The notes under the pieces are model-generated. The model did no database searches, had not been told where the DNA came from, and saw only the letters and a program-made list of their open reading frames with translations. Below, in pieces: positions 1 through 64,000 of a DNA stretch of 64,000 nt (position 1 is its first letter; each line of letters opens with the position of its first letter). The stretch comes from Salinarimonas sp. Lineage in GTDB: Bacteria; Pseudomonadota; Alphaproteobacteria; Rhizobiales; Beijerinckiaceae. Where the stretch lies: contig NZ_CP157794.1 of the NCBI RefSeq assembly GCF_040111675.1, positions 4,051,501 to 4,115,500 on the forward strand, written 5' to 3'. A program made the position numbers and the translations under genes.

Positions 1-1686
1 GCGTCGGCTCCCGAGGAGCCGAAGGCCGCCGCCGCCGCTCTCGACGGCGAGATCGTCGACGTCCTCGAGGCGGACGTCCTGCGCGCCATCGGGTCGGTGG
101 GCGCGGCCATCGCCGACGCCAGCGCCGCGGCGAGCGCCGCCAAGGACGAGCTCGCCCGCATCGGCGAGGAGATGCACGGCTTCGCCGGGGCGAGCGACGC
201 CGCCCGCGAGGAGACCCGCGCCCTCGCCACCGCCACCGGCGAGCTCGCCGGCACGGTGGAGGCGATCAACTCCGCGATGGACAAGGCCGACGGCCGGATC
301 GGCGACGCCGTCGGCTTCGCGCGCGACGCCAACCAGCTGATCGCGGCGCTCTCGCAGGCGACCCAGGAGATCGTCACGATCGTGGACACGATCGCGGCCG
401 TGGCGCGCCAGACCAACCTGCTCGCGCTCAACGCGACGATCGAGGCCGCCCGCGCCGGCCAGGCGGGGAAGGGCTTCGCGGTCGTCGCGGCCGAGGTCAA
501 GGCGCTCTCGGTCGAGACAGGCAACGCCGCCGGCGACATCCGCACCCGCATCGACGCCCTGCGCGGCAGCGCGCTCTCGTCGATCGACGCGGTCGAGCGG
601 GTCGCGGGCGCCATCGAGGAGGTCCAGCCCGTGTTCCAGACCGTGCGCGACACGGTCGGCGACCAGAACCGCTCCATCGAGGAGGTGGCGCGCCGCGCGG
701 CGCAGGCCTCCGAGAGCGTCGGAGAGGTCGGCGAGCGGGCCCGCGGCATCGAGCGCGCCGCCGAGGACGCGAGCGTGCGCGCCGAGGAGGCCCGCGCCAG
801 CGCCGCGCGCGCCGACGAGGGCGCCAAGGGCCTCGCCCGGCGCTTCACCGCCGTGGTGCGCCAGAGCGAGATGGGCGATCGTCGCGCCCACGACCGCTTC
901 CCCGTGGAGCGTCGCGCCCGCCTCTCCGGCGCCGGCGCGGACGCCGTGACCAAGACGATCGATCTGTCGCTCGGCGGCGCGCTGGTCGCGGCGCCGGCGC
1001 GCCATGCGCTCTCCGGCGGCGCGCGGGTGACCCTCGATATCGAAGGCGTCGGCGAGGCGCCGGCCAGGGTCGCGGCCGTCAGCGCCATGGGCGTGCATTG
1101 CGCCTTCGAGAACCCCAGTTCCGCCGTGCAGGCGCGCATCGCCGAGGCGGTCTCGGCCGTCGAGGCGCAGTTCCGGCCGCTGATCGACCGGGCCCGCGAG
1201 GCCGCGGCCGAGGTCTCGGCCGCCATGGAGGAGACCCTGCGCACGGGTCGGCTCTCCCGCGAGGACCTGTTCGACGTCGACTACCAGCCGATCCCGGGCA
1301 CGAACCCGCAGCAATTCGAGACGCGGGCGCGCCCGATCCTCTCGCAGATCCTGCCCGGCATCCTCGAGCCGCTGCTCGCCACGGACAAGCGCATGGCGTT
1401 CTGCCTCGCGATCGACCGCAACGGCTACATCCCGGTCCACAACAAGATCTATTCGCAGCCCCAGCGCACGGACGACCCGGTCTGGAACGCCGCGAATTGC
1501 CGCGACCGCCGCATCTTCGACGACCGCGCCGGCATCGCCGCCGCGCGCTCGACGCGGCCCTTCCTCGTCCAGGCCTATTCGCGCGACATGGGCGGCGGCA
1601 AGATGGTGATGATGCAGGAGGTCGACGCCCCGATCCGCGTCGACGGCCGCCATTGGGGCGGCTTCCGCACGGCCTACAAGCTCTGA
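1..1686 (+). CDS. Methyl-accepting chemotaxis protein with PilZ and C-terminal sensory domains (5' end outside window)
   Basis: The frame is open from the first base, so the N-terminus lies upstream; 561 residues are visible. Visible residues about 60-290 form a long Ala/Glu-rich coiled coil with the conserved chemoreceptor hairpin tip (RQTNLLALNATIEAARAG near residues 137-154), which contacts CheA/CheW. From about residue 291 a PilZ domain begins, with an RxxxR motif (RRAHDR) followed by DLSLGG, the c-di-GMP-binding pattern. Residues about 420-561 form a further globular domain (FETRARPIL, MAFCLAIDRNGYIPVHN, GGGKMVMMQEVDAPI) that resembles the C-terminal sensory domain behind the signalling domain in other alphaproteobacterial receptors. 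No membrane segment is visible in this part. Inference: a receptor linking c-di-GMP to chemotaxis. Confidence 0.9.
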   Translation, partial: ASAPEEPKAAAAALDGEIVDVLEADVLRAIGSVGAAIADASAAASAAKDELARIGEEMHGFAGASDAAREETRALATATGELAGTVEAINSAMDKADGRIGDAVGFARDANQLIAALSQATQEIVTIVDTIAAVARQTNLLALNATIEAARAGQAGKGFAVVAAEVKALSVETGNAAGDIRTRIDALRGSALSSIDAVERVAGAIEEVQPVFQTVRDTVGDQNRSIEEVARRAAQASESVGEVGERARGIERAAEDASVRAEEARASAARADEGAKGLARRFTAVVRQSEMGDRRAHDRFPVERRARLSGAGADAVTKTIDLSLGGALVAAPARHALSGGARVTLDIEGVGEAPARVAAVSAMGVHCAFENPSSAVQARIAEAVSAVEAQFRPLIDRAREAAAEVSAAMEETLRTGRLSREDLFDVDYQPIPGTNPQQFETRARPILSQILPGILEPLLATDKRMAFCLAIDRNGYIPVHNKIYSQPQRTDDPVWNAANCRDRRIFDDRAGIAAARSTRPFLVQAYSRDMGGGKMVMMQEVDAPIRVDGRHWGGFRTAYKL

Positions 1687-1726
1687 GGCGGCGCGCCCCG
1701 GCCGGATCGGCGCGGCCCGCTCACGG

Positions 1727-2353
1727 CTATTGCTTGCACCACATGATGCGCGCGATCCAGGCCACGTCCGTGACCGGGACGCTGACCTCGCCGTCCTCCG
1801 TCAGCGCCTTGAGCTCGACGGTTCGCACGGTCTTGCGCACGAGCTCGTGCGCGCCGACCGCGCCCTCGGCGTCGCGCATCAGCAGGCGATCGCCCTTGCG
1901 CAGGCCCGCGCTGGGCGAGACGATGAGCACGTCCCCGTCGCGGTAGACCGGCTCGAACGTATCGCCCGAGACCTCGACGGCGAAGACCTTCTCCGCGCCC
2001 GTGTCGGGGAACTCGATCTCGTCCCAGCGCGCCCCCTCGGGCATGCCGTCCTCGGCGAACAGCGGCGCGGCGCCGGCGTCGCGCCAGCCGACCAGCGGCA
2101 CGGTGGCGCCGCGATGCGCCTCCCCCGGCTCGATCAGGCCGACGAACTCGTCGAGGCTGGCGCCCGTGGCGTTGAGCACCTTGGCGAGGGACTCGGTGGA
2201 GGGCCAGCGCTCGCGCCCGTCGGGGCTGACGCGCTTGGACTTGTTGAAGCTGGTCGCGTCGAGGCCGGCTCGCCGCGCCAGGCCGGACGCGGTCAGGCCG
2301 TAGCGTTCCGCCAACCGGTCGATCGCCATCCAGATCTGGCCATGCGTGAGCAT
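1727..2353 (-). CDS. HTH repressor with degenerate S24/LexA-like domain
   Basis: A 208-aa protein with an N-terminal Cro/C1-type helix-turn-helix (residues about 6-70) and a C-terminal LexA/S24-like fold (about 85-208). The start is the ATG giving MLTHGQIW, a familiar beginning of this Hyphomicrobiales family. In active relatives the nucleophile sits in GDSMEP and the general base is a Lys in a motif like VMAKVL. Here the equivalent positions read GDTFEP (Thr132) and VGAHEL (His169), so both catalytic residues appear substituted and self-cleavage is unlikely. The gene converges on the chemoreceptor gene and diverges from the DUF952 gene. Its target is unknown. Confidence 0.85.
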   Translation of the reverse strand: MLTHGQIWMAIDRLAERYGLTASGLARRAGLDATSFNKSKRVSPDGRERWPSTESLAKVLNATGASLDEFVGLIEPGEAHRGATVPLVGWRDAGAAPLFAEDGMPEGARWDEIEFPDTGAEKVFAVEVSGDTFEPVYRDGDVLIVSPSAGLRKGDRLLMRDAEGAVGAHELVRKTVRTVELKALTEDGEVSVPVTDVAWIARIMWCKQ

Positions 2354-2429
2354 GAGACGCCTCGTTGCTGTGACCGCAAACCCAACCCTAGGAAATGACC
2401 CGGGCCTATGGGACAGACAAACGTTCGGG

Positions 2430-2463
2430 GCAAGCCCGGTTCCATCGCCGGCTTGCGAGCCGG
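2430..2463 (+). promoter_or_regulatory. Two mutually exclusive hairpins upstream of the DUF952-pyrD operon
   Basis: GCAAGCCCGG (2430-2439) can pair with CCGGCTTGC (2448-2456) with one bulge. The same downstream arm can instead form CCGGCT-TGCG-AGCCGG (2448-2463). The two folds share bases and cannot coexist. They lie 50 nt before the DUF952 start. A role in expression of the DUF952-pyrD transcript is inference; no T-run follows. Confidence 0.3.
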
Positions 2464-2512
2464 GCCGCGCCGGCCTAAAGCTCCGGCGATCCGACCCCTG
2501 CAGGAGCCCGTC

Positions 2513-2869
2513 ATGACCCTGGTCTACAAGATCGCCCCGCGCCCGCTCTGGGAGGCCGCCCGGGCCGCGGGCGTGTTCGAGGGCGCGCCGGTGGACCTCG
2601 CCGACGGCTTCATCCACTTCTCCACCGCCGAGCAGGCCCGGGAGACGGCGGAAAAGCACTTCGCCGGGCAGGACGATCTCCTCCTCGTCGCCGTCGATGC
2701 GGCGGCGCTCGGGGAGGCGCTGAAATGGGAGCCCTCCCGCGGAGGGGCGCTGTTCCCCCATCTGTACGGGCCGCTGCCGCTCTCGGCCGCGCTCTGGGCG
2801 AAGCCGCTTCCGGCGACGCCGGAGGGCGGGCACGATTTCACCGGCCTCCTTCCGGACGCCGACGGATGA
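2513..2869 (+). CDS. DUF952 family protein
   Basis: A 118-aa soluble protein of the DUF952 family. The signature [21 protein letters not shown] is clear near residues 30-50. An ATG 105 bases further upstream is in frame but gives a non-conserved Arg/Pro-rich extension; the start at 2513 gives the usual family start (MTLVYKIAP). Its stop overlaps the pyrD start (ATGA), so the two are translationally coupled. The biochemical role of the family is not established; co-occurrence with pyrD is common in alphaproteobacteria. Confidence 0.87.
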
Positions 2870-3951
2870 TCGGCGGCGCGTTCCCGCTGGTCCGGCCTTT
2901 CCTGCACCGGCTCGACCCGGAAGCGGCGCACCAGCTGACGATCCGCTCGCTCGCCATGGCGCCGGCCCTGACGCCGGCGAGGGACGACGCGCGGCTGTCG
3001 GTCGCGGCCATGGGGCTCTCGTTCCCCAACCCGGTCGGCCTCGCGGCGGGCTACGACAAGCAGTGCGAGGTGCCCGACCAGCTGCTCGCGCTCGGCTTCG
3101 GCTTCGTCGAGCTCGGCGGGGTCACGCCGCGGCCGCAGCCCGGCAACCCGCGCCCGCGGGTCTTCCGCCTCGCCGCCGACGGGGCGGTGATCAACCGCTT
3201 CGGGCTCAATTCGGACGGCCTGTCGCGCTGCCGCGAGCGGCTGCGGCGGCGCAAGGGGCGGCCCGGGATCGTCGGCGTCAACCTGGGCGCGAACAAGGAC
3301 AGCGCGGACCGCATCGCGGACTACGCGACGCTGGTCGCCGGCCTGTGCGGGCTCGCGGATTTCCTGACGATCAACGTCTCCTCGCCGAACACGCCGGGCC
3401 TGCGCGACCTGCAGGGCGAGGCCTTTCTCGACGCGCTCCTCGCCCGCGCGGTGGAGGCCCGCGACCGGGCCGACGAGGCGGCGGGGACGCGCACGCGGCT
3501 CCTGCTCAAGATCGCGCCCGATCTCGCGCTCGACGCGCTCGACGCCATGACCGCGACGGCGACGACGCGCGGGCTCGACGGGCTGATCGTCTCGAACACC
3601 ACCATCGCGCGCCCGGACACGCTGCGCGAGGCCGCGCTCGGCGCGGAGACCGGCGGCCTCTCCGGGCGCCCGCTCTTTTCGCTCTCGACACGCATGCTGG
3701 CGCAGGCGCGGCTGCGGGTCGGCGAGGCGATGCCGCTGATCGGGGTCGGCGGGGTGGATTGCGCAGAGGCCGCCTGGACCAAGATCGAGGCCGGCGCCTC
3801 GCTGGTGCAGCTCTACACGGCCCTGATCTACGAGGGCCCGGGGCTGATCCCCTCGATCAAGGAGGGGATCCTCGCGCGCCTGACGGCAGAGGGGCTCGAC
3901 GGGCTCGCGCCGGTGGTCGGCCGGCGCGCGGCCGAGATCGCGCAGGGCTGA
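2866..3951 (+). CDS. pyrD: Dihydroorotate dehydrogenase (quinone), class 2
   Basis: A 361-aa enzyme oxidising dihydroorotate to orotate in pyrimidine synthesis, passing electrons to membrane quinone. The class 2 hallmarks are present: an N-terminal helical region ([16 protein letters not shown]) for membrane and quinone contact, the FMN-barrel motifs [25 protein letters not shown] and NRFGLNSDG, the catalytic-Ser loop [14 protein letters not shown], and [14 protein letters not shown] for FMN phosphate. The length is normal. The ATG at 2866 overlaps the DUF952 stop by four bases and gives the standard N-terminus; upstream in-frame ATGs would run through the DUF952 coding region. Confidence 0.97.
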
Positions 3952-3952
3952 C

Positions 3953-3984
3953 GCCGGCGTCGGCGGAAGCCGCCGGCTTCCGGC
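3953..3984. terminator. Hairpins in the convergent pyrD/amidase gap
   Basis: Within the 50-bp gap between two convergent stop codons, CGGCGG-AAG... pairs with CCGCCG (3961-3975) and GCCGG-CTT-CCGGC follows (3972-3984). The stems are strong and usable from either strand. There is no T-run, so intrinsic termination is only plausible. Confidence 0.45.
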
Positions 3985-4001
3985 GCCTGCGCGAATCCGG
4001 C

Positions 4002-5405
4002 TCAGCCCACGGTCGGCCAGGCCTTCTGCGGGCCGCGCATGCGCTCGTAGGCGGCGGCGGCGCGCAGCACCGCCATGTCGTCGAAGCGCGGGCCGACGAT
4101 CTGGAGGCCGATCGGCAGGCCCGACGCCGTGTAGCCGGCGTTCACCGAGATCGCCGGCTGCTCCGACATGTTGAACGCCACCGTGAAGCCGATGTGCTCG
4201 AAGGGCCGGCGCCAGTCGTTCACGGGCGAGGCCCAGTCCGCCGGATAGGTCGGCATCGGCGCCACCGGCGAGAGCAGGAGGTCGTAGGGCGCGGTGGCGG
4301 CGAGCGCCGCCTTGCGCATGGCGTCGATCTGCGAGAATCCGTGATAGACCTCCGCGCCGGTGAGCGAGCGCCCGCTCTCGGCCCAGGCGTGGATGTAGGG
4401 CAGGATCGCCTCGCGCTTCTCCTTCGGCAGCGGCGCGACGTCGGACCAGGCGCGGGCGCGCCAGAAGCGGTCGAGCCCGTCGAGCATCTCGCGGGTGAGG
4501 AAGGGCCCGGCCTCCTCGACGACCGCGCCGGCGGCGGCGAAGGCGCCGGCCGCGCGCTCGATCGCCGCGCGCACCTCCGGCTCCACGGGCGCGCCGACGC
4601 CGCACTCGAGAACGAGCCCGATGCGCAGGCCGTCGACGTCGGACTCGAGGTCGAGCCAGGGGAGATCGGCCGGCGGCAGGCTCATCGTGTCGCGCGGGTC
4701 GGGGCGCGAGAGCACGCTCATGAACAGGGCCGTATCCGCCACTGTGCGGGTCATCGGTCCGGCGACGCGTCCGAGATAGGGCGGGTCCACCGGCACGCGG
4801 CCGAAGCTCGGCTTGAAGCCGACGACGCCGCACCAGCCCGCCGGCAGGCGGATCGAGCCGCCGATATCGGTGCCGATATGCAGCGGTCCGTAGCCCGCCG
4901 CCGCCGCCGTTCCCGCGCCGGCGGAGGAGCCGCCGGGGTTGAGGTCGGTGTTCCACGGGTTGCGCGCGAGCGGGTGGAAGCTCGAGAGGCCCGACGAGAG
5001 CATGCCGTAATCCGGCATCGTGGTCTTGGCCAGGATCACCCCGCCCGCCTCGCGGGTGCGCGCCGAGGCCGGCGCGTCGACGGGCGCGGGCGCGAGGTCG
5101 CGCGCCGCGGTGCCGAGCGGCACCGGATCGCCCTTGGTGGCGAGGTTGTCCTTGATCGTCACCGGCACGCCGTCGATCGGCCCCGCGGGCTCGCCCTTGG
5201 CCCAGCGCGCCTCGGAGGCCTGCGCCATGGCCCGCGCGCGCTCGGGATCGAAGGCGTAGAGCGCGTGCAGCACGGGCTCGGACGCATCGATGCGCGCGAT
5301 CACGGCGTCCGTCACCTCGACGGGCGAGATCCGGCGGTCGCGATAGGCGGCGACGAGGTCGAGGGCGCCGAGATCGGCGAGGCTGGTGTCGGGGCGGGCG
5401 GTCAT
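4002..5405 (-). CDS. Amidase-signature family hydrolase
   Basis: A 467-aa cytoplasmic amidase with the Ser-cisSer-Lys triad visible: Lys85 in PVTIKDNLA, Ser160 in PGGSSAGAG, and the nucleophile Ser184 in DIGGSIRLPAG. The 24-residue spacing between the two serines is the family norm. It is the last gene of the leftward peptide-type ABC operon, 31 bases after the second ATPase gene. This suggests that it hydrolyses an amide bond in the imported substrate. It shares the fold but is clearly a different subtype from the amidase at 33543. The substrate cannot be read from sequence, and the family is often misannotated as GatA. Confidence 0.93.
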   Translation of the reverse strand: MTARPDTSLADLGALDLVAAYRDRRISPVEVTDAVIARIDASEPVLHALYAFDPERARAMAQASEARWAKGEPAGPIDGVPVTIKDNLATKGDPVPLGTAARDLAPAPVDAPASARTREAGGVILAKTTMPDYGMLSSGLSSFHPLARNPWNTDLNPGGSSAGAGTAAAAGYGPLHIGTDIGGSIRLPAGWCGVVGFKPSFGRVPVDPPYLGRVAGPMTRTVADTALFMSVLSRPDPRDTMSLPPADLPWLDLESDVDGLRIGLVLECGVGAPVEPEVRAAIERAAGAFAAAGAVVEEAGPFLTREMLDGLDRFWRARAWSDVAPLPKEKREAILPYIHAWAESGRSLTGAEVYHGFSQIDAMRKAALAATAPYDLLLSPVAPMPTYPADWASPVNDWRRPFEHIGFTVAFNMSEQPAISVNAGYTASGLPIGLQIVGPRFDDMAVLRAAAAYERMRGPQKAWPTVG

Positions 5406-5436
5406 GAGCGGTCCTTTTCTTCGTTGTCGTGCGTCC

Positions 5437-6266
<830 letters not shown>

Positions 6267-6270
<4 letters not shown>

Positions 6271-7325
6271 GAGCGCGCTCCGGCGTCGCGCGTCGCCTCG
6301 GCGAGCGGATCGGCCGTCCCCGCGGGCGGATGGGGATGCAGGCAGGCGGCGCGATGATCGCGGCGCTCCGACGCGCCGAGCGGCGCGAGCGGCGGCGGGG
6401 CGATCCGGCAATCCCCCTGCGCGCGGGGGCAGCGCGGGGCGAAGGCGCAGCCCGCCGGGCGATGCAGCGGATCGGGCACCTGGCCGGGAATGGCGAGGAG
6501 CCGGCGCTTGCGCCCGCGCGCGTCCCGCGCCGCGCCGAGGAGCGCCGAGCGCGGCGAGGCGGAGAACAGCCCGCGCGTATAGGGGTGGGCCATGTGGCCG
6601 AAGACGTCGTCCGTGCGCCCGCTCTCCACCACGCGCCCGGCATACATCACCATCATCCGCTCCGCCGTCTCCTCGACGACGCCGAGATCGTGGGTGATGA
6701 GCACGAGCCCCATCCCGGTCTCGGCGACGAGGTCGCGCAGGAGGTCGAGGATCTGGGCCTGGATGGTGACGTCGAGCGCCGTCGTCGGCTCGTCGGCGAC
6801 GAGAATGTCCGGGTCGCAGGCGAGCGCGATGGCGATGACGACGCGCTGGCGCTGCCCGCCGGAGAGCTGGTGGGGGTAGAGGTCGAGCGAGAAGCGCGGA
6901 CCGGGGAGCCCGACGCGGTCGAGGAGCTCGCGCGCGCGCGCGGCGGCCTCGGCCTTGGAGAGGCGCAGGTGCAGGACGAGGCTCTCGGCGATCTGCGCGC
7001 CGATGGTCTTGACCGGGTTGAGCGCCGTCATCGGCTCCTGGAACACCATGGCGATGCGCCGCCCGCGGATCGCCTGCATCTCGCGCTCGGAGGCCTCCAG
7101 CAGGTTCCGCCCGTCGAGCCGGATCGCGCCGGAGACGCGCGCGGCCTTCGGCAGGAGGCCCATGACGGCGAGCGCCGTCATCGACTTGCCGCAGCCCGAT
7201 TCGCCAACGATGCCGAGCCGCTCGCCGCGGTCGAGGGCGAGGTCGACGCCCTCCAGGATCGGGGCGTCGCCGGCCTCGGTGGGGATCGTCACACGCAGAT
7301 TCTCGACCTCGAGCAGACGGCTCAT
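6267..7325 (-). CDS. Peptide-type ABC transporter ATP-binding protein (DppD/OppD-like)
   Basis: A 352-aa ATPase with Walker [10 protein letters not shown], signature LSGGQRQR, Walker [13 protein letters not shown] and HDLGVV. The C-terminal region has the oligo_HPY-type cysteine pattern ([16 protein letters not shown]) that in homologues binds an Fe-S cluster. It overlaps the upstream permease stop and the downstream ATPase start by four bases each, so the operon is translationally coupled. It couples ATP hydrolysis to uptake through the two permeases encoded just upstream. Confidence 0.94.
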
Positions 7326-8176
7326 CGCGCGCGCCTCACCTTGGGGTCGAGCGCGTCGCGCAGGCCGTCGCCCAAGAGGTTGAGGCCGAGCACGGCGAAG
7401 GTGATGGCCAGCCCGGGCACGATCGCGAGCCAGGGCGCGGAATAGATGTAGGTCTGGGCGTCGAACAGCATCTTGCCCCAGGAGGGCTGGGGCGGCTGCA
7501 CGCCGAGGCCCACGTAGGACAGCCCCGCCTCGGCGACGATGGCGAGCGCGAACTGGATCGTCGCCTGCACGACCAGCACCGCCGTGCAGTTCGGCAGGAC
7601 GTGCTCCACCGTGATGGCGAGGTCGCTCTTGCCGGCGCAGCGGGCGGCGAGCACGAAGTCGCGCTTCCACAGCCCGAGCGCCGCGCCGCGGGTGAGGCGG
7701 GCGAAGACGGGGATGTTGAAGATGCCGATGGCGACGATGGCGTTGACCGCGCCGGGCCCGGCGAGCGCGGTGATGATCACCGCGGTGAGCAGCGCCGGGA
7801 AGGCGAAGGCGAGGTCGGTCGAGCGCATCACGACGTCGTCGACGAGCCCGCCGCGCGCCGCCGCGAGGGCGCCCAGCGGCACGCCGAAGCCGGCGCCGAC
7901 GAGCACGGCGACCACCGCCACCACGATCGAGACCTGCGCGCCCGCCATGATCTGCGAGAGGATGTCGCGGCCGAAGAAGTCGGTGCCGAGCGGGTGGGCG
8001 AAAGAGGGCGGCTGCAGCTTGTTCAGGATGTCGAGCGCGGTGGGCTCGTAGGGCGTCCAGACGAGCGAGAGCGCGGCCATGGCGACGAAGAGCGCGGTCA
8101 CCGCCGCGCCGAGGACGAGGCTCGGGCTCCAGCCGCGCCGCCGGCGGGCGGCCGTCGTCTCGGCGAGGCCGCTCAT
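7322..8176 (-). CDS. Peptide-type ABC transporter permease (DppC/OppC-like)
   Basis: A 284-aa inner-membrane protein. An Arg-rich cytoplasmic N-terminus is followed by a first membrane helix (SLVLGAAVTALFVAMAALSLVW), the typical periplasmic stretch HPLGTDFFGRDILSQI of DppC proteins, and about five more helices. The coupling loop facing the ATPase (EAA region) is around VLAARCAGKSDLAITVEHVLP. Four-base overlaps on both sides place it in the middle of the operon. Confidence 0.94.
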   Translation of the reverse strand: MSGLAETTAARRRRGWSPSLVLGAAVTALFVAMAALSLVWTPYEPTALDILNKLQPPSFAHPLGTDFFGRDILSQIMAGAQVSIVVAVVAVLVGAGFGVPLGALAAARGGLVDDVVMRSTDLAFAFPALLTAVIITALAGPGAVNAIVAIGIFNIPVFARLTRGAALGLWKRDFVLAARCAGKSDLAITVEHVLPNCTAVLVVQATIQFALAIVAEAGLSYVGLGVQPPQPSWGKMLFDAQTYIYSAPWLAIVPGLAITFAVLGLNLLGDGLRDALDPKVRRAR

Positions 8177-9126
8177 CGCGCGCCTCCGCGGGAGAGCCGC
8201 GGGTCGAGCGCGGCATAGGCGAGATCGACGAGGAAGTTCACCACGATGACCGAGATCGCGAGCAGCGTGACGAGGCTCTGCACGGTGACGAGATCGCGCT
8301 GGGCGATGGCCTGGAAGACGAGCCGGCCCAGGCCCGGCAGGGTGAAGACGTTCTCGATGATGATCGTGCCCGCGAGCAGGAAGGAGAATTGCAGGCCCAT
8401 GATCGTCACGACGGGGATCAGCGCGTTCGGCACCGCATGGCGCCAGAGCGCCGCCTCTCCGGACAGCCCCTTGGCGCGGGCGGTGCGGATGAAGTCCTCG
8501 CCGAGCGTCTCGATGACGGAGGAGCGGGTGACCCGCGCGAGGATCGCCGCCTGCGGCAGCGCGAGCGCGAAGGCGGGCAGGATCAGCGCCTTCAGTCCCG
8601 GCCGGAGACCCGCCTCCCAGCCGGGAAAGCCCGAGGCCGGCAGCCAGCCGAGGCCGAGCGAGAAGACGATGACGAGCATCAGCCCGAGCCAGAAGTTCGG
8701 CACGGCGACGCCCACCTGCGCCACCCCCATACTCGCGACGTCCGCCGCGCGCCCGCGCCGCGAAGCCGCGAGAACGCCGACGGGGATGGCGATCAGCGTC
8801 GAGAGGGCAAGCGCGAGGAGCGCCAGCGGCAGGCTCACGGCGACGCGCTGGGCGATCAGGTCGGCGACGGGCACCGAGTAGGTGTAGCTCGTGCCGAAAT
8901 CGCCGACGAGGAAGCCGCCGATCCAGTCGAGATAGCGCCAGACGACGGGCTGATCGAGGCCCATCTCGGCGCGCAAAGCGGCGAGCGTATCGGGCCGCGC
9001 CCCGGTGCCGAGGATGATCGCCGCCGGGTCCCCCGGCAGCACCGCCATCGCCACGAACACGACGAGGCTCGCCGCGAAAGCGGTGAGGACGAGCGCGATC
9101 GTGCGGCCGAGGAGATAGCGGGACAC
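8173..9126 (-). CDS. Peptide-type ABC transporter permease (DppB/OppB-like), GTG start
   Basis: A 317-aa permease with about six membrane helices, the DppB-type region GDFGTSYTYSVPVADLI and the coupling loop EDFIRTARAKGLSGEAALWRHAVPN. I choose the GTG at 9126 (product MSRYLLGRTIALV) because GAGAGG lies 10 bases before it and the N-terminus matches the family. An in-frame ATG at 9159 would start inside the palindromic repeat at 9155-9334. It partners the 7322-8176 permease. Confidence 0.9.
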   Translation of the reverse strand: MSRYLLGRTIALVLTAFAASLVVFVAMAVLPGDPAAIILGTGARPDTLAALRAEMGLDQPVVWRYLDWIGGFLVGDFGTSYTYSVPVADLIAQRVAVSLPLALLALALSTLIAIPVGVLAASRRGRAADVASMGVAQVGVAVPNFWLGLMLVIVFSLGLGWLPASGFPGWEAGLRPGLKALILPAFALALPQAAILARVTRSSVIETLGEDFIRTARAKGLSGEAALWRHAVPNALIPVVTIMGLQFSFLLAGTIIIENVFTLPGLGRLVFQAIAQRDLVTVQSLVTLLAISVIVVNFLVDLAYAALDPRLSRGGAR

Positions 9127-9154
9127 GTGTGTGGGACCTCTCAGCTCCAAACCC

Positions 9155-9334
9155 GTCATCCCGGACGCCGAAGGCGATCCGGGACCCAGGACCGCGACGC
9201 CGATCTTGCGGCGTTCACGCCGCATCGCTCGGCGGGAACGTGCGTCCGGCCACGGTGGGCCACGGCGTTGCACGCCGCTCAATCGAGCGTCGGCGTTTAT
9301 GGGTCCCGGGTCGCCGTTCGGCGCCCGGGATGAC
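9155..9334. repeat. 180-bp palindromic intergenic repeat
   Basis: The element is bounded by a perfect 10-bp inverted repeat, GTCATCCCGG (9155-9164) and CCGGGATGAC (9325-9334). Further imperfect pairing runs inward (ATCCGGGACCCA against TGGGTCCCGGG). Smaller palindromes lie inside (GGCGTTCACGCC, GCGTTGCACGC). Elements with these termini are widespread intergenic repeats in Hyphomicrobiales. This copy separates the binding-protein gene from its permease genes. Confidence 0.8.
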
Positions 9335-9366
9335 AATTCGATGCGACCGAACGGGCCGCGCCCCAC

Positions 9367-10851
9367 TCACTGCGCCCAGCGCGCCTGCGTCACGTCGTTG
9401 GCGGGGATCGGCTGGTTGGTCCACAGGCCCTCGAGGTCGGCGCGCCAGACGCCGATCTTCGGGAGCACGTAGAGGAACACCGCCGGCTGGTCCTCGGAGA
9501 GGATGCGCTGGAGCTCGCCGGCGATCTCGGCCTGCTCGTCCGGGTCGGTGGCGGAGAGGTAGGCCTGGTAGGCCTTCTTGTACGCCTCGCTGTCGTAGTT
9601 GAAGTAGTACTCGTCGCGGGCGAAGATATCGAGGTCGCGCGGCTCGGTATGGGCGATGATCGTCGCGTCGAAATCGTAGCCGCGGAAGACCTGCTCCAGC
9701 CATTGCGCCCACTCGATCGGCACGAGCTCGACGTTCAGCCCCACCTGGCTCAGATAGGCCGCCGCCACCTCGCCGCCGCGGCGGGCGTAGGCCGGGGGCG
9801 GCAGCTGGATGGTGAGGCTCGCGCCGGCCGCGCCGGCCTCCTCGAGCAGCGCGCGCGCCCGGTCCGGGTCGTAGGGATAGGCGTCGGAGAAGTCGACGTA
9901 GCCCGGGCTCGCCGGCGTCGAGAACGAGCCGATCGGCGTGCCGAGCCCGTTCTGCACGGCCTCCACCATCGCCTGCTTGTCGATCGCGTGGGCCAGCGCC
10001 CGGCGCACGCGCACGTCGTCGAGGGGCGCGCGCGCATTGTTGAGCGAGAGGATCACCTCGCCCTGCGTCGCGCCGATCGCCACGGTGAAGCGGTCGTCGT
10101 TCTGGAACTGGGCCAGCGCCTCGGGCGCGGGGAAGTTCGGGAAGGCGTCGAGGTCGCCGGCGAGCATCGCCGCGGTGGCGGCGGACGGGTCGGAGATGAA
10201 GCGGATCGTCACGTTCTCGATCGCCGGCGCGTCGCCCCAGTAATCGTCGTTGCGGGTCATCTCGACCCGGTCGCCCTGCACCCACCGCTCGAAGCGGTAG
10301 GGGCCGGTGCCGACCGGGTTCGTCTTGTTGGTCTCGGCCGTATCCGGCGCGACCATCACGGCGTCGCCCCAGGCCATGTTAAACAGGAAGCGCGAGGAGG
10401 GCTGATCCAGGGTCACCACCGCCGTGCCCGGGTCGGGGCACTCGGTCGAGGCGATGGGCTCGAACAGGCCCTTCTGGGCGTTGGTGGAGTCCGGCGCGAG
10501 CGCGCGCTCGTAGGAGAACTTCACGATCGCGCAGTCGAAGGGCGTGCCGTCGTGGAAGGTGACGCCGTCGCGCAGGTCGAACGTGTAGACGAGGCCGTCG
10601 TCGGAGATCTCCCAGCTCTCGGCGAGGGCGGGCACCACGGCGCCCTCGCCGTCGATCTGCACCAGGCCCTCGAAGATGTTGGCGTAGGTCACCTCGCGAA
10701 TGGCGGCTGCGGCGCCGGCGGTCGGGTCGAGCATCGGCGGCTCGAGCTGCATGCCGAGCGTGAGCGTGTCGTCGTCCTGGGCGAGCGCGCCGCCGGCGGC
10801 GAGCGCGAGCGCGCTCGCGGCGATCAGGGTCCTCAAGTACGCGGGCCGCAT
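9367..10851 (-). CDS. Peptide-type ABC transporter substrate-binding protein (SBP_bac_5)
   Basis: A 494-aa periplasmic binding protein of the DppA/OppA class. A Sec signal peptide (RTLIAASALALAAGGALA, cleaved before QDDD) is followed by family motifs: PPMLDP, the YxFDLRDGVTFHDGTPFD region, NPVGTGPYRFERW, and the domain-closing RRALAHAIDKQ. The ATG at 10851 is preceded closely by a GGAGG-containing stretch (GGGAAGGAGGACGGCCC). It is the first gene of the operon, separated from the permeases by the palindromic repeat, which would let it be expressed in excess. The ligand is unknown; the downstream amidase suggests an amide or peptide. Confidence 0.93.
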   Translation of the reverse strand: MRPAYLRTLIAASALALAAGGALAQDDDTLTLGMQLEPPMLDPTAGAAAAIREVTYANIFEGLVQIDGEGAVVPALAESWEISDDGLVYTFDLRDGVTFHDGTPFDCAIVKFSYERALAPDSTNAQKGLFEPIASTECPDPGTAVVTLDQPSSRFLFNMAWGDAVMVAPDTAETNKTNPVGTGPYRFERWVQGDRVEMTRNDDYWGDAPAIENVTIRFISDPSAATAAMLAGDLDAFPNFPAPEALAQFQNDDRFTVAIGATQGEVILSLNNARAPLDDVRVRRALAHAIDKQAMVEAVQNGLGTPIGSFSTPASPGYVDFSDAYPYDPDRARALLEEAGAAGASLTIQLPPPAYARRGGEVAAAYLSQVGLNVELVPIEWAQWLEQVFRGYDFDATIIAHTEPRDLDIFARDEYYFNYDSEAYKKAYQAYLSATDPDEQAEIAGELQRILSEDQPAVFLYVLPKIGVWRADLEGLWTNQPIPANDVTQARWAQ

Positions 10852-11216
10852 GGGCCGTCCTCCTTCCCGGTTCGGTCGCCGGCTCTTCTGCCCGGCCTGC
10901 GGCCGCGAGGCCGCTCGATCGGCGCGCAGCATGCCGAGACGCGGCGGTTTCCGCCACCCCGGCGCACGGTGCGCATCCACCCGTCCATCCTGCGCCTCGC
11001 GCCACCGCCGTCAATGGCGCGCGAGCGCTCTCCCCGCTCCTTCCCTGTAGGGGAAGGTGGCGCGCCGCCGCAGGCGGCGTGACGGATGGGGCGCGCCGAC
11101 GGCGCGTTCCGCGAAGCGGAAGCCTACCGGTGGCGTCCGGATCGACCGTAGACCTTCGGCTTCGCCGAACGCGCGTGCCGCGCGCCCCTTCCGAGAGGCC
11201 GCGCCGCGCTTGCCTC
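10852..11216. other. 365-bp intergenic region with repeat element
   Basis: No credible gene on either strand. The left 170 bp must hold the promoter of the leftward binding-protein gene; I see no convincing sigma-70 hexamers. The rest is the multi-hairpin repeat at 11031-11169 and the end region of the aldolase-type gene. Confidence 0.7.
11031..11169. repeat. Mosaic multi-hairpin intergenic repeat
   Basis: Four clean hairpins lie in about 130 bp: CCTTCCC-TGTAG-GGGAAGG (11039-11057), CGCCGCC-GCA-GGCGGCG (11063-11079), TTCCGC-GAA-GCGGAA (11107-11121) and TTCGGC-TTC-GCCGAA (11155-11169). The block beginning CTCCCCGCTCCTTCCC and running into GGATGGGG resembles a dispersed repeat of methylobacteria and relatives. 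It follows the stop of the aldolase-type gene and could also end transcription. Confidence 0.65.
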
Positions 11217-12308
11217 TCAGGTGATCTTGCCGCGCGCCGCGACGGGAATCTCCCCCACGATCTGGTCGGCGCGCACGGCGACGAGGCGGTCGTGCATGTT
11301 GACGACGACGCAGACGTGGTTCGGCACGATGCTCACCACCTCCCCGACCGCGGGCTTCTCCGGCGAGCGCGAAAGGTCGAGGAAGCCGTGCTCCTCGGCG
11401 AACTTCGCGATGCGCGCCTGCGGGTACTCGCGGATCAGCCCGAAGCCGTCGAGCCCGCCGCCGGTGTCGCTGGTGAGCGTCTTCGAGCCCGAATCGAGAA
11501 TGCCGCGCTCGGGCCCCGCCCGGCTGACGACGGTTGCGACCACGTGCAGCGCGCAATCCTCCAGCGACGCCACGCCGCAGGCCATCATCATGCGATCGTT
11601 GAAGATCGAGGTGCCCGAGCGGTGCTCGGTCGCCCCGCGGATGCGGCCGATGTTCTTCAGGTTCGGCGTGCCGCCGGTGGAGACGATCCGCGCCGAGAGG
11701 CCGTGGGCGGCGAGCCCCTCGAGCACCGTGTCGAGGAAGGCCTGCGTCTCGGCGATCCGGTCCTCCGGCGCGTAGAGCAGGAGGCCGTCGAAGCGCAGGC
11801 CCTCGCGGCTCGCGATGTCGCGGGCGAGGGCGACCGCCTCCTGAGGCGTCTCGACGCCGGCGCGCGCACGGCCGGTGTCGCACTCGACGACGACGCCGAG
11901 CGGGCGGCCGGCGATGGCGCCGGCCTCCGGCAGGCCGGCGACGACGGTCGGGTTGTCGGCGGCGACGACGACGGCGGCGGTCTCGAGCAGGCGCCCCAGC
12001 CGGCCGATCTTGTCGGGGCCGAGGATGTTGTAGCTGATCAGGATGTCGTCGAAGCCGGCCTTCGCGAACACCTCCGCCTCGCCGAGCTTCTGGCAGGTGA
12101 TGCCCGACGCCCCGGCGGCGCGCTGCATGGTCGCGAGGTGGGTGCTCTTGTGCGTCTTGATGTGCGGCCTGTTGGCGAGCCCGGCATCGTCGCAGGCGTC
12201 CTGCAGCCGGCGGATGTTGCGGGCGACGACGTCGAGATCGATCATCACGGCGGGGGAGCCGTATTCCCGGGCGACGCGGGCGGCGAGGGAGGGAGCGATC
12301 GGCGTCAT
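11217..12308 (-). CDS. D-threonine aldolase / D-serine dehydratase family PLP enzyme
   Basis: A 363-aa fold-type III PLP enzyme (alanine-racemase-like barrel plus C-terminal D-amino-acid domain). Lys51 in RPHIKTHKS is the expected PLP lysine. Near the C-terminus PNHVCVVVNMHD supplies His331-x-Cys333, the zinc pair of D-serine dehydratases; D-threonine aldolases have His-x-Asp here. The reaction is therefore either retro-aldol cleavage of a D-3-hydroxy amino acid or D-serine dehydration, and the Cys favours the latter mildly. It stands alone, 121 bp after the metal transporter operon and 365 bp upstream of the peptide ABC operon. Confidence 0.87.
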   Translation of the reverse strand: MTPIAPSLAARVAREYGSPAVMIDLDVVARNIRRLQDACDDAGLANRPHIKTHKSTHLATMQRAAGASGITCQKLGEAEVFAKAGFDDILISYNILGPDKIGRLGRLLETAAVVVAADNPTVVAGLPEAGAIAGRPLGVVVECDTGRARAGVETPQEAVALARDIASREGLRFDGLLLYAPEDRIAETQAFLDTVLEGLAAHGLSARIVSTGGTPNLKNIGRIRGATEHRSGTSIFNDRMMMACGVASLEDCALHVVATVVSRAGPERGILDSGSKTLTSDTGGGLDGFGLIREYPQARIAKFAEEHGFLDLSRSPEKPAVGEVVSIVPNHVCVVVNMHDRLVAVRADQIVGEIPVAARGKIT

Positions 12309-12429
12309 CGGCGCGGGCCTTTCGGGAACGGGGGATGCCGCGAGTCTAGCATTCGCGCTGCTCTCGCGCGAAGGCGCGCGCGCGCCGAGGCCGCGTCGGG
12401 ACGTCGCCCATTGCAGCGAGCGGCCCCGC

Positions 12430-13359
12430 TCACCCCTCGCGCGCGGCGCCGATGCGGGCGCGGTGCGGGCCGAACAGGCAGGCGAGGGCGAGGATGACGC
12501 CCGACACGGTGGCGATCATCCCCGCCGCGCTCACCGCGTGCTCGCCGCCGAGCCAGAGCGGGCCCCGGCCGGCGAGGATCGTGCCGCCCACGGCGGAGAG
12601 GATCGCGAAGGCGACGCTCCAGGCCACCTGGCGCTCCAGCCGGTTCGTCATCAGCCGCGCGGCGGCGGGCGGGCAGATGAACATGGCGATGACGATGATC
12701 GAGCCCACCGCGTCGAAGGCCGCGACCGCCGCCACGGCCGCGACGACGACGAGGCCGAAGGAGATCGCCGCCACCGGCAGCCCCAGCGTGGCGGCGAAGC
12801 CCTCGTCGAAGGTCGAGAGCTTCAGGGGCCGCCAGAACAGGGCGGTGAGGAGCGCGATCAGCGCCGCGACGACGGCCATGCGGGGCAGCTCCGGCGGCAG
12901 GTCGGCGAGCGCCGCGGGGTCGAGGAGCGAGCCCCAGCCTCGCGCCGAGAGCCAGATCAGGCTCTCGAGATTGCCGTAGAGCGCGTGCTCGACGTCGATG
13001 TGGATGCCGGACGTGTCGGTCTGCTCGAGGATCAGCACGCCGGCGGCGAACATCGCGGTGAAGACGACGCCCATGGCCGCGCCGGGCTCGATGCGCCCGA
13101 GCCGCCGCACCGCCTCGATCAGGACGACGGCGACGATCGCCGCCCCCGCCGCGCCGAGCATCATCGGCCAGGTGGCGATCGTCCCGGTGAGGAGGAAGGC
13201 GACGACGATGCCCGGCAGCACCACGTGCGAGATGGCGTCGCCGATCAGCGCCTGGCGGCGCAGCACGAGGAAGTTCCCCGGCAGCGCGCAGGCGATCGCC
13301 GCGAGCGTGCCGATGAGGAGCGGCGCGAGGTCGAGCTGGACGAAGGTCGCGCCCATCAT
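12430..13359 (-). CDS. sitD: Metal (Mn/Fe) ABC transporter permease, SitD-like
   Basis: A 309-aa ABC-3 family permease with about eight hydrophobic helices (LLIGTLAAIACALPGNFLVLRR, GDAISHVVLPGIVVAFLL, SIIVIAMFICPPAAARLMT). The first ATG at 13359 overlaps the stop of the preceding permease gene (ATGA), which fixes the start. It is the last gene of the four-gene order binding protein, ATPase, permease, permease typical of sitABCD. The metal is inferred from the binding protein, not from the permease itself. Confidence 0.88.
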   Translation of the reverse strand: MMGATFVQLDLAPLLIGTLAAIACALPGNFLVLRRQALIGDAISHVVLPGIVVAFLLTGTIATWPMMLGAAGAAIVAVVLIEAVRRLGRIEPGAAMGVVFTAMFAAGVLILEQTDTSGIHIDVEHALYGNLESLIWLSARGWGSLLDPAALADLPPELPRMAVVAALIALLTALFWRPLKLSTFDEGFAATLGLPVAAISFGLVVVAAVAAVAAFDAVGSIIVIAMFICPPAAARLMTNRLERQVAWSVAFAILSAVGGTILAGRGPLWLGGEHAVSAAGMIATVSGVILALACLFGPHRARIGAAREG

Positions 13360-14588
13360 GCGGCTCCCTCGACGGGCGTCGGCGGGCCGAGCCGGCGGTC
13401 GATGTCGGCGATCTCGTCGCGGGTGAGCACGGCCTCGATGGCGGTGAGCCCGTCGTAGCGGCCGGAGATGGTCTCGTCGCGGTAGAGCTGGCGAGCGACC
13501 TCCCAGCGCTTCTCGTCGCGCAGGACCTTGGCCGCCTGCGCCGCGCCCGCTCGCGTCGCCACCGCGTCCGGGCGGATCAGCCGGTCGCGGCGCAGCACCT
13601 TGAGGGTGAGCCCGTCGAAGATCGGCTCGCCGCGGGCGAGCGCGAGGAGCCCCTGGCGGCGATGCACGCGCAGCTGGAAGCGCCGGCGCCGCCAGAGCGC
13701 CGCCGCCACCCCGCGCCCCGGCGCGAGGAGGAGCGAGAGCGCGAACAGGCCGAAGGAGACGAGCACGATGATCGGTCCCGTCGGCAGGTCGGGCGCGGAG
13801 GCCGAGAGCGCCGCGCCGAGATAGCCGGCCGCCCCCCCGAGGCCGCCGGCGATCCAGACGACGCGCTCGGTCCGCTCGGTCCAGAACCGCGCCGTCACCG
13901 GCGGGATGATGAGCAGCGCCACGATGAGGATGAGCCCCACGATCTTCAGCCCGATCACCGTCACCGCCATCACGAGGCCCATGATGGCGAGGTCGACGCC
14001 GCGCACGTTCACCCCGGAGGCCGCCGCCCATTCGGGGTCGAAGGAGACGAGCGTCATCGGCCGGCGCAGCAGCGCGACGGCCGCGACGCAGGCCGCGCCG
14101 CCGACCGCGATCGTCACGGCGTCGGCGTAGAGCATGCCGGCGGTGGAGCCGAGGAGGAAGCTCTCGAGCCCCGCCTGCCGCCCGCTCGACATGGTCTGGA
14201 TCACGGTGAGGAGCACGACGCCGAAGCCGAAGAAGACCGACAGGACCGCCCCGATGGCGGCGTCCTCGGCGAGGCGGGTGCGCCGGGTCGTCCATTCGAC
14301 CAGGACGAGGCCGACCGTCGCGGAGACCGCCGAGCCGAGGAGCAGGCCGACCAGGTGGCGCCCGTCTCCGCCGAGCGCGACCATCAGCATGAAGGCGAGG
14401 CCGATCCCCGGCAGGGTCGCGTGGGCGACGGCGTCGGCGACGAGCGCGCGCTTCCTCAGGAACAGGAACGTCCCGCCGGCTCCGGCAGCGGCCCCGAGCA
14501 GCCCCGCGCCGATCGCGACGAGCGCGGAATTGTAGCCGGCCTGCAGGGCGAGCGCCGCCAGGAACGCATCGAGGAAGGGGCCGCTCAT
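13356..14588 (-). CDS. sitC: Metal ABC transporter permease with DtxR-like C-terminal extension, SitC-like
   Basis: A 410-aa protein. Residues 1 to about 285 are an ABC-3 permease (FLFLRKRALVADAVAHATLPG; IVGLILIVALLIIPPVTARF). The last 120 or so residues are hydrophilic: RRRFQLRVHRRQGLLALARGE, then a RWEVARQLYRDE helix and TAIEAVLTRDEIADIDRRLG. This pattern resembles the winged-helix and dimerisation segments of DtxR/MntR regulators, and such fused permeases are known (TroC-like). Typical SitC is about 285 aa. Whether the extension binds metal, DNA or nothing is not visible; it may gate transport allosterically. Confidence 0.87.
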   Translation of the reverse strand: MSGPFLDAFLAALALQAGYNSALVAIGAGLLGAAAGAGGTFLFLRKRALVADAVAHATLPGIGLAFMLMVALGGDGRHLVGLLLGSAVSATVGLVLVEWTTRRTRLAEDAAIGAVLSVFFGFGVVLLTVIQTMSSGRQAGLESFLLGSTAGMLYADAVTIAVGGAACVAAVALLRRPMTLVSFDPEWAAASGVNVRGVDLAIMGLVMAVTVIGLKIVGLILIVALLIIPPVTARFWTERTERVVWIAGGLGGAAGYLGAALSASAPDLPTGPIIVLVSFGLFALSLLLAPGRGVAAALWRRRRFQLRVHRRQGLLALARGEPIFDGLTLKVLRRDRLIRPDAVATRAGAAQAAKVLRDEKRWEVARQLYRDETISGRYDGLTAIEAVLTRDEIADIDRRLGPPTPVEGAA

Positions 14589-14592
14589 CGTC

Positions 14593-15408
14593 TCACGCGC
14601 CGGCCAGCTTCAGCTGGTCGATATGCGCGGTGGCGAGCCGCCCGCCGTAGGTCGCCTGCAGGTTCTCGGCGGTGAAGGTGGTCGCCACCGGCCCGTCGGC
14701 GATCTTGCGCACGTTGACGAGGAGCAGATGGTCGAAATAGTCCGCCACCGTCGCGAGGTCGTGGTGGACGGCGACGACCGTGCGCCGCTCGGCCTTGAGG
14801 CTCTTCAGCACGTCGATGATGGCCTTCTCGGTGGCGGCGTCGACGCCGGCGAAGGGCTCGTCGAGCAGGTAGAGGTCGGCGTCCTGGGCGAGCGCGCGGG
14901 CGAGGAAGACGCGCTGCTGCTGCCCGCCCGAGAGCTGACCGATCTGCCGGTCGGCGAAGTCCGCCATGCCGACCCGCTCGAGGCAGGCGATCGCCCGCTC
15001 GCGATGGGCGCGGCGCACGAGGCGCAGGAGGCCGAGCTCGCGGTAGAGCCCCATCAGCACCACGTCGATCACGCGGGTGGGGAAGTCCCAGTCGACGCTC
15101 GCGCGCTGCGGCACGTAGGCGATGCGGGCGCGCGCCTGCGCCAGCGGCGCGCCGAACACGCTCACGCGGCCCGACACGGACGGCACGATGCCGAGCGCGG
15201 CCTTGAGCAGGCTCGACTTGCCCGCCCCGTTCGGCCCGACGATCGCCACCATGCTCTCCGGCGGCGCGACGAAGTCGACGGAGAACACGACCGGCTTCTC
15301 GCCGTACGACACCGTCATCTCGTGGACGGCGAACGGGCTGTCCGCATCGGCGGCGGCCTGCACCGCCCGTCCGTCCCGCGCCGCGAGCGCGACCTGTCCC
15401 TGCTGCAA
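14593..15408 (-). CDS. sitB: Metal ABC transporter ATP-binding protein, SitB-like, TTG start
   Basis: A 271-aa ATPase with Walker [10 protein letters not shown], signature LSGGQQQR, Walker [13 protein letters not shown] and the switch region VAVHHDL. There is no ATG in the right place. The TTG at 15408 follows a near-perfect ribosome site (AAGGAGG, 5 nt spacing). It lies 13 bp after the binding-protein gene. The N-terminal 25 residues before the core domain are longer than usual, so a slightly later start is possible. Confidence 0.9.
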
Positions 15409-15421
15409 GCGGTCCTCCTTC

Positions 15422-16423
15422 TCAGCTGCCCGCCGCGAGGCGCCCGCGCATGCCGCGCTCCGGCGCCTCCCCGCCCAACGCCCGGGCGATGGTCGTGGCG
15501 TTGTGGTCGATCATTCCGATATACGTGCCTTCATAGGTCCCCGGTTCGCCCATGGCGTCGGAGAACAATTCGCCGCCGATCTCGACCGTGTGGCCCCGCG
15601 CCGCCGCGCCCTCGACGAGCGCGCGGATGTTGCGGTCGGAGACCGAGCTCTCGACGAAGACGGCGCGGATGTCGCGGGTGACGATGAGGTCGACCAGCTC
15701 CTCGATGCGCTGGAGCCCGGCCTCGCTCTCGGTCGAGATGCCCTGGATGCCGAGCACCTCGTAGCCGTAGGCCGAGCCGAAATAGTTGAAGGCGTCGTGG
15801 GCCGAGAGCAGCACGCGCCCGTCCGCCGGCACCGAGCCGAGAACGCGGGTGGCGTAGCCCGAAAGCTCGGTCAGCTCGGCGAGGTGCGCCTCGGCGTTGG
15901 CGCGGAAGGCCGCCTCGCGCTCGGGCGCGACGGCGATCAGCGCGTCGCGGACGGCGATCACGACGCGCGACCACAGGTTCGGGTTCATCCAGACGTGGGG
16001 GTCGTGGCGGCCCTCGTAGTCGTCGTGGCCGATGAGCAGGTTCTCCGGCAGCGCCTCCGCCACGGCGACGACGGGCTGGCGCGCGGCGAGATCGAGGAGG
16101 AACTCCTCCATCTGCGCCTCGAGATAGAGGCCGTTCCAGAGCACGAGATCGGCGCCCGCGAGGGCGGCGATGTCGGTGCGGGTCTGGCGATAGGCGTGCG
16201 GGTCGACGCCCGGCCCCATCAGGGCGCGGACGTCGACGGCGTCGCCGCCCACGGCGCGCGCGGCGTCGGCGATCATGCCGGTGGTGGCGACCACGTCCAC
16301 GGGCTCCGCCGCAGGCGCGGCGGTGGGAGCCAACGCCATGGGCAGGGCGAGCGCGGCCGCGAGGCCGGCGAGGGCGCCGAGCAGCGTGCGGCGGCGGGGG
16401 GCGGGCGTGTCGGCGGCGTGCAT
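15422..16423 (-). CDS. sitA: Metal-binding periplasmic protein, SitA/MntC/TroA-like
   Basis: A 333-aa cluster A-I binding protein. The N-terminus ([19 protein letters not shown]) is a signal peptide, possibly twin-arginine. Metal ligands can be placed: His in DPHAYRQT, His in DPHVWMNP, an acidic residue in [10 protein letters not shown], and Asp in [19 protein letters not shown]. The lack of a His-rich loop and an acidic third ligand favour manganese or iron over zinc. GAGGAGAG lies 7 nt before the ATG. It heads the operon and diverges from the Fur-family gene with shared regulatory DNA. Confidence 0.92.
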
Positions 16424-16453
16424 CCGTCGTCTCTCCTCGTCGTCGTCGAAACA

Positions 16454-16471
16454 GGATCCGGACCCGGATCC
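16454..16471 (-). promoter_or_regulatory. Inverted repeat in the sitA leader
   Basis: GGATCCG-GACC-CGGATCC is a perfect 7-bp inverted repeat with a 4-nt loop, 30 nt upstream of the sitA ATG. In the mRNA it would form a stable hairpin just before the ribosome site. It does not resemble the manganese riboswitch. Function unknown. Confidence 0.4.
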
Positions 16472-16626
16472 CGCGGCGCGCGACGACGCGGCCCCCGACC
16501 TTCGGGATGAGCTTCGCCCGTCGCGAAATCACGCGCAAGCCGCGGAGATTTCCTCGTCCTCCATACGCATATGGGAACGATTTGCATCTGTCAACGCTCT
16601 TGCGACCCATTTGCAGGTGGCTCTTG

Positions 16627-16643
16627 CAAATGCGTCGCATTTG
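16627..16643. promoter_or_regulatory. Fur/Mur-family operator
   Basis: CAAATGCGTCGCATTTG is a perfect 8-1-8 palindrome ending 15 bp before the Fur-family ATG. Further TTTGCA/TGCAAA half-sites lie to its left: ATTTGCAT near 16580 and CATTTGCA near 16608, the latter inverted relative to TTGCAAATG at 16624-16632. The A/T-rich TGCAAAT character fits Fur-superfamily sites in rhizobia. Position implies autoregulation and control of sitABCD. Confidence 0.7.
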
Positions 16644-16658
16644 GCTAGCGTGCCGCCC

Positions 16659-17105
16659 ATGACGGTACGCGATTCCGATCTGGTCGAAGACCGCGCGCGG
16701 GAGCTCGAGGACGCCCTGCGCGCCAAGGGCGTGCGCATCACGCGCCAACGCGCGGCCCTGATCGAGGTTCTCTCCCGCGCCGAGGATCATCCGGACGCCA
16801 CCGAGCTGCACCGCCGCGCGCAGGACATCGACGCGTCCGTCTCGCTTTCGACGGTCTACCGCACGCTCTCCGTGCTCGAGCAGCAGAACGTCGTCCACCG
16901 CCACGCCTTCGAGGGCGCGCCGGCACGCTTCGAGCCGGCCGACGCGCCCCACCACGACCACATCATCGACATCGAGACCGGCGACGTCATCGAGTTCCAC
17001 AACGAGCGCATCGAGCGCCTCCAGGCCGAGATCGCCGCCGAGCTGGGCTACGACGTGGTGCGCCACCGGCTGGAGCTCTATTGCCGCAAGAAGACGGGCC
17101 GCTGA
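16659..17105 (+). CDS. Fur-family metalloregulator (Mur/Fur-like)
   Basis: A 148-aa regulator with a winged helix (residues about 20-85, GVRITRQRAALIEVL, STVYRTLSVLEQ) and the dimerisation/metal domain with HHDHIIDIETGDVIEF. The HHDH cluster and Glu of the regulatory site are present. The two CxxC zinc motifs of E. coli Fur are absent; only one Cys (LYCRKKTGR) is near the C-terminus. This is usual for the manganese/iron-sensing Fur/Mur proteins of Hyphomicrobiales. The start is the first ATG after the operator. Divergence from sitABCD suggests Mn(II)-dependent repression of uptake. Confidence 0.9.
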   Translation: MTVRDSDLVEDRARELEDALRAKGVRITRQRAALIEVLSRAEDHPDATELHRRAQDIDASVSLSTVYRTLSVLEQQNVVHRHAFEGAPARFEPADAPHHDHIIDIETGDVIEFHNERIERLQAEIAAELGYDVVRHRLELYCRKKTGR

Positions 17106-17209
17106 TCGGGCGCCCGAACTCCCGGCCGGGCTCGATCGTTGCCGTTGCGAGACGAAGCCCACCCGCGCGACGCCCATCCGCGCGACGCCATCCCGCGAGG
17201 AGCCCGACC

Positions 17210-17599
17210 ATGGAGATCGCCCTCGAGAAGGTCTGCGACCTGATCGTCCACGCCCGCGCCTACGACGTGAAGGAGGGCATGACCGACCCGCAATCCGGCT
17301 CGAACGAGACCGACGACCGCAATTTCGGCTCGCTCGCCGAGAGCGGCACGGACCGGACGGAGGAGGAGATGCGGCTCGTCCTCGACGGTCTGAACACCGA
17401 CGAGGCCGCCTCCCTGATCGCCCTCGTCTTCCTCGGCCGCGGCGACATGGAGCCCCGCGAATGGCCCGACGCCTACCGTCTCGCCCACGAGCGGCTGGCG
17501 AGCGGCAGCCTGAAGGTGTCGGACTACCTGATGGGCATTCCCAATCTCGGCGATCTCCTGGACGAGGGCCTGGCCGGGCTCGGCATGAGCTGCGCCTGA
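17210..17599 (+). CDS. DUF3775 family protein
   Basis: A 129-aa acidic soluble protein. The N-terminus IALEKVCDLIVHAR and the C-terminal pattern VSDYLMGIPNLGDLLDEGLAGLG match DUF3775. The middle (TEEEMRLVLDGLNTDEAASLIALVFLGRGDMEPREWPDA, split helices) looks helical. Function is unknown. Two imperfect copies of a CCGCGCGACGCC repeat lie just before it, and the ATG is preceded by GCGAGGAGCCCGACC, a good ribosome site. Confidence 0.82.
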   Translation: MEIALEKVCDLIVHARAYDVKEGMTDPQSGSNETDDRNFGSLAESGTDRTEEEMRLVLDGLNTDEAASLIALVFLGRGDMEPREWPDAYRLAHERLASGSLKVSDYLMGIPNLGDLLDEGLAGLGMSCA

Positions 17600-17691
17600 C
17601 GTCGGGCGCGCGGGCCGCGACGGCGCGTGCGGTTGACACGCCCGCGCGCGGGGCCTACGCGCGGCGGGTCCCCTCCCCGCCCGAGAGATCC

Positions 17692-18594
17692 ATGTCCGAG
17701 CTCAACCCGCCCGCCGCCGAGGCGGCCCTCGCCGAGACCACGCTGCTGCCCGGCCTGTCCGCGGTCGCGCAGGCGTACGACGTCGTCTTCTGCGACGTCT
17801 GGGGCGTGATCCACAACGGCGTCGCCGCCTACGAGGCCGCGCACGACGCGCTCACGCGCTTCCGCCGCGCCGGCGGGACGGCGATCCTGATCTCGAACGC
17901 GCCGCGCCCCGGCACGGCGGTGATGACGCAGCTCGACCGCCTCGGCGTCCCGCGCGAGGCCTACGACGACATCGTCACCTCCGGCGACATGACGCGGATG
18001 ACGGTGGAGGAGCGCATCGCCGAGCCGCTGTTCCACATCGGCCCGCCCCGCGACGCGCCGATCTTCGAGGGCCTGCCGACGCGCTTCGCCCCGGTCGAGG
18101 AGGCGTCCTACGTGGTCTGCACCGGGCTGTGGAACGACCGCGAGGAGACGCCCGACGACTATCGGGGCCTGTTCGAGCCGCTCGTCGCCCGCCGCGCGCC
18201 GCTGATCTGCGCCAACCCGGACATCGTGGTCGAGGTCGGCGGAACGCTCGTCTATTGCGCGGGCGCTCTGGCCACGCTCTACGAGGAGATGGGTGGGCCG
18301 GCGGTCTATTTCGGCAAGCCCCACGAGCCGGTCTATCGCGAGGCGCTCGCGCGCGCCGCGCGCCTGCGCGGCGAGGAGGTCCCCGTCTCGCGCGTTCTCG
18401 CCATCGGCGACGCGATCCGCACCGACATCGCCGGCGCGGCCGGCATCGGCGCCGACGCGCTGTTCATCGCCAAGGGCATCCACGCCGAGGATCTGAAGCT
18501 CGAGGCCGACCGCCTCGACCCCGAGATCGCCCGCGCCTTCTTCGCCGAGCAGCCGCATCGCCCGAAGGCGGCGATGGCGCTGCTCGGCTGGTGA
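17692..18594 (+). CDS. HAD-superfamily hydrolase, class IIA (TIGR01459 type)
   Basis: A 300-aa protein. Motif I reads VVFCDVWGVIHNG: the nucleophile Asp is present but the usual second Asp (DxD) is Trp, typical of this subfamily. Motif II is ILISNAPRP, and motif IV is in AIGDAIRTDIAGAAGIGADA. The cap is class IIA. Related proteins are often annotated as sugar phosphatases of the NagD family; with Trp at the acid/base position, the reaction may be different or slow. The ATG at 17692 follows GAGAGATCC. It converges on the MOSC gene. Confidence 0.85.
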   Translation: MSELNPPAAEAALAETTLLPGLSAVAQAYDVVFCDVWGVIHNGVAAYEAAHDALTRFRRAGGTAILISNAPRPGTAVMTQLDRLGVPREAYDDIVTSGDMTRMTVEERIAEPLFHIGPPRDAPIFEGLPTRFAPVEEASYVVCTGLWNDREETPDDYRGLFEPLVARRAPLICANPDIVVEVGGTLVYCAGALATLYEEMGGPAVYFGKPHEPVYREALARAARLRGEEVPVSRVLAIGDAIRTDIAGAAGIGADALFIAKGIHAEDLKLEADRLDPEIARAFFAEQPHRPKAAMALLGW

Positions 18595-18629
18595 GGCGGG
18601 CGGCCGGGGAACCGGTCGCGTCCGGCGGC

Positions 18630-19166
18630 TCACCCCCGCGCCGGCGCGACGACGCGGATCGCGTCGCCGGGCGCGATGACGCCGCCGCGCTCGACGAGGG
18701 CGACGAGGCCGCGCTTGCCGCGGGCGGCGGGGACGAAGGCGTGCGCGAGCTCGGGCCGGCCGTGGGCGTCGGCGAGCTTGCGGGCGGGCTGGCGGCAGGG
18801 CGGGTTCGGCTCCGTCACGAACAGCGTCGCGCCCGACGGGAACATCAGCCGCGTGCCGGGCGGCGTCGCGGTGAGGCCCGACGCCCCGGCGAGGACGAGG
18901 TTGGCGCCGAGGAGCGCCGGGTCGCAGACGGCGAGATCGAGCGTGGCGGCGATCTCCGCGAGCTCCTCCACCGAGACCAGCGAGACCTGGCGCGTGTTGG
19001 CGATCTCGGTCCCGCGCGGGTGCCAGGGCGTGCGCGCATCCGCCTCGCGCGTCGCGCCCGCATGCAGGTCGCCAGCGACGCCGACGCCGATCGCGAGCGT
19101 CGCCTCGGGCACGGGACGGGTGGCGAAATCGCGGCCCTCGGCGAGGAGGACGGTCTCGAGACGCAT
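18630..19166 (-). CDS. MOSC domain protein
   Basis: A 178-aa protein with the MOSC fold of molybdenum-cofactor sulfurase C-termini, including VGVAGDLHAG, RQVSLVSVEEL, the conserved Cys in PNPPCRQPARKL and RGLVALVERGG. Members carry persulfide sulfur or act in N-hydroxylated-substrate reduction. The ATG at 19166 has GAAGGAT 9 nt upstream. An alternative ATG at 19187 overlaps the patatin stop but lacks a ribosome site. It is third in the bdhA-patatin-MOSC operon. Confidence 0.85.
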   Translation of the reverse strand: MRLETVLLAEGRDFATRPVPEATLAIGVGVAGDLHAGATREADARTPWHPRGTEIANTRQVSLVSVEELAEIAATLDLAVCDPALLGANLVLAGASGLTATPPGTRLMFPSGATLFVTEPNPPCRQPARKLADAHGRPELAHAFVPAARGKRGLVALVERGGVIAPGDAIRVVAPARG

Positions 19167-19183
19167 GGATGGGCGATCCTTCG

Positions 19184-20233
19184 TCATTCGTAGGTCGGCC
19201 GCAGGTCGATCGTGCGGCGCACGCCGATGTCGTCGTAATGCCGGTCGAGCCAGTCCCGCGCCGCGCTGCGGCCGCGCTCGAACAGCGTCTTCATCATGGT
19301 CCAGTCGGCGGTGCGCCGGGTGCGGGCGGGGAAATCGTCGAAATGCCCCGTCGGCTCGATCCGGTGGAGCAGGACGCGCTTGTAGTCGCCCTCGGCGAGC
19401 TTGCCCTCGTCGAGCAGGCGCGTGACGAAGTCGACGGCGCGCAATTCGCGCAACAAGGGCGCGTTGAAGGTGATCTCGGAGAGCCGATCGTGGATCTCGC
19501 CGCGGGTGCGCGGCGTCTCGCGCCGCTCGATCGGGTTGATCTGCACGAGCAGCACGTCGTTCGTCGAGACGCCGTAGAACAGCGGAAAGAGCGGCGGGTT
19601 GCCCATGTAGCCGCCGTCCCAGTAGGGCACGCCCTCGATCTCCACCGCCTTGAAGATCTCCGGCAGGCAGGCGGAGGCGAGCAGGTGGTCGACGGTGAGC
19701 TCGTTCTTCTCGAAGACCTTGACCTTGCCGGTCCAGACGTTGGTCGCCGAGATGAAGAGCTTCACCCCGCCGCATTCGCGCACCTCGTCGAAGCGGATCA
19801 GCGCCTCCAGCGCGTCCCGCAGCGGGTTGACGTCGAGCACGTTCTGGTAGGGGCTGGCGAAGCCCGAGAAGAAGTCGAGCCAGATCCGGAAGGGCGAGCG
19901 CTCGTCCGTCCAGAAGCCGAGCGCCTGGCGCACGATGCGGGCCTGGTAGGGCGGCAGCTCGCCGTCGAGGCTGATGTCGCGCCAGAAGTCGTGCAGGCAT
20001 TGCCGCGCGCCCTCGGCGCCGCCGCGCCGCCAGCCCTCGGCCAGCACCACGGCGTTCATCGCCCCGGCGGAGGCCCCCGAGATCGCCTCGAAGGCGAGGC
20101 GCCCGTCCTCGATGAGATGGTCGAGCACGCCCCAGGTGAAGGCGCCGTGCGCGCCCCCGCCCTGGAGCGCGAGCGAGACGGCCTTCTCCGCCTTGGGCCC
20201 GGCGAGCCCGGGCAAGCCCGCCCGCTCGCTCAT
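19184..20233 (-). CDS. Patatin-like phospholipase/esterase
   Basis: A 349-aa cytoplasmic lipid hydrolase with an oxyanion-hole glycine run (LALQGGGAHGAFTWG), the nucleophile Ser in GASAGAMNA and the dyad Asp in WDGGYMGNPP. No signal peptide. The ATG at 20233 overlaps the bdhA stop by four bases. The coupling to 3-hydroxybutyrate dehydrogenase recurs in alphaproteobacteria (from memory) and suggests an ester substrate linked to polyhydroxybutyrate or hydroxyacyl metabolism, though ordinary phospholipase activity is equally compatible. Confidence 0.9.
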   Translation of the reverse strand: MSERAGLPGLAGPKAEKAVSLALQGGGAHGAFTWGVLDHLIEDGRLAFEAISGASAGAMNAVVLAEGWRRGGAEGARQCLHDFWRDISLDGELPPYQARIVRQALGFWTDERSPFRIWLDFFSGFASPYQNVLDVNPLRDALEALIRFDEVRECGGVKLFISATNVWTGKVKVFEKNELTVDHLLASACLPEIFKAVEIEGVPYWDGGYMGNPPLFPLFYGVSTNDVLLVQINPIERRETPRTRGEIHDRLSEITFNAPLLRELRAVDFVTRLLDEGKLAEGDYKRVLLHRIEPTGHFDDFPARTRRTADWTMMKTLFERGRSAARDWLDRHYDDIGVRRTIDLRPTYE

Positions 20234-21018
20234 TGCGCGGTCCACCCGCCGTCCATCGACAGGTTCGCCCCGGTGATCTGGCTCGCGGCCTCCGAGCACA
20301 GGAACACCGCGGTGGCGGCCACCTGCTCGACGGTGACGAAGGCCTTGGTCGGCTGGGCCTTCAGGAGCACGTCCTCGATCACCTGCTCGCGGGTGAGGCC
20401 GCGCGCCTTCATCGTGTCGGGGATCTGCTTCTCGACGAGCGGCGTCCAGACGTAGCCCGGGGAGATGCAGTTGACCGTCACGCCGTGGGCGGCGGTCTCG
20501 AGCGCCACCGTCTTGGTGAAGCCGACGAGGCCGTGCTTCGCCGCGACGTAGGCGGACTTGTAGGGCGAGGCGACCTGCGAATGAGCCGAGGCGGTGTTGA
20601 CGATGCGCCCCCAGCCGCGGCTCTTCATGCCCTCGACCACCAGGCGCGTGGCGTAGAAGGCCGAGGAGAGGTTGATCGCGATGATGCGGTCCCATTGCTC
20701 GACGGGGAAGTCCTCCACCGGCGCGACGTGCTGGACGCCGGCGTTGTTGACGAGGATGTCGACGGGCCCGAGCTCGCGCTCGGCGCGGTCCACGGCCATG
20801 GCGAGCTGATCGGGCTTCGAGACGTCGGCGCCGGACCAGGCGGCCTTGATCCCGTTCGTCTCGGCGAGCTCGCGCGCCATGGCCTCGCAGGCGTCGGTCT
20901 CGCCGAAGCCGTCGATCATCACGTTGGCGCCCTCGGCCGCGAGCGCCTTGGCGATCGCGAGCCCGATGCCGGAGGTGCCTCCGGTGACGAGGGCGGTCCG
21001 GTCCGTGAGCATCTTCAT
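20230..21018 (-). CDS. bdhA: 3-hydroxybutyrate dehydrogenase
   Basis: A 262-aa SDR oxidoreductase interconverting D-3-hydroxybutyrate and acetoacetate with NAD. Visible are the cofactor motif TGGTSGIGLAIA, NNAGVQHVAP, the catalytic YxxxK in SAYVAAKHGLVGFTKT, and the family-specific GYVWTPLVEKQIPD. The length matches BdhA. The start ATG (MKMLTDRTALVTGG) is preceded by CGGGAGACACCA. It is first in the operon with patatin and MOSC genes and belongs to polyhydroxybutyrate turnover. Confidence 0.93.
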   Translation of the reverse strand: MKMLTDRTALVTGGTSGIGLAIAKALAAEGANVMIDGFGETDACEAMARELAETNGIKAAWSGADVSKPDQLAMAVDRAERELGPVDILVNNAGVQHVAPVEDFPVEQWDRIIAINLSSAFYATRLVVEGMKSRGWGRIVNTASAHSQVASPYKSAYVAAKHGLVGFTKTVALETAAHGVTVNCISPGYVWTPLVEKQIPDTMKARGLTREQVIEDVLLKAQPTKAFVTVEQVAATAVFLCSEAASQITGANLSMDGGWTAQ

Positions 21019-21103
21019 TGGTGTCTCCCGCGCGTGTTCGGCGGGCGAGAGACTAGGCGCACGCGGCCTCGAAAGGAAGATGCCGCAGCGCAGCAATACG
21101 GGG

Positions 21104-21568
21104 TCAGGCGTCGTTCGCCGGCGGGTCCCCCGCGCGCGCCGCCATCGGGGCGAGGCGCGCGTCCGCGAGCGCCTCGGCGAGGCGGGCCGAGTTCTCCTGC
21201 GGCGAGCGCGGCGGGCCGTCGAAGGTGACGGCCTGGATGTCGACGCCGGCGTTGAGCGAGCCGAGGATCAGGTTGAAGAACACCGTCACGTCCCGGTGGG
21301 CGAACTCGAGGTCGAGCGAGACCGCGGGCATGCCGCCCCATTGCAGGTCGACGTCGGCGCGCAGGCCGTAGCGGAGCGTGCCCGGCTTGAAGTGGAGCTC
21401 GGTCGAGGAGGCGACGAGGTCGTCGATGTTGCCGTGCTGCTCGGCATGGACGTAGCGGGCGAGGATGGCGAGATCGACGAGCCGCAACTCCGCAGCGACG
21501 CTCTGGATGGCGTCGGCGAGGATCTTCTCGCGCTCCTTCAGGCTCGGCCTCTTGCCCGATCGTTCCAT
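21104..21568 (-). CDS. Conserved hypothetical protein at the end of the flagellar operon
   Basis: A 154-aa soluble protein I do not recognise. The N-terminal half is helical (LKEREKILADAIQSVAAELRLVDLAILARYVH). The centre looks like beta strands with GTLRYGLRADVDLQWGGMPAVSLDLEF. The C-terminus is Pro/Ala-rich. There is no signal or membrane segment. It starts 15 bp after flhB on the same strand, so it is probably co-transcribed with the flagellar genes. A near-match to a CtrA site (TGAA-N7-TTAAC, 21573-21588) overlaps the flhB stop just before it. Confidence 0.7.
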   Translation of the reverse strand: MERSGKRPSLKEREKILADAIQSVAAELRLVDLAILARYVHAEQHGNIDDLVASSTELHFKPGTLRYGLRADVDLQWGGMPAVSLDLEFAHRDVTVFFNLILGSLNAGVDIQAVTFDGPPRSPQENSARLAEALADARLAPMAARAGDPPANDA

Positions 21569-21583
21569 AGAGTGAACACTTTC

Positions 21584-22657
21584 TTAACCTGCGTTCTCGA
21601 CCTTGCGATAATAGAAGAAGTACAGAAGCTCCGCAACGATGCGGTAGAACTCCGGCGGGATCGGTCGGTCGACTTCCACAGCATCGTACATCGATCTTGC
21701 GAGAGGCTTGTCCTCGATGACGGGAATCCCGTGCGTTGCGGCGATTTCTCGGATCTTCAGCGCAACCAGGTCCTGCCCCTTGGCGACGACCACCGGCGCG
21801 CCGCCCTCCTCGCGGACGTAGCGCAGCGCGATGGCGTAGTGCGTCGGGTTGGCGATGACGATGGTGGCGCGCGGCACGTCGGAGATCATGCGCCGGCGGG
21901 CGCGGTCGCGGGCGAGCGAGCGCATGCGCGCCTTCACCAGCGGATCGCCCTCCGCCTGCTTGTGCTCGTCCTTGAGCTCCTGGCGGGTCATGCGCAGGTC
22001 CTTGCGCCATTTGAAGCGCGAGAAGGCGATGTCGGCGATCACCAGCACGACGATGGCGACGCACACCGCCGAGAGCAGGCGGATGGTGAGCGAGAGGATC
22101 AGCTCGGGGATCTGGGTGGGGTCGGAATACATGGCGTTCACCACCCGCCAGGCGTCGACGCGCGCCAGCAGCGCGACGACGGCGGAGACGACCAGGAACT
22201 TGACCACGGCCTTGGCGAGCTCGACCCAGCCCTGGACGCCGAACATGCGCTTGAATCCCTGGATCGGCGAAAGCCGGGAGAGCTTGGGCGTGATGCGGTC
22301 CTTGGCCATGCGCGGGGCGTTCTGCAGGACGCTCGCCGCGACGCCGTAGACCATGAGGACGCCGACGACGGGCGCGAGGAACGCGCCCATGCCGAGGGCG
22401 AGCACGTGCATGAGCGTGGTTGCGTCGCGCGCGTCATGGAGCGCGATCCCTCCCGGATCGTCGATCAGCCGCCGAAGGAGATCGACGATCTCCGCGGCCC
22501 CGTTGCCGATGACGAAGTGGGCGAGCGTGAGGGAGGCCAGGACGCCGGCGAACACGGAGGCCTCCTTGGAGACCGGCACGTTGCCCTTCTCGATCGCGTC
22601 CTTGATCTTCTTCTCGGTCGCTTCCTCCGTCCTGGATTCCTTGTCCTCCTCGGCCAA
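21584..22657 (-). CDS. flhB: Flagellar export apparatus protein FlhB, TTG start
   Basis: A 357-aa inner-membrane protein that switches export substrate specificity from rod/hook to filament. A charged N-terminus (AEEDKESRTEEATEKKIKDA) precedes four membrane helices, then the cytoplasmic domain with the autocleavage motif Asn270-Pro-Thr-His in VIANPTHYAIALRYV. The start is a TTG with GGGAGG 5 nt upstream; no ATG is available nearby. It is 28 bp after fliG. Confidence 0.95.
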   Translation of the reverse strand: MAEEDKESRTEEATEKKIKDAIEKGNVPVSKEASVFAGVLASLTLAHFVIGNGAAEIVDLLRRLIDDPGGIALHDARDATTLMHVLALGMGAFLAPVVGVLMVYGVAASVLQNAPRMAKDRITPKLSRLSPIQGFKRMFGVQGWVELAKAVVKFLVVSAVVALLARVDAWRVVNAMYSDPTQIPELILSLTIRLLSAVCVAIVVLVIADIAFSRFKWRKDLRMTRQELKDEHKQAEGDPLVKARMRSLARDRARRRMISDVPRATIVIANPTHYAIALRYVREEGGAPVVVAKGQDLVALKIREIAATHGIPVIEDKPLARSMYDAVEVDRPIPPEFYRIVAELLYFFYYRKVENAG

Positions 22658-22685
22658 AGCCGCCTCCCTCTCCGGGCGCCGCCGA

Positions 22686-23723
22686 TCAGCTGAAGAAGGC
22701 GCGCTCCTCCTGGTCCGAGTTGAGCTCGATCTCGCCGCGGCCGGCCATCTCGAGCGCGAGGTCGGTGATGGCGCGGCGCGCCTCGATCACCTCGCGCTGC
22801 GCCACCGGCTCGCCGGAGACGAGCTCGTGCTCGACCATTCGCCGCGCCCGCGAGCCGAGCGAGGAGAGGATCGCGTCGCGGAAGGCCGCGTCCGTACCCT
22901 TGAGCGCGGTGACGATGCGCTCGGTGGGAATCTGGTCGAGGATCGTCATGCGCGCGCGGGGCGCGAGCTTGACCACGTCCTCGAAGGTGAAGAGCAGGCC
23001 CTTGAGCACCTCGGCCGTCTTCGGCCGCGTGTCCGCCAGCGACTGGAGCACGTCCTCCATCTGGTCGCGCTCCATCTTGTTGATGATGTCCGCCATGCGG
23101 GCATGGGTGTCGGTGCCCATGTTGCGGGCGAAGTTGAGCATGAAGTCCTCGTGCAGCGTCTTCTCGACGATGCGCATGGTCTCCTCGACCACGGGCTTGA
23201 AGGACAGCATCCGGCGCATGAGCGAGTTGCGCAGGTCGTGCGGCAGGAGGCCCATGACCTTGGCGGCGCAGGACGGCTTCACCTTGGAGAGGATGAGCGC
23301 GGCCGTCTGCGGGTGCTCCTTCGTCAGGTAGGCGGCGAGGATCTGCTCCGAGACGCCGGAGATCCGCTCCCAGATCGAGCGGTTAGCGTTGCCGAGCACG
23401 TCCGACATGATGTCGGAGACCTGATCCGGCGGCAGCACGCCGGTGAGCAGCCGCTCCACCTCCTGGGCCGTGCCGTAGAGGCTCGTGCCGTTGGAGATGT
23501 CGCCGGCGAACTCCTCGACGAGCGCCTCGAGCTCGGGCGCCGAGATCGGGCCGAGATCGGCGGCGGCGCGGGAGATGGTCTTGAGCTCCTCCGGATCGAA
23601 GCGGGCGAGGAGCCGGCCGGCGGCGTCCTTGCCGAGCGCGAGGAGCAGGGCGGCGACCTTCTCCGCGCCCTGCAGCATGCGCGGGGCGGGCGGGCCGGCG
23701 GCGAGCGTCGCGGGAATGGCCAT
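22686..23723 (-). CDS. fliG: Flagellar motor switch protein FliG
   Basis: A 345-aa cytoplasmic rotor protein. It has the N-terminal FliF-binding region (GAEKVAALLLALGKDAAGRLLARFDPEEL), the armadillo middle domain (EHPQTAALILSKVKPSCAAKVMGLLP, with EHPQ), and the C-terminal torque domain with charged residues (LTFEDVVKLAPRARMTILDQI; LGSRARRMVEHEL). The C-terminus is slightly longer than usual (SDQEERAFFS). It lies in the switch-gene order fliM, fliN, fliG as in other Hyphomicrobiales. Confidence 0.96.
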   Translation of the reverse strand: MAIPATLAAGPPAPRMLQGAEKVAALLLALGKDAAGRLLARFDPEELKTISRAAADLGPISAPELEALVEEFAGDISNGTSLYGTAQEVERLLTGVLPPDQVSDIMSDVLGNANRSIWERISGVSEQILAAYLTKEHPQTAALILSKVKPSCAAKVMGLLPHDLRNSLMRRMLSFKPVVEETMRIVEKTLHEDFMLNFARNMGTDTHARMADIINKMERDQMEDVLQSLADTRPKTAEVLKGLLFTFEDVVKLAPRARMTILDQIPTERIVTALKGTDAAFRDAILSSLGSRARRMVEHELVSGEPVAQREVIEARRAITDLALEMAGRGEIELNSDQEERAFFS

Positions 23724-23737
23724 CGCGCCCTCTCCCC

Positions 23738-24145
23738 TCAGGCGCCGGGCGCGGCCGCGCCGACGATCTCGGTCAGCGAGACGCCGAAGCGGGAATTGTC
23801 GTCCTCGACCACGACCACCTCGCCGCGGGCGACGACGCGGCCGTTGACGACGACGTCGACCGGCTCGCCGACCCGGTGGTCGAGCGGCACGACCGCGCCG
23901 CGGCCGAGCTTCATCAGGTTCGAGACCGGCATCGTCGCCGAGCCGAGCACGACCTGCAGCGAGACGGGGATGCGCATGATGGCGTCGAGATTGCCGCGGG
24001 CGCGGGCCTCGCCGATGGTCTCGGCGGCGGCCTCGGCGGCCGGTCCCTTTCCGAGGGAGACGCCCTCGGTCTCGGCGACGGTCGCGTCGGCGGCGAGGTC
24101 GGCGGCGGCGAACTCGGCGGGCTTGGCGGTCTTCTTGGCGGGCAT
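23738..24145 (-). CDS. fliN: Flagellar motor switch protein FliN
   Basis: A 135-aa C-ring protein. The last 80 residues are the SpoA domain (IPVSLQVVLGSATMPVSNLMKLGRGAVVPLD, split here by hydrophobic patches; GEPVDVVVNGRVVARGEVVVV; FGVSLTEIV). The first 50 residues are an Ala-rich linker (KKTAKPAEFAAADLAADATV). It is 14 bp upstream of fliG. Confidence 0.94.
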   Translation of the reverse strand: MPAKKTAKPAEFAAADLAADATVAETEGVSLGKGPAAEAAAETIGEARARGNLDAIMRIPVSLQVVLGSATMPVSNLMKLGRGAVVPLDHRVGEPVDVVVNGRVVARGEVVVVEDDNSRFGVSLTEIVGAAAPGA

Positions 24146-24180
24146 GGATCTCTCTCCGGATGAACGGGGCGCGCGGGGGC

Positions 24181-24648
24181 TCAGGCCTCGTCGGGCAGGC
24201 GCTTCACGACGACGGTGGGCCAGGAATAGGGCTTGGGCTTCTGGTCGGACCGCGGCTGGAAGGGCGCGGGCGTCGCTTCCGGCGCGGGCGTCTCCTGCGG
24301 CGCGGGCGGGGCGATCGCCTCCGGCGCGGGCTCCTCCGCGGCGGCGGCGGCGCCCGGCGCGGCGGCGCGCACGGTCTCGAGGCGGGAGACGACCTCCCTC
24401 GCCTCCTCGATGCGCTCGCCGAGCGCGGCGAGGACGCGCGCGCCCTCGGTCTGGACGCTGTCGACGGCGCGCTCGACGCCCTCCATCGCGCGCCCGGTCT
24501 GGGCCAGCACCGCGGCGTATTCCTCGTTGTAGGCGCGGAAGCGGCGGAACTCGCGGCGCAGGCCGACGGCGTAGGCGGCGGTGGCGAGGAGCGCCACGAT
24601 CAGCACGAGGTCGAGGAGCGAGACCGCGTCAAGCGGAAGCGAGGTCAT
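24181..24648 (-). CDS. Small membrane-anchored flagellar-cluster protein (DUF6468-like)
   Basis: A 155-aa protein with one N-terminal membrane helix (LLDLVLIVALLATAAYAVGL), a coiled-coil-like helix (RRFRAYNEEYAAVLAQTGRAMEGVERAVDSV, in pieces), then an Ala/Pro/Glu-rich low-complexity tail and a basic end. It resembles DUF6468 proteins found beside fliM in Hyphomicrobiales. Its start lies 20 bp inside the 3' end of fliM, so expression is coupled. The role is unknown; a motor accessory function is inferred from position only. Confidence 0.72.
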   Translation of the reverse strand: MTSLPLDAVSLLDLVLIVALLATAAYAVGLRREFRRFRAYNEEYAAVLAQTGRAMEGVERAVDSVQTEGARVLAALGERIEEAREVVSRLETVRAAAPGAAAAAEEPAPEAIAPPAPQETPAPEATPAPFQPRSDQKPKPYSWPTVVVKRLPDEA

Positions 24649-25573
24649 CGAAGAACTCCTGGTCCTCGTCGATCACGTCCTCGACCTGCAGCATGTAGGC
24701 GCCCTGCGACTGGCCCAGCCGGCAGCGGAAGAGCGCCTGGCCGTTGCACTCGAGCCGCACCAGCGTCGCGGGCGTCGCCTGCAGCTCCAGCACTTGGCCC
24801 ACCTGCAAGCCGGCCACGTCCCCGAGGTCGACGGTGCGCTCCTCGAGCACGGCCTCGAGCGAGACCGTGGTGCGCGAGACCTCCGACTGCATCTGCTTCG
24901 ACCAGCGCGGGTCGGCGGTGGCGACGTCGGTGGAGACCACGTGGGCGAGGCTCTGGCGCATGGGCGAGAGCGCCGACTGGGGGATGATCACGAACATCTC
25001 GCCGCCGCGCCCGAGCGCCTGGATCAGGAGCTTCGCCACGACGGCGAGGTTGTTGCGCCGGCCGATGATGGCGAAGTCCATCCGCGTCTCGATGCGCTCG
25101 AGGTTGAGCGCGGTCTTCGAGATCGGCCCGAAGGCCTGCTGGACCGCCTTCCCGGCCTCGTCGAACAGGGCCTGGGCGACGCGCATCTCGATGTTCGAGA
25201 AGCCGCGCTCGTCGTCCACCGGCGGCTCGGAGCCGTCGGAGCCGAACAGGACCTCGATCATGGTGAAGACGAAGTCCCGGTCGAAGCCCACCAGGATGCG
25301 CGTGTCCCAGTCGACCGCGTGGTACATGGCGGCGATGGCGTTGGCGTCGTAGTCCTCGAGGATGTCGCCGATGCGCCCGCTCTCGATGTTCGACACCGAG
25401 AAGTAGGAGGGCGAGGCCGACATGTGACGCAGGCCGTCGGCGCAGTAGGTGGCCACGCGATCGAAGATCACGTTGAGCATCGGCAGCCGGTCGAGGGTGA
25501 TCCCGGCGGCGTCCAGCAGGCGGTCGGACACGCCGCCCGCAGCGGCGGCGGTCTGGAAGCTCTCGATGTTCAT
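24629..25573 (-). CDS. fliM: Flagellar motor switch protein FliM
   Basis: A 314-aa C-ring protein. The middle CheC-like domain (LPMLNVIFDRVATYCADGLRHMS; VGFDRDFVFTMIEVLFGSDG) is followed by the C-terminal SpoA domain (VGQVLELQATPATLVRLECNGQALFRCRLGQSQG in segments). The extreme N-terminus lacks an obvious CheY-binding LSQxEID motif, as in some alphaproteobacteria. Its ATG overlaps the motA stop by one base (TGATG). Confidence 0.94.
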   Translation of the reverse strand: MNIESFQTAAAAGGVSDRLLDAAGITLDRLPMLNVIFDRVATYCADGLRHMSASPSYFSVSNIESGRIGDILEDYDANAIAAMYHAVDWDTRILVGFDRDFVFTMIEVLFGSDGSEPPVDDERGFSNIEMRVAQALFDEAGKAVQQAFGPISKTALNLERIETRMDFAIIGRRNNLAVVAKLLIQALGRGGEMFVIIPQSALSPMRQSLAHVVSTDVATADPRWSKQMQSEVSRTTVSLEAVLEERTVDLGDVAGLQVGQVLELQATPATLVRLECNGQALFRCRLGQSQGAYMLQVEDVIDEDQEFFDDLASA

Positions 25574-26475
25574 CAGGCCGCTCCCTGCAGGGCCGCGCGA
25601 TCGTTGGCGGGCGCGCCGCGGCTCGACTGCGAGATCGTCTCGCTCTCGACCTCGTCGATGGAGGGCCGGTCGGCGGCGGCGATGGCCTTGCGGCCGTGCT
25701 CCACGGCGATCTGCGGCAGCGCGCCGTTCATGAAGGCGAGCAGCGTCTGCTTGGCGATGGTGTAGAGGCGCATCTGATGCTCGCGGGTGTACTTGATCTT
25801 GAGGGCGAGCGGGCCGACGAGGGCGTAGCTCATGAAGATGCCGGCGAAGGTGCCCACCAGGGCCGCGCCGATCAGCGAGCCGAGCAGCTGCGGCGACTGG
25901 TCGAGGGCGCCCATCGCCTTGATCACGCCGAGCACGGCGGCGACGATGCCGAGCGCCGGCAGCGCCTCGGCGATCGTCATCAGGGCGAAGTAGGGTTTCA
26001 GCTTCTCGCGCCGGTGGGTCTGGATCTCCTCGTCCATCAGCGCCTCGATCTCGTGCGGACGGGCGTTGCCGATGATCATCAGCCGCACGTAGTCGCACAC
26101 GAAGCTCGTCAGCTCGGGCCGGGCGAGGACGCGCGAGAAGCGCTTGAAGATCTCGCTCTCCTGCGGGTCGTCGATATGCGGCTCCACCTCGTTGCGGCCC
26201 TTGGCGCGGATCTCGCGCATGAGCAGGTAGAGGAGGCCCAGCAGGTCGAGATAGTCGCGGGCCTTCGGCACCTGGCCCACCATCGCCTCCACCGAGGCGC
26301 GGCCGGTGTCGCGCACGGTCTTGAGGGAATTGGCGATGATGAAGGTGCCCACCGCGGTGCCGCCGATGATGACGAACTCCCACGGCTGCCAGATGACCGG
26401 GATGTGCCCGCCCATGGCGGCGAAGCCGCCGAGCAGCGAGGCCATCGTGATCACGATGCCGATGAAGACAGCCAA
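25573..26475 (-). CDS. motA: Flagellar motor stator protein MotA, TTG start
   Basis: A 300-aa proton-channel stator subunit with four membrane helices ([78 protein letters not shown]). The large cytoplasmic loop has the charged torque segment ([22 protein letters not shown]). The TTG at 26475 (MAVFIGIVI) is chosen because GGGGAGG precedes it by 8 nt and the N-terminus matches the family. It is the first gene of the leftward operon; motB is not in the window. Confidence 0.92.
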
Positions 26476-26548
26476 GGCCGATGCCTCCCCTTTGCCGGTG
26501 CGCGTGCCATGGGGGAGGTGTAGGCGGGGAAGCTTGTGCGAAGGTGGT

Positions 26549-26564
26549 GGGGGGCGGGCCCCCC
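26549..26564. promoter_or_regulatory. G/C hairpin between divergent motA and leuD
   Basis: GGGGGGCGGGCCCCCC can form six or seven consecutive G-C pairs. It sits roughly mid-way in the 208-bp gap between the divergent motA and leuD starts. It may be a transcript-end or leader structure for either gene. No clear promoter hexamers were found around it. Confidence 0.4.
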
Positions 26565-26683
26565 AGCGGGCGGCCGGCATCGCCGCAGGCGCGCCGCATC
26601 GCGGGGCGAGGCTTTCCCTTCCCGCGCGCGCCTGCTAGAGAACGGTTCCGATCGAGCCCTCGCGACAACGAAGCACGAAGCCC

Positions 26684-27286
26684 ATGCAGCCCTTCACGGT
26701 TCTCACCGGCGTCGCCGCGCCGCTTCGGATCATCAACGTCGACACCGACATGATCATCCCGAAGAACTACCTCAAGACCATCAAGCGCACGGGGCTCGGC
26801 ACGGGGCTGTTCGCGGAGATGCGCTTCAACCCGGACGGCTCGGAGATTTCGGAGTTCGTGCTCAACCAGCCGGCCTATCGCAAGGCGCAGATCCTGGTGG
26901 CGGGCGACAATTTCGGCTGCGGCTCCTCGCGCGAGCACGCGCCGTGGGCGCTGCTCGACTACGGCATCCGCTGCGTGATCTCGACGTCCTTCGCGGACAT
27001 CTTCTACAACAACTGCTTCAAGAACGGCATCCTGCCCATCGTGGTCACGCCCGAGGAGCTGGAGGCCCTGTTCGAGGACGCCGAGCGCGGCGCCAACGCG
27101 ACGCTGACCGTCGACCTCGAGGCGCAGGAGATCCGCGGGCCCGACGGCGGCGTGATCCGCTTCGACATCGACCCGTTCCGCAAGCGTTGCCTGCTGGAGG
27201 GTCTCGACGACATCGGCCTGACGCTGGAGAAGGCCCCGGCCATCGAGACGTTCGAGGCCAAGCTCGCCGAGCGTCCCTGGCTCTGA
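26684..27286 (+). CDS. leuD: 3-isopropylmalate dehydratase small subunit
   Basis: A 200-aa swivel subunit of isopropylmalate isomerase (leucine synthesis). The motifs [21 protein letters not shown] and [17 protein letters not shown] are characteristic. The length is normal for the bacterial LeuD with the 200-residue form. leuC is not in the window. The gene is monocistronic and converges on the yqeY-like gene over a strong hairpin. Confidence 0.97.
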
Positions 27287-27308
27287 GGGCGCGGCCGAGC
27301 CGCGCGGC

Positions 27309-27331
27309 GCGGCGGCCGTCCCGGCCGCCGC
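27309..27331. terminator. Bidirectional hairpin between leuD and yqeY-like gene
   Basis: GCGGCGGCCG-TCC-CGGCCGCCGC is a perfect 10-bp stem with a 3-nt loop, placed between the two convergent stop codons (23 bp after leuD, 10 bp after the other gene). There is no T-run on the plus side beyond CGATCGTT, so it may work with Rho or protect mRNA ends. Confidence 0.65.
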
Positions 27332-27340
27332 GATCGTTCC

Positions 27341-27802
27341 TCACCCCTTGGGCAGCATCTCCTTCACGAGCGCGCTCGCCTTGGCGAAGTCCATGCGGCC
27401 GGCATGGTCGGCGCGCAGCTTGCCGATGACCTTGCCCATGTCCTTCATCGAGGCGGCGCCCGTCTCGGCGATGGCCGCCTGGATGGCGGCGCGGGTCTCG
27501 GCCTCGTCGAGCTGCTTGGGCAGGAAGGACTGGACGATCTCCGCCTCCTCCCGCTCCTGCTGGGCGAGCTCCTCGCGCCCGTTCTCGGCATAGACCTGCG
27601 CCGATTCCTGGCGCTGCTTGATCATCTTCTGGAGCAGCGCGAGGATCTCCTCGTCGGAGGCCTGCTCGCGGCCCGCGCCGCGGGACTCGATGTCCTTGTC
27701 CTTCACCGCGGCCTGGATCATGCGCACCGTGCCGAGCTTGCGCTTGTCGCCGGCCTTCATCGCGTCCTTCAGCTCCTGGGTGAAGCGCTCGCGCAGCGTC
27801 AT
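27341..27802 (-). CDS. GatB/YqeY domain protein
   Basis: A 153-aa helical protein of the YqeY family (MTLRERFTQELKDAMKAGDK; RLGTVRMIQAA-like segment; MGKVIGKLRADHAGRMDFAKASALVKEML). The family shares the tail domain of GatB and is thought to bind tRNA. In alphaproteobacteria it is very often divergent from carA, as here. Confidence 0.95.
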   Translation of the reverse strand: MTLRERFTQELKDAMKAGDKRKLGTVRMIQAAVKDKDIESRGAGREQASDEEILALLQKMIKQRQESAQVYAENGREELAQQEREEAEIVQSFLPKQLDEAETRAAIQAAIAETGAASMKDMGKVIGKLRADHAGRMDFAKASALVKEMLPKG

Positions 27803-27907
27803 CGTCGTCGTCTCCTGGAATGCGGCGGGGATCGCCGTTGACGGGGCCGGTCCGCGCGCTTAAGTCCGGGCGCAACGGATATCGCCGCGCGCCTCGCGCG
27901 GCCGCAC

Positions 27908-27923
27908 GGGCCTCCGCAGGCCC
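27908..27923 (+). promoter_or_regulatory. Hairpin in the carA leader
   Basis: GGGCCT-CCGC-AGGCCC forms a perfect 6-bp stem 24 nt before the carA ATG, followed by a purine-rich ribosome site (AAGAGAACGAG). Whether it controls translation or is incidental is not visible. Confidence 0.35.
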
Positions 27924-27946
27924 CGCATCTACAAGAGAACGAGCCG

Positions 27947-29143
27947 ATGCCGCAAGACACGACCCACACCGACGGCTGGGCCGAGCCGACGCCGACCGCC
28001 GTCCTCGTGCTCGAGGACGGGACCGTCCTCCAGGGCTACGGCATCGGCGCCGTGGGCGAGGCGGCCGGCGAGGTCTGCTTCAACACGGCGATGACGGGAT
28101 ACCAGGAGATCCTGACCGACCCTTCCTATGCCGGGCAGATCATCACCTTCACCTTCCCGCATATCGGGAACGTCGGCGTCAACGACGAGGACGTCGAGAC
28201 GGTGAACGCCGCCGCCGCTTCCGGCGTGCGCGGCGTCGTCATGGCCGCGCCGATCACAGACCCGTCGAGCTGGCGCGCGAGCCGCGACCTCGACGCCTGG
28301 CTGAAGGCGCGCGGCATCGCCGGCATCACCGGGGTCGACACCCGCGCCCTGACCGCGCTGATCCGCGATCACGGCATGCCCAACGCGATCATCGTCCACG
28401 ACCCGAACGGCGCGTTCGACCTCGAGGACCTGAAGGCGCGCGCGAAGCACCTCCCCTCCATGGCGGGCCTCGACCTCGTGCCGCTGGTCGCGGCGACGCA
28501 GCGCTTCGAATGGGACGAGACGCCCTGGGAGCTCGGCCGCGGCTACGGCCGGCGCGCCGAGGCGACGCATCACGTGGTCGCCATCGATTTCGGCGTGAAG
28601 CGCAACATCCTGCGGCTCCTCGCCAATGCCGGCTGCCGCGTCACCGTGGTGCCGCCGACCGCGACCGTCGAGGAGATCCTCGCGCTCGAGCCCGACGGCG
28701 TGTTCCTCTCGAACGGCCCCGGCGATCCGGCGGCGACGGGCGAATACGCCGTGCCGACGATCCGCGCGATCCTCGAGCGGAAGGTGCCGACCTTCGGCAT
28801 CTGCCTCGGCCACCAGATGCTCGGCCTCGCCATCGGCGCCAAGACCAAGAAGATGATGCAGGGCCATCACGGCGCCAATCATCCGGTCAAGGACAAGACC
28901 ACAGGCAAGGTCGAGATCGTCTCGATGAACCACGGCTTCGCGGTCGACACCGACACGCTGCCGGCCTCCGCGCAGGAGACGCACGTCTCCCTGTTCGACG
29001 GCTCGAATTGCGGCATCGCGCTCGCCGACGCGCCGGCCTTCTCGGTGCAGTACCACCCGGAGGCCTCGCCCGGCCCGCGCGACAGCCACTATCTTTTCGA
29101 CAGGTTCGTGTCGCTGATGGGCACGAAGGAGCCGGCCGCCTGA
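27947..29143 (+). CDS. carA: Carbamoyl-phosphate synthase small (glutaminase) subunit
   Basis: A 398-aa subunit hydrolysing glutamine to feed ammonia to CarB for arginine and pyrimidine synthesis. The N-terminal CarA domain (LVLEDGTVLQGYGIG; CFNTAMTGYQEILTDPSYAGQI) is followed by a class I glutamine amidotransferase domain with nucleophile Cys in FGICLGHQMLG and the His-Glu pair in SVQYHPEASPGP. Normal length. carB is not in the window. The divergent yqeY-like neighbour is conserved in the class. Confidence 0.98.
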   Translation: MPQDTTHTDGWAEPTPTAVLVLEDGTVLQGYGIGAVGEAAGEVCFNTAMTGYQEILTDPSYAGQIITFTFPHIGNVGVNDEDVETVNAAAASGVRGVVMAAPITDPSSWRASRDLDAWLKARGIAGITGVDTRALTALIRDHGMPNAIIVHDPNGAFDLEDLKARAKHLPSMAGLDLVPLVAATQRFEWDETPWELGRGYGRRAEATHHVVAIDFGVKRNILRLLANAGCRVTVVPPTATVEEILALEPDGVFLSNGPGDPAATGEYAVPTIRAILERKVPTFGICLGHQMLGLAIGAKTKKMMQGHHGANHPVKDKTTGKVEIVSMNHGFAVDTDTLPASAQETHVSLFDGSNCGIALADAPAFSVQYHPEASPGPRDSHYLFDRFVSLMGTKEPAA

Positions 29144-29154
29144 ATTTCGCCGCG

Positions 29155-29170
29155 TTAAACCTTTGTTAAC
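29155..29170 (+). promoter_or_regulatory. CtrA box upstream of the cytochrome c gene
   Basis: TTAA-ACCTTTG-TTAAC matches the full CtrA consensus TTAA-N7-TTAAC exactly, in DNA where A/T-rich tetramers are rare. It lies 12 bp after the carA stop and 62 bp before the cytochrome c ATG, the spacing expected for a site near the -35 region. CtrA is the cell-cycle master regulator of alphaproteobacteria. Confidence 0.65.
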
Positions 29171-29231
29171 CATGACGGACCACGGTTCGAGCAAGCGCCC
29201 CCGCGGGGGCGCGGCACTCGGGAGATTCGTC

Positions 29232-29588
29232 ATGCGCACCGGCCCCCTGATCCGAGCCATGCTGCTCGTCGCCATCGGCGGGACCATGGTCGTGACCTTC
29301 GCCCGCGCCCAGGGCGACGCGCGCGACCTCGCCCGCGGCGAGCACATCCTGCGCGAGAACTGCGCCGAGTGCCACGCGATCGGGCTCACCGACGAGAGCC
29401 CCTACGCGCCCGCCCCTGCCTTCCGCACGCTGTCCGAGAACTATCCCGTCCGGATGCTGGAGGAGGCGCTCGGCGAGGGCATTCTCGTCGCGCACGAGGG
29501 CGTGCGCCAGATGCCCGAGCTCTCCTTCTCCCCCGAGGACGTCGGCGACATCGTCGCCTACCTGAAATCGATCCAGCCGGACGGGTGA
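29232..29588 (+). CDS. Small secreted c-type cytochrome
   Basis: A 118-aa monohaem cytochrome c. A signal peptide (IRAMLLVAIGGTMVVTFARAQ) is followed by the haem site CAECH (Cys44 to His48). The distal Met is probably in VRQMPELSFSPEDVGDI. The ATG at 29232 follows GGAG by 7 nt; earlier in-frame starts (29163, 29172) lie inside or beside the CtrA box and would add a tail before the signal peptide. It would act in the periplasm as an electron carrier; the partner is unknown. Confidence 0.87.
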   Translation: MRTGPLIRAMLLVAIGGTMVVTFARAQGDARDLARGEHILRENCAECHAIGLTDESPYAPAPAFRTLSENYPVRMLEEALGEGILVAHEGVRQMPELSFSPEDVGDIVAYLKSIQPDG

Positions 29589-29640
29589 GGCCGCGCGGCT
29601 CGCGCTTCTGGCGCGGGTCACGCCTGCCCGTGCCGAGACG

Positions 29641-29658
29641 CGGCCGCGGCCGCGGCCG
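29641..29658. repeat. Three tandem CGGCCG hexamers in a convergent gap
   Basis: CGGCCG is repeated three times without interruption, so the whole 18 bp is one palindrome. It lies 13 bp before the stop of the convergent TRAP permease gene and could form the end structure of both transcripts. Confidence 0.45.
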
Positions 29659-29671
29659 GACGCGAGCGTCC

Positions 29672-30991
29672 TCAGCGTGCGGGCCCCATGACCAGGTCCG
29701 GCAGCCAGGTCGCGAGGCCCGGGAAGACGCAGAGCAGCAGGATCGCCAGCACCATGCAGCCGACGTAGGGCATCGAGCCGACGAGGATGGTCTTGAGCTT
29801 GATGTCGGGCGCGATGGAGTTGATCACGTAGAGATTGAGGCCGACGGGGGGCGTGATGAGCCCGATCTCCATGTTGATCGTCAGCACCACGGCGAACCAG
29901 TACGGGTCGAAGCCGGCGCTCGTGACGATGGGCAGCAGGATCGGCGCCGCCATCAGGATCACCGCCACCGGCGGCAGGAAGAAGCCCGCGATCAGCAGGA
30001 AGACGTTGATCGCGAACATCAGGACCCACGGGTTGGCGTCGAGCTCCGTGATCCAGGCCGCGATCGCCTGCGTCACGAACAGGCTCGACAGCATGTAGGA
30101 GAACACGCCCGCCGCCCCGATGATGAACAGGATCATCACGCTCTCGCGGGTCGAGTCCCGCAAGACCGCCCAGAGCGAGCGCACGTCGAAGAGCCGATAG
30201 ACGGCGATCGCGACGACGATGCAGAGCAGCGCGCCCACGGCCGCCGTCTCGGAGGGCGTCGCGATGCCGCCGTACATGGCGTAGAGCACGCCGAGGATGA
30301 TGGCGAGGAAGGGCAGGACGCGCGGCAGGATCTCGATCTTCTCGCCCCAGGAATAGCGCACCTTGCCGAGCGCCACGTGAGCGGCGCCGCTCTTCCAGGT
30401 CTCGAACACCGACCAGGCCATGAACAGGCCCACCAGCAGCAGCCCCGGCACCACGCCCGCGAGGAAGAGCCGCCCGATCGAGGTCTCGGTGGCGATGCCG
30501 TAGACGATCATCGTCACGGAGGGCGGGATCAGGATGCCGAGCGTGCCGCCCGCCGCGATGGAGCCCGACGCCACCGTGTCCGGATAGCCGCGCTTGCGCA
30601 TCTCGGGGATGCCCATCTTGCCGATCGCCGCGCAGGTCGCGGGCGAGGAGCCGGACATGGCCGAGAACAGCGCGCAGGCGCCGAGATTGGAGACGACGAG
30701 GCCGCCCGGCACGCGGGTGAGCCAGCGCTCGAGCGCCTCGTAGAGATCCGCGCCCGCCCGCGTCGAGGCGATGGCGGCGCCCATGATGATGAACATCGGG
30801 ATCGACAGCAGCGCGAAGTTCGAGAGCTTGCCGAAGAAGATCTCCGGCATCAGCTCGAGGGAGCGCAGGCCGTCGAAGGCGACGAGGAAGCCGGCCGAGA
30901 CGATGAGGAGCCCGTTGGCCACCGACACGCCGGAGAACAGGACGAAGACCGTGACGACCGCGACGAGGCCGCCCAGCGTGATCGGGTCCAT
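29672..30991 (-). CDS. TRAP transporter large permease (DctM-like)
   Basis: A 439-aa membrane protein of the TRAP DctM family with about 12 hydrophobic segments. Motifs include SNFALLSIPMFIIMGAAIAST, GACALFSAMSGSSPATCAAIG, SGSIAAGGTLGILIPPSV and MEIGLITPPVGLNLYVI. It catalyses sodium-driven uptake of a carboxylate-type ligand delivered by the periplasmic protein. The ATG overlaps the dctQ stop by one base (TGATG). It is the last gene of TRAP operon 1. Confidence 0.95.
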   Translation of the reverse strand: MDPITLGGLVAVVTVFVLFSGVSVANGLLIVSAGFLVAFDGLRSLELMPEIFFGKLSNFALLSIPMFIIMGAAIASTRAGADLYEALERWLTRVPGGLVVSNLGACALFSAMSGSSPATCAAIGKMGIPEMRKRGYPDTVASGSIAAGGTLGILIPPSVTMIVYGIATETSIGRLFLAGVVPGLLLVGLFMAWSVFETWKSGAAHVALGKVRYSWGEKIEILPRVLPFLAIILGVLYAMYGGIATPSETAAVGALLCIVVAIAVYRLFDVRSLWAVLRDSTRESVMILFIIGAAGVFSYMLSSLFVTQAIAAWITELDANPWVLMFAINVFLLIAGFFLPPVAVILMAAPILLPIVTSAGFDPYWFAVVLTINMEIGLITPPVGLNLYVINSIAPDIKLKTILVGSMPYVGCMVLAILLLCVFPGLATWLPDLVMGPAR

Positions 30992-31518
30992 CAGGCCTCT
31001 CCCCCGGCGAGCGCCTCGATCAGGTCGGCGACGAGCTGGAGCACGAACAGGCCGAACCCGACGGGCATGGCGAGATAGGGCACCCAGAGCGGCGCGCCCC
31101 ACACCGTGTCCGACGTCCAGCCGCGGCTCCAGGCGACGTGGAACAGCTCGAAGCCGTACCAGAGCATGATTCCGAGCACCGCGATGGAGGCGAGGAGCAC
31201 GACGAGCGCGAGCGCCCGGCGCAAGGCGGGCGGCAGCAGGCCCGGCACGAGATCGACGTTCACGTGGCCGCGCAGCTTCTGCACGTAGGGCAGGCCGACC
31301 AGGGTCGCGCCGATCATCAGGTAGATGACGGCCTCGGTCTGCCAGATGGTGGAGTCGCCGAGCACGAAGCGCACGACGATCATCTGGCAGGTGATCACCA
31401 CGGAGGCGAAGATCATGCCCGCGGCGATCACGCCGCAGACGACGGAGATCGCTCCGACGACGCGGGACAGGGCCGCGACGGGGCCGGGTCGCGCGGGCTT
31501 CGGCACGGAATGCGCCAT
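30991..31518 (-). CDS. TRAP transporter small permease (DctQ-like)
   Basis: A 175-aa protein with four membrane helices (VVGAISVVCGVIAAGMIFASVV; AVIYLMIGATLVGLPYV; RALALVVLLASIAVLGIMLW; VPYLAMPVGFGLFVLQLVADL) and the DctQ motif RGHVNVDLVPGLLPP. It is the small membrane partner of the DctM protein that follows it. A 15-bp perfect hairpin lies between it and the binding-protein gene upstream. Confidence 0.92.
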   Translation of the reverse strand: MAHSVPKPARPGPVAALSRVVGAISVVCGVIAAGMIFASVVITCQMIVVRFVLGDSTIWQTEAVIYLMIGATLVGLPYVQKLRGHVNVDLVPGLLPPALRRALALVVLLASIAVLGIMLWYGFELFHVAWSRGWTSDTVWGAPLWVPYLAMPVGFGLFVLQLVADLIEALAGGEA

Positions 31519-31574
31519 GGAAAGTGCCTTCGAGAGACGACGTTGCTGCTGGTGCGCGCGGGCGAGCCGCCCTC

Positions 31575-31609
31575 GGCGCACCGGCCGGCGCGAGGCCGGC
31601 CGGTGCGCC
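31575..31609 (-). promoter_or_regulatory. Very stable intercistronic hairpin between TRAP dctP and dctQ
   Basis: GGCGCACCGGCCGGC pairs perfectly over 15 bp with GCCGGCCGGTGCGCC across a 5-nt loop. It starts 13 nt after the dctP stop and ends 56 nt before dctQ. Such structures usually protect the upstream message from 3' exonucleases or attenuate transcription, which would make binding protein more abundant than permease. Confidence 0.7.
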
Positions 31610-31622
31610 CGCACGGATCGGC

Positions 31623-32621
31623 TCAGTCCACCGCGAGCGCGAGATCGAGGAGGCGCCGGCCGTCGGGCGTCTCCTCGACGAAGGCCGCGTAGGCGCTGGT
31701 CTCCGCGAGGGCGCGCCAGGCCTCGAAGTCCTCCTGGCTCATCTGCGCGATCTCGACGCCGGCGTTGCGGAAGGTCTCGGCCGCCTCGGCGTCGCCGCGC
31801 TTGGCCTCCTCGAGATACATCGCCTGCGCCTTCTCCGACGCGGCGAGGAGCGCCTGCTGCTGCTCCTCGGTCAGGCCCTCGAAGGTGGACTTGTTGACGA
31901 GGAGCGGCTGGTACATGAACCACAGCGCCGTGTCGCCCGCGGGCGTGAAGCACGCGACCTGCTCGTAGAGCCGGAAGGAGACGAAGCTCTCCGAGGAGGT
32001 GTTGACCGCGTCGAGCACGCCGGACTGCAGCGCCGAGTAGATCTCGGAGGACGCCATCGAGGTGATCGAGGCGCCGGCGGCGGCGAGCATCTGCTCGAAC
32101 GACTTGCCCGCCGCGCGCATCTGCATGCCCGAGACGTCGTCCGGCGCGGTGATGCACTGCCCCGTCGACGCGAAGCCGCCGGCGAGATAGCCGTGGACGA
32201 GGACCATGACGTCGTCCTGCGCCATCAGGCCCTCGATCTCCTCCATGAACGGCGATTCGTTGAGCCGCGCCGCATGGTCGTGGTTCTTCACGAGGCCGGG
32301 CATCAGGGTGAGGTTGTAGGCGGGCTGCTGGCCGGACGCGTAGGAGAGCGGCAGCACGGTCATGTCGAGCTGGCCGCGCGACAGCGGGCGGTACTGCTCG
32401 CGCGCCTTGAACAGCGATTCGGAGGGATAGATCGTGATGTCGACGCCCGACGCCTTCACCGCCTCGTCGTCGGCGATCATCTGCGCGACGCGGTGGCGGA
32501 CGTCCGCCGTGGACCATTGATGGCTCAGCCGCAGCTCCGCCGCGGAAGCGGGCGCGGCGGCGGTGGCGCCGAGCGCGGCGAACCCGAGCGCGGCGAGCGC
32601 GCCGGTCATCCGATGAGACAT
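31623..32621 (-). CDS. TRAP transporter substrate-binding protein (DctP family)
   Basis: A 332-aa periplasmic protein. A Sec signal peptide (MTGALAALGFAALGATAAAPASA) is followed by ELRLSHQWSTADVRHRVAQM and the family ligand-contact segment DVSGMQMRAAGKSFEQML, whose Arg normally binds a carboxylate. Start at 32621 (MSHRMTG) with GGGAGGACACC upstream. The ligand is unknown. The divergent GntR regulator and the amidase beyond it suggest an amide-derived carboxylate. Confidence 0.92.
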   Translation of the reverse strand: MSHRMTGALAALGFAALGATAAAPASAAELRLSHQWSTADVRHRVAQMIADDEAVKASGVDITIYPSESLFKAREQYRPLSRGQLDMTVLPLSYASGQQPAYNLTLMPGLVKNHDHAARLNESPFMEEIEGLMAQDDVMVLVHGYLAGGFASTGQCITAPDDVSGMQMRAAGKSFEQMLAAAGASITSMASSEIYSALQSGVLDAVNTSSESFVSFRLYEQVACFTPAGDTALWFMYQPLLVNKSTFEGLTEEQQQALLAASEKAQAMYLEEAKRGDAEAAETFRNAGVEIAQMSQEDFEAWRALAETSAYAAFVEETPDGRRLLDLALAVD

Positions 32622-32716
32622 GGTGTCCTCCCGATCTGTGGTTCTCCGGGCCGGCTCGTGGGGCGACCGTGCCCTTGCCCCGAACGTGACGCTTGCGCGC
32701 ACAATGTCAATCCATA

Positions 32717-32724
32717 TGTATACA
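32717..32724. promoter_or_regulatory. Candidate GntR (FCD) operator
   Basis: TGTATACA is a perfect 8-bp palindrome in the 119-bp gap between divergent dctP and the FCD regulator gene, 16 bp before the latter's ATG. GTATAC-core palindromes are typical of FCD-type GntR sites. It stands out as A/T-rich in GC-rich DNA. Confidence 0.5.
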
Positions 32725-32740
32725 CGGAGGGCTTTCGCAC

Positions 32741-33436
32741 ATGCACGAGGGGGCGGATCGCATGCGCCGTGCCGGGGACAAGCTGTCCGATCGCCTGCGC
32801 GAGGCGCTCGAGGAGGAGATCGTCACGGGCGCGCTCCAGCCGGGCGAGCGCCTGGAGGAGGTGGCGCTCGCCCAGCGCTTCGCGGTCTCGCGCACGCCGA
32901 TCCGCGAGGCGCTGCACCAGCTCGCAGCCGCCGGCCTGATCGAGAATCGCCCGCGCCGGGGCGCCCTCGTCGCCGAGATCGGCCCCGAGCGGCTCGTCGA
33001 GATGTTCGAGGTGATGGGCGAGCTCGAGGGCCTGTGCGCCCGCCTCGCCGCGCGGCGCGCCGGGACGGCGGACATCGCCGCGATCCGCGCCGCCCACGAG
33101 GCCTGCACGCAGGCGATCGAGACGATGGACGTGGACGCCTACTACTATCGCAACGAGATTTTCCACGAGCGCATCCGCGAGACGGCGCGCAACGCCTTCC
33201 TGCTCGAGCAGGCGACCGCCCTGCAGCGGCGGCTGCGGCCCTACCGGCGTCTCCAGCTGCGCGCCCGCGGACGGGTGGCGGCGTCCTTCGGCGAGCACGA
33301 GGCGATCATGGCCGCGATCGAGCGCGGCGATGCGGACGCCGCCGGCCGGGCCATGCGCGAGCACGTCGTCATCCAGGGCGAGCGCTTCGCCGATCTCGTC
33401 GCCTCCCTCTCCGACAGCCCGCGCCTGCGCGCCTGA
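32741..33436 (+). CDS. GntR-family regulator, FCD subfamily
   Basis: A 231-aa regulator with a winged helix (LSDRLREALEEEIVTGALQPGERLEE; RFAVSRTPIREALHQLAAAGLIE) and an FCD effector domain whose metal/ligand residues are visible (EIFHERIRETARN; SFGEHEAIMAAIERGDADAAGRAMREHV). GGAGG is 10 nt before the ATG at 32741; a second ATG at 32762 has GAGGGGG and is a credible alternative. It diverges from TRAP operon 1 and presumably represses it until the carboxylate ligand binds. Confidence 0.92.
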   Translation: MHEGADRMRRAGDKLSDRLREALEEEIVTGALQPGERLEEVALAQRFAVSRTPIREALHQLAAAGLIENRPRRGALVAEIGPERLVEMFEVMGELEGLCARLAARRAGTADIAAIRAAHEACTQAIETMDVDAYYYRNEIFHERIRETARNAFLLEQATALQRRLRPYRRLQLRARGRVAASFGEHEAIMAAIERGDADAAGRAMREHVVIQGERFADLVASLSDSPRLRA

Positions 33437-33542
33437 CACGCGTCGCGCCCATCCGGCTCGGGCACGATCCGTGCGCGCGAGAGCTTGGCCGACGTGGCGC
33501 TTCGCGCGAGGATCGAGGGGATCCGCGCCGAAGAGGGACGCC

Positions 33543-35027
33543 ATGCCGACATCCTCGCTCACCGAGCTTTCCGCCGTCGCGCTCAGGCGCCTGATCGGGC
33601 GCAAGGAGATCTCCCCCGTCGCGCTGCTTGACGACGCGATCGCGCGCATCGAGGCGCTGAACCCGGCGGTGAACGCCATCGCGGCCAAGGGCTACGACCG
33701 CGCCCGCGCCGAGGCGCGGATGGCGGAGGCGGCGGTCCTGAGGGGCGATCCGCTGGGGCCGCTGCACGGGCTGCCCGTCGGGATCAAGGACCTCGAGGAG
33801 ACGGCGGGTCTCCTCACCACCCACGGCTCGCCGCTCTACCGCGATCACGTCCTCGAGACGGACGATGCGAGCGTGGCCAACGTGCGCGCCGCCGGCGCCA
33901 TCGTCGTCGCCAAGACCAACGTGCCCGAATTCGGCGCCGGCGCGAACACGCGCAACGCCGTCTTCGGCGCGACCGGCAATCCGTTCGACCCGCGGCTCAA
34001 TGCCGGCGGCTCGTCCGGCGGCTCGGCGGTCGCGCTCGCGACCGAGATGCTGCCGCTGTGCTCCGGCTCGGACATGGGCGGCTCGCTGCGCATCCCCGCC
34101 GCCCTGTGCGGCGTCGTCGGCTTTCGGCCCTCGCCGGGCCTGGTGCCGATGGAGACGCGCCAGCTCGGCTGGTCGCCGCTTTCCGTCGTCGGCCCCATGG
34201 CCCGCACGGTGGAGGACGCGCGGCTCCTCCTCGCCGCGCAGATCGGCTTCGACCCGCGCGAGCCGCTCGCCTTTCCCCTCGATGCGGATGCGGCGCGGCA
34301 GGCGCGGCCCGTCGACCTCGCGCGCCTGCGCGTCGCCTGGACGACGGATTTCGGAGGGGCGCCGATGAGCGCCGAGATCGCCGAGACGCTGCGCGCCCGC
34401 ATGGCGCGGCTGGCGCCGCTCTTCGCGGCCTGCGACGAGATCGCGCTCGATTTCTCCGGCGCCGACGAGATCTTCGACGTGATGCGCGCGCTCTCCTTCG
34501 TCGCCCGCCACGAGGACGCCTATCGCGCCGATCCCGACAGCCTCGGCCCGAACGTACGCGCGAACTACGAGATGGGCGCCAGGCTCGGCCTCGCGGACGC
34601 GGCGCGGGCGCATGCGGCCCAGACGGCGCTGTTCCGCCGCTTCCAGGCGCTCTACCGCGACTACGACCTGGTGATCGGCCCGGTCACGCCGGTGTCGCCG
34701 TTCCCGTGGACGCAGCTCTATCTCGAGGAGCTCGCGGGCGAGCGGCTGCGGAACTACTACCATTGGCTCGCGCCGACCTATTACGTCACCCTCGTCACCA
34801 ACCCCGCGATCGCGATCCCTTGCGGCCTCGACCCGCGCGGCATGCCCTTCGGCCTTCAGGTCGTGGGCCGCTTCCGGGCAGACCTCGCGCTCCTCGACGC
34901 GGCGCAGGCGCTGGAGGAGGCGCTCTCGACGATGGAGGGCATGGGCCGGCCGCGGCCGGACCCGGCGCGGCTCGCGGCGCCGCGGCCGGAGCTGACGGCG
35001 ATCGTCACGGCGCCGCCGCCGGCGTGA
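33543..35027 (+). CDS. Amidase-signature family hydrolase
   Basis: A 494-aa cytoplasmic amidase with Lys82 in PVGIKDLEE, Ser157 in NAGGSSGGS and nucleophile Ser181 in SDMGGSLRIPA (24-residue spacing). It lies 106 bp after the FCD regulator on the same strand. Together with TRAP operon 1 it could hydrolyse an imported amide. It differs from the amidase at 4002 in its C-terminal half (PFPWTQLYLEELAGERLRNYYHW). The substrate is unknown. Confidence 0.93.
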   Translation: MPTSSLTELSAVALRRLIGRKEISPVALLDDAIARIEALNPAVNAIAAKGYDRARAEARMAEAAVLRGDPLGPLHGLPVGIKDLEETAGLLTTHGSPLYRDHVLETDDASVANVRAAGAIVVAKTNVPEFGAGANTRNAVFGATGNPFDPRLNAGGSSGGSAVALATEMLPLCSGSDMGGSLRIPAALCGVVGFRPSPGLVPMETRQLGWSPLSVVGPMARTVEDARLLLAAQIGFDPREPLAFPLDADAARQARPVDLARLRVAWTTDFGGAPMSAEIAETLRARMARLAPLFAACDEIALDFSGADEIFDVMRALSFVARHEDAYRADPDSLGPNVRANYEMGARLGLADAARAHAAQTALFRRFQALYRDYDLVIGPVTPVSPFPWTQLYLEELAGERLRNYYHWLAPTYYVTLVTNPAIAIPCGLDPRGMPFGLQVVGRFRADLALLDAAQALEEALSTMEGMGRPRPDPARLAAPRPELTAIVTAPPPA

Positions 35028-35090
35028 GGTGGATCGCCGTCCCGTGACACGCGTCGAGGACCGCCCGGCGTCGCGCGGTGCGATGATGCC

Positions 35091-35777
35091 CTAGGAGCGC
35101 CGCTCGATTCCGGCGGCGCGCATCGCCTCGGCGAGCCAGGCCGGCTCGCCGGCGCCCTCCGCGACCGCGCGCTCGGCGGCCGCGTCGCGGGCGAGGGCCG
35201 CGGGGAGCGCGTCGGCGACCTCCCCTGCCCGCTCGCGCGGCACGACCACGACGCCGTCGCGATCGCCGACGACGATGTCGCCCGGCGCGACCCTGCGGCC
35301 GCCGATGGCGACGGGACGCCCCACCTCGCCCGGCCCCTGCCGGAACGGCGCATTCGGCGAGATCCCGGCCGCGTACACCGGCAGCCCGATCCGCGCGATG
35401 CCGGCGAGGTCGCGCACCAGCCCGTCGGTGACCACCGCGACGACGCCGCGATTGCGGGCGTGGCCAATGAAGGTGTCGCCGATGGTCGCCGAGCCCGCCC
35501 AGCCTTCGGTGGCGATCACGATCACGTCGCCGGGCCGCGCCACGGTGAGCGCGGCGAAGGCGGCGAGCGTGTCGTTGGGGGTGACGCGCACGGTCAGCGC
35601 GACGCCCGCGAAGGCGGGCGCCTCGGCCATGAGGCGGATCGCCGGCGCGAGCGCGCCGCGCCGGCCCATGGCGTCGCAGAGCGGTCCGGTCGGCGCGGGT
35701 CCCGTCGGCGCGGCCGCGAAGCGCGCGAGGAGGTCGGCGGGCGGGCGCGGGAAGGCGCCGTCGATCAGGAGGCTCAT
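35091..35777 (-). CDS. RraA-like / HMG-aldolase family protein
   Basis: A 228-aa protein of the RraA-like fold. It has the family motif DGLVRD (VVAVVTDGLVRDLAGIARIG) preceded by the Gly-rich loop around DVIVIATEGWAGSATIGDTF. Members include 4-hydroxy-4-methyl-2-oxoglutarate/oxaloacetate lyases, which need Mg and the Arg-Asp pair seen here, and the RNase E regulator RraA; the context favours the metabolic type. Its ATG overlaps the isoaspartyl peptidase stop (ATGA). It is the last gene of the nine-gene operon. Confidence 0.87.
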   Translation of the reverse strand: MSLLIDGAFPRPPADLLARFAAAPTGPAPTGPLCDAMGRRGALAPAIRLMAEAPAFAGVALTVRVTPNDTLAAFAALTVARPGDVIVIATEGWAGSATIGDTFIGHARNRGVVAVVTDGLVRDLAGIARIGLPVYAAGISPNAPFRQGPGEVGRPVAIGGRRVAPGDIVVGDRDGVVVVPRERAGEVADALPAALARDAAAERAVAEGAGEPAWLAEAMRAAGIERRS

Positions 35778-36739
35778 CGGCGGTGCTCCGCGGCGAGGTC
35801 CTCGCGGTAGACGGCGACGCGGGCGATGCGGTCGGCGCGCATCACGCCGCGATACATGCCCGAGCAGTTGAAGGGCAGCGCCGCGTTGCCGGCGGCGTCC
35901 ACCGCGATCAGCCCGCCCGAGCCGTCGTTCGGCAAAAGCGCCTCCATCACGACGCCCTCGGCGGCCTCGGCGAGGCTCTGCCCGGCGTAGAGCATGCGCG
36001 CGTGCAGCTCGTGGCCGGCGCACCAGCGCACGAAGATCTCGCCGTGGCCGGTGCCGGACATGGCGCAGGTGGCGTCGTCGGCGAAGGTGCCGGCGCCGAA
36101 GACGGGCGTGTCGCCGACCCGGCCGGGGGCCTTGGCGGTCATGCCGCCGGTCGAGGTCGCCGCCGCCACATGTCCGTGGCGATCGCGGGCGACCGCGCCG
36201 ACGGTGCCGTGGCGGCGCGCCTCGTCCGCGTCGTTCTCGGCGCGCCCTTCGCGCCGCAGCGCGAGCGTGTCCTGGAGAGCCTGCCAGCGGCTCTCGGTGT
36301 GGAAATAGGCCTCGTCCTCGAAGGGGATGCCGTGCTCGCGGCAGAAGGCGAGCGCGCCCTCCCCCGCCAGCAGCACGTGCGACGAATGCCGCATCACCGC
36401 GAGCGCGGCGCGCACCGGATTGCGCGGCCCGCAGATCGCCGTGACGCCGCCGCAGGCGCGGTCGCGCCCGTCCATGATCGCCGCGTCCATCTCCTGGCGC
36501 CCGGCGCTCGTGAAGACCGCGCCGCGCCCGGCGTTGAACAGCGGCTCGTCCTCCAGCGCGCAGACCGCCGCGGCGACGGCCTCCACCGCCGAGCCGCCGT
36601 CGGCGAGGACGACGCCGCCGGCGTCGAGGGCGCGGGCGAGGCCGGCGCGGGTCGCCGCATCGCGCTCCGGCGTCATCAGCTTGCGGTCGATGGTGCCGGC
36701 GCCGCCGTGAACGGCGAGGGTGAAGTCGGGGGCGGTCAT
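35774..36739 (-). CDS. Isoaspartyl peptidase / plant-type L-asparaginase (Ntn hydrolase)
   Basis: A 321-aa N-terminal-nucleophile hydrolase, made as a precursor that cleaves itself before Thr179 (RRHGTVGAVARD). Other motifs are AVHGGAGTIDR, LFNAGRGAVFTSAG, AATSTGGMTAKAPGRVGDTP and SGTGHGEIFVR. It removes beta-linked aspartyl residues from isoaspartyl dipeptides or deamidates asparagine. Overlapping starts and stops on both sides couple it to the deacetylase and RraA-like genes. It points to an isoaspartyl or amide substrate for the operon. Confidence 0.94.
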   Translation of the reverse strand: MTAPDFTLAVHGGAGTIDRKLMTPERDAATRAGLARALDAGGVVLADGGSAVEAVAAAVCALEDEPLFNAGRGAVFTSAGRQEMDAAIMDGRDRACGGVTAICGPRNPVRAALAVMRHSSHVLLAGEGALAFCREHGIPFEDEAYFHTESRWQALQDTLALRREGRAENDADEARRHGTVGAVARDRHGHVAAATSTGGMTAKAPGRVGDTPVFGAGTFADDATCAMSGTGHGEIFVRWCAGHELHARMLYAGQSLAEAAEGVVMEALLPNDGSGGLIAVDAAGNAALPFNCSGMYRGVMRADRIARVAVYREDLAAEHRR

Positions 36740-37647
36740 GACGCGGCGGTTTCCTTCACGGTGCGGGCGATGTCGGCATGGGTGGCGCACCAGACGTCGG
36801 CGCGGCCGGACACCCGCGCGAGGATCTCCTCCAGGATGAAGATCCGCGAGCGGTAGCCGATGACGTGCGGGTGCATGGTGAGCAGGAAAAGCCCGCCCTC
36901 GGCGTAGGCGCGCTCGAATTCCCGCAGGAAGATCGCGAGCACCGCCTCGGGCGGGGTGTAGGGGCGCAGCGCCTGGAAGCGGTTCATGTTGAAATAGACC
37001 GCGTCGTCGCGGATCCACTCGACGGGCAGCTCGACCACGCCGGTGGGCTCGCCGTTCTCGAGCAGCTCGTAGGGGTCGTCGTCGGCCATGAGCGACGAGT
37101 CGTAGAGGAGGCCCATCTCGCGGATCAGCGCGAGCGTGCTCGGGCTGTAGTCCCAGGAGGGCGTGCGCAGGCCGACGGGGCGTACGCCGGCCAGCTCCTC
37201 CAGCGTGTCGGCGGCGCGCAGCATCAGCTCGCGCTCGGCCGCCTCGGGGAGCGCGCCGTTGAGCTCGTGGATCCAGCCGTGCAGCGCCACCTCGTGGCCG
37301 GCGTCGACGCAGCGGCGGGGCTCGTCGGGATGGAGCAGGCCGGAGACGGCGGGGACGAAGAAGGTCGCGGGCACGTCGTGGCGCGCGAGCGCGTCGAGGA
37401 TGCGCGGCACGCCGCGCCGCGAGCCGTACTCGCCCTGCGACATCCGCCCGATCGAGCGGCCGCCGTCGCGCAATTCGTTGGTCTCGTGGTCGCTGTCGAA
37501 GGAGAGCGCCACGGCGCAGCGCGCGCCGTTCGGCCAGGAGGCGGGCTTGAGCGAGCGCCCGGCGCGTACGCGCTCGACGGCGGAGCGCCAGCGCTCCTCG
37601 GGCCAGCGCCAGGGGAGATCGTCGTCGGAGGTGGGGTCGGCGGTCAT
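36736..37647 (-). CDS. Polysaccharide deacetylase family protein (PuuE-like)
   Basis: A 303-aa NodB-fold hydrolase with the metal Asp region ALSFDSDHETNEL, HEVALHGWIHELNG (two His of the metal site), and VGLRTPSWDYSPSTL. No signal peptide, so it acts in the cytoplasm. The arrangement resembles PuuE allantoinases and other C-N hydrolases of the family that open cyclic amides, rather than chitin deacetylases. It lies 4 bp after the EamA transporter gene and overlaps the isoaspartyl peptidase start. Confidence 0.87.
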   Translation of the reverse strand: MTADPTSDDDLPWRWPEERWRSAVERVRAGRSLKPASWPNGARCAVALSFDSDHETNELRDGGRSIGRMSQGEYGSRRGVPRILDALARHDVPATFFVPAVSGLLHPDEPRRCVDAGHEVALHGWIHELNGALPEAAERELMLRAADTLEELAGVRPVGLRTPSWDYSPSTLALIREMGLLYDSSLMADDDPYELLENGEPTGVVELPVEWIRDDAVYFNMNRFQALRPYTPPEAVLAIFLREFERAYAEGGLFLLTMHPHVIGYRSRIFILEEILARVSGRADVWCATHADIARTVKETAAS

Positions 37648-37651
37648 GGGA

Positions 37652-38542
37652 TCAGCTCCCGGCTTTGCCGCGCGGGCGACGCGCGTGCAGGATGAGGGCG
37701 CTCGCGACGATGAGCGCCGCGCCGATCCAGAAGACCGGCGCCGGCGCCTCCCCGAAGACGAGGAAGCCCGCGAGCGTGGCGAAGACCAGGCGGACGTAGG
37801 GGATCGGCGCCAGCGCCGAGACCTCGCCGACGCGATAGGCCTCGATCGTCAGCCACATGCCGAGCGTACCGGTCGCGCCGATGAGGACGAGGATCAGGAG
37901 GTCGCGCCCCGCGGGGACGCTCCCGTCCCAGATCGCCACGGGGAGGCTGCCGGCGAAGGTGACGAGGCCGATATAGGCCATGATGGTGGGCGTCGGCTCG
38001 CTGGCGGAGAGGCGGCGGTTCATCATCACGATGCCCGCGCCGCCCAGCGAGGCGGCGAGGCCGAGCAGCACCGCCGGCTCGAAGCCCACCGTCCCGAGCC
38101 CGGAGGCGACGACGACGCCGAGGAAGCCCACCAGCGTCGCCGCGATCCGCGTCCCGCCGACCCGTTCGCCCATGATCGGCCCGGCGAGCGCCACGACGAA
38201 GAGCGAGGTGGTGAAGGTGAGCACCGTGGCGAGCGCGATCTCGAGCCGCACGAAGCTCGCGTAGTAGAGCGCCCAGCAGAACAGGCTGAGCAGCCCGCGC
38301 ACGACGTGGAGCCCCGGCTTCGTCGTGCGCAAGCCCGCCGGGCCGCGGGTGGAGAGCAGCCAGGTCGTCGCGAAGAGAAGCTGCGCGCCGGCGCGGAAGA
38401 CGACGACGTCGATCTGGTCGACGGCCGGGCTCGCGAGACGCACGAGCACGATCTCCACCGTGAAGGCGAGCGCCGCCGCGACGAGGAGGAGCGCGCCGCG
38501 CAGCGTCGATTGCGGGGCGGTCGGGGCGGCGAGGCTCGTCAT
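37652..38542 (-). CDS. DMT-superfamily transporter (EamA repeats)
   Basis: A 296-aa protein with about ten membrane helices in two EamA repeats (ALLLVAAALAFTVEIVLVRLA; FCWALYYASFVRLEIALATV; VLLGLAASLGGAGIVMM; VSALAPIPYVRLVFATLAGFLVFGE). Such proteins usually export amino acids or metabolites. Its ATG overlaps the M20 peptidase stop (ATGA). In this operon it may relieve build-up of a degradation product; direction of transport is not visible. Confidence 0.92.
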   Translation of the reverse strand: MTSLAAPTAPQSTLRGALLLVAAALAFTVEIVLVRLASPAVDQIDVVVFRAGAQLLFATTWLLSTRGPAGLRTTKPGLHVVRGLLSLFCWALYYASFVRLEIALATVLTFTTSLFVVALAGPIMGERVGGTRIAATLVGFLGVVVASGLGTVGFEPAVLLGLAASLGGAGIVMMNRRLSASEPTPTIMAYIGLVTFAGSLPVAIWDGSVPAGRDLLILVLIGATGTLGMWLTIEAYRVGEVSALAPIPYVRLVFATLAGFLVFGEAPAPVFWIGAALIVASALILHARRPRGKAGS

Positions 38543-39906
38543 CGCGGCGAGCTTGCGCGGCCGAGCCGCTGGAGCACGTCGCGCCAGAGCGCGACGCCCT
38601 CGGCGAGGCCGCAGAGGCGGATGTGCTCGTTGGGCGCGTGGAAGTCCTCGTCCGCGGTGGAGCAGGAGAGCATCACCGTCTCGATGCCGAGGATGCGCGC
38701 GAACAAGGCCGTGATCGGCAGGGTGGCGCCGATGCGCAGCCGCACCGGCGGGCGGGCGTATTCGTCCGCGAGGCTCTCCTCGACGGCCGCGAGGAGCCAA
38801 TGGTCGAGGGGGAGCCGCGTCGCCTCGACGCCGCCCTCCTCCTGGTGAACGGCGAGCGTCGCGTGAGGCGGGCAGTGCCGGATGAGGTGCGCCTCGACGA
38901 GGTCGCGGGCGCGCGCCGGGTCCTGGCCCGGCGCGAGGCGCATGGTGATCTTGGCGCCGGCCTGCGCGGGGATGACGGTCTTCGAGCCCGGCCCGGAATA
39001 GCCGCCGAAGATTCCGTTGATCTCCAGCGTCGGGCGGAACCAGAGCCGGTCGACCGGCGCGAAGCGCGCGTCCCCTGCGGGGACGCCGCCCGCCTCCCGC
39101 ATCAGCCCCTCGGCGTCCAGCGGGAAGGCGTCGGCGGCGGCGCGCTCGGCGGCGTCGGGCGCGATCACGTCGTCGTGGAAGGCGGCGACCGCGATCGAGC
39201 CGTCCTCCCGGTGCAGGCTCGCCACGAGCCGCGCCGCGACCTGCGCGGCGTTGGGCGCGATGCCGCCGTAGCGGCCGGAATGCAGGTCCTTCGCCGCCGT
39301 GCGCACGGTGAAGTCGAGGGCGGCGATGCCGCGGGTGCCGACATTGACGGAGGGCGTGTCCGCCCGCCAGCGCGCGCCGTCGGCGGAGAGGCAGGCGTCG
39401 GCGGACAGCCGCTCGCGGTGGCGCTCCAGCAGCGCGCCGAGCGTGCGGCTGCCGACCTCCTCCTCGCCCTCGAGCAGGATCTTGACGTTGACGGGCAGAC
39501 CGCCGGTCTCGGCCATCAGCCGCTCGAGCGCGAAGAGCGCCGCCGCGACGGGGCCCTTGTCGTCGGAGGCGCCGCGGGCGTAGAGGCGCCCGTCGCGCTC
39601 GCTCGCGACGAAGGGCGGGCTCTCCCAGAGGGCGAGCGGGTCCGGCGGCTGGACGTCGTAATGGCCGTAGACGAGGAGCGTCGGGCGGCCCGGCGCGTGC
39701 AGCCACTCGGCGGTGAGCGCCGGATGGCCGCCGCCGTCCAGCGCCTCGATGCGCTCGAAGCCGATGGCGGCGAGCCACTCGGCGAGGAGGGCGCGGGCCT
39801 GCGCCATCGCCGGGCCGGAGGCCGGGTCGGCGCTGATCGAGGGGATGGCGAGGAGCCGCTCCAGCCGCTCCCGCTCCGGCGTTCCCGCTTCGAAGGGCGC
39901 GCTCAC
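38539..39906 (-). CDS. M20-family metallopeptidase, GTG start
   Basis: A 455-aa dipeptidase-like enzyme. The di-zinc site is visible: LLVYGHYDVQPP (His and catalytic Asp), RGASDDKGPV (bridging Asp) and LEGEEEVGS (general-base Glu), with a later His in DEDFHAPNEHIRL. It belongs to the M20/CNDP dipeptidase branch. The GTG at 39906 overlaps the SDR stop (GTGA). It would release amino acids from a dipeptide or N-acyl substrate. Confidence 0.93.
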   Translation of the reverse strand: MSAPFEAGTPERERLERLLAIPSISADPASGPAMAQARALLAEWLAAIGFERIEALDGGGHPALTAEWLHAPGRPTLLVYGHYDVQPPDPLALWESPPFVASERDGRLYARGASDDKGPVAAALFALERLMAETGGLPVNVKILLEGEEEVGSRTLGALLERHRERLSADACLSADGARWRADTPSVNVGTRGIAALDFTVRTAAKDLHSGRYGGIAPNAAQVAARLVASLHREDGSIAVAAFHDDVIAPDAAERAAADAFPLDAEGLMREAGGVPAGDARFAPVDRLWFRPTLEINGIFGGYSGPGSKTVIPAQAGAKITMRLAPGQDPARARDLVEAHLIRHCPPHATLAVHQEEGGVEATRLPLDHWLLAAVEESLADEYARPPVRLRIGATLPITALFARILGIETVMLSCSTADEDFHAPNEHIRLCGLAEGVALWRDVLQRLGRASSPR

Positions 39907-40655
39907 GAGCGCCCTCCGTCGACGGACAGGATCTGCCCCGAGATCCAGGAGGCGCGCTCCGAGGCGAGGAACATCACCGCGTCGGCGATGTCCTCCGGGC
40001 GGCCGAGCCGGCGGGTGTGGATGCCCTCGACGAGGCGCTTCTGGCCCGCCTCGCCGTAGCTCTCCCATTGCCGCTGGGTGGCGGGGTTCGAGAGCACGAA
40101 GCCCGGGGCGACGCTGTTGACGGTGATCCCGTGGGGCCCGAGCTCCTGGCTCAGCTGCTTCGTCAAGCCCACGAGGGCGTGCTTCGCCGCCGTGTAGGCC
40201 TGGATGCCGGTGAGGCTCGGGCGCAGGCCCGCGCCGGACGAGATCGTGACGATCCGCCCGAAGCCGGCCGCCTTCATGATCGGGGCGGCGGCCTGGGCGC
40301 ACCAGAGCGCGCTCTCGACGTTCGCCTCGAACAGGACGCGCCAGGAGGCCTCGTCGACCTCCTCCAGCGGGCGCGCCACCTGCCCGCGCACGCCGCCGGC
40401 GCAGCAGACGAGGACGTCGACCCCACCCTCCTCCGCCGCCATGCGCGCGAGCGCGGCGTGGACGGCGGGGCGGTCTGCGAGGTCGAGGCTCTCCGTGGCG
40501 ATCCCCGTCCCCTCCAGGGCGGCGAGGCCGGCGGCGTCGAGATCGAAGGCGCGCACCCGCGCGCCTCCCTCGGCGAAGGCGCGGGCGACGGCGCGGCCGA
40601 TGCCCTGGGCCGCGCCCGTGACCGCTACGCGGCGGGTCGAGACGTCGATGCGCAT
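39903..40655 (-). CDS. SDR-family oxidoreductase
   Basis: A 250-aa classical short-chain dehydrogenase with the cofactor motif TGAAQGIGRAVA, an Asp after the second strand (AFDLDAAGL) favouring NAD, CCAGGVRG, a catalytic Ser in TISSGAG, and YxxxK in AYTAAKHALVGLTK. The substrate is unknown; it likely oxidises a hydroxy-acid intermediate. Its start lies 31 bp inside the 3' end of the preceding gene. Confidence 0.92.
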   Translation of the reverse strand: MRIDVSTRRVAVTGAAQGIGRAVARAFAEGGARVRAFDLDAAGLAALEGTGIATESLDLADRPAVHAALARMAAEEGGVDVLVCCAGGVRGQVARPLEEVDEASWRVLFEANVESALWCAQAAAPIMKAAGFGRIVTISSGAGLRPSLTGIQAYTAAKHALVGLTKQLSQELGPHGITVNSVAPGFVLSNPATQRQWESYGEAGQKRLVEGIHTRRLGRPEDIADAVMFLASERASWISGQILSVDGGRS

Positions 40656-41665
40656 GTGTCGAGCAACAGGTCCAGGGTGTCGAAGGATTGCGGGCGGCGG
40701 CCGTCCTCGATGTCGTGGATGAGGGCGACGAGCTTCTCGATCGCGGGGGTGGCGATGCCGGCCTTGGCGGCCTCGGCGCCGATGACGGCGATCTGCGCGT
40801 CGACCTCGGTCTTGCGCTTGCGGACGGCGAGGTCGCGCCAGACGCCGGAATGGGTCTTGGCCGTGTGGCGGTTGAACTCCGCCATCGCCGCGACGGAGGC
40901 GCGGGCGGCCTCCTCGGAGGCGCCGGGGGCGAAGGCGGCGGGGTCGAAGCCGTTGAAGCCGAGGGGGCGCACGCCGTTCGCGAGCGCCACCGCCATCACC
41001 TCCGAGCCGAGCGCGCGGAAGACGGGGAAGTGCCGCGCGCTGGCGAAGTTCTCCGACATCGAGGCGGGGGTGAGCGCGGTGGCGAACAGCATCGCGCCGT
41101 AGCCGAGCTTGCCCCAGAGATAGCCCCAGATGTTGTCGGTGAGCACCGCCTGCGGCTCGTAGATCGAGAGCAGCCGATGCACCTCGCGCACGCGGTCCGT
41201 CTCGCGCCCGTCGAGCTCGCCGACCGCGACGGTGGCGCGGTTGCCGAGCAGGACGCGCCCCGGCGCGAGCCAGTCCGCGCCGTAATTGACGAAGCAGCCG
41301 ACGGTGCGCTCCGCGCCGATCTCGTCTGCGATCACGAGCTCGTTGAGCCCGTTCTGCGCGGAGACGACGTAGCCGTCCTCGGCGAGGTGGGGCCGGATGG
41401 CGCGGATCGCCTCGCGCGTGTGGTGCGCCTTCACGGCGAGGAAGACGCGGGTGAAGGTCCCCTCGACCTCTTCGGGCGTCGCGGCGCGCACGGCCTGCGT
41501 GAAGGTCTCGACCGGGCCCTCGATGGAGAGCCCGTCGCGGTTCATGGCGTCGACGTGCTCGCGCACGATGTCGACGAGGAGCACGTCCTCGCCGGCGCGG
41601 GCGAGATAGGCGCCGAGCACGCCGCCGATGGCGCCCGCGCCCCAGATCAGGACGGGTCCGGTCAT
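40625..41665 (-). CDS. Ketopantoate reductase family protein (ApbA/PanE-like)
   Basis: A 346-aa NADP-dependent 2-oxoacid reductase fold: N-terminal GAGAIGGVLGAYLARAG, then FLAVKAHHTREAI, SAQNGLNEL, and the helical C-terminal domain with the catalytic-Lys helix in WGYLWGKLGYG. It lacks the compact length of PanE (about 300 aa). The location in a catabolic operon makes pantothenate synthesis unlikely; reduction or oxidation of another 2-oxo/2-hydroxy acid is inferred. Confidence 0.88.
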   Translation of the reverse strand: MTGPVLIWGAGAIGGVLGAYLARAGEDVLLVDIVREHVDAMNRDGLSIEGPVETFTQAVRAATPEEVEGTFTRVFLAVKAHHTREAIRAIRPHLAEDGYVVSAQNGLNELVIADEIGAERTVGCFVNYGADWLAPGRVLLGNRATVAVGELDGRETDRVREVHRLLSIYEPQAVLTDNIWGYLWGKLGYGAMLFATALTPASMSENFASARHFPVFRALGSEVMAVALANGVRPLGFNGFDPAAFAPGASEEAARASVAAMAEFNRHTAKTHSGVWRDLAVRKRKTEVDAQIAVIGAEAAKAGIATPAIEKLVALIHDIEDGRRPQSFDTLDLLLDTCASTSRPAA

Positions 41666-42363
41666 GCCCAGTCCCCTTCGAGCTGCCCGCGCGTCTCCGC
41701 GACGGCGATCTCCCAGATCGCGTGCATCTCGTCGTCGGCGCGCAGATAGAGGCCGCCGAAATTGCCGTCGCCGAGGATCTCGCGGGCGCGCTTCGCGGGG
41801 AGGCTGCGCATGCGCTCGATGTCGGCCATGGGCTTCTGCTCGACGGGCAGCTCCACGCCCGGCAGCCGGGTCCAGGGGAAGTTCTCCATCCAGGAGGCGT
41901 GGGAGGCGACCGGGTCGATCTCCTTGACCTTCGCCATCGTCTGCGGCGCGGCCCACCAATTGTGGAAGCGCACGCGGCATTCGGGATTGGCGGTCATCCA
42001 CTCCATCGCGCCGGTCTGGGCGGGACTGTTGCCGCCGTGGCCGTTGACGAGGAGGATGCGCCGGAAGCCGGTCCGCGCGAGACTGTCGAGCACGTCCTTC
42101 AGGACGGCGAGATAGGTCGAGAGGGTGAGCGACACCGTTCCCGGATAGGCCGCGAAATAGGGCGTCACGCCGTAGGCGAGGACGGGGAAGACCGGCACGC
42201 CGAGCGGCTCGGCCGCGTCCAGCGCCACGCGCTCGGAGAGGATGCAGTCGACGCAGTTCGAGAGATAGGCGTGCTGCTCGGTCGAGCCGAGCGGGACGAC
42301 GCAGCGGTCGTCCCGGCGCAGGTACTCCTCGACCTGCATCCAGTTGGTGTCGGCGATCTTCAA
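41662..42363 (-). CDS. Creatininase-family amidohydrolase, TTG start
   Basis: A 233-aa enzyme of the creatininase/creatinine amidohydrolase family, which opens cyclic or linear amides with two metal ions. The metal motifs are VVPLGSTEQHAYLS (Glu, His), an Asp in NCVDCIL, and LLVNGHGGNS. The TTG at 42363 (MKIADTNWMQVEEYL) has AAGGAG 8 nt upstream and overlaps the GntR stop (TTGA). It is the first enzyme of the operon and so probably acts early in the pathway. Confidence 0.9.
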   Translation of the reverse strand: MKIADTNWMQVEEYLRRDDRCVVPLGSTEQHAYLSNCVDCILSERVALDAAEPLGVPVFPVLAYGVTPYFAAYPGTVSLTLSTYLAVLKDVLDSLARTGFRRILLVNGHGGNSPAQTGAMEWMTANPECRVRFHNWWAAPQTMAKVKEIDPVASHASWMENFPWTRLPGVELPVEQKPMADIERMRSLPAKRAREILGDGNFGGLYLRADDEMHAIWEIAVAETRGQLEGDWA

Positions 42364-43391
42364 GTCGCGTTCTCCTTGGGCAGTCCCGCGCGCATGTCCT
42401 CGACGAGAGGCAGGAGCGCCTCGCGCACGGCGTGCGGGCTCGGTATGTGGCGGTACTCGATGGCGGCGGCCCCGCGCGGCAGGCCCGTGAGCACGGCCTC
42501 TGCGCCCGAGGCGTAGACGAGGACGTCGACCCCGCGCAGCAGCGCGTCGAGGTCCGGGTCGTCGAGGAGCCGGATGTCGACGTCGGCGACGTCGGGGGCG
42601 AAGCGCAGCACGCCCGGCTTCATGATCGGCACGAATTCGGGGAAGACCGAGACCATGCCGACCCGCGCCATCGGGTCGATGGCGGCGAGGCGCGCCCGGG
42701 TCTCCTCGGAGGGGATGACGGAGAGGCCCACCACGGGGACGCCCGGCCCGACGAGCGCCTCGACCTCGGCGCGGCGATGGGCGAGGGCGACGACGATGTC
42801 GACCCCGCGCGTCTCGACCTTGCCGGCGCGCAGCTCGTCGATGGTCGCGGCCTCGACCCGGTCGCGCGGCTCGAGATAGCGGGCGAGATGCTCGGCATAG
42901 CCACGCGTCGCGTCCGGAAAGACGCCGACGAAGAGGAGCGCGAGCCCGCGCGGCGCGCCGCGGGCGGCGCGGGCGGAGACGAGGTTCGCGACGTCGGCGG
43001 CGCTGAGGCCGGCGGCGTCGGCCTCGGCGAAGAGCGCCTCGACGCGGCCCTGAAGGCGGCGCAGCGCGCGCATGCGCTCGAGCCCGGCCGGCGCGATCTC
43101 GGCGACGTAGGTGCCGGCGCCCGGCTTCGTGGCGATCAGCCCCGCCTCGCGCAGCTCGTCGTAGACCTTCGAGACGGTCATCGGCGCGATGCCAGCCTCG
43201 TCTGCGCACTCGCGCACGGAGGGAAGCCGGTCGCCGGGCTTCAGCTCGCCCGAGGCGATGCCGTACTCTACGAGCCCGCGCAGCTGGACGCCGAGCGGGA
43301 CCGGCAGGTCGCGATCGAGCGCCGCGACGAGACGCGAGACGGGCGCAGGCACGCCTCTCTGTTCTACTACGCTGGTACGCTTACCGGCCAT
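42360..43391 (-). CDS. GntR-family regulator with large C-terminal effector domain
   Basis: A 343-aa regulator. Residues about 30-100 are the winged helix (LGVQLRGLVEYGIASGELKPGDRLPSVRE in parts; APMTVSKVYDELREAGLI). The C-terminal 230 residues alternate strand and helix (LALLFVGVFPDATRGYAEHLA; VDIVVALAHRRAEVEALVG; VVGLSVIPSEETRARLAAI) like a periplasmic-binding or racemase-type fold; it is neither FCD nor UTRA. It heads the nine-gene operon and diverges from the peptide ABC importer across shared operator-like repeats. Confidence 0.9.
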   Translation of the reverse strand: MAGKRTSVVEQRGVPAPVSRLVAALDRDLPVPLGVQLRGLVEYGIASGELKPGDRLPSVRECADEAGIAPMTVSKVYDELREAGLIATKPGAGTYVAEIAPAGLERMRALRRLQGRVEALFAEADAAGLSAADVANLVSARAARGAPRGLALLFVGVFPDATRGYAEHLARYLEPRDRVEAATIDELRAGKVETRGVDIVVALAHRRAEVEALVGPGVPVVGLSVIPSEETRARLAAIDPMARVGMVSVFPEFVPIMKPGVLRFAPDVADVDIRLLDDPDLDALLRGVDVLVYASGAEAVLTGLPRGAAAIEYRHIPSPHAVREALLPLVEDMRAGLPKENAT

Positions 43392-43428
43392 GCGGCGCTT
43401 CCTTCCCCGTTGACGGTGGACGTGGCGG

Positions 43429-43458
43429 TTGACACCCCTCGTTTACGCTGCCTACTGT
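43429..43458 (+). promoter_or_regulatory. Sigma-70-type promoter of the peptide ABC operon
   Basis: TTGACA (43429-43434) is followed after 18 bp by TACTGT (43453-43458). This is a good match to the -35 and a fair match to the -10 consensus, 52 bp before the binding-protein ATG. It is one of the few recognisable promoters in the window. Confidence 0.5.
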
Positions 43459-43471
43459 CATAACCGTCTAG

Positions 43472-43495
43472 AACAGTCTGGACGGAAAACAGTCT
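43472..43495. promoter_or_regulatory. Direct-repeat operator candidate in the divergent GntR/ABC gap
   Basis: AACAGTCT occurs twice, 16 bp apart (43472-43479 and 43488-43495), with related GTC steps upstream (ACTGTCATAACCGTCTAG). CCGTC at 43464-43468 and GACGG at 43481-43485 form an inverted repeat around the first copy. The block lies just downstream of the predicted -10, where a repressor would block transcription. The adjacent GntR protein is the natural candidate. Confidence 0.5.
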
Positions 43496-43510
43496 CCAAA
43501 TCAAGAGGGG

Positions 43511-45097
<1,587 letters not shown>

Positions 45098-45116
45098 GCC
45101 GCGCCTGATCCGACGA

Positions 45117-45147
45117 TCCGGCCGGGGGCCTTCCGCTCCCGGCCGGA
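45117..45147 (+). promoter_or_regulatory. Intercistronic hairpin between binding-protein and permease genes
   Basis: TCCGGCCGGG (45117-45126) pairs perfectly with CCCGGCCGGA (45138-45147) across an 11-nt loop. It lies 20 nt after the binding-protein stop and 31 nt before the permease ATG. Position and strength match the stabilising structures known after binding-protein genes. Confidence 0.65.
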
Positions 45148-45178
45148 CCCGTTCCTTCCTCGAGACGACGAACCGCGC

Positions 45179-46153
45179 ATGATCGGCTTCCTGATCCAAC
45201 GGCTTCTCCAGGCGATCGCCGTCGTCTTCGTGATGTCGCTGATCGTCTTCGTCGGCGTCTACGCCATCGGCAACCCGATCGACATCCTGATCGACCCGGC
45301 CGCCGACCAGGCGCTGCGCGAGGCGCTCATTCGGCAATACGGCTTCGACCAGCCGCTGCCGGTGCAGTACCTGACCTTCCTCGGCAACATGCTCACCGGC
45401 GATTTCGGCGAGAGCTTCGTCTACCGGCTGCCGGTGCTCGACCTGATCCTCTCGCGCCTGCCGGCGACGCTCGAGCTCGCGGTCTCGGCGATGGTGATCG
45501 CGACGGTGGTGGGCATCCCGCTCGGGATCTGGGCGGGCTACAAGCCGGAGGCGCTGTCCTCGAAGCTGATCATGGGCTTCTCGGTGCTGGGCTTCTCGGT
45601 GCCGACCTTCTGGGTCGGGCTCCTGCTCATCATGGTCTTCGCCGTCGAGCTCGGCTGGCTGCCGTCGGGCGGGCGCGGGCCGACGCAGGAGGTGCTCGGC
45701 GTCGAGCTCTCGATCTTCTCGCTCGAGGGCCTCTCCCACATCGCGCTGCCGGCCTTCAACCTCGCGCTGTTCAAGCTCGGCCTCCTCATCCGCCTCGCGC
45801 GAGCGGGCATGGTCGAGGTGATGAGCTCGGACTTCGTGCGCTTCGCCCGCGCGCAGGGCCTGCCCGAGCGCCAGGTCGTGTCGCTGCACGTGCTCAAGAA
45901 CATCGCCATCCCGATCGTGACCGTGTTCGGCCTCGAGTTCGGCTCGACGCTCGCCTTCGCCGTCGTCACCGAGACGATCTTCACCTGGCCGGGCATGGGC
46001 AAGCTGATCATCGATTCCATCATGGTGCTCGATCGCCCGGTGATGGTGGCCTACCTCATCCTGGTCGTGATCCTGTTCGTGACGATCAACCTCGTCGTCG
46101 ACCTCACCTACGGCCAGCTCGACCCCCGCATCCGCACGAAGGGCGCCGCATGA
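45179..46153 (+). CDS. Peptide-type ABC transporter permease (DppB-like)
   Basis: A 324-aa inner-membrane permease with an N-terminal helix (LLQAIAVVFVMSLIVFVGVYAIG), the DppB region GDFGESFVYRLPVLDLIL, about five further helices and the coupling loop SDFVRFARAQGLPERQVVSLHVLKN (in pieces). Its stop overlaps the next permease start (ATGA). Confidence 0.95.
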   Translation: MIGFLIQRLLQAIAVVFVMSLIVFVGVYAIGNPIDILIDPAADQALREALIRQYGFDQPLPVQYLTFLGNMLTGDFGESFVYRLPVLDLILSRLPATLELAVSAMVIATVVGIPLGIWAGYKPEALSSKLIMGFSVLGFSVPTFWVGLLLIMVFAVELGWLPSGGRGPTQEVLGVELSIFSLEGLSHIALPAFNLALFKLGLLIRLARAGMVEVMSSDFVRFARAQGLPERQVVSLHVLKNIAIPIVTVFGLEFGSTLAFAVVTETIFTWPGMGKLIIDSIMVLDRPVMVAYLILVVILFVTINLVVDLTYGQLDPRIRTKGAA

Positions 46154-47045
46154 CCGCCGCCGCCTCCGCCCCGAGCCGCCGCGCCCGGCTCGCCGACGTC
46201 TGGCACGACTACCGGCAGAGCCCGGTCGCGGTCGTGGCGCTCGGCATCGTCGCGATCCTGCTGGCGGCGGCCTTCCTCGCCCCGCTGATCGCGCCGCAGA
46301 ACCCCTACGACCAGGCGGCGCTCGACCTGTTCGACGCCAGGCTCGAGCCCGGCAGCGTCGGCGGGGGCGGCTACACGCACGTTCTCGGCACCGACGGGAT
46401 GGGGCGCGACCTGTTCTCGGCGATCCTCTACGGCCTGCGCGTGAGCTTCACGGTGGGCGTCGCCGCCGGCGCGGTGGCGCTGGCGCTCGGCGCGAGCGTC
46501 GGCCTGATCGCCGCCTATTACGGCGGGCGCGTCGAGGCGCTGATCATGCGCACGATCGACCTGCAGCTCTCGATGCCGGCGATCCTGCTCGCCCTCGTCC
46601 TCGTCGCCGTTCTCGGCCAGGGCATGATCCAGCTCATCGTCGCGCTGGTGGCCGCGCAATACGCCTATTTCGCCCGAACGACCCACGGCGCGGCGAGCGC
46701 CGAGCGGCGCAAGGACTACATCGAGGCCGCGCTCTCGACGCCGCTGCCGGCGCGGCGCGTGCTGTTCAAGCACCTTCTGCCGAACGCGCTGCCGCCGCTG
46801 ATCGTGGTCGCGACGGTGCAGGTCGCCTCCGCCATCTCGCTCGAGGCGACGCTCTCCTTCCTCGGGCTCGGCCTGCCGATGACGCAGCCCTCGCTGGGCA
46901 CGCTGATCTCGAACGGCTTCACCTACCTGCTGTCGGGCCGCTACTGGATCTCGATCTATCCTGGCCTCGTGCTGATGGTGCTCGTCGTGTCGATCAACCT
47001 CGTCGGCGACCAGGTCCGCCACGTGCTCAATCCGAGGCGCGGCCG

Positions 47046-47049
<4 letters not shown>
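46150..47049 (+). CDS. Peptide-type ABC transporter permease (DppC-like)
   Basis: A 299-aa permease. It has a cytoplasmic N-terminus with DVWHDYRQSPVAVVALGIVAI, the periplasmic HVLGTDGMGRDLFSAILYG typical of DppC, and the coupling loop RRKDYIEAALSTPLPARRVLFKHLLP (in parts). It overlaps both neighbours by four bases. Confidence 0.95.
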
Positions 47050-48065
<1,016 letters not shown>

Positions 48066-49017
48066 AGCAGACGACGCTGGGCGAGCGGATCGCGCGGACG
48101 CTCGGCGCGGGCGGGCCGCCCGAGATCGTGCGCGCCGTCACCGACGTGAGCCTGACGGTTAGCCGCGGCGAGGTCGTGGGCCTCGTGGGCGAATCGGGCT
48201 GCGGCAAGTCCACGCTCGGGCGGATGGTGGCGGGCATCTACGCGCCGAGCGCGGGGCGCGTGCGGTTCGAGGGCAAGCCCGTCGCCGTCACCGAGGGGCG
48301 GCGGGTGCGGAAGCTCACCACCCGCGTGCAAATGATCCACCAGGACCCGTTCGCGAGCCTCAATCCGCGGGTGCGCGTGGTCGACACGGTGGCGGAAGGG
48401 CCCGTCGCCCACAGCCTCGTGCCCTCGCGGGACGCCGACGCCTACGCCGCCGACATGCTGTCGCGGGTGGGCTTCGACGCCGCCATGCGCCGGCGCTTCC
48501 CGCACCAGTTCTCCGGCGGGCAGCGCCAGCGCATCGCCATCGCGAGGGCGCTCGCCATGAAGCCGGACCTGCTCGTGCTCGACGAGCCGGTGGCCTCGCT
48601 CGACGTCTCGATCCAGGCGCAGGTGCTCAACCTGTTCCAGGACCTGCGCCGGGACCTCGACCTGACCGCGATCTTCGTGAGCCACGATCTCGGCGTCGTG
48701 CGCCACGTCTCGGACCGGGTGGCGATCATGTATCTCGGGCGCATCGTCGAGGTGGCGCCGACGAAGACCCTCTACGCCGCGCCGGCGCACCCCTACACGA
48801 AGGCGCTGTTCGAGAGCGTGCCGAAGATCGGGGTCGGGCGCGGGGTGTTCAAGCCCATCGCCGGCGAGATCCCCTCGCCGCTGGCGCCGCCGCCGGGCTG
48901 CCATTTCCATCCGCGCTGCCCGGCGGCCGGACCCCGTTGCCGACGCGAGGCGCCGGTGCTGAACTCCATCGGCCCCGGCCAGAGCGCCGCCTGCCACCTG
49001 CACGACGGAGGCGTCGC

Positions 49018-50526
49018 GTGACGCTCGAACCCTTCCGCGCCGAGATCGGCGCCGTCAACGACCTGCTCTGCGCGGCCTCGCTGCTGACCTGGGACAGCCG
49101 CACGATGATGCCCGCCGGCGGTGCGGCGACGCGCGGGCTGCAGATCGCGACCCTGATCCGCGCCGCGCGCGACCGGCTGCTCGGCGACGCCATGGCCCGC
49201 GCCCTCGACCAGGCGCGGCGCGCCGTCGAGGGCCTGCCGGAGGACCATGCGGACGCCCGCGCGGTGGCGCAGACGCTCGCCGCCGTCGCGCATCACGCCC
49301 GCGTGCCGGCGGCCCTGGTCGAGGCCCGCGCGGCGCTCCGCACGCAGGCCCAGGCCGCCTGGACGCAGGCGCGGGAGACCTCGGACTACGCGCTGTTCGC
49401 GCCCCATCTCGACGAGACGGTGCGCCTCGCGCGGGACTATGCCGACGCGGTGGGCTACGAGGCGCACCGCTACGACGCCATGGTCGGCCTGTTCGAGCCG
49501 GGCGAGACCGCCCGCTCCCTCGCCGACCTCTTCGCCGCGCTTCGGGCCGGCATAGCGCCCATCCTCGACGCCGCGCGGGGGCGCGCGCCGGCGCGCAGCG
49601 ACTTCCTCGCCCGCGGCTACGCGATGGAGGGCCAGCGCGCCTTCGGGCTCTCGATCGCCGAGCGCTTCGGCTACGACCTGCGGCGCGGGCGGCTCGACAC
49701 CACGGTCCACCCCTTCGAGGTGAGCTTCACCCGCGAGGACGTGCGCATCACCACGCGCTACCGGCCCGACTACCTGCCGGGCTCGCTGTTCGGCATCTTC
49801 CACGAGACCGGGCATGCGCTCTACGAGCAGAACGTCGACCCCGCCCATACGCGCACCACGCTCGCCACCGACCTGATCGGCCTCTACGCGGTGGGCGGCA
49901 CGAGCTTCGGCGCGCACGAGAGCCAGTCGCGGCTGTGGGAGAACCACGTCGCGCGCACGCCGACCTTCTGGGCGAACCATTTTCCCGAGCTGCAGGCGCA
50001 CTTCCCCGCCGAGCTCGCCGACGTCGACGCGGACGCCTTCTACGCCGCCGTGACGCGCGCGGAGCCGGGCTTCATCCGGGTGGAGGCGGACGAGCTCACC
50101 TACGATCTCCACATCATGCTGCGCGTCGAGCTGGAGACGGCTCTGATGGCGGGCGACCTCACCGTCTCCGACCTGCCCGGCGCCTGGGACGAGACGATGC
50201 GGCGCGACCTCGACCTCGTCGTGCCGGACGCGCGCCGGGGCGTGCTGCAGGACGTGCACTGGTCGTCGGGCTATGTCGGCTCGTTCCCGACCTACACGAT
50301 CGGCAACGTCATGGCGGCGCAGCTGATGGAGGCCGTACGCGAGGACGATCCGGGCGCGGTCGCGGCGATGGAGCGGGCCGACTACGCGCCGCTGGCCGAC
50401 TGGCTGCGCGCCGCGGTCTGGCGGCACGGCCGGCGTTTCGGCCGCGACGAGCTGCTCGTCCGGGCGACGGGCCGGGCGCTGGACCCGGCCCCCTACCTGC
50501 GCCATCTCGCGGCGAAGTACGGGTGA
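49018..50526 (+). CDS. M32-family metallocarboxypeptidase, GTG start
   Basis: A 502-aa carboxypeptidase Taq-type enzyme. The zinc site is HETGH (His262 to His266) in FGIFHETGHALYEQN, with the downstream ligand Glu301 in GAHESQSRLWENHV. M32 enzymes remove C-terminal residues in the cytoplasm. The GTG at 49018 overlaps the dppF stop (GTGA), so the peptidase is made together with the importer. This strongly suggests that the imported ligand is peptide-like. Confidence 0.95.
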   Translation: MTLEPFRAEIGAVNDLLCAASLLTWDSRTMMPAGGAATRGLQIATLIRAARDRLLGDAMARALDQARRAVEGLPEDHADARAVAQTLAAVAHHARVPAALVEARAALRTQAQAAWTQARETSDYALFAPHLDETVRLARDYADAVGYEAHRYDAMVGLFEPGETARSLADLFAALRAGIAPILDAARGRAPARSDFLARGYAMEGQRAFGLSIAERFGYDLRRGRLDTTVHPFEVSFTREDVRITTRYRPDYLPGSLFGIFHETGHALYEQNVDPAHTRTTLATDLIGLYAVGGTSFGAHESQSRLWENHVARTPTFWANHFPELQAHFPAELADVDADAFYAAVTRAEPGFIRVEADELTYDLHIMLRVELETALMAGDLTVSDLPGAWDETMRRDLDLVVPDARRGVLQDVHWSSGYVGSFPTYTIGNVMAAQLMEAVREDDPGAVAAMERADYAPLADWLRAAVWRHGRRFGRDELLVRATGRALDPAPYLRHLAAKYG

Positions 50527-50640
50527 GGCGCGGGCCCTTTCGTCGGCGCCTATGGCGATGGCATGGTCCTCGCCTTCCGACGGTGCGAGCCATCCGACAC
50601 CCCGGTTCGCGCTGACGACCAGCCCCGCCGAGCCTCCGCC

Positions 50641-51315
50641 ATGTCCCGACCGCTCCCGCCCGACGAGTCCACGCGCCGCACGCAGGCCCAGCAGGCCTAT
50701 GCGCGCCTCGAGGAGATGATCGTCACGCTCGAGCTGGCGCCGGGCAGCCGCATCTCGGAAAACGCCATGGCGGCGCGCCTGGGGCTCGGGCGCACGCCGG
50801 TGCGCGAGGCGATCCAGCGGCTCGCGCACGAGGGGACGCTGCGCGTTCTGCCCCGGGCGGGCGCCATCGTCTCGCAGATCGACGTCGCCGACCAGTTCAA
50901 GCTCATCGAGGTGCGACGCGGCATCGAGCGCATCCTCGCCGGCCGCGCCGCGCGGCTCGCCGACGCCCCGACGCGCGACGCCTTCGCGGCCCTGGCGGAG
51001 CGTTTCGAGGACGCCGCCGCGCGCAACGACGAGACGACCTTCATCGCCGCGGACCGCGAGTTCAACGTTCTCGTCGCGGCGAGCGCGCAGAACAAGTACG
51101 CCGCCGCGGCGATGGCGCCGATCCAGGCGCAGACGCGGCGCTTCTGGTTCCTGAACTTCCGCAAGTTCGGCGATCTCAGCGCGATCAGCCGGCTGCATGC
51201 GGAGATCTGCGCCGCGATCGTCGCCTCCGACGAGCCGGCCGCGCAGGCGGCCTCCGACGCGCTGATCGACGCGGTGGAGGACTATACGAGGCGCACGCTC
51301 GAGGCGCTGATGTAG
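50641..51315 (+). CDS. GntR-family regulator, FCD subfamily
   Basis: A 224-aa regulator: winged helix (QQAYARLEEMIVTLELAPGSRISEN in part; LGLGRTPVREAIQRLAHEGTLR) and FCD domain (FIAADREFNVLVAAS; LHAEICAAIVASDEPAAQAA). The first metal-binding His of many FCD proteins appears replaced (ADREFNVLV rather than ADxxFHxxL), so the effector site may be metal-free. It precedes TRAP operon 2 on the same strand and is likely its regulator. Confidence 0.92.
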   Translation: MSRPLPPDESTRRTQAQQAYARLEEMIVTLELAPGSRISENAMAARLGLGRTPVREAIQRLAHEGTLRVLPRAGAIVSQIDVADQFKLIEVRRGIERILAGRAARLADAPTRDAFAALAERFEDAAARNDETTFIAADREFNVLVAASAQNKYAAAAMAPIQAQTRRFWFLNFRKFGDLSAISRLHAEICAAIVASDEPAAQAASDALIDAVEDYTRRTLEALM

Positions 51316-51650
51316 CGCGTCCGGGGGCCGGACCCGCGGGCCGCATCTGACATGTCAGTGACGCGGCAACTGCATGCGAATTGGACACCGACCGCCCGCA
51401 GCCTGTGCGCCGCGCGCCGCCGCCCGCCATCCGCCTGCCCGCCCCAGCGACAGCCGATCCCGTTACGGCAGCTCGGATCGCGCCCCGCCGCGGGGCACGC
51501 ATTCCACTTGGCATCCTGCGTGCAGTCACGGACCGGACGAGACGGCCCCCGGCGCACGCGCCGAGAGCGGCCCGGGGCCAGAGGGACGCCGGAGGCGAGA
51601 CGGCGCGCCGCGCACGCGGTCGCGCGCCCATTCGAGCGGAGGACCGAGAC
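51316..51650. other. 335-bp intergenic region upstream of TRAP operon 2
   Basis: No convincing gene. The left part holds the 12-bp palindrome CTGACATGTCAG; the region to its right has a less GC-rich patch (CAACTGCATGCGAATTGGACA) that may be part of a promoter. The last bases carry a good ribosome site (GGAGG, 8 nt before the ATG). A long leader of about 200 nt is possible. Confidence 0.6.
51347..51358. promoter_or_regulatory. Operator candidate for the FCD regulator
   Basis: CTGACATGTCAG is a perfect 12-bp palindrome 31 bp after the regulator stop and about 290 bp before the TRAP binding-protein gene. Its size and symmetry fit a GntR dimer. It differs from the TGTATACA palindrome of the other FCD locus, as expected for a different regulator. 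Confidence 0.5.
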
Positions 51651-52745
51651 ATGAACAGACGCGATTTCCTCACCACGGGCGCCCTCGGCGCGGCCGCCCT
51701 CGGCGGCGCCGTCGCCGCGCCGGCGGTGGCGCGCGCGCAGGAGAGCTTCACCTGGCGCATGACCAACGCCTACGGCCCGAACTCGCCCTTCTACGTCGTC
51801 GGGCCCGGCTCGCCGACCTCGTTCATCGAGAAGGTGGAGGCGATGTCGGGCGGGCGCCTGAAGATCCAGCATTTCGCGGCGGGGGAGCTCGTGCCGGCGC
51901 TGGAGGGCTTCGACGCCGTCGTCTCCGGCGTGGTCGAGGCGAACGCGGCCAATTCCTACTTCTGGTCCGGCCGCTCCTTCGCGGCTCAGTACTTCACCAC
52001 CGTGCCCTTCGGCATGAGCTTCCTCGGCCACATGGCCTGGCTCTATCACGGCGAAGGCGCCGCCCTCTGGGAGGAGGTCTACGCGCCCTTCGGCCTCGTC
52101 GCCTTCCCGATCAACAATACCGGCGTGCAGATGACCGGCTGGTTCCGCGAGCCCATCGAGACGGTGGAGGATCTCGACGGCCTGCGCATGCGCATTCCGG
52201 GCCTCGCCAGCCGCATCTACGGCGAGCTCGGCGTCGACGCGCGCCTCCTGCCCGGCGGCGAGATCTTCCCGGCGCTGGAGCGCGGCGTGATCGACGCGGC
52301 CGAGTTCGTCGGGCCCTACCAGGACCGGCGCCTGGGCCTCCAGAACGCGGCGAAGTTCTACCACACGACCGGCTGGCACGAGCCCGCCACCACAGGCGAG
52401 CTCGCCATCTCGCGCGCGGCCTGGGAGGCGCTGCCCGACGACCTCAAGACCATCGTCCGCGTCGCGGCGCAGGCGACCGTGCTCGAGAGCGTCACCTGGT
52501 CGGAGGCCGTCAACGGCGACGCGCTCACCGATCTCGTGACGAACGAGGGCGTCACCGCCGCCGTGCTGCCCCAGCCGGTGGTCGAGCGCCTGCGCGAGGT
52601 GACGGCGGACGTGCTCTCGACCGAGAGCGCCAAGGACCCGCTCTCGAAGAAGGTCCACGACAGCTACATGGCCTTCAAGGCCAAGCACGACCGCTGGGCC
52701 GGCATCTCGGAAGGCCCCTGGCACGGCACGATCCTGGGCGGCTGA
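51651..52745 (+). CDS. TRAP substrate-binding protein, TakP-like, Tat-exported
   Basis: A 364-aa periplasmic protein. The N-terminus MNRRDFLTTGALGAAALGG is a twin-arginine signal, the usual export route for this subgroup. The segments LDGLRMRIPGLASRIYGELG, AAEFVGPYQDRRLGLQNAAK and GWHEPATTGELAISRAAWEAL match the TakP type, which binds 2-oxoacids or hydroxy acids with a cation. GGAGG lies 8 nt before the ATG at 51651. The ligand is therefore probably a 2-oxo or 2-hydroxy carboxylate. Confidence 0.93.
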   Translation: MNRRDFLTTGALGAAALGGAVAAPAVARAQESFTWRMTNAYGPNSPFYVVGPGSPTSFIEKVEAMSGGRLKIQHFAAGELVPALEGFDAVVSGVVEANAANSYFWSGRSFAAQYFTTVPFGMSFLGHMAWLYHGEGAALWEEVYAPFGLVAFPINNTGVQMTGWFREPIETVEDLDGLRMRIPGLASRIYGELGVDARLLPGGEIFPALERGVIDAAEFVGPYQDRRLGLQNAAKFYHTTGWHEPATTGELAISRAAWEALPDDLKTIVRVAAQATVLESVTWSEAVNGDALTDLVTNEGVTAAVLPQPVVERLREVTADVLSTESAKDPLSKKVHDSYMAFKAKHDRWAGISEGPWHGTILGG

Positions 52746-52749
52746 TCCC

Positions 52750-53256
52750 GTGCGCGCCCTCGCTCGTCTCGTCGAGACCCTGGAGGCGGCCGTCGCGTTC
52801 TGCGGCCGCCTCGCCGCCTGGACCTGCCTCGTGCTGGTCCTCGTCGTCGCGGGCAGCGTGCTCGCCCGCTACTTCTTCAGCGCCGGCGCGATCTGGCTGC
52901 AGGAGCTGGAATGGCACCTGATCTCGCCGATCGCGCTCTTCGGCATGTCCTACGCCCTGCTCCAGGGCGAGCAGGTGCGCGTCGACGTCTTCTTCGAGCG
53001 CTTTCCCGAGGGCGTGCGGCGCGTGATCGAGGTGGCCACGGGGCTGCTCCTCGTCGTCTTCGCCGTCTGGATGGCGACGCTGTCCATCCCCTTCGTGCTG
53101 CAATCCTATCGGCTGGGCGAGGGATCGCCCAATCCCGGCGGGCTGCCCCATCGCTTCCTCTTGAAGAGCCTGATCCCGATCGGCTTCACGCTGCTCGCCG
53201 CGCAGGGCCTCTGCCACGCGCTGCGCCACGCCTTCCGCCTCCCTCGCCGAGCCTGA
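52750..53256 (+). CDS. TRAP transporter small permease (DctQ-like), GTG start
   Basis: A 168-aa protein with four membrane helices (LAAWTCLVLVLVVAGSVLARYF; ISPIALFGMSYALLQGE; VIEVATGLLLVVFAVWMATL; LIPIGFTLLAAQGLCHAL) and EQVRVDVFFERFPEGVRR, the DctQ loop. The start is a GTG 5 bp after the binding-protein stop. Unlike the other two importers, no hairpin fits between the genes here. Confidence 0.9.
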   Translation: MRALARLVETLEAAVAFCGRLAAWTCLVLVLVVAGSVLARYFFSAGAIWLQELEWHLISPIALFGMSYALLQGEQVRVDVFFERFPEGVRRVIEVATGLLLVVFAVWMATLSIPFVLQSYRLGEGSPNPGGLPHRFLLKSLIPIGFTLLAAQGLCHALRHAFRLPRRA

Positions 53257-53259
53257 CGC

Positions 53260-54585
53260 ATGTCGCCCAACGAGCTCCTCGCCATCGCCATGGTGGCCTC
53301 CTTCTTCGGCATGCTGATGGTCGGCATTCCCGTCGGGATCGCGATCGCAACCTCGGCGCTCGTCTTCGGCTATGCCGGCTTCGGGCCGATGCTGTTCGCG
53401 CTGGTTCCCTCGCGGATCTACGGCGTCGTGACGAACTACACGCTGATGGCGATCCCGCTCTTCGTCTTCATGGGGGTGATGCTGGAGAAGTCCCGGCTCG
53501 CCGAGGAGCTGCTCGACGTGATCGGGCATCTGTTCGGGCGCGTCTCCGGGGGCATGGGCGTCGCGATCGTGCTCGTGGGCGTGCTGCTCGGCGCCGCCAC
53601 CGGCATCGTCGGCGCGACCATCGTCACGCTCGGGCTGCTGACGCTCCCCGCGCTCCTGCGGCGCGGCTACTCGGCGCCGCTGGCCTGCGGCGTGATCTGC
53701 GCCTCGGGCACGCTCGGCCAGATCATCCCGCCCTCGCTCGTGCTGATCCTGCTCGCGGACGTGCTCGGCGAATCGGTCGGCACCCTGTTCGCGGCGGCGA
53801 TGATCCCGGGCCTGATGCTCGCCGGTCTCTACGTCGTCGCCTTCCTGGTCCTCGCGGGGCTGCGGCCCGACCTCGCGCCGCCGATCCCCGCCGACGAGCG
53901 CGCCGCGCTCGACGGGTGGGCGCTGGCGAGGAAGGCGATCGTCGTCGTCGTGCCGCCCATCGGCCTCGTCGTCGCGGTGCTGGGCTCGATCGTCGGCGGC
54001 GTCGCGGCGCCGACCGAGGCGGCGTCCATGGGCGCGATCGGCGCCCTCCTGATGGCCCTCGTCGGCCGCAAGCTGTCGCTGCGCGTCCTCTCGGACGTCC
54101 TGCGCGCGACGCTGCTGATCTCCGCGATGGTGTTCTTCATCCTGATCTGCGCCCAGGTCTTCGGCCTCGCCTTCCGCGGGCTCGGCGGCGAGCATCTGGT
54201 CGAGCGGCTGTTCGCGTGGGTGCCCGGCGGCGTGACGGGGAGCCTGCTGTTCCTGCTCGCGCTCGTGTTCGTGCTGGGCTTCTTCCTCGAATGGATCGAG
54301 ATCACCTACATCGCCCTGCCGCTGTTCCTGCCCTTCTTCATCGCGGAGGGCGTCGACATGGTCTGGCTCGGGATCCTGATCTGCATGAACCTGCAGACCT
54401 CCTTCCTCACGCCGCCCTTCGGCTGGGCCTTGTTCTTCCTCAAGGGCGTCGCGCCGGCGGGCGTCACCACCGGCGCGATCTATCGCGGCGTCCTGCCCTT
54501 CATCGCCCTCCAGCTCCTGGCGCTGGCGATCCTGTTCGCGGCGCCGGGGCTCGCGACCTGGCTGCCCGAGGCGATCGGCTGGTGA
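53260..54585 (+). CDS. TRAP transporter large permease (DctM-like)
   Basis: A 441-aa membrane protein with about twelve helices. Typical motifs are NYTLMAIPLFVFMGVMLEKS, LGAATGIVGATIVTLGLL, SGTLGQIIPPSLVLILLADV and FFLEWIEITYIALPLFLP with LQTSFLTPPFGWALFFLKG. These last features are those of the TakP-type large subunit. It ends TRAP operon 2 and converges on the 255-aa gene. Confidence 0.95.
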   Translation: MSPNELLAIAMVASFFGMLMVGIPVGIAIATSALVFGYAGFGPMLFALVPSRIYGVVTNYTLMAIPLFVFMGVMLEKSRLAEELLDVIGHLFGRVSGGMGVAIVLVGVLLGAATGIVGATIVTLGLLTLPALLRRGYSAPLACGVICASGTLGQIIPPSLVLILLADVLGESVGTLFAAAMIPGLMLAGLYVVAFLVLAGLRPDLAPPIPADERAALDGWALARKAIVVVVPPIGLVVAVLGSIVGGVAAPTEAASMGAIGALLMALVGRKLSLRVLSDVLRATLLISAMVFFILICAQVFGLAFRGLGGEHLVERLFAWVPGGVTGSLLFLLALVFVLGFFLEWIEITYIALPLFLPFFIAEGVDMVWLGILICMNLQTSFLTPPFGWALFFLKGVAPAGVTTGAIYRGVLPFIALQLLALAILFAAPGLATWLPEAIGW

Positions 54586-54589
54586 GCGC

Positions 54590-54607
54590 GCCGCCCGCGG
54601 GGGCGGC
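54590..54607. terminator. Bidirectional hairpin after TRAP operon 2
   Basis: GCCGCCC-GCGG-GGGCGGC is a perfect 7-bp stem with a 4-nt loop filling most of the 24-bp gap between convergent stop codons. It could end both transcripts; there is no T-run. Confidence 0.6.
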
Positions 54608-54609
54608 CC

Positions 54610-55377
54610 TCAATCCCATGCGCCCTCGATCAGCGGCGCGATCGGGTGGCGGGACTTCGCCATGCGCAGCTTGGAGAAGACGTCGGCGTGCTCGGCGTCC
54701 TCGCTCTCGGCGGGCAGGTCGACGCCGTAGGCCGTCTCCGGGTTCGCGCGTGCGCCGACCAGCATGATCTCGGCGCCCTCGTAGTTCAGGTGCTCGGGGC
54801 TCTCGCTCTCGAAACGGCGGTCGCGGAAGGCGTCCTGGAGCGACTTCGGGAAGTCCACCTGCTGCGCCTTCGAGAGGCCCGCATTGGCGGGCGAGCCCTT
54901 CTCCGGGTTCTTCACGGAGAGCGCGTAGGCCGCCTTCGGGGCGATGGCGAAGGCCTTCTGCACGGCGCCGGGCTTCTCGGGCAGCTCGAGCTCGTAGGCG
55001 AGATGCATCTGCCCGGTCTCGGGCGAGCCCTCGCGCGTGATCAGATAGACGCCCTCCCCCGCCGGGCGCACGGCCGGCTGGTCCTGCTCGCCGCGGGTCT
55101 TCGTGTCGTAATGCTCCTCGCGCAGCTCCTTCTCGATCGCCGCCGCGTCGTCGGAGACCAGCGTGACGAAGCCCCAGTTGCGCTCGTGGCTGTCGACGTC
55201 GGGCAGGCGCTTGCGCCCGACGATCATCAGCCGCGTCTTCCTGCCCCCGCGCGGGCGCAGGGCCATGAAGAAGCGCTGCACGTCGCCCATGCCCTCGGGG
55301 TCGTGCTCGTTCACGTCCGGGCGGTAGAGGAAGAAGATGTCGCCCTCCTCCAGGATCTCCATCTCGCGTTCGGCCAT
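54610..55377 (-). CDS. Uncharacterised 255-aa protein downstream of the CDC48-type ATPase gene
   Basis: A soluble, charged protein I cannot assign to a family. Two similar-looking halves may exist: EEGDIFFLYRPDV with VQRFFMALRPRGGRKTRLMIVGRKRLPD, and EGVYLITREG with MHLAYELELPEKPGAVQKAFAI. The ending NYEGAEIMLVGARANPETAYGVDLP is distinctive. The middle has FVTLVSDDAAAIEKELREEHYDT. No membrane segment or signal is present. It starts 40 bp after the CDC48-type gene on the same strand, so it is likely co-transcribed and may be a partner or substrate adaptor. That is inference from position. Confidence 0.75.
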   Translation of the reverse strand: MAEREMEILEEGDIFFLYRPDVNEHDPEGMGDVQRFFMALRPRGGRKTRLMIVGRKRLPDVDSHERNWGFVTLVSDDAAAIEKELREEHYDTKTRGEQDQPAVRPAGEGVYLITREGSPETGQMHLAYELELPEKPGAVQKAFAIAPKAAYALSVKNPEKGSPANAGLSKAQQVDFPKSLQDAFRDRRFESESPEHLNYEGAEIMLVGARANPETAYGVDLPAESEDAEHADVFSKLRMAKSRHPIAPLIEGAWD

Positions 55378-55417
55378 GGGATGCGTCCTTTCTTGCTCGA
55401 GCGGCGCGGGCCTCGCC

Positions 55418-57721
55418 TCACCCCCCGGGCTGCGCCTGGGCCTGGCCCGGCCTCTGGGACAGGAACCCGATCGGCTGCCGGCGCGGGCCTTCCTGCTTGA
55501 GGGTCGCGAGCATCTCCTCGTATTCGCGCTCCATCTCCGGCGTCACCGAGGCGCGGGCTTCCGTCATCGCCTTCTGGAAATGGCGGTCGGCGACGTGGTC
55601 GTTCTCCATCGATTCGCGCACGGCGAGGAGGCCGGCGCGGCGCACCACGTCCTCGAGATCGGCGCCCGTGTAGCGCTCGAGGCGCTCGGCGTAGGCGTCG
55701 AGATCGACGTCGTCCGCGAGCGGCATGTCCTTGGTGTGGATGCCGAGGATATGCCGCCGCCCCTCGGCGTCGGGCACGGGGACGTAGATCAGCTCGTCGA
55801 AGCGGCCCGGGCGCAGCAGCGCCGGGTCGACCAGGTTCGGCCGGTTGGTCGCGCCGATGACGACGACGCCCTGCATCTCCTCGAGCCCGTCCATCTCGGA
55901 GAGGATCGTGTTGACCACCCGCTCGGTGACGGCGGGCTCGCCCATGCCGCCGCCGCGGGAGGGCGCGAGGCTGTCGATCTCGTCGATGAAGATCACGGTG
56001 GGCGCCACCTGGCGGGCGCGCTGGAACAGGCGCGCGACCTGCTGCTCGCTCTCGCCGTACCACTTCGAGAGCAGGTCGGAGGACTTGGTCGAGACGAAGT
56101 TCGCCTCCGCCTCGCGGGCCACCGCCTTGGCGAGCAGCGTCTTGCCGGTGCCCGGCGGGCCGAACAGCAGGAAGCCCTTGGCCGGGCGGATGCCGAACTT
56201 GCGGAACACCTCCGGCTTCTTGAGGGGCAATTCGATCCCCTCCTGCATGCGCTCGCGGGTCTCGGCGAGGCCGCCGATGTCGTCCCAGCCGACGTTCGGC
56301 ACCTGGATCATGATCTCGCGCAGGGCCGAGGGCTGGACGCGCTTGAGGGCGTTCTCGAAGTCGCGGCGCTCGACCTTGAGCTCCTCGACGACCTTGGGCG
56401 GAATGCCCTCCTTCAGGTTGATCGAGGGCAGGATGCGGCGCACCGAATCCATCGCCGCCTCGCGGGCGAGCGCCGAGAGGTCGGCGCCGACGAAGCCGTA
56501 GGTGACGCGCGCGAGCTCGTCGAGATCGACGTCCTCGTCGAGCGGCATGCCGCGGGTGTGGATGGCGAGGACCTCGCGCCGGCCGGTCTGGTCCGGCACG
56601 CCGATGACGATCTCGCGGTCGAAGCGCCCGGGCCGGCGCAGGGCCTCGTCGATGGAATCGACCCGGTTCGTCGCGCCGATGACGATGATGTTCTGGCGCG
56701 GCTCGAGCCCGTCCATCAGGGTGAGCAGCTGGGCGACGATGCGGCGCTCGACCTCGCCCGTGACCTGCTCGCGCTTGGGCGCGATCGAGTCGATCTCGTC
56801 CATGAAGACGATGGAGGGCGCGTTGGCCTTCGCCTCCTCGAACACCTCGCGCAGGCGCTGCTCCGATTCGCCGTAATGCTTGCCCATGATCTCCGGGCCG
56901 GCGATGTGGAAGAAGGCCGCCTCCGCCTCGTTGGCGACGGCGCGGGCGAGCAGGGTCTTGCCGGTGCCGGGGGGGCCGTGCAGCAGCACGCCCTTGGGCG
57001 GATCGATGCCCAGGCGCTGGAACAGCTCGGGATGGCGCAGCGGCAATTCGACCATCTCGCGGATCTGCTCCGTCGTGTCGCCGAGCCCGCCGATGTCGTC
57101 GTAGGTGACGTCGGCGCGCCGCGCCTCCTTGGGCTCCTCGAACTGGGGACGCAGCTCGACCTCGGTCTCGGGCGTCATCTGCACGATGCCGCGCGGGACG
57201 GTGGAGACGACGACGAGCCGGATCTCCTGGAGGCCGTAGGCGGGCAGGTTGAACAGCCCGCGCATCTCCTCGGGCAGGCGCCCGTCGTGCGGCGACATGC
57301 GCGAATGGACCGAGGTCGAGATCACGTCGCCGGCGATGAAGGGGCGGCGCAGGAAGGTGCGACGCAGGGCCTCGCCCGAGCCCTGCAGGCGCAGGTTCTT
57401 CTGCGCGGGGGCGAGGACGATGCGCTGGGCCGCGCGCACCTGCGCCGGCTTGAGCTCGACGTAGTCCCCCGAGCCCGCCCCGGCGTTTCCGCGCTGGAGC
57501 CCGTCGAGACGCACGAGCCGCAGACCCTCGTCCTCCGGATAGGGCGGCATCGCCACGGCGGCGGTGTGCCGGCGGCCGACGATCTCGACCGGCTCGCCCT
57601 CGCGCACGCCGATCTCCTGGAGCGCCTCGCGGCTGATGCGGGCGATGCCGCGCCCGGCGTCCTCCATGCGCGCGTTCGCCACCTGCAGGCGCAGGCCGCC
57701 GTCCTCCTCGTGATCCGCCAT
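55418..57721 (-). CDS. CDC48/VCP-type AAA ATPase
   Basis: A 767-aa protein with a CDC48 N-domain (residues about 9-200: LRLQVANARMEDAGRGIARIS, then the second subdomain FIAGDVISTSVHSR) and two AAA modules. Each has Walker A GPPGTGKT (about residues 245 and 520), a Walker B ending in DEIDS (MDEIDSIAPKRE; IDEIDSLAPSRG), and sensor/arginine-finger segments (NRVDSIDEALRRPGRFD; NRPNLVDPALLRPGRFDE). The C-terminus is Gln/Gly/Pro-rich. It would unfold or extract proteins as a hexamer. This family is standard in archaea and eukaryotes but patchy in proteobacteria. Confidence 0.95.
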   Translation of the reverse strand: MADHEEDGGLRLQVANARMEDAGRGIARISREALQEIGVREGEPVEIVGRRHTAAVAMPPYPEDEGLRLVRLDGLQRGNAGAGSGDYVELKPAQVRAAQRIVLAPAQKNLRLQGSGEALRRTFLRRPFIAGDVISTSVHSRMSPHDGRLPEEMRGLFNLPAYGLQEIRLVVVSTVPRGIVQMTPETEVELRPQFEEPKEARRADVTYDDIGGLGDTTEQIREMVELPLRHPELFQRLGIDPPKGVLLHGPPGTGKTLLARAVANEAEAAFFHIAGPEIMGKHYGESEQRLREVFEEAKANAPSIVFMDEIDSIAPKREQVTGEVERRIVAQLLTLMDGLEPRQNIIVIGATNRVDSIDEALRRPGRFDREIVIGVPDQTGRREVLAIHTRGMPLDEDVDLDELARVTYGFVGADLSALAREAAMDSVRRILPSINLKEGIPPKVVEELKVERRDFENALKRVQPSALREIMIQVPNVGWDDIGGLAETRERMQEGIELPLKKPEVFRKFGIRPAKGFLLFGPPGTGKTLLAKAVAREAEANFVSTKSSDLLSKWYGESEQQVARLFQRARQVAPTVIFIDEIDSLAPSRGGGMGEPAVTERVVNTILSEMDGLEEMQGVVVIGATNRPNLVDPALLRPGRFDELIYVPVPDAEGRRHILGIHTKDMPLADDVDLDAYAERLERYTGADLEDVVRRAGLLAVRESMENDHVADRHFQKAMTEARASVTPEMEREYEEMLATLKQEGPRRQPIGFLSQRPGQAQAQPGG

Positions 57722-57839
57722 GACGTCCCCTTCCGCGTCGTCTCGGGTGTCTCGCCCGAAGAACGACCGCCCGGGGGCCGGCGTTCCGAGCCGGCGGAGA
57801 TCGCCCGATCCGCCGCGGGGCGGGCGGCGCGGCCGGTCC

Positions 57840-58283
57840 TCACCCGAAGCGGGCGCCCACCCGCATCAGGTCCCGCGTCAGGCTCTCGAGCTCCGCGGCG
57901 AGGATGGCGTGCATGCCGGCGGCGGCCTGGGGATATTCCTCCAGCACGCGGCGCATCAGCGGCTGGGTGAGGCGGACGACGCTGGACGGCTCGCGGGCGG
58001 TGGCGCTCGCCGGGCGGCGGATCTCGGCGAAGAGGGCGGCCGCGCCGATCAGGTCGCCGGCGCGCGCCACCGTCACCGGCTTGCCGCCCTCGACGTCGAG
58101 CCCGATCTCGCCCTCGGCGACCACGAAGCCGCAATCCGCCCGATCCCCCTTGCGGAACAGGGCCTCGCCCTGGCGCAGCCGGCGCTTGTCGGCGGCGAAG
58201 GCGAGCAGGCGCAGGCCGTCGCGATCGATCAGGCCGATCAAGGGGGCGCGCGAGAGCAGCGCGATATCGTCGTCGAGGGACAT
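57840..58283 (-). CDS. Cyclic-nucleotide-binding domain protein
   Basis: A 147-aa protein consisting of one CNB domain (LRQGEALFRKGDRADCGFVVAEGEIGL; VARAGDLIGAAALFAEIRRPASATAREPSSVVRL in parts) and a C-terminal helix. There is no DNA-binding domain, unlike Crp. The phosphate-binding cassette (GAAALFAEIRRPASATA) keeps an Arg-Pro-Ala pattern, so nucleotide binding is possible. The gene is 22 bp after the response regulator on the same strand and is probably co-transcribed. Confidence 0.87.
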   Translation of the reverse strand: MSLDDDIALLSRAPLIGLIDRDGLRLLAFAADKRRLRQGEALFRKGDRADCGFVVAEGEIGLDVEGGKPVTVARAGDLIGAAALFAEIRRPASATAREPSSVVRLTQPLMRRVLEEYPQAAAGMHAILAAELESLTRDLMRVGARFG

Positions 58284-58305
58284 CGCGCCTCGGGCGTGAG
58301 CGGGA

Positions 58306-58992
58306 TCAGGGCAGGAGCTTGTAGCCGCCGCCCTCGGTGACGAGGAAGCGCGCCGCGGACGGGTTCGGCTCGATCTTCTGGCGCAGGCGGTAGATGTGCG
58401 TCTCGAGGGTGTGGGTGGTCACGTTCGAATTGTAGCCCCACACCTCGGCGAGCAGCGTGTCGCGGGAGACCACCTTCTGGCCGGCGCGGAAGAGGAAGCG
58501 CAGGATCGCCGTCTCCTTCTCGGTGAGCTTGAGCTTCGAGCCCTTCTCGGAGACGAGCAGCTTGGCGCCGGGGCGGAAGGAATAGGGCCCGATCTGGAAG
58601 ATCGCGTCCTCGGAGGCCGCGTATTGCCGCAGCTGCGCGCGGATGCGCGCCAGCAGTACCGCGAACTTGAAGGGCTTGACCACGTAGTCGTTGGCGCCCG
58701 CCTCGAGGCCGAGCACGGTGTCGGCGTCCGAGCCCTGGCCGGTGAGCATGATGACGGGCGAGCGGAAGCCGTGCTTGCGCATCAGCTTCACCGCCTCGCG
58801 GCCGTCCATGTCGGGCAGGCCGACATCCATGATGACGAGATCGATGCGGTCCGCCTGGACGGCCTTCATCGCCTCGCCGGCCGTCTCGGCGGTGGAGACG
58901 ACGAACTCGTCGTAGAGCGCGAGCTGCTCGGCGAGCGTATCGCGCAGATCCTGGTCGTCGTCGACCACGAGCAGCCGGTTGGCGTTCGACAT
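58306..58992 (-). CDS. OmpR/PhoB-family response regulator
   Basis: A 228-aa two-domain regulator. The receiver has DDD at 11-13, the phosphoacceptor Asp56 in LVIMDVGLPDMDG, the Thr switch in VIMLTGQG and the conserved Lys in VVKPFKF. The winged helix follows (LTEKETAILRFLFRAGQKVVSRDTLLAEVWG; THTLETHIYRLRQKIEP). GAGGAA is 7 nt before the ATG. No histidine kinase is in the window, so it is an orphan here. A strong inverted repeat lies in its leader. Confidence 0.94.
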   Translation of the reverse strand: MSNANRLLVVDDDQDLRDTLAEQLALYDEFVVSTAETAGEAMKAVQADRIDLVIMDVGLPDMDGREAVKLMRKHGFRSPVIMLTGQGSDADTVLGLEAGANDYVVKPFKFAVLLARIRAQLRQYAASEDAIFQIGPYSFRPGAKLLVSEKGSKLKLTEKETAILRFLFRAGQKVVSRDTLLAEVWGYNSNVTTHTLETHIYRLRQKIEPNPSAARFLVTEGGGYKLLP

Positions 58993-59012
58993 GGGAGCGT
59001 TCCTCGACCAAG

Positions 59013-59033
59013 GAGCCTTGTCGTGCAAGGCTC
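59013..59033 (-). promoter_or_regulatory. Inverted repeat in the response-regulator leader
   Basis: GAGCCTTG-TCGTG-CAAGGCTC is a perfect 8-bp inverted repeat 20 bp before the response-regulator ATG. On the minus strand, TTGTTG and TAGTCT 16 bp apart just upstream could be its promoter, placing the repeat in the 5' untranslated RNA. It could be a protein-binding site or an RNA hairpin. Confidence 0.5.
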
Positions 59034-59118
59034 TAGACTATTCGCCCGCTTCTTGACAACAAGTCGCCACGGGTCTCTCCGGGACCTTTCCCCCAGGCAA
59101 TTCGGAAGCGACGGGGCC

Positions 59119-59655
59119 GTGACGACCGATTCTACGCTCTCGCGCCTCGTGGTGAGGCGACGGCCCGGCGATCCCGCCCGCGGCTGGCTCGCCGCGGGCG
59201 GGCTCGTCCTGCCCTGCGCGCTCGGCCGCTCGGGCGTGACGCGCGACAAGCGCGAGGGCGACGGCGCGACGCCGGCGGGGCGCTTCGCGCCGCTCCAGGC
59301 GTTCTTCCGGGCGGATGCCGGCCCGCGGCCGCGCACGACCCTGCCGCTGCGGGCGATTCGCCCGTCCGACGGCTGGTGCGACGCCGCGCGCGACCGCAAC
59401 TACAATCGGCCGGTCGCCCTGCCCTATCCGGCGAGCGCGGAGCGGATGATGCGCGAGGACGGGCTCTACGATCTCGTCGTCGACCTCTCCGCCAACCGCC
59501 GGCCGATCCTGAAGGGCCGCGGCAGCGCCATCTTCCTGCACGTCGCCCGGACGGGGGTCCAGCCCACCGAGGGCTGCATCGCGCTGGAGAAGCGCGCGCT
59601 GGCGAAGCTCCTTGCGCGAATCGGGCCGCGCACGCGGATCGTGGTGGTCGGCTGA
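59119..59655 (+). CDS. L,D-transpeptidase (YkuD domain), GTG start
   Basis: A 178-aa YkuD-domain protein. The active-site segment AIFLHVARTGVQPTEGCIAL holds the His and the catalytic Cys (GCIAL), and GVTRDKREGDGATPAGRFAP is the typical beginning of this subgroup. No clear signal peptide follows the GTG at 59119 (upstream is a divergent promoter region), so a missing N-terminal segment or alternative export is possible. Family members cross-link peptidoglycan or attach proteins to it; some cytoplasmic-looking members are uncharacterised. Confidence 0.85.
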   Translation: MTTDSTLSRLVVRRRPGDPARGWLAAGGLVLPCALGRSGVTRDKREGDGATPAGRFAPLQAFFRADAGPRPRTTLPLRAIRPSDGWCDAARDRNYNRPVALPYPASAERMMREDGLYDLVVDLSANRRPILKGRGSAIFLHVARTGVQPTEGCIALEKRALAKLLARIGPRTRIVVVG

Positions 59656-59680
59656 TCCGCGCGCGCGATCGCGTTTCCGG

Positions 59681-60193
59681 TCAGTGCCCGTGGGGCGCCT
59701 CGCGCGAGCCCATCCGCCCGACCGCGAAGGTCACCGGAACCTCGCCGGCGCGCTCGAAGACGAGCGTGCCCTCGAAGCTCTCGCCCTCGGCGAGCGGGCG
59801 CTGGAGCCCCATGAACATGACGTGGTAGCCGCCGGGGGCGAGCGCGACCGTCTCGCCCGGCGGGATCTCGAGCCCGCCCTCGACCGGCGCCATCTTGGCG
59901 ACGCCGTCGACCATCTCCATGGAATGGACCTCGAAGCGCTCGGCGATCTCGGACGAGCCGCCGATCAGCCGGTCGGCCGTGTCGCCCTCGTTGCGGAGGG
60001 TGACGTAGCCGCCGGCGACCTTGGCGCCGCCGGGCGTGGCCCGCGACCAGGGCGTCTCGACGACGATGTCGCCGGCGCGGAAGGTCTCCGCCGCGGCCGG
60101 GGAGAGAACGGGGCCCGCCGCGAGGGCGAGGGCGAGAGCGGCCGCGCCGAGAAAGGGCGTGCGGAGGGCGGGCGTGCGAAACAGAAGATGCAT
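59681..60193 (-). CDS. PCu(A)C-type periplasmic copper chaperone
   Basis: A 170-aa secreted protein. A signal peptide (TPFLGAAALALALAAGPVLSPAAA) precedes a cupredoxin-like domain with the Cu(I) ligands of the His/Met motif: EVHSMEMVDGVAKMAPVEG and, about 21 residues on, YHVMFMGL. PCu(A)C proteins deliver copper to the CuA site of cytochrome oxidase. A His-containing tail (REAPHGH) ends the protein. It lies 43 bp after the small Cys-containing gene on the same strand. Confidence 0.92.
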   Translation of the reverse strand: MHLLFRTPALRTPFLGAAALALALAAGPVLSPAAAETFRAGDIVVETPWSRATPGGAKVAGGYVTLRNEGDTADRLIGGSSEIAERFEVHSMEMVDGVAKMAPVEGGLEIPPGETVALAPGGYHVMFMGLQRPLAEGESFEGTLVFERAGEVPVTFAVGRMGSREAPHGH

Positions 60194-60236
60194 GATGTGT
60201 GTCTCCGATGCGCGATCGGTGTCCGGGAAGAGCGGT

Positions 60237-60614
60237 TCAGGCGAGCGATCGGGAGACGGGCGGCGCGCGGGCGCCGAGGGAGACGCGCGCCGGCGCGGCG
60301 CGGGGCGCCTCGGCGAGCACGAAGGCGCGGGCGACGGGGGCGGCGTCGCGCGCGGGGAGCGACGCGGCGGGACCGGGCGGCAGCGCGGGCCCGGTCGGGC
60401 CGGCATGGACGCGGCAGGCGTGCCAGCACGGATCGCCCGGCGCGTGCGCCGGCATCTCGCCGTCGATCGCGCACCAGACGGTGGCGTTCGCGGGCGCGGA
60501 GAGCGCCAGCGCCCCGGCGACGCCGGAGAGGAGCCCGCCGAGCACGAGCCCGTAGAGCGCCAGGACGGCGATCGCCGTCCGCGCCAGGCCGGGAACTCGT
60601 GCGCGCGTCGTCAT
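60237..60614 (-). CDS. Small secreted or membrane protein with Cys pairs (DUF2946-like)
   Basis: A 125-aa protein with one N-terminal hydrophobic helix (TAIAVLALYGLVLGGLLSGVAGALAL), then WCAIDGEMPAHAPGDPCWHACRVHAG with three Cys and two His, and a low-complexity Ala/Pro/Arg tail. The size and Cys/His pattern resemble DUF2946-type proteins found near copper genes. Placement directly upstream of the copper chaperone supports a copper-related role; this is inference. Confidence 0.65.
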   Translation of the reverse strand: MTTRARVPGLARTAIAVLALYGLVLGGLLSGVAGALALSAPANATVWCAIDGEMPAHAPGDPCWHACRVHAGPTGPALPPGPAASLPARDAAPVARAFVLAEAPRAAPARVSLGARAPPVSRSLA

Positions 60615-60670
60615 GAGCGCTAGCTAGTCGCTTCCCGCGGCCGGCGCAATGCGGCGCGCGCGCCGCCGCC

Positions 60671-61288
60671 TCAGCGGGCGAGCTCCTTGAGGCCGAGCCG
60701 GATCAGCTGCGCCGTCGTCGGCTCCTCGCCGGCGCTCTTCAGGGCGGCGGCGACGGCGGCGGCGGCCTGGGACTGGCCGTAGCCGAGATTGACCAGCGCC
60801 GAGACCGCGTCCTGGGCCGGGCCCGGCTCGCCGCGGGCCTCGACCCCGCCGGAGAGGCCGGCCATCACCGGGTCGATCGGCGCGAAGGCGGGGGCCTTGT
60901 CCTTCATCTCGGCGATGATCCGCTGGGCGAGCTTCGGCCCCACCCCCGGCGCGCGGGCGACGGCGGCCTTGTCTCCGGACGCGATGGCGGTGGCGAGCTC
61001 CGCCGGCTCGAGCACGGAGAGGATCGCGAGCGCGACCCGCGCGCCGACGCCCTGCACCATCTGCAGCAGCCTGAACCATTCCCGCTCCGGGTCCGAGCGG
61101 AAGCCGTAGAGGCGGATCATGTCCTCACGCACCACGGTCTCGATGGACAGGACCGCCGCCTCGCCGACCGGCGGGAGGCGCTGGAGCGTGCGCGCCGAGC
61201 AATGGGCGACGTAGCCCACCCCGTGCACGTCGAGGATGACGAAGTCCTCGCCGTACGAGTCCACCACGCCCTTGAGCTTGCCGATCAT
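60671..61288 (-). CDS. ruvA: Holliday junction DNA helicase subunit RuvA
   Basis: A 205-aa protein with the OB domain ([26 protein letters not shown]), the two helix-hairpin-helix motifs ([41 protein letters not shown]) and the RuvB-contacting C-terminal domain ([24 protein letters not shown]). It binds four-way junctions with RuvB, which is not in the window. 6 bp after ruvC. Confidence 0.97.
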
Positions 61289-61294
61289 CGCGCC

Positions 61295-61813
61295 TCACGC
61301 CCCCGCCAGAAGCGCGGCCTTCAACGACCGCGCGCCGCGATGATGCGCATGCGCGATGGCGATGGCGAGCGCGTCCGCGGCGTCGGCGCTCTTCGGGTCG
61401 GCCTTGGGCAGGAGCACGCGCACCATGGCGGTGACCTGCGCCTTCTCGGCGTGGCCGACGCCCACCACCGTCTTCTTCACCTGGTTCGCCCCGTATTCCG
61501 CCACCGGCAGGCCCGCCAACGCCGGGACCAGCAGCGCCATGGCGCGGGCGTGGCCGAGCTTGAGCGTCGCCTGCGCGTCCTTGTTGACGAAGGTCTCCTC
61601 CACGGAGACCTCGTCCGGCGCCCACGCGCGCACCACCTCGGTCAGCCCGTCGTGCAGCTGCCTCAGGCGCAGCGCGAGGTCGAGGTCGCCGTCGGACTGG
61701 ACGAGGCCCGAGGCGATGTAGGACAGCTTCGTCCCGTGCGCGGCGATCAGGCCCCAGCCCGTCTTGCGCAGGCCGGGGTCGATGCCGAGGATGCGGATGG
61801 GGGTCGTGCTCAC
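61295..61813 (-). CDS. ruvC: Holliday junction resolvase RuvC, GTG start
   Basis: A 172-aa endonuclease resolving four-way junctions. The acidic site is visible: Asp in [14 protein letters not shown], Glu in [19 protein letters not shown] and the Asp pair in [17 protein letters not shown]. The start is a GTG ([14 protein letters not shown]). It is first in the ruvC-ruvA pair and diverges from the TauE/SafE gene. Confidence 0.97.
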
Positions 61814-61866
61814 GGGGTCCGATTCGCTGCCGGCGCGGGAACGTCGCGCGAACGAAGGAGTCGCCC

Positions 61867-62643
61867 GTGATCGAGGCCGCTGTCAACGCCCTCGTCGATG
61901 TCGAGCTCGGCTTCGCCCTGTGGTTCGCGGCCGGCGCGGCGCTCGTCGCCGGCCTCGCCCGCGGCTTCTCCGGCTTCGGCGCCGGGCTGATCTTCATGCC
62001 GCTGGCCGCCGCGACGCTCGGGCCGCAGGCGGCGGCGCCGATCCTGCTCCTGATCGACACGGTGCTGATCGCGCCCTACGTCCCCGCCGCCTGGCGGGCC
62101 TGCGACCGGCGGGCGGTCGGGTGGATGACGCTCGGCGCCTATGCGGGCGTGCCGCTCGGCGCGGCGGCGCTGACCGCCGTCGATCCGCTCCTGATGCGCT
62201 GGCTGCTGGTCGCGCTGATCCTGGCGCTGCTGGCGCTCCTCGTCTCGGGCTTCCGCTATCGCGGCCGGCCGAAGCCGCCGCTGACGCTCGGCGTCGGCGC
62301 GGTCTCCGGCGTCCTCTCCGGCGCGGCGCAGGTCGGCGGGCCGCCGGCCATCGCCTACTGGCTCGGCTCGGAGGCCCCGGCGAAGACGGTGCGGGCGAAC
62401 CTCGTCGTCTTCATCGTGCTCGCCGCGCTGGGGACGGCGGTCGCCTACGTGCTCGGCGGGCTTCTGACCGCGTCGGTCGTGGCGCGGGCCGTGGTGATCG
62501 GGCCGTTCTACGCCGCGGGCCTGTTTCTCGGCGCGCGCCTGTTCGGGCTCGCCAGCGAGACCGTGTTCCGGCGCATCTGCTACGGCCTGATCGCGCTCGC
62601 GGCCGTGGGCTCCGCGCCGGCGCTCGACGGCCTGCTGCGCTGA
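61867..62643 (+). CDS. TauE/SafE-family membrane permease, GTG start
   Basis: A 258-aa protein with about eight membrane helices. The two family repeats are seen as [20 protein letters not shown] and [26 protein letters not shown] precedes the GTG by 6 nt. Members export sulfite, sulfoacetate or other organosulfur anions or C2 acids; the substrate here is unknown. It converges on the MarR gene with only 6 bp between stops. Confidence 0.92.
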
Positions 62644-62649
62644 GCCCGC

Positions 62650-63219
62650 TCACAGGCTCGCGGCGGCGCGGGCGGCCTGGTCGTAGTGGCCCGAGAGCGC
62701 CCGCAGCATGGCGGCGAGCTCGGAGAGCCGCTCCTTGTCGACGCCCGTCGCGCCGACGGGCTGGAGCAGCAGCGCCTCGCGGATCTCGCGATAGCGCAGG
62801 CACACGGCGCGGCCCTTCTCGGTGATGAGGATGGTCTTCTCCTTGCCGGCCTTGCCCGAGGCCACGAGGCCCGCGGCCTCGAGCTTCTTCACGCCGTAGG
62901 AGACGAGGTGCGTCTCCTCGACCGAGAGCACGAGGCAGATGTCGGCGAGCCGCTTCGGGCGGCCGCGATGATTGACCGTATGCAGGATCAGGACGTCGAG
63001 GGGCGAGAGATCCGGCACGCCCGCCGCCGCGATGCAGCGGATCATCCAGCGATGGAAGGCGTGGCTCGCCAGGATGAGGCCGAACTCGAATTCCGACAGG
63101 GAGGGCATGCCGCCCTCCGCCAGATGGGCCGAGGACACGATCGGCCCCACGCCTCTGCGGGGCGGCTCCGCGACCGCCTCGTCCGCCGGGGCCGTATCGT
63201 CGTCGGTCGGTCGCGTCAT
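62650..63219 (-). CDS. MarR-family winged-helix regulator
   Basis: A 189-aa regulator. An acidic, disordered-looking N-terminus (TRPTDDDTAPADEAVAEPP) precedes the MarR fold: SEFEFGLILASHAFHRWMIRC, LSPLDVLILHTVNHRGRPKRLADI, SVEETHLVSYGVKKLEAAGLV and EKTILITEKGRAVCLRYREI. It begins 14 bp after the TRAP permease stop, so it probably belongs to the same operon and may regulate it. Related MarR proteins control aromatic or carboxylate uptake. Confidence 0.87.
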   Translation of the reverse strand: MTRPTDDDTAPADEAVAEPPRRGVGPIVSSAHLAEGGMPSLSEFEFGLILASHAFHRWMIRCIAAAGVPDLSPLDVLILHTVNHRGRPKRLADICLVLSVEETHLVSYGVKKLEAAGLVASGKAGKEKTILITEKGRAVCLRYREIREALLLQPVGATGVDKERLSELAAMLRALSGHYDQAARAAASL

Positions 63220-63233
63220 GATCGCTCCGCGTT

Positions 63234-64000
63234 CTACTCCAGCATGGTCCGCGGCAGCCACAGCGCGATCTCCGGGAAGAGCGCCAGAAGCAGGGCCGCG
63301 ACGCACATAATCAGGAAGAAGGGCGCGGTGTACAGGCCGAGCGTGAAGATGTTCCGCCCGGTGAGCGATTGCAGCACATAGAGATTGAAGCCCACCGGCG
63401 GGGTGATCTGCGCCATCTCGACGACGAGCACGATGAAGATCCCGAACCAGATCAGGTCGATCCCCGCCGCCGTGACCAGCGGGATGATGATCGACGTCGT
63501 CAGCACGACGAGGGAGATCCCGTCGAGGAAGCAGCCCATGACGATGAAGAACAGCGTCAGGGCCAGCAGCAGCATCGCCTGCGAGAGGCCGAAATCGCCG
63601 ATCCACTCCGCCAGCGCGCGGGGGATGCCGGTGAAGCCCATCGCCGTCGTGAGGAAAGCGGCGCCGGCGAGGATGAAGGCGATCATGCACGAGGTCTTCG
63701 TCGCCGAGAGCAACGCCGTGCGGAAGGTCTCGAGGCTCAGCGAGCCCGCCCGCCAGGAGATCGCCAGCGCCAGGAACACGCCCACCGCCGCGGCTTCCGT
63801 CGCCGAGGCGAAGCCCGCATAGATCGAGCCGATGACGCCGACGATGAGCAGGACGACCGGCGCGAGCCGGCGCAGCTTGGCGAGCCGCTGGCGCAGCGGC
63901 ATGGCGGGCTCGGGCGGCGGCATCTTCGCGCGGTTGAGATAGGCCCAGAGCATGACGTAGCCCATGAAGAGCGCGGTCAGCATCAGCCCGGGGATCACGC
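63234..64000 (-). CDS. TRAP transporter large permease, C-terminal part (runs off the window)
   Basis: The last 254 residues of a DctM-type permease; the frame is open to the window end, so the N-terminus is beyond it. Visible segments are GFASATEAAAVGVFLALAISW, MIAFILAGAAFLTTAMGF, GCFLDGISLVVLTTSIIIPL and VEMAQITPPVGFNLYVLQSL, all typical of DctM. It is a third TRAP system, followed by the MarR regulator gene. Confidence 0.93.
   Translation of the reverse strand, partial: VIPGLMLTALFMGYVMLWAYLNRAKMPPPEPAMPLRQRLAKLRRLAPVVLLIVGVIGSIYAGFASATEAAAVGVFLALAISWRAGSLSLETFRTALLSATKTSCMIAFILAGAAFLTTAMGFTGIPRALAEWIGDFGLSQAMLLLALTLFFIVMGCFLDGISLVVLTTSIIIPLVTAAGIDLIWFGIFIVLVVEMAQITPPVGFNLYVLQSLTGRNIFTLGLYTAPFFLIMCVAALLLALFPEIALWLPRTMLE

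Follow-up and report, generated by a model that had tools for sequence, protein, structure and literature searches.

The 88-bp gap between carA and a small cytochrome c gene of Salinarimonas sp. appears, with a probability of roughly 0.7, to be a CtrA-activated promoter, inherited from a gene designated here as mem and now driving the cytochrome. This reading takes as its observed basis the sequence of the gap, its conservation, the order of the genes and the presence of CtrA.

The CtrA box and its surroundings

The box (TTAA-ACCTTTG-TTAAC, i.e. TTAAACCTTTGTTAAC) occupies positions 29155-29170 on the plus strand of the window—the whole 64-kb stretch of DNA analysed—and fits TTAA-N7-TTAAC with zero mismatches; it is palindromic, reading GTTAA-N7-TTAAC on either strand, so that the minus strand matches too. 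What an earlier, sequence-only reading had described as a perfect CtrA box in very GC-rich DNA is confirmed, the window having 72% GC and five TTAA in total, two of which form the box halves, 11 bp apart, with the exact pattern found at this single place in the window and in none of 100 dinucleotide shuffles. The box begins 11 bp after the carA stop and ends 61 bp before the ATG of the cytochrome c gene (29232), and its placement at promoter distance from a monohaem cytochrome, claimed in the same reading, holds as well.

The conserved upstream neighbour is the open reading frame of carA (27947-29143, plus strand), the gene for the small chain of carbamoyl-phosphate synthase, named by eye from the GICLGHQ glutaminase motif. 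The downstream gene (29232-29588, plus strand) encodes a monohaem c-type cytochrome of 118 amino acids, for which orthologues were found; its N terminus resembles, by eye, a signal peptide, and its haem motif CAECH is encoded at 29361-29375. The ATG at 29232, preceded by an RBS-like GGGAGA at 29220-29225 (plus strand), of which GGAGA is retained in both congeners, was preferred over the in-frame ATG at 29172 because the frame starting at the latter is broken in S. ramus. The GATTC (a GANTC site) at 29224-29228 was rejected as a conserved element, being present in the studied genome and S. rosea and absent from S. ramus.

As to the −10 element, a weak candidate hexamer, CACGGT, lies at 29181-29186 (plus strand), 10 nt 3' of TTAAC. 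It is located at the right spacing but is not TANNNT; both CACGGT and the CACCGT of the two congeners possess the A and the final T of the −10 pattern and lack its first T. Outside the genus, CACGGT is seen in two of the three genomes of the genus g34—at a spacing equal to that in the studied genome—and missing from the third (g34_G100), while one of three genomes of the genus g41 has GACGGT.

The box is perfect in 3/3 Salinarimonas, i.e. the studied genome, S. rosea and S. ramus, both congeners having TTAAACATACGTTAAC. All nine bases of the half-sites and four of the seven spacer bases are identical in the three species, and the conservation extends beyond the box, the flanking bases being largely kept too (11/12 before the box, 15/20 after it and 23/41 nearest the ATG). 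Absence of the box upstream of close orthologues, named beforehand as the finding that would speak against it, was not observed in this genus; the expected conservation does not, however, reach the 16 distant orthologues situated directly after carA, none of which is preceded by a box with up to one mismatch.

It should be mentioned that the window also contains, at 21104-26580 of the minus strand, a flagellar cluster with FlhB-, FliM- and MotA-like open reading frames (recognized by eye). A CtrA site with one mismatch at 21572-21588 lies there at the end of the FlhB frame and the start of the next gene; it is probably not a promoter.

CtrA and its motif in the genome and the family

CtrA is encoded in all three Salinarimonas; that of the studied genome scores 425.2 bits, the cut-off of the NCBIfam CtrA equivalog NF045991 being 350. 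The genome (a single contig of 5.35 Mb) contains 19 hits to TTAA-N7-TTAAC, corresponding to 15 distinct places, versus six hits in four places for the reversed control pattern; the respective numbers of hits are 19 and 1 in S. rosea and 18 and 5 in S. ramus. By the reversed control, a lone exact match could thus be due to chance in about one case in four, and the 16 bases of one of the four control places occur identically at a control place in S. ramus; the cytochrome box stands above this level because it is conserved.

Eight of the 15 places adjoin flagellar, chemotaxis, division or histidine-kinase genes, their neighbours being an MCP, an MCP/PilZ protein, FliG, a protein of the FlgE/F/G family, MinC, FtsK and two PAS histidine kinases. 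One further place lies between the genes for uroporphyrinogen decarboxylase and a Kinase-PPPase, and at the remaining six the neighbours are not classical CtrA targets, have no Pfam hit or are the cytochrome itself: one of the six is flanked by genes for proteins that look FlgB-like and FliO-like by eye, neither with a Pfam hit, and the others lie near genes for a protein of beta-barrel type, one with a metallo-beta-lactamase fold and an alcohol dehydrogenase, near an unassigned open reading frame and near the cytochrome. The gene starts around these places are rough, script-called ones, the boxes of MinC and one histidine kinase falling inside a called open reading frame. Matched by locus rather than by exact position, 11 of the 15 have a counterpart in each of the two congeners, S. 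rosea alone shares one more, and three are without a counterpart in either.

Across the family, the box was followed upstream of ftsK at the best-matching 30 loci from 112 genomes with a match, a choice that favours near relatives and whose genomes are not matched one to one with those of the cytochrome set. It is exact at 26 of these loci, has one mismatch at three and two mismatches at one, and lies 62-100 bp upstream of the gene; TANNNT follows TTAAC at all 30, after 10 bases at 20 loci and after 11 bases at 10. Since the motif marks classical targets, recurs in the congeners and precedes ftsK across the family, its presence in this family points quite well to a CtrA promoter, albeit without proving one at any single site.

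Three further observations concern individual boxes. An exact box is found between the genes for uroporphyrinogen decarboxylase and a Kinase-PPPase (G000:C1:5165041) and in both congeners too; these surroundings resemble those of the Caulobacter origin, and by this analogy the box possibly lies near the chromosome origin. At a rod-protein-like gene, the box is followed just 3' by the inverted repeat GGCAA-T/A-TTTTGCC in all three Salinarimonas, which may represent the site of a second flagellar regulator. In the congeners, finally, a box without mismatch occurs about 24-26 kb from the cytochrome (S. rosea C18:61949, S. ramus C4:333972); behind it stands CCTAGGCT or CCTACCGT, a good −10, and its locus matches no box locus of the studied genome.

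The mem gene and the box across genera

The cytochrome homologues scanned for the box cover 50 loci from 65 genomes with a match, weaker ones being excluded, and for 20 of the 50 the upstream sequence spans only about 700-860 bp. A scan of 300 bp gave a box with up to one mismatch at none of 47 non-Salinarimonas loci and made it seem genus-specific, a view abandoned when the whole gap was scanned and the box of g34 found: the short scan was misleading because that box lies 453-482 bp upstream of the cytochrome, behind an extra gene. In g34, the nearest genus by FtsK, the order is carA-box-mem-cytochrome in 3/3 genomes, the box being exact and the mem product—about 112-124 residues long—having a membrane-bound look by eye.

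The downstream side of carA was viewed over 51 loci, a non-random choice: 30 from genomes chosen by FtsK closeness or from the nearest genera, three from Salinarimonas and 18 chosen by the carA neighbour, which is the cytochrome in 16 and mem in two; each scan ended where the following cytochrome or mem gene starts or, if neither was found, after about 420 bp. The mem gene is present at 15 loci across five genera (g34 3, g32 3, g36 2, g9 4 and g41 3), and a box with up to one mismatch precedes it at 10 of them, the one in g9_G083 reading on the opposite strand only, while five have no good box. The three Salinarimonas loci have the box and no mem, so that a box downstream of carA is confined to six genera among the 51 loci. 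In the stretch scanned at the 33 other loci, there is neither mem nor a box with up to one mismatch, including the 16 at which the cytochrome follows carA directly. The difference between 10/15 and 0/33 gives a Fisher p of 4.6e-7 with kinship ignored, and mononucleotide shuffles predict 0.12 boxes among 13 mem gaps.

A search of 119 genomes of the family with one mem sequence gave matches in 16 at E 0.01, that in G014 (E 0.0083) being doubtful; a profile built from 10 of the 12 mem sequences (alignment A1) was run against 297 genomes of the order and, at E 1e-5, matched five, each of them belonging to the genus g9. Neither search revealed a credible mem in any of the three Salinarimonas; a relocated copy in the studied genome was discounted, the sole profile hit (E 0.035) being antisense to an SDR-like frame. 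In neither Pfam nor NCBIfam did mem reach the cut-off of any family. Judged by the box before it, mem is a probable CtrA target, representing a small conserved family of membrane-protein-like products encoded after carA.

Proposed evolutionary history of the promoter

The distribution described above suggests that the box existed before it became linked to the cytochrome and that it first served mem, since lost in Salinarimonas. It probably arrived with mem, because it accompanies mem and the bare carA-cytochrome order is box-less. In the midpoint-rooted carA tree, the mem-bearing loci form a weakly supported group (76/62), within which Salinarimonas is nested, again weakly (81/53). The box and mem would have been inserted once between carA and the cytochrome, the latter would subsequently have been lost from its place beside carA in g32, g36, g9 and g41, and the loss of mem in Salinarimonas would have passed the promoter on to the cytochrome. 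A deletion of mem with retention of the promoter by the cytochrome is thus the most likely course; the direction of the mem loss is itself inferred, and the order of gain and loss follows parsimony, given the weak support and midpoint root of the carA tree. An independent gain is another possible history.

The fuller proposal—a promoter handed to the next gene by a deletion, the cytochrome as a direct, single-gene target of CtrA and electron transfer thereby tied to division—is put forward tentatively, at somewhat less than even odds. Photosynthetic reaction-centre proteins are encoded in all three Salinarimonas, in line with the description of S. chemoclinalis as an aerobic anoxygenic phototroph (PMC11596632).

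Proposed regulation and alternative explanations

In the favoured scheme, CtrA~P would bind the full site and aid RNA polymerase at the weak −10 hexamer ten bases downstream, transcription starting near 29193 with a leader of about 39 nt; the same promoter would first have driven mem and, in g34, precedes both mem and the cytochrome. The cytochrome would be made while CtrA is active, which in Caulobacter is the predivisional cell. CtrA binding, activation rather than repression and cell-cycle timing are all what we infer, the timing from Caulobacter only, where a full site begins, at its 5' end, near −35 and serves as an activating site in predivisional cells (PMC4287350). The hexamer, without the first T of the TANNNT seen at all 30 FtsK loci, speaks against activation by CtrA, and transcripts running on from carA could supply the cytochrome as well. 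With CtrA encoded, the motif at classical targets and the box in 3/3 Salinarimonas and 3/3 g34 genomes, the CtrA control put forward in the sequence-only reading gains support, with the amendment that the box appears to have belonged originally to a small gene now missing here. The gap is very probably a CtrA promoter and, as such, would add a further target to a known regulator, not a new system; its history is more interesting than the target itself.

The box might, nevertheless, be a leftover of the lost mem, still bound by CtrA but of little effect on the cytochrome, which would be transcribed mainly by carA read-through or from another promoter. Across genera the box indeed tracks mem and not the cytochrome, the carA stop is a mere 11 bp away and the −10 is weak; we consider this rather unlikely all the same, the half-sites having stayed intact in all three Salinarimonas while spacer and leader drift, and the g34 box being followed by the cytochrome, too, as its second gene. 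Repression, with the site blocking the polymerase and the cytochrome made at low CtrA, could be invoked from Dinoroseobacter-type evidence, i.e. the rise of cytochrome genes in the ctrA, cckA and chpT mutants of D. shibae (PMC4046655), whose authors caution that the differences seen in stationary phase may be indirect. Repressor sites of Caulobacter are mostly half-sites over the −10, a full site at −14 of ctrA P3, read as repressing, being an exception (PMC4287350); here, a full site is followed 10 nt downstream by a −10-like hexamer, as at ftsK, and repression is improbable.

Very improbable, too, is that the palindrome GTTAA-N7-TTAAC is read by a different regulator or is a chance match. 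The reversed control does give hits in all three genomes (6, 1 and 5), and the Dnr/Fnr site of D. shibae has the TTAAC half in common with the box; its spacer is nonetheless of four bases versus seven here (PMC7232146), a spacing that rules out an Fnr-type palindrome, and the box is conserved in all three Salinarimonas and after carA in all three g34 genomes. The CtrA-activated promoter remains the preferred reading.

Comparison with known systems

In Caulobacter, respiratory genes vary in the course of the cell cycle. Among the titles and abstracts listed from the open PMC subset, none names a site through which CtrA directly controls a cytochrome c gene. The supposition that cell-cycle control of an electron carrier would be new is to be read with caution, the cytochrome genes of D. 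shibae having already been reported higher in ctrA, cckA and chpT mutants—in the text accessible, not as direct targets (PMC4046655). If the proposed reading is true, an electron carrier would be tied directly to a cell-cycle regulator, the previous reports, as far as available, concerning possibly indirect changes in expression; mem after carA in five genera would be a likely CtrA target; and the locus would offer a clean case of CtrA regulon turnover, in which the site stays and the gene behind it changes.

The protein itself agrees with monohaem c-type cytochromes in its one CXXCH motif (CAECH) and in exceeding the cut-offs of both Pfam profiles, Cytochrom_C (32.2 bits, cut-off 21.3) and Cytochrome_CBB3 (30.9 bits, cut-off 27); it differs from them in that it found no relative in the PDB at E 0.001 and no NCBIfam model above its own cut-off.

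As to the promoter, the ChIP consensus reported for Hyphomonas CtrA is the same TTAA-N7-TTAAC (PMC7200025), and the gap resembles the CtrA-activated promoters of Caulobacter (PMC4287350) and Hyphomonas (PMC7200025), to the extent of the texts available, in its exact motif and spacing, its promoter distance, the −10-like hexamer 10 nt further on and the presence of an encoded CtrA. It is unlike them in its predicted target, since small cytochromes c do not appear among the target categories in the accessible parts of these two papers. Compared with the ftsK promoter of the same family, the putative −10 of the cytochrome is poorer, and the box downstream of carA is limited to six genera, whereas that of ftsK occurs with up to one mismatch at 29 of the best-matching 30 loci; the two share, however, the same architecture, i.e. 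a box upstream of the gene (62-100 bp at ftsK) followed by a hexamer at 10-11 nt.
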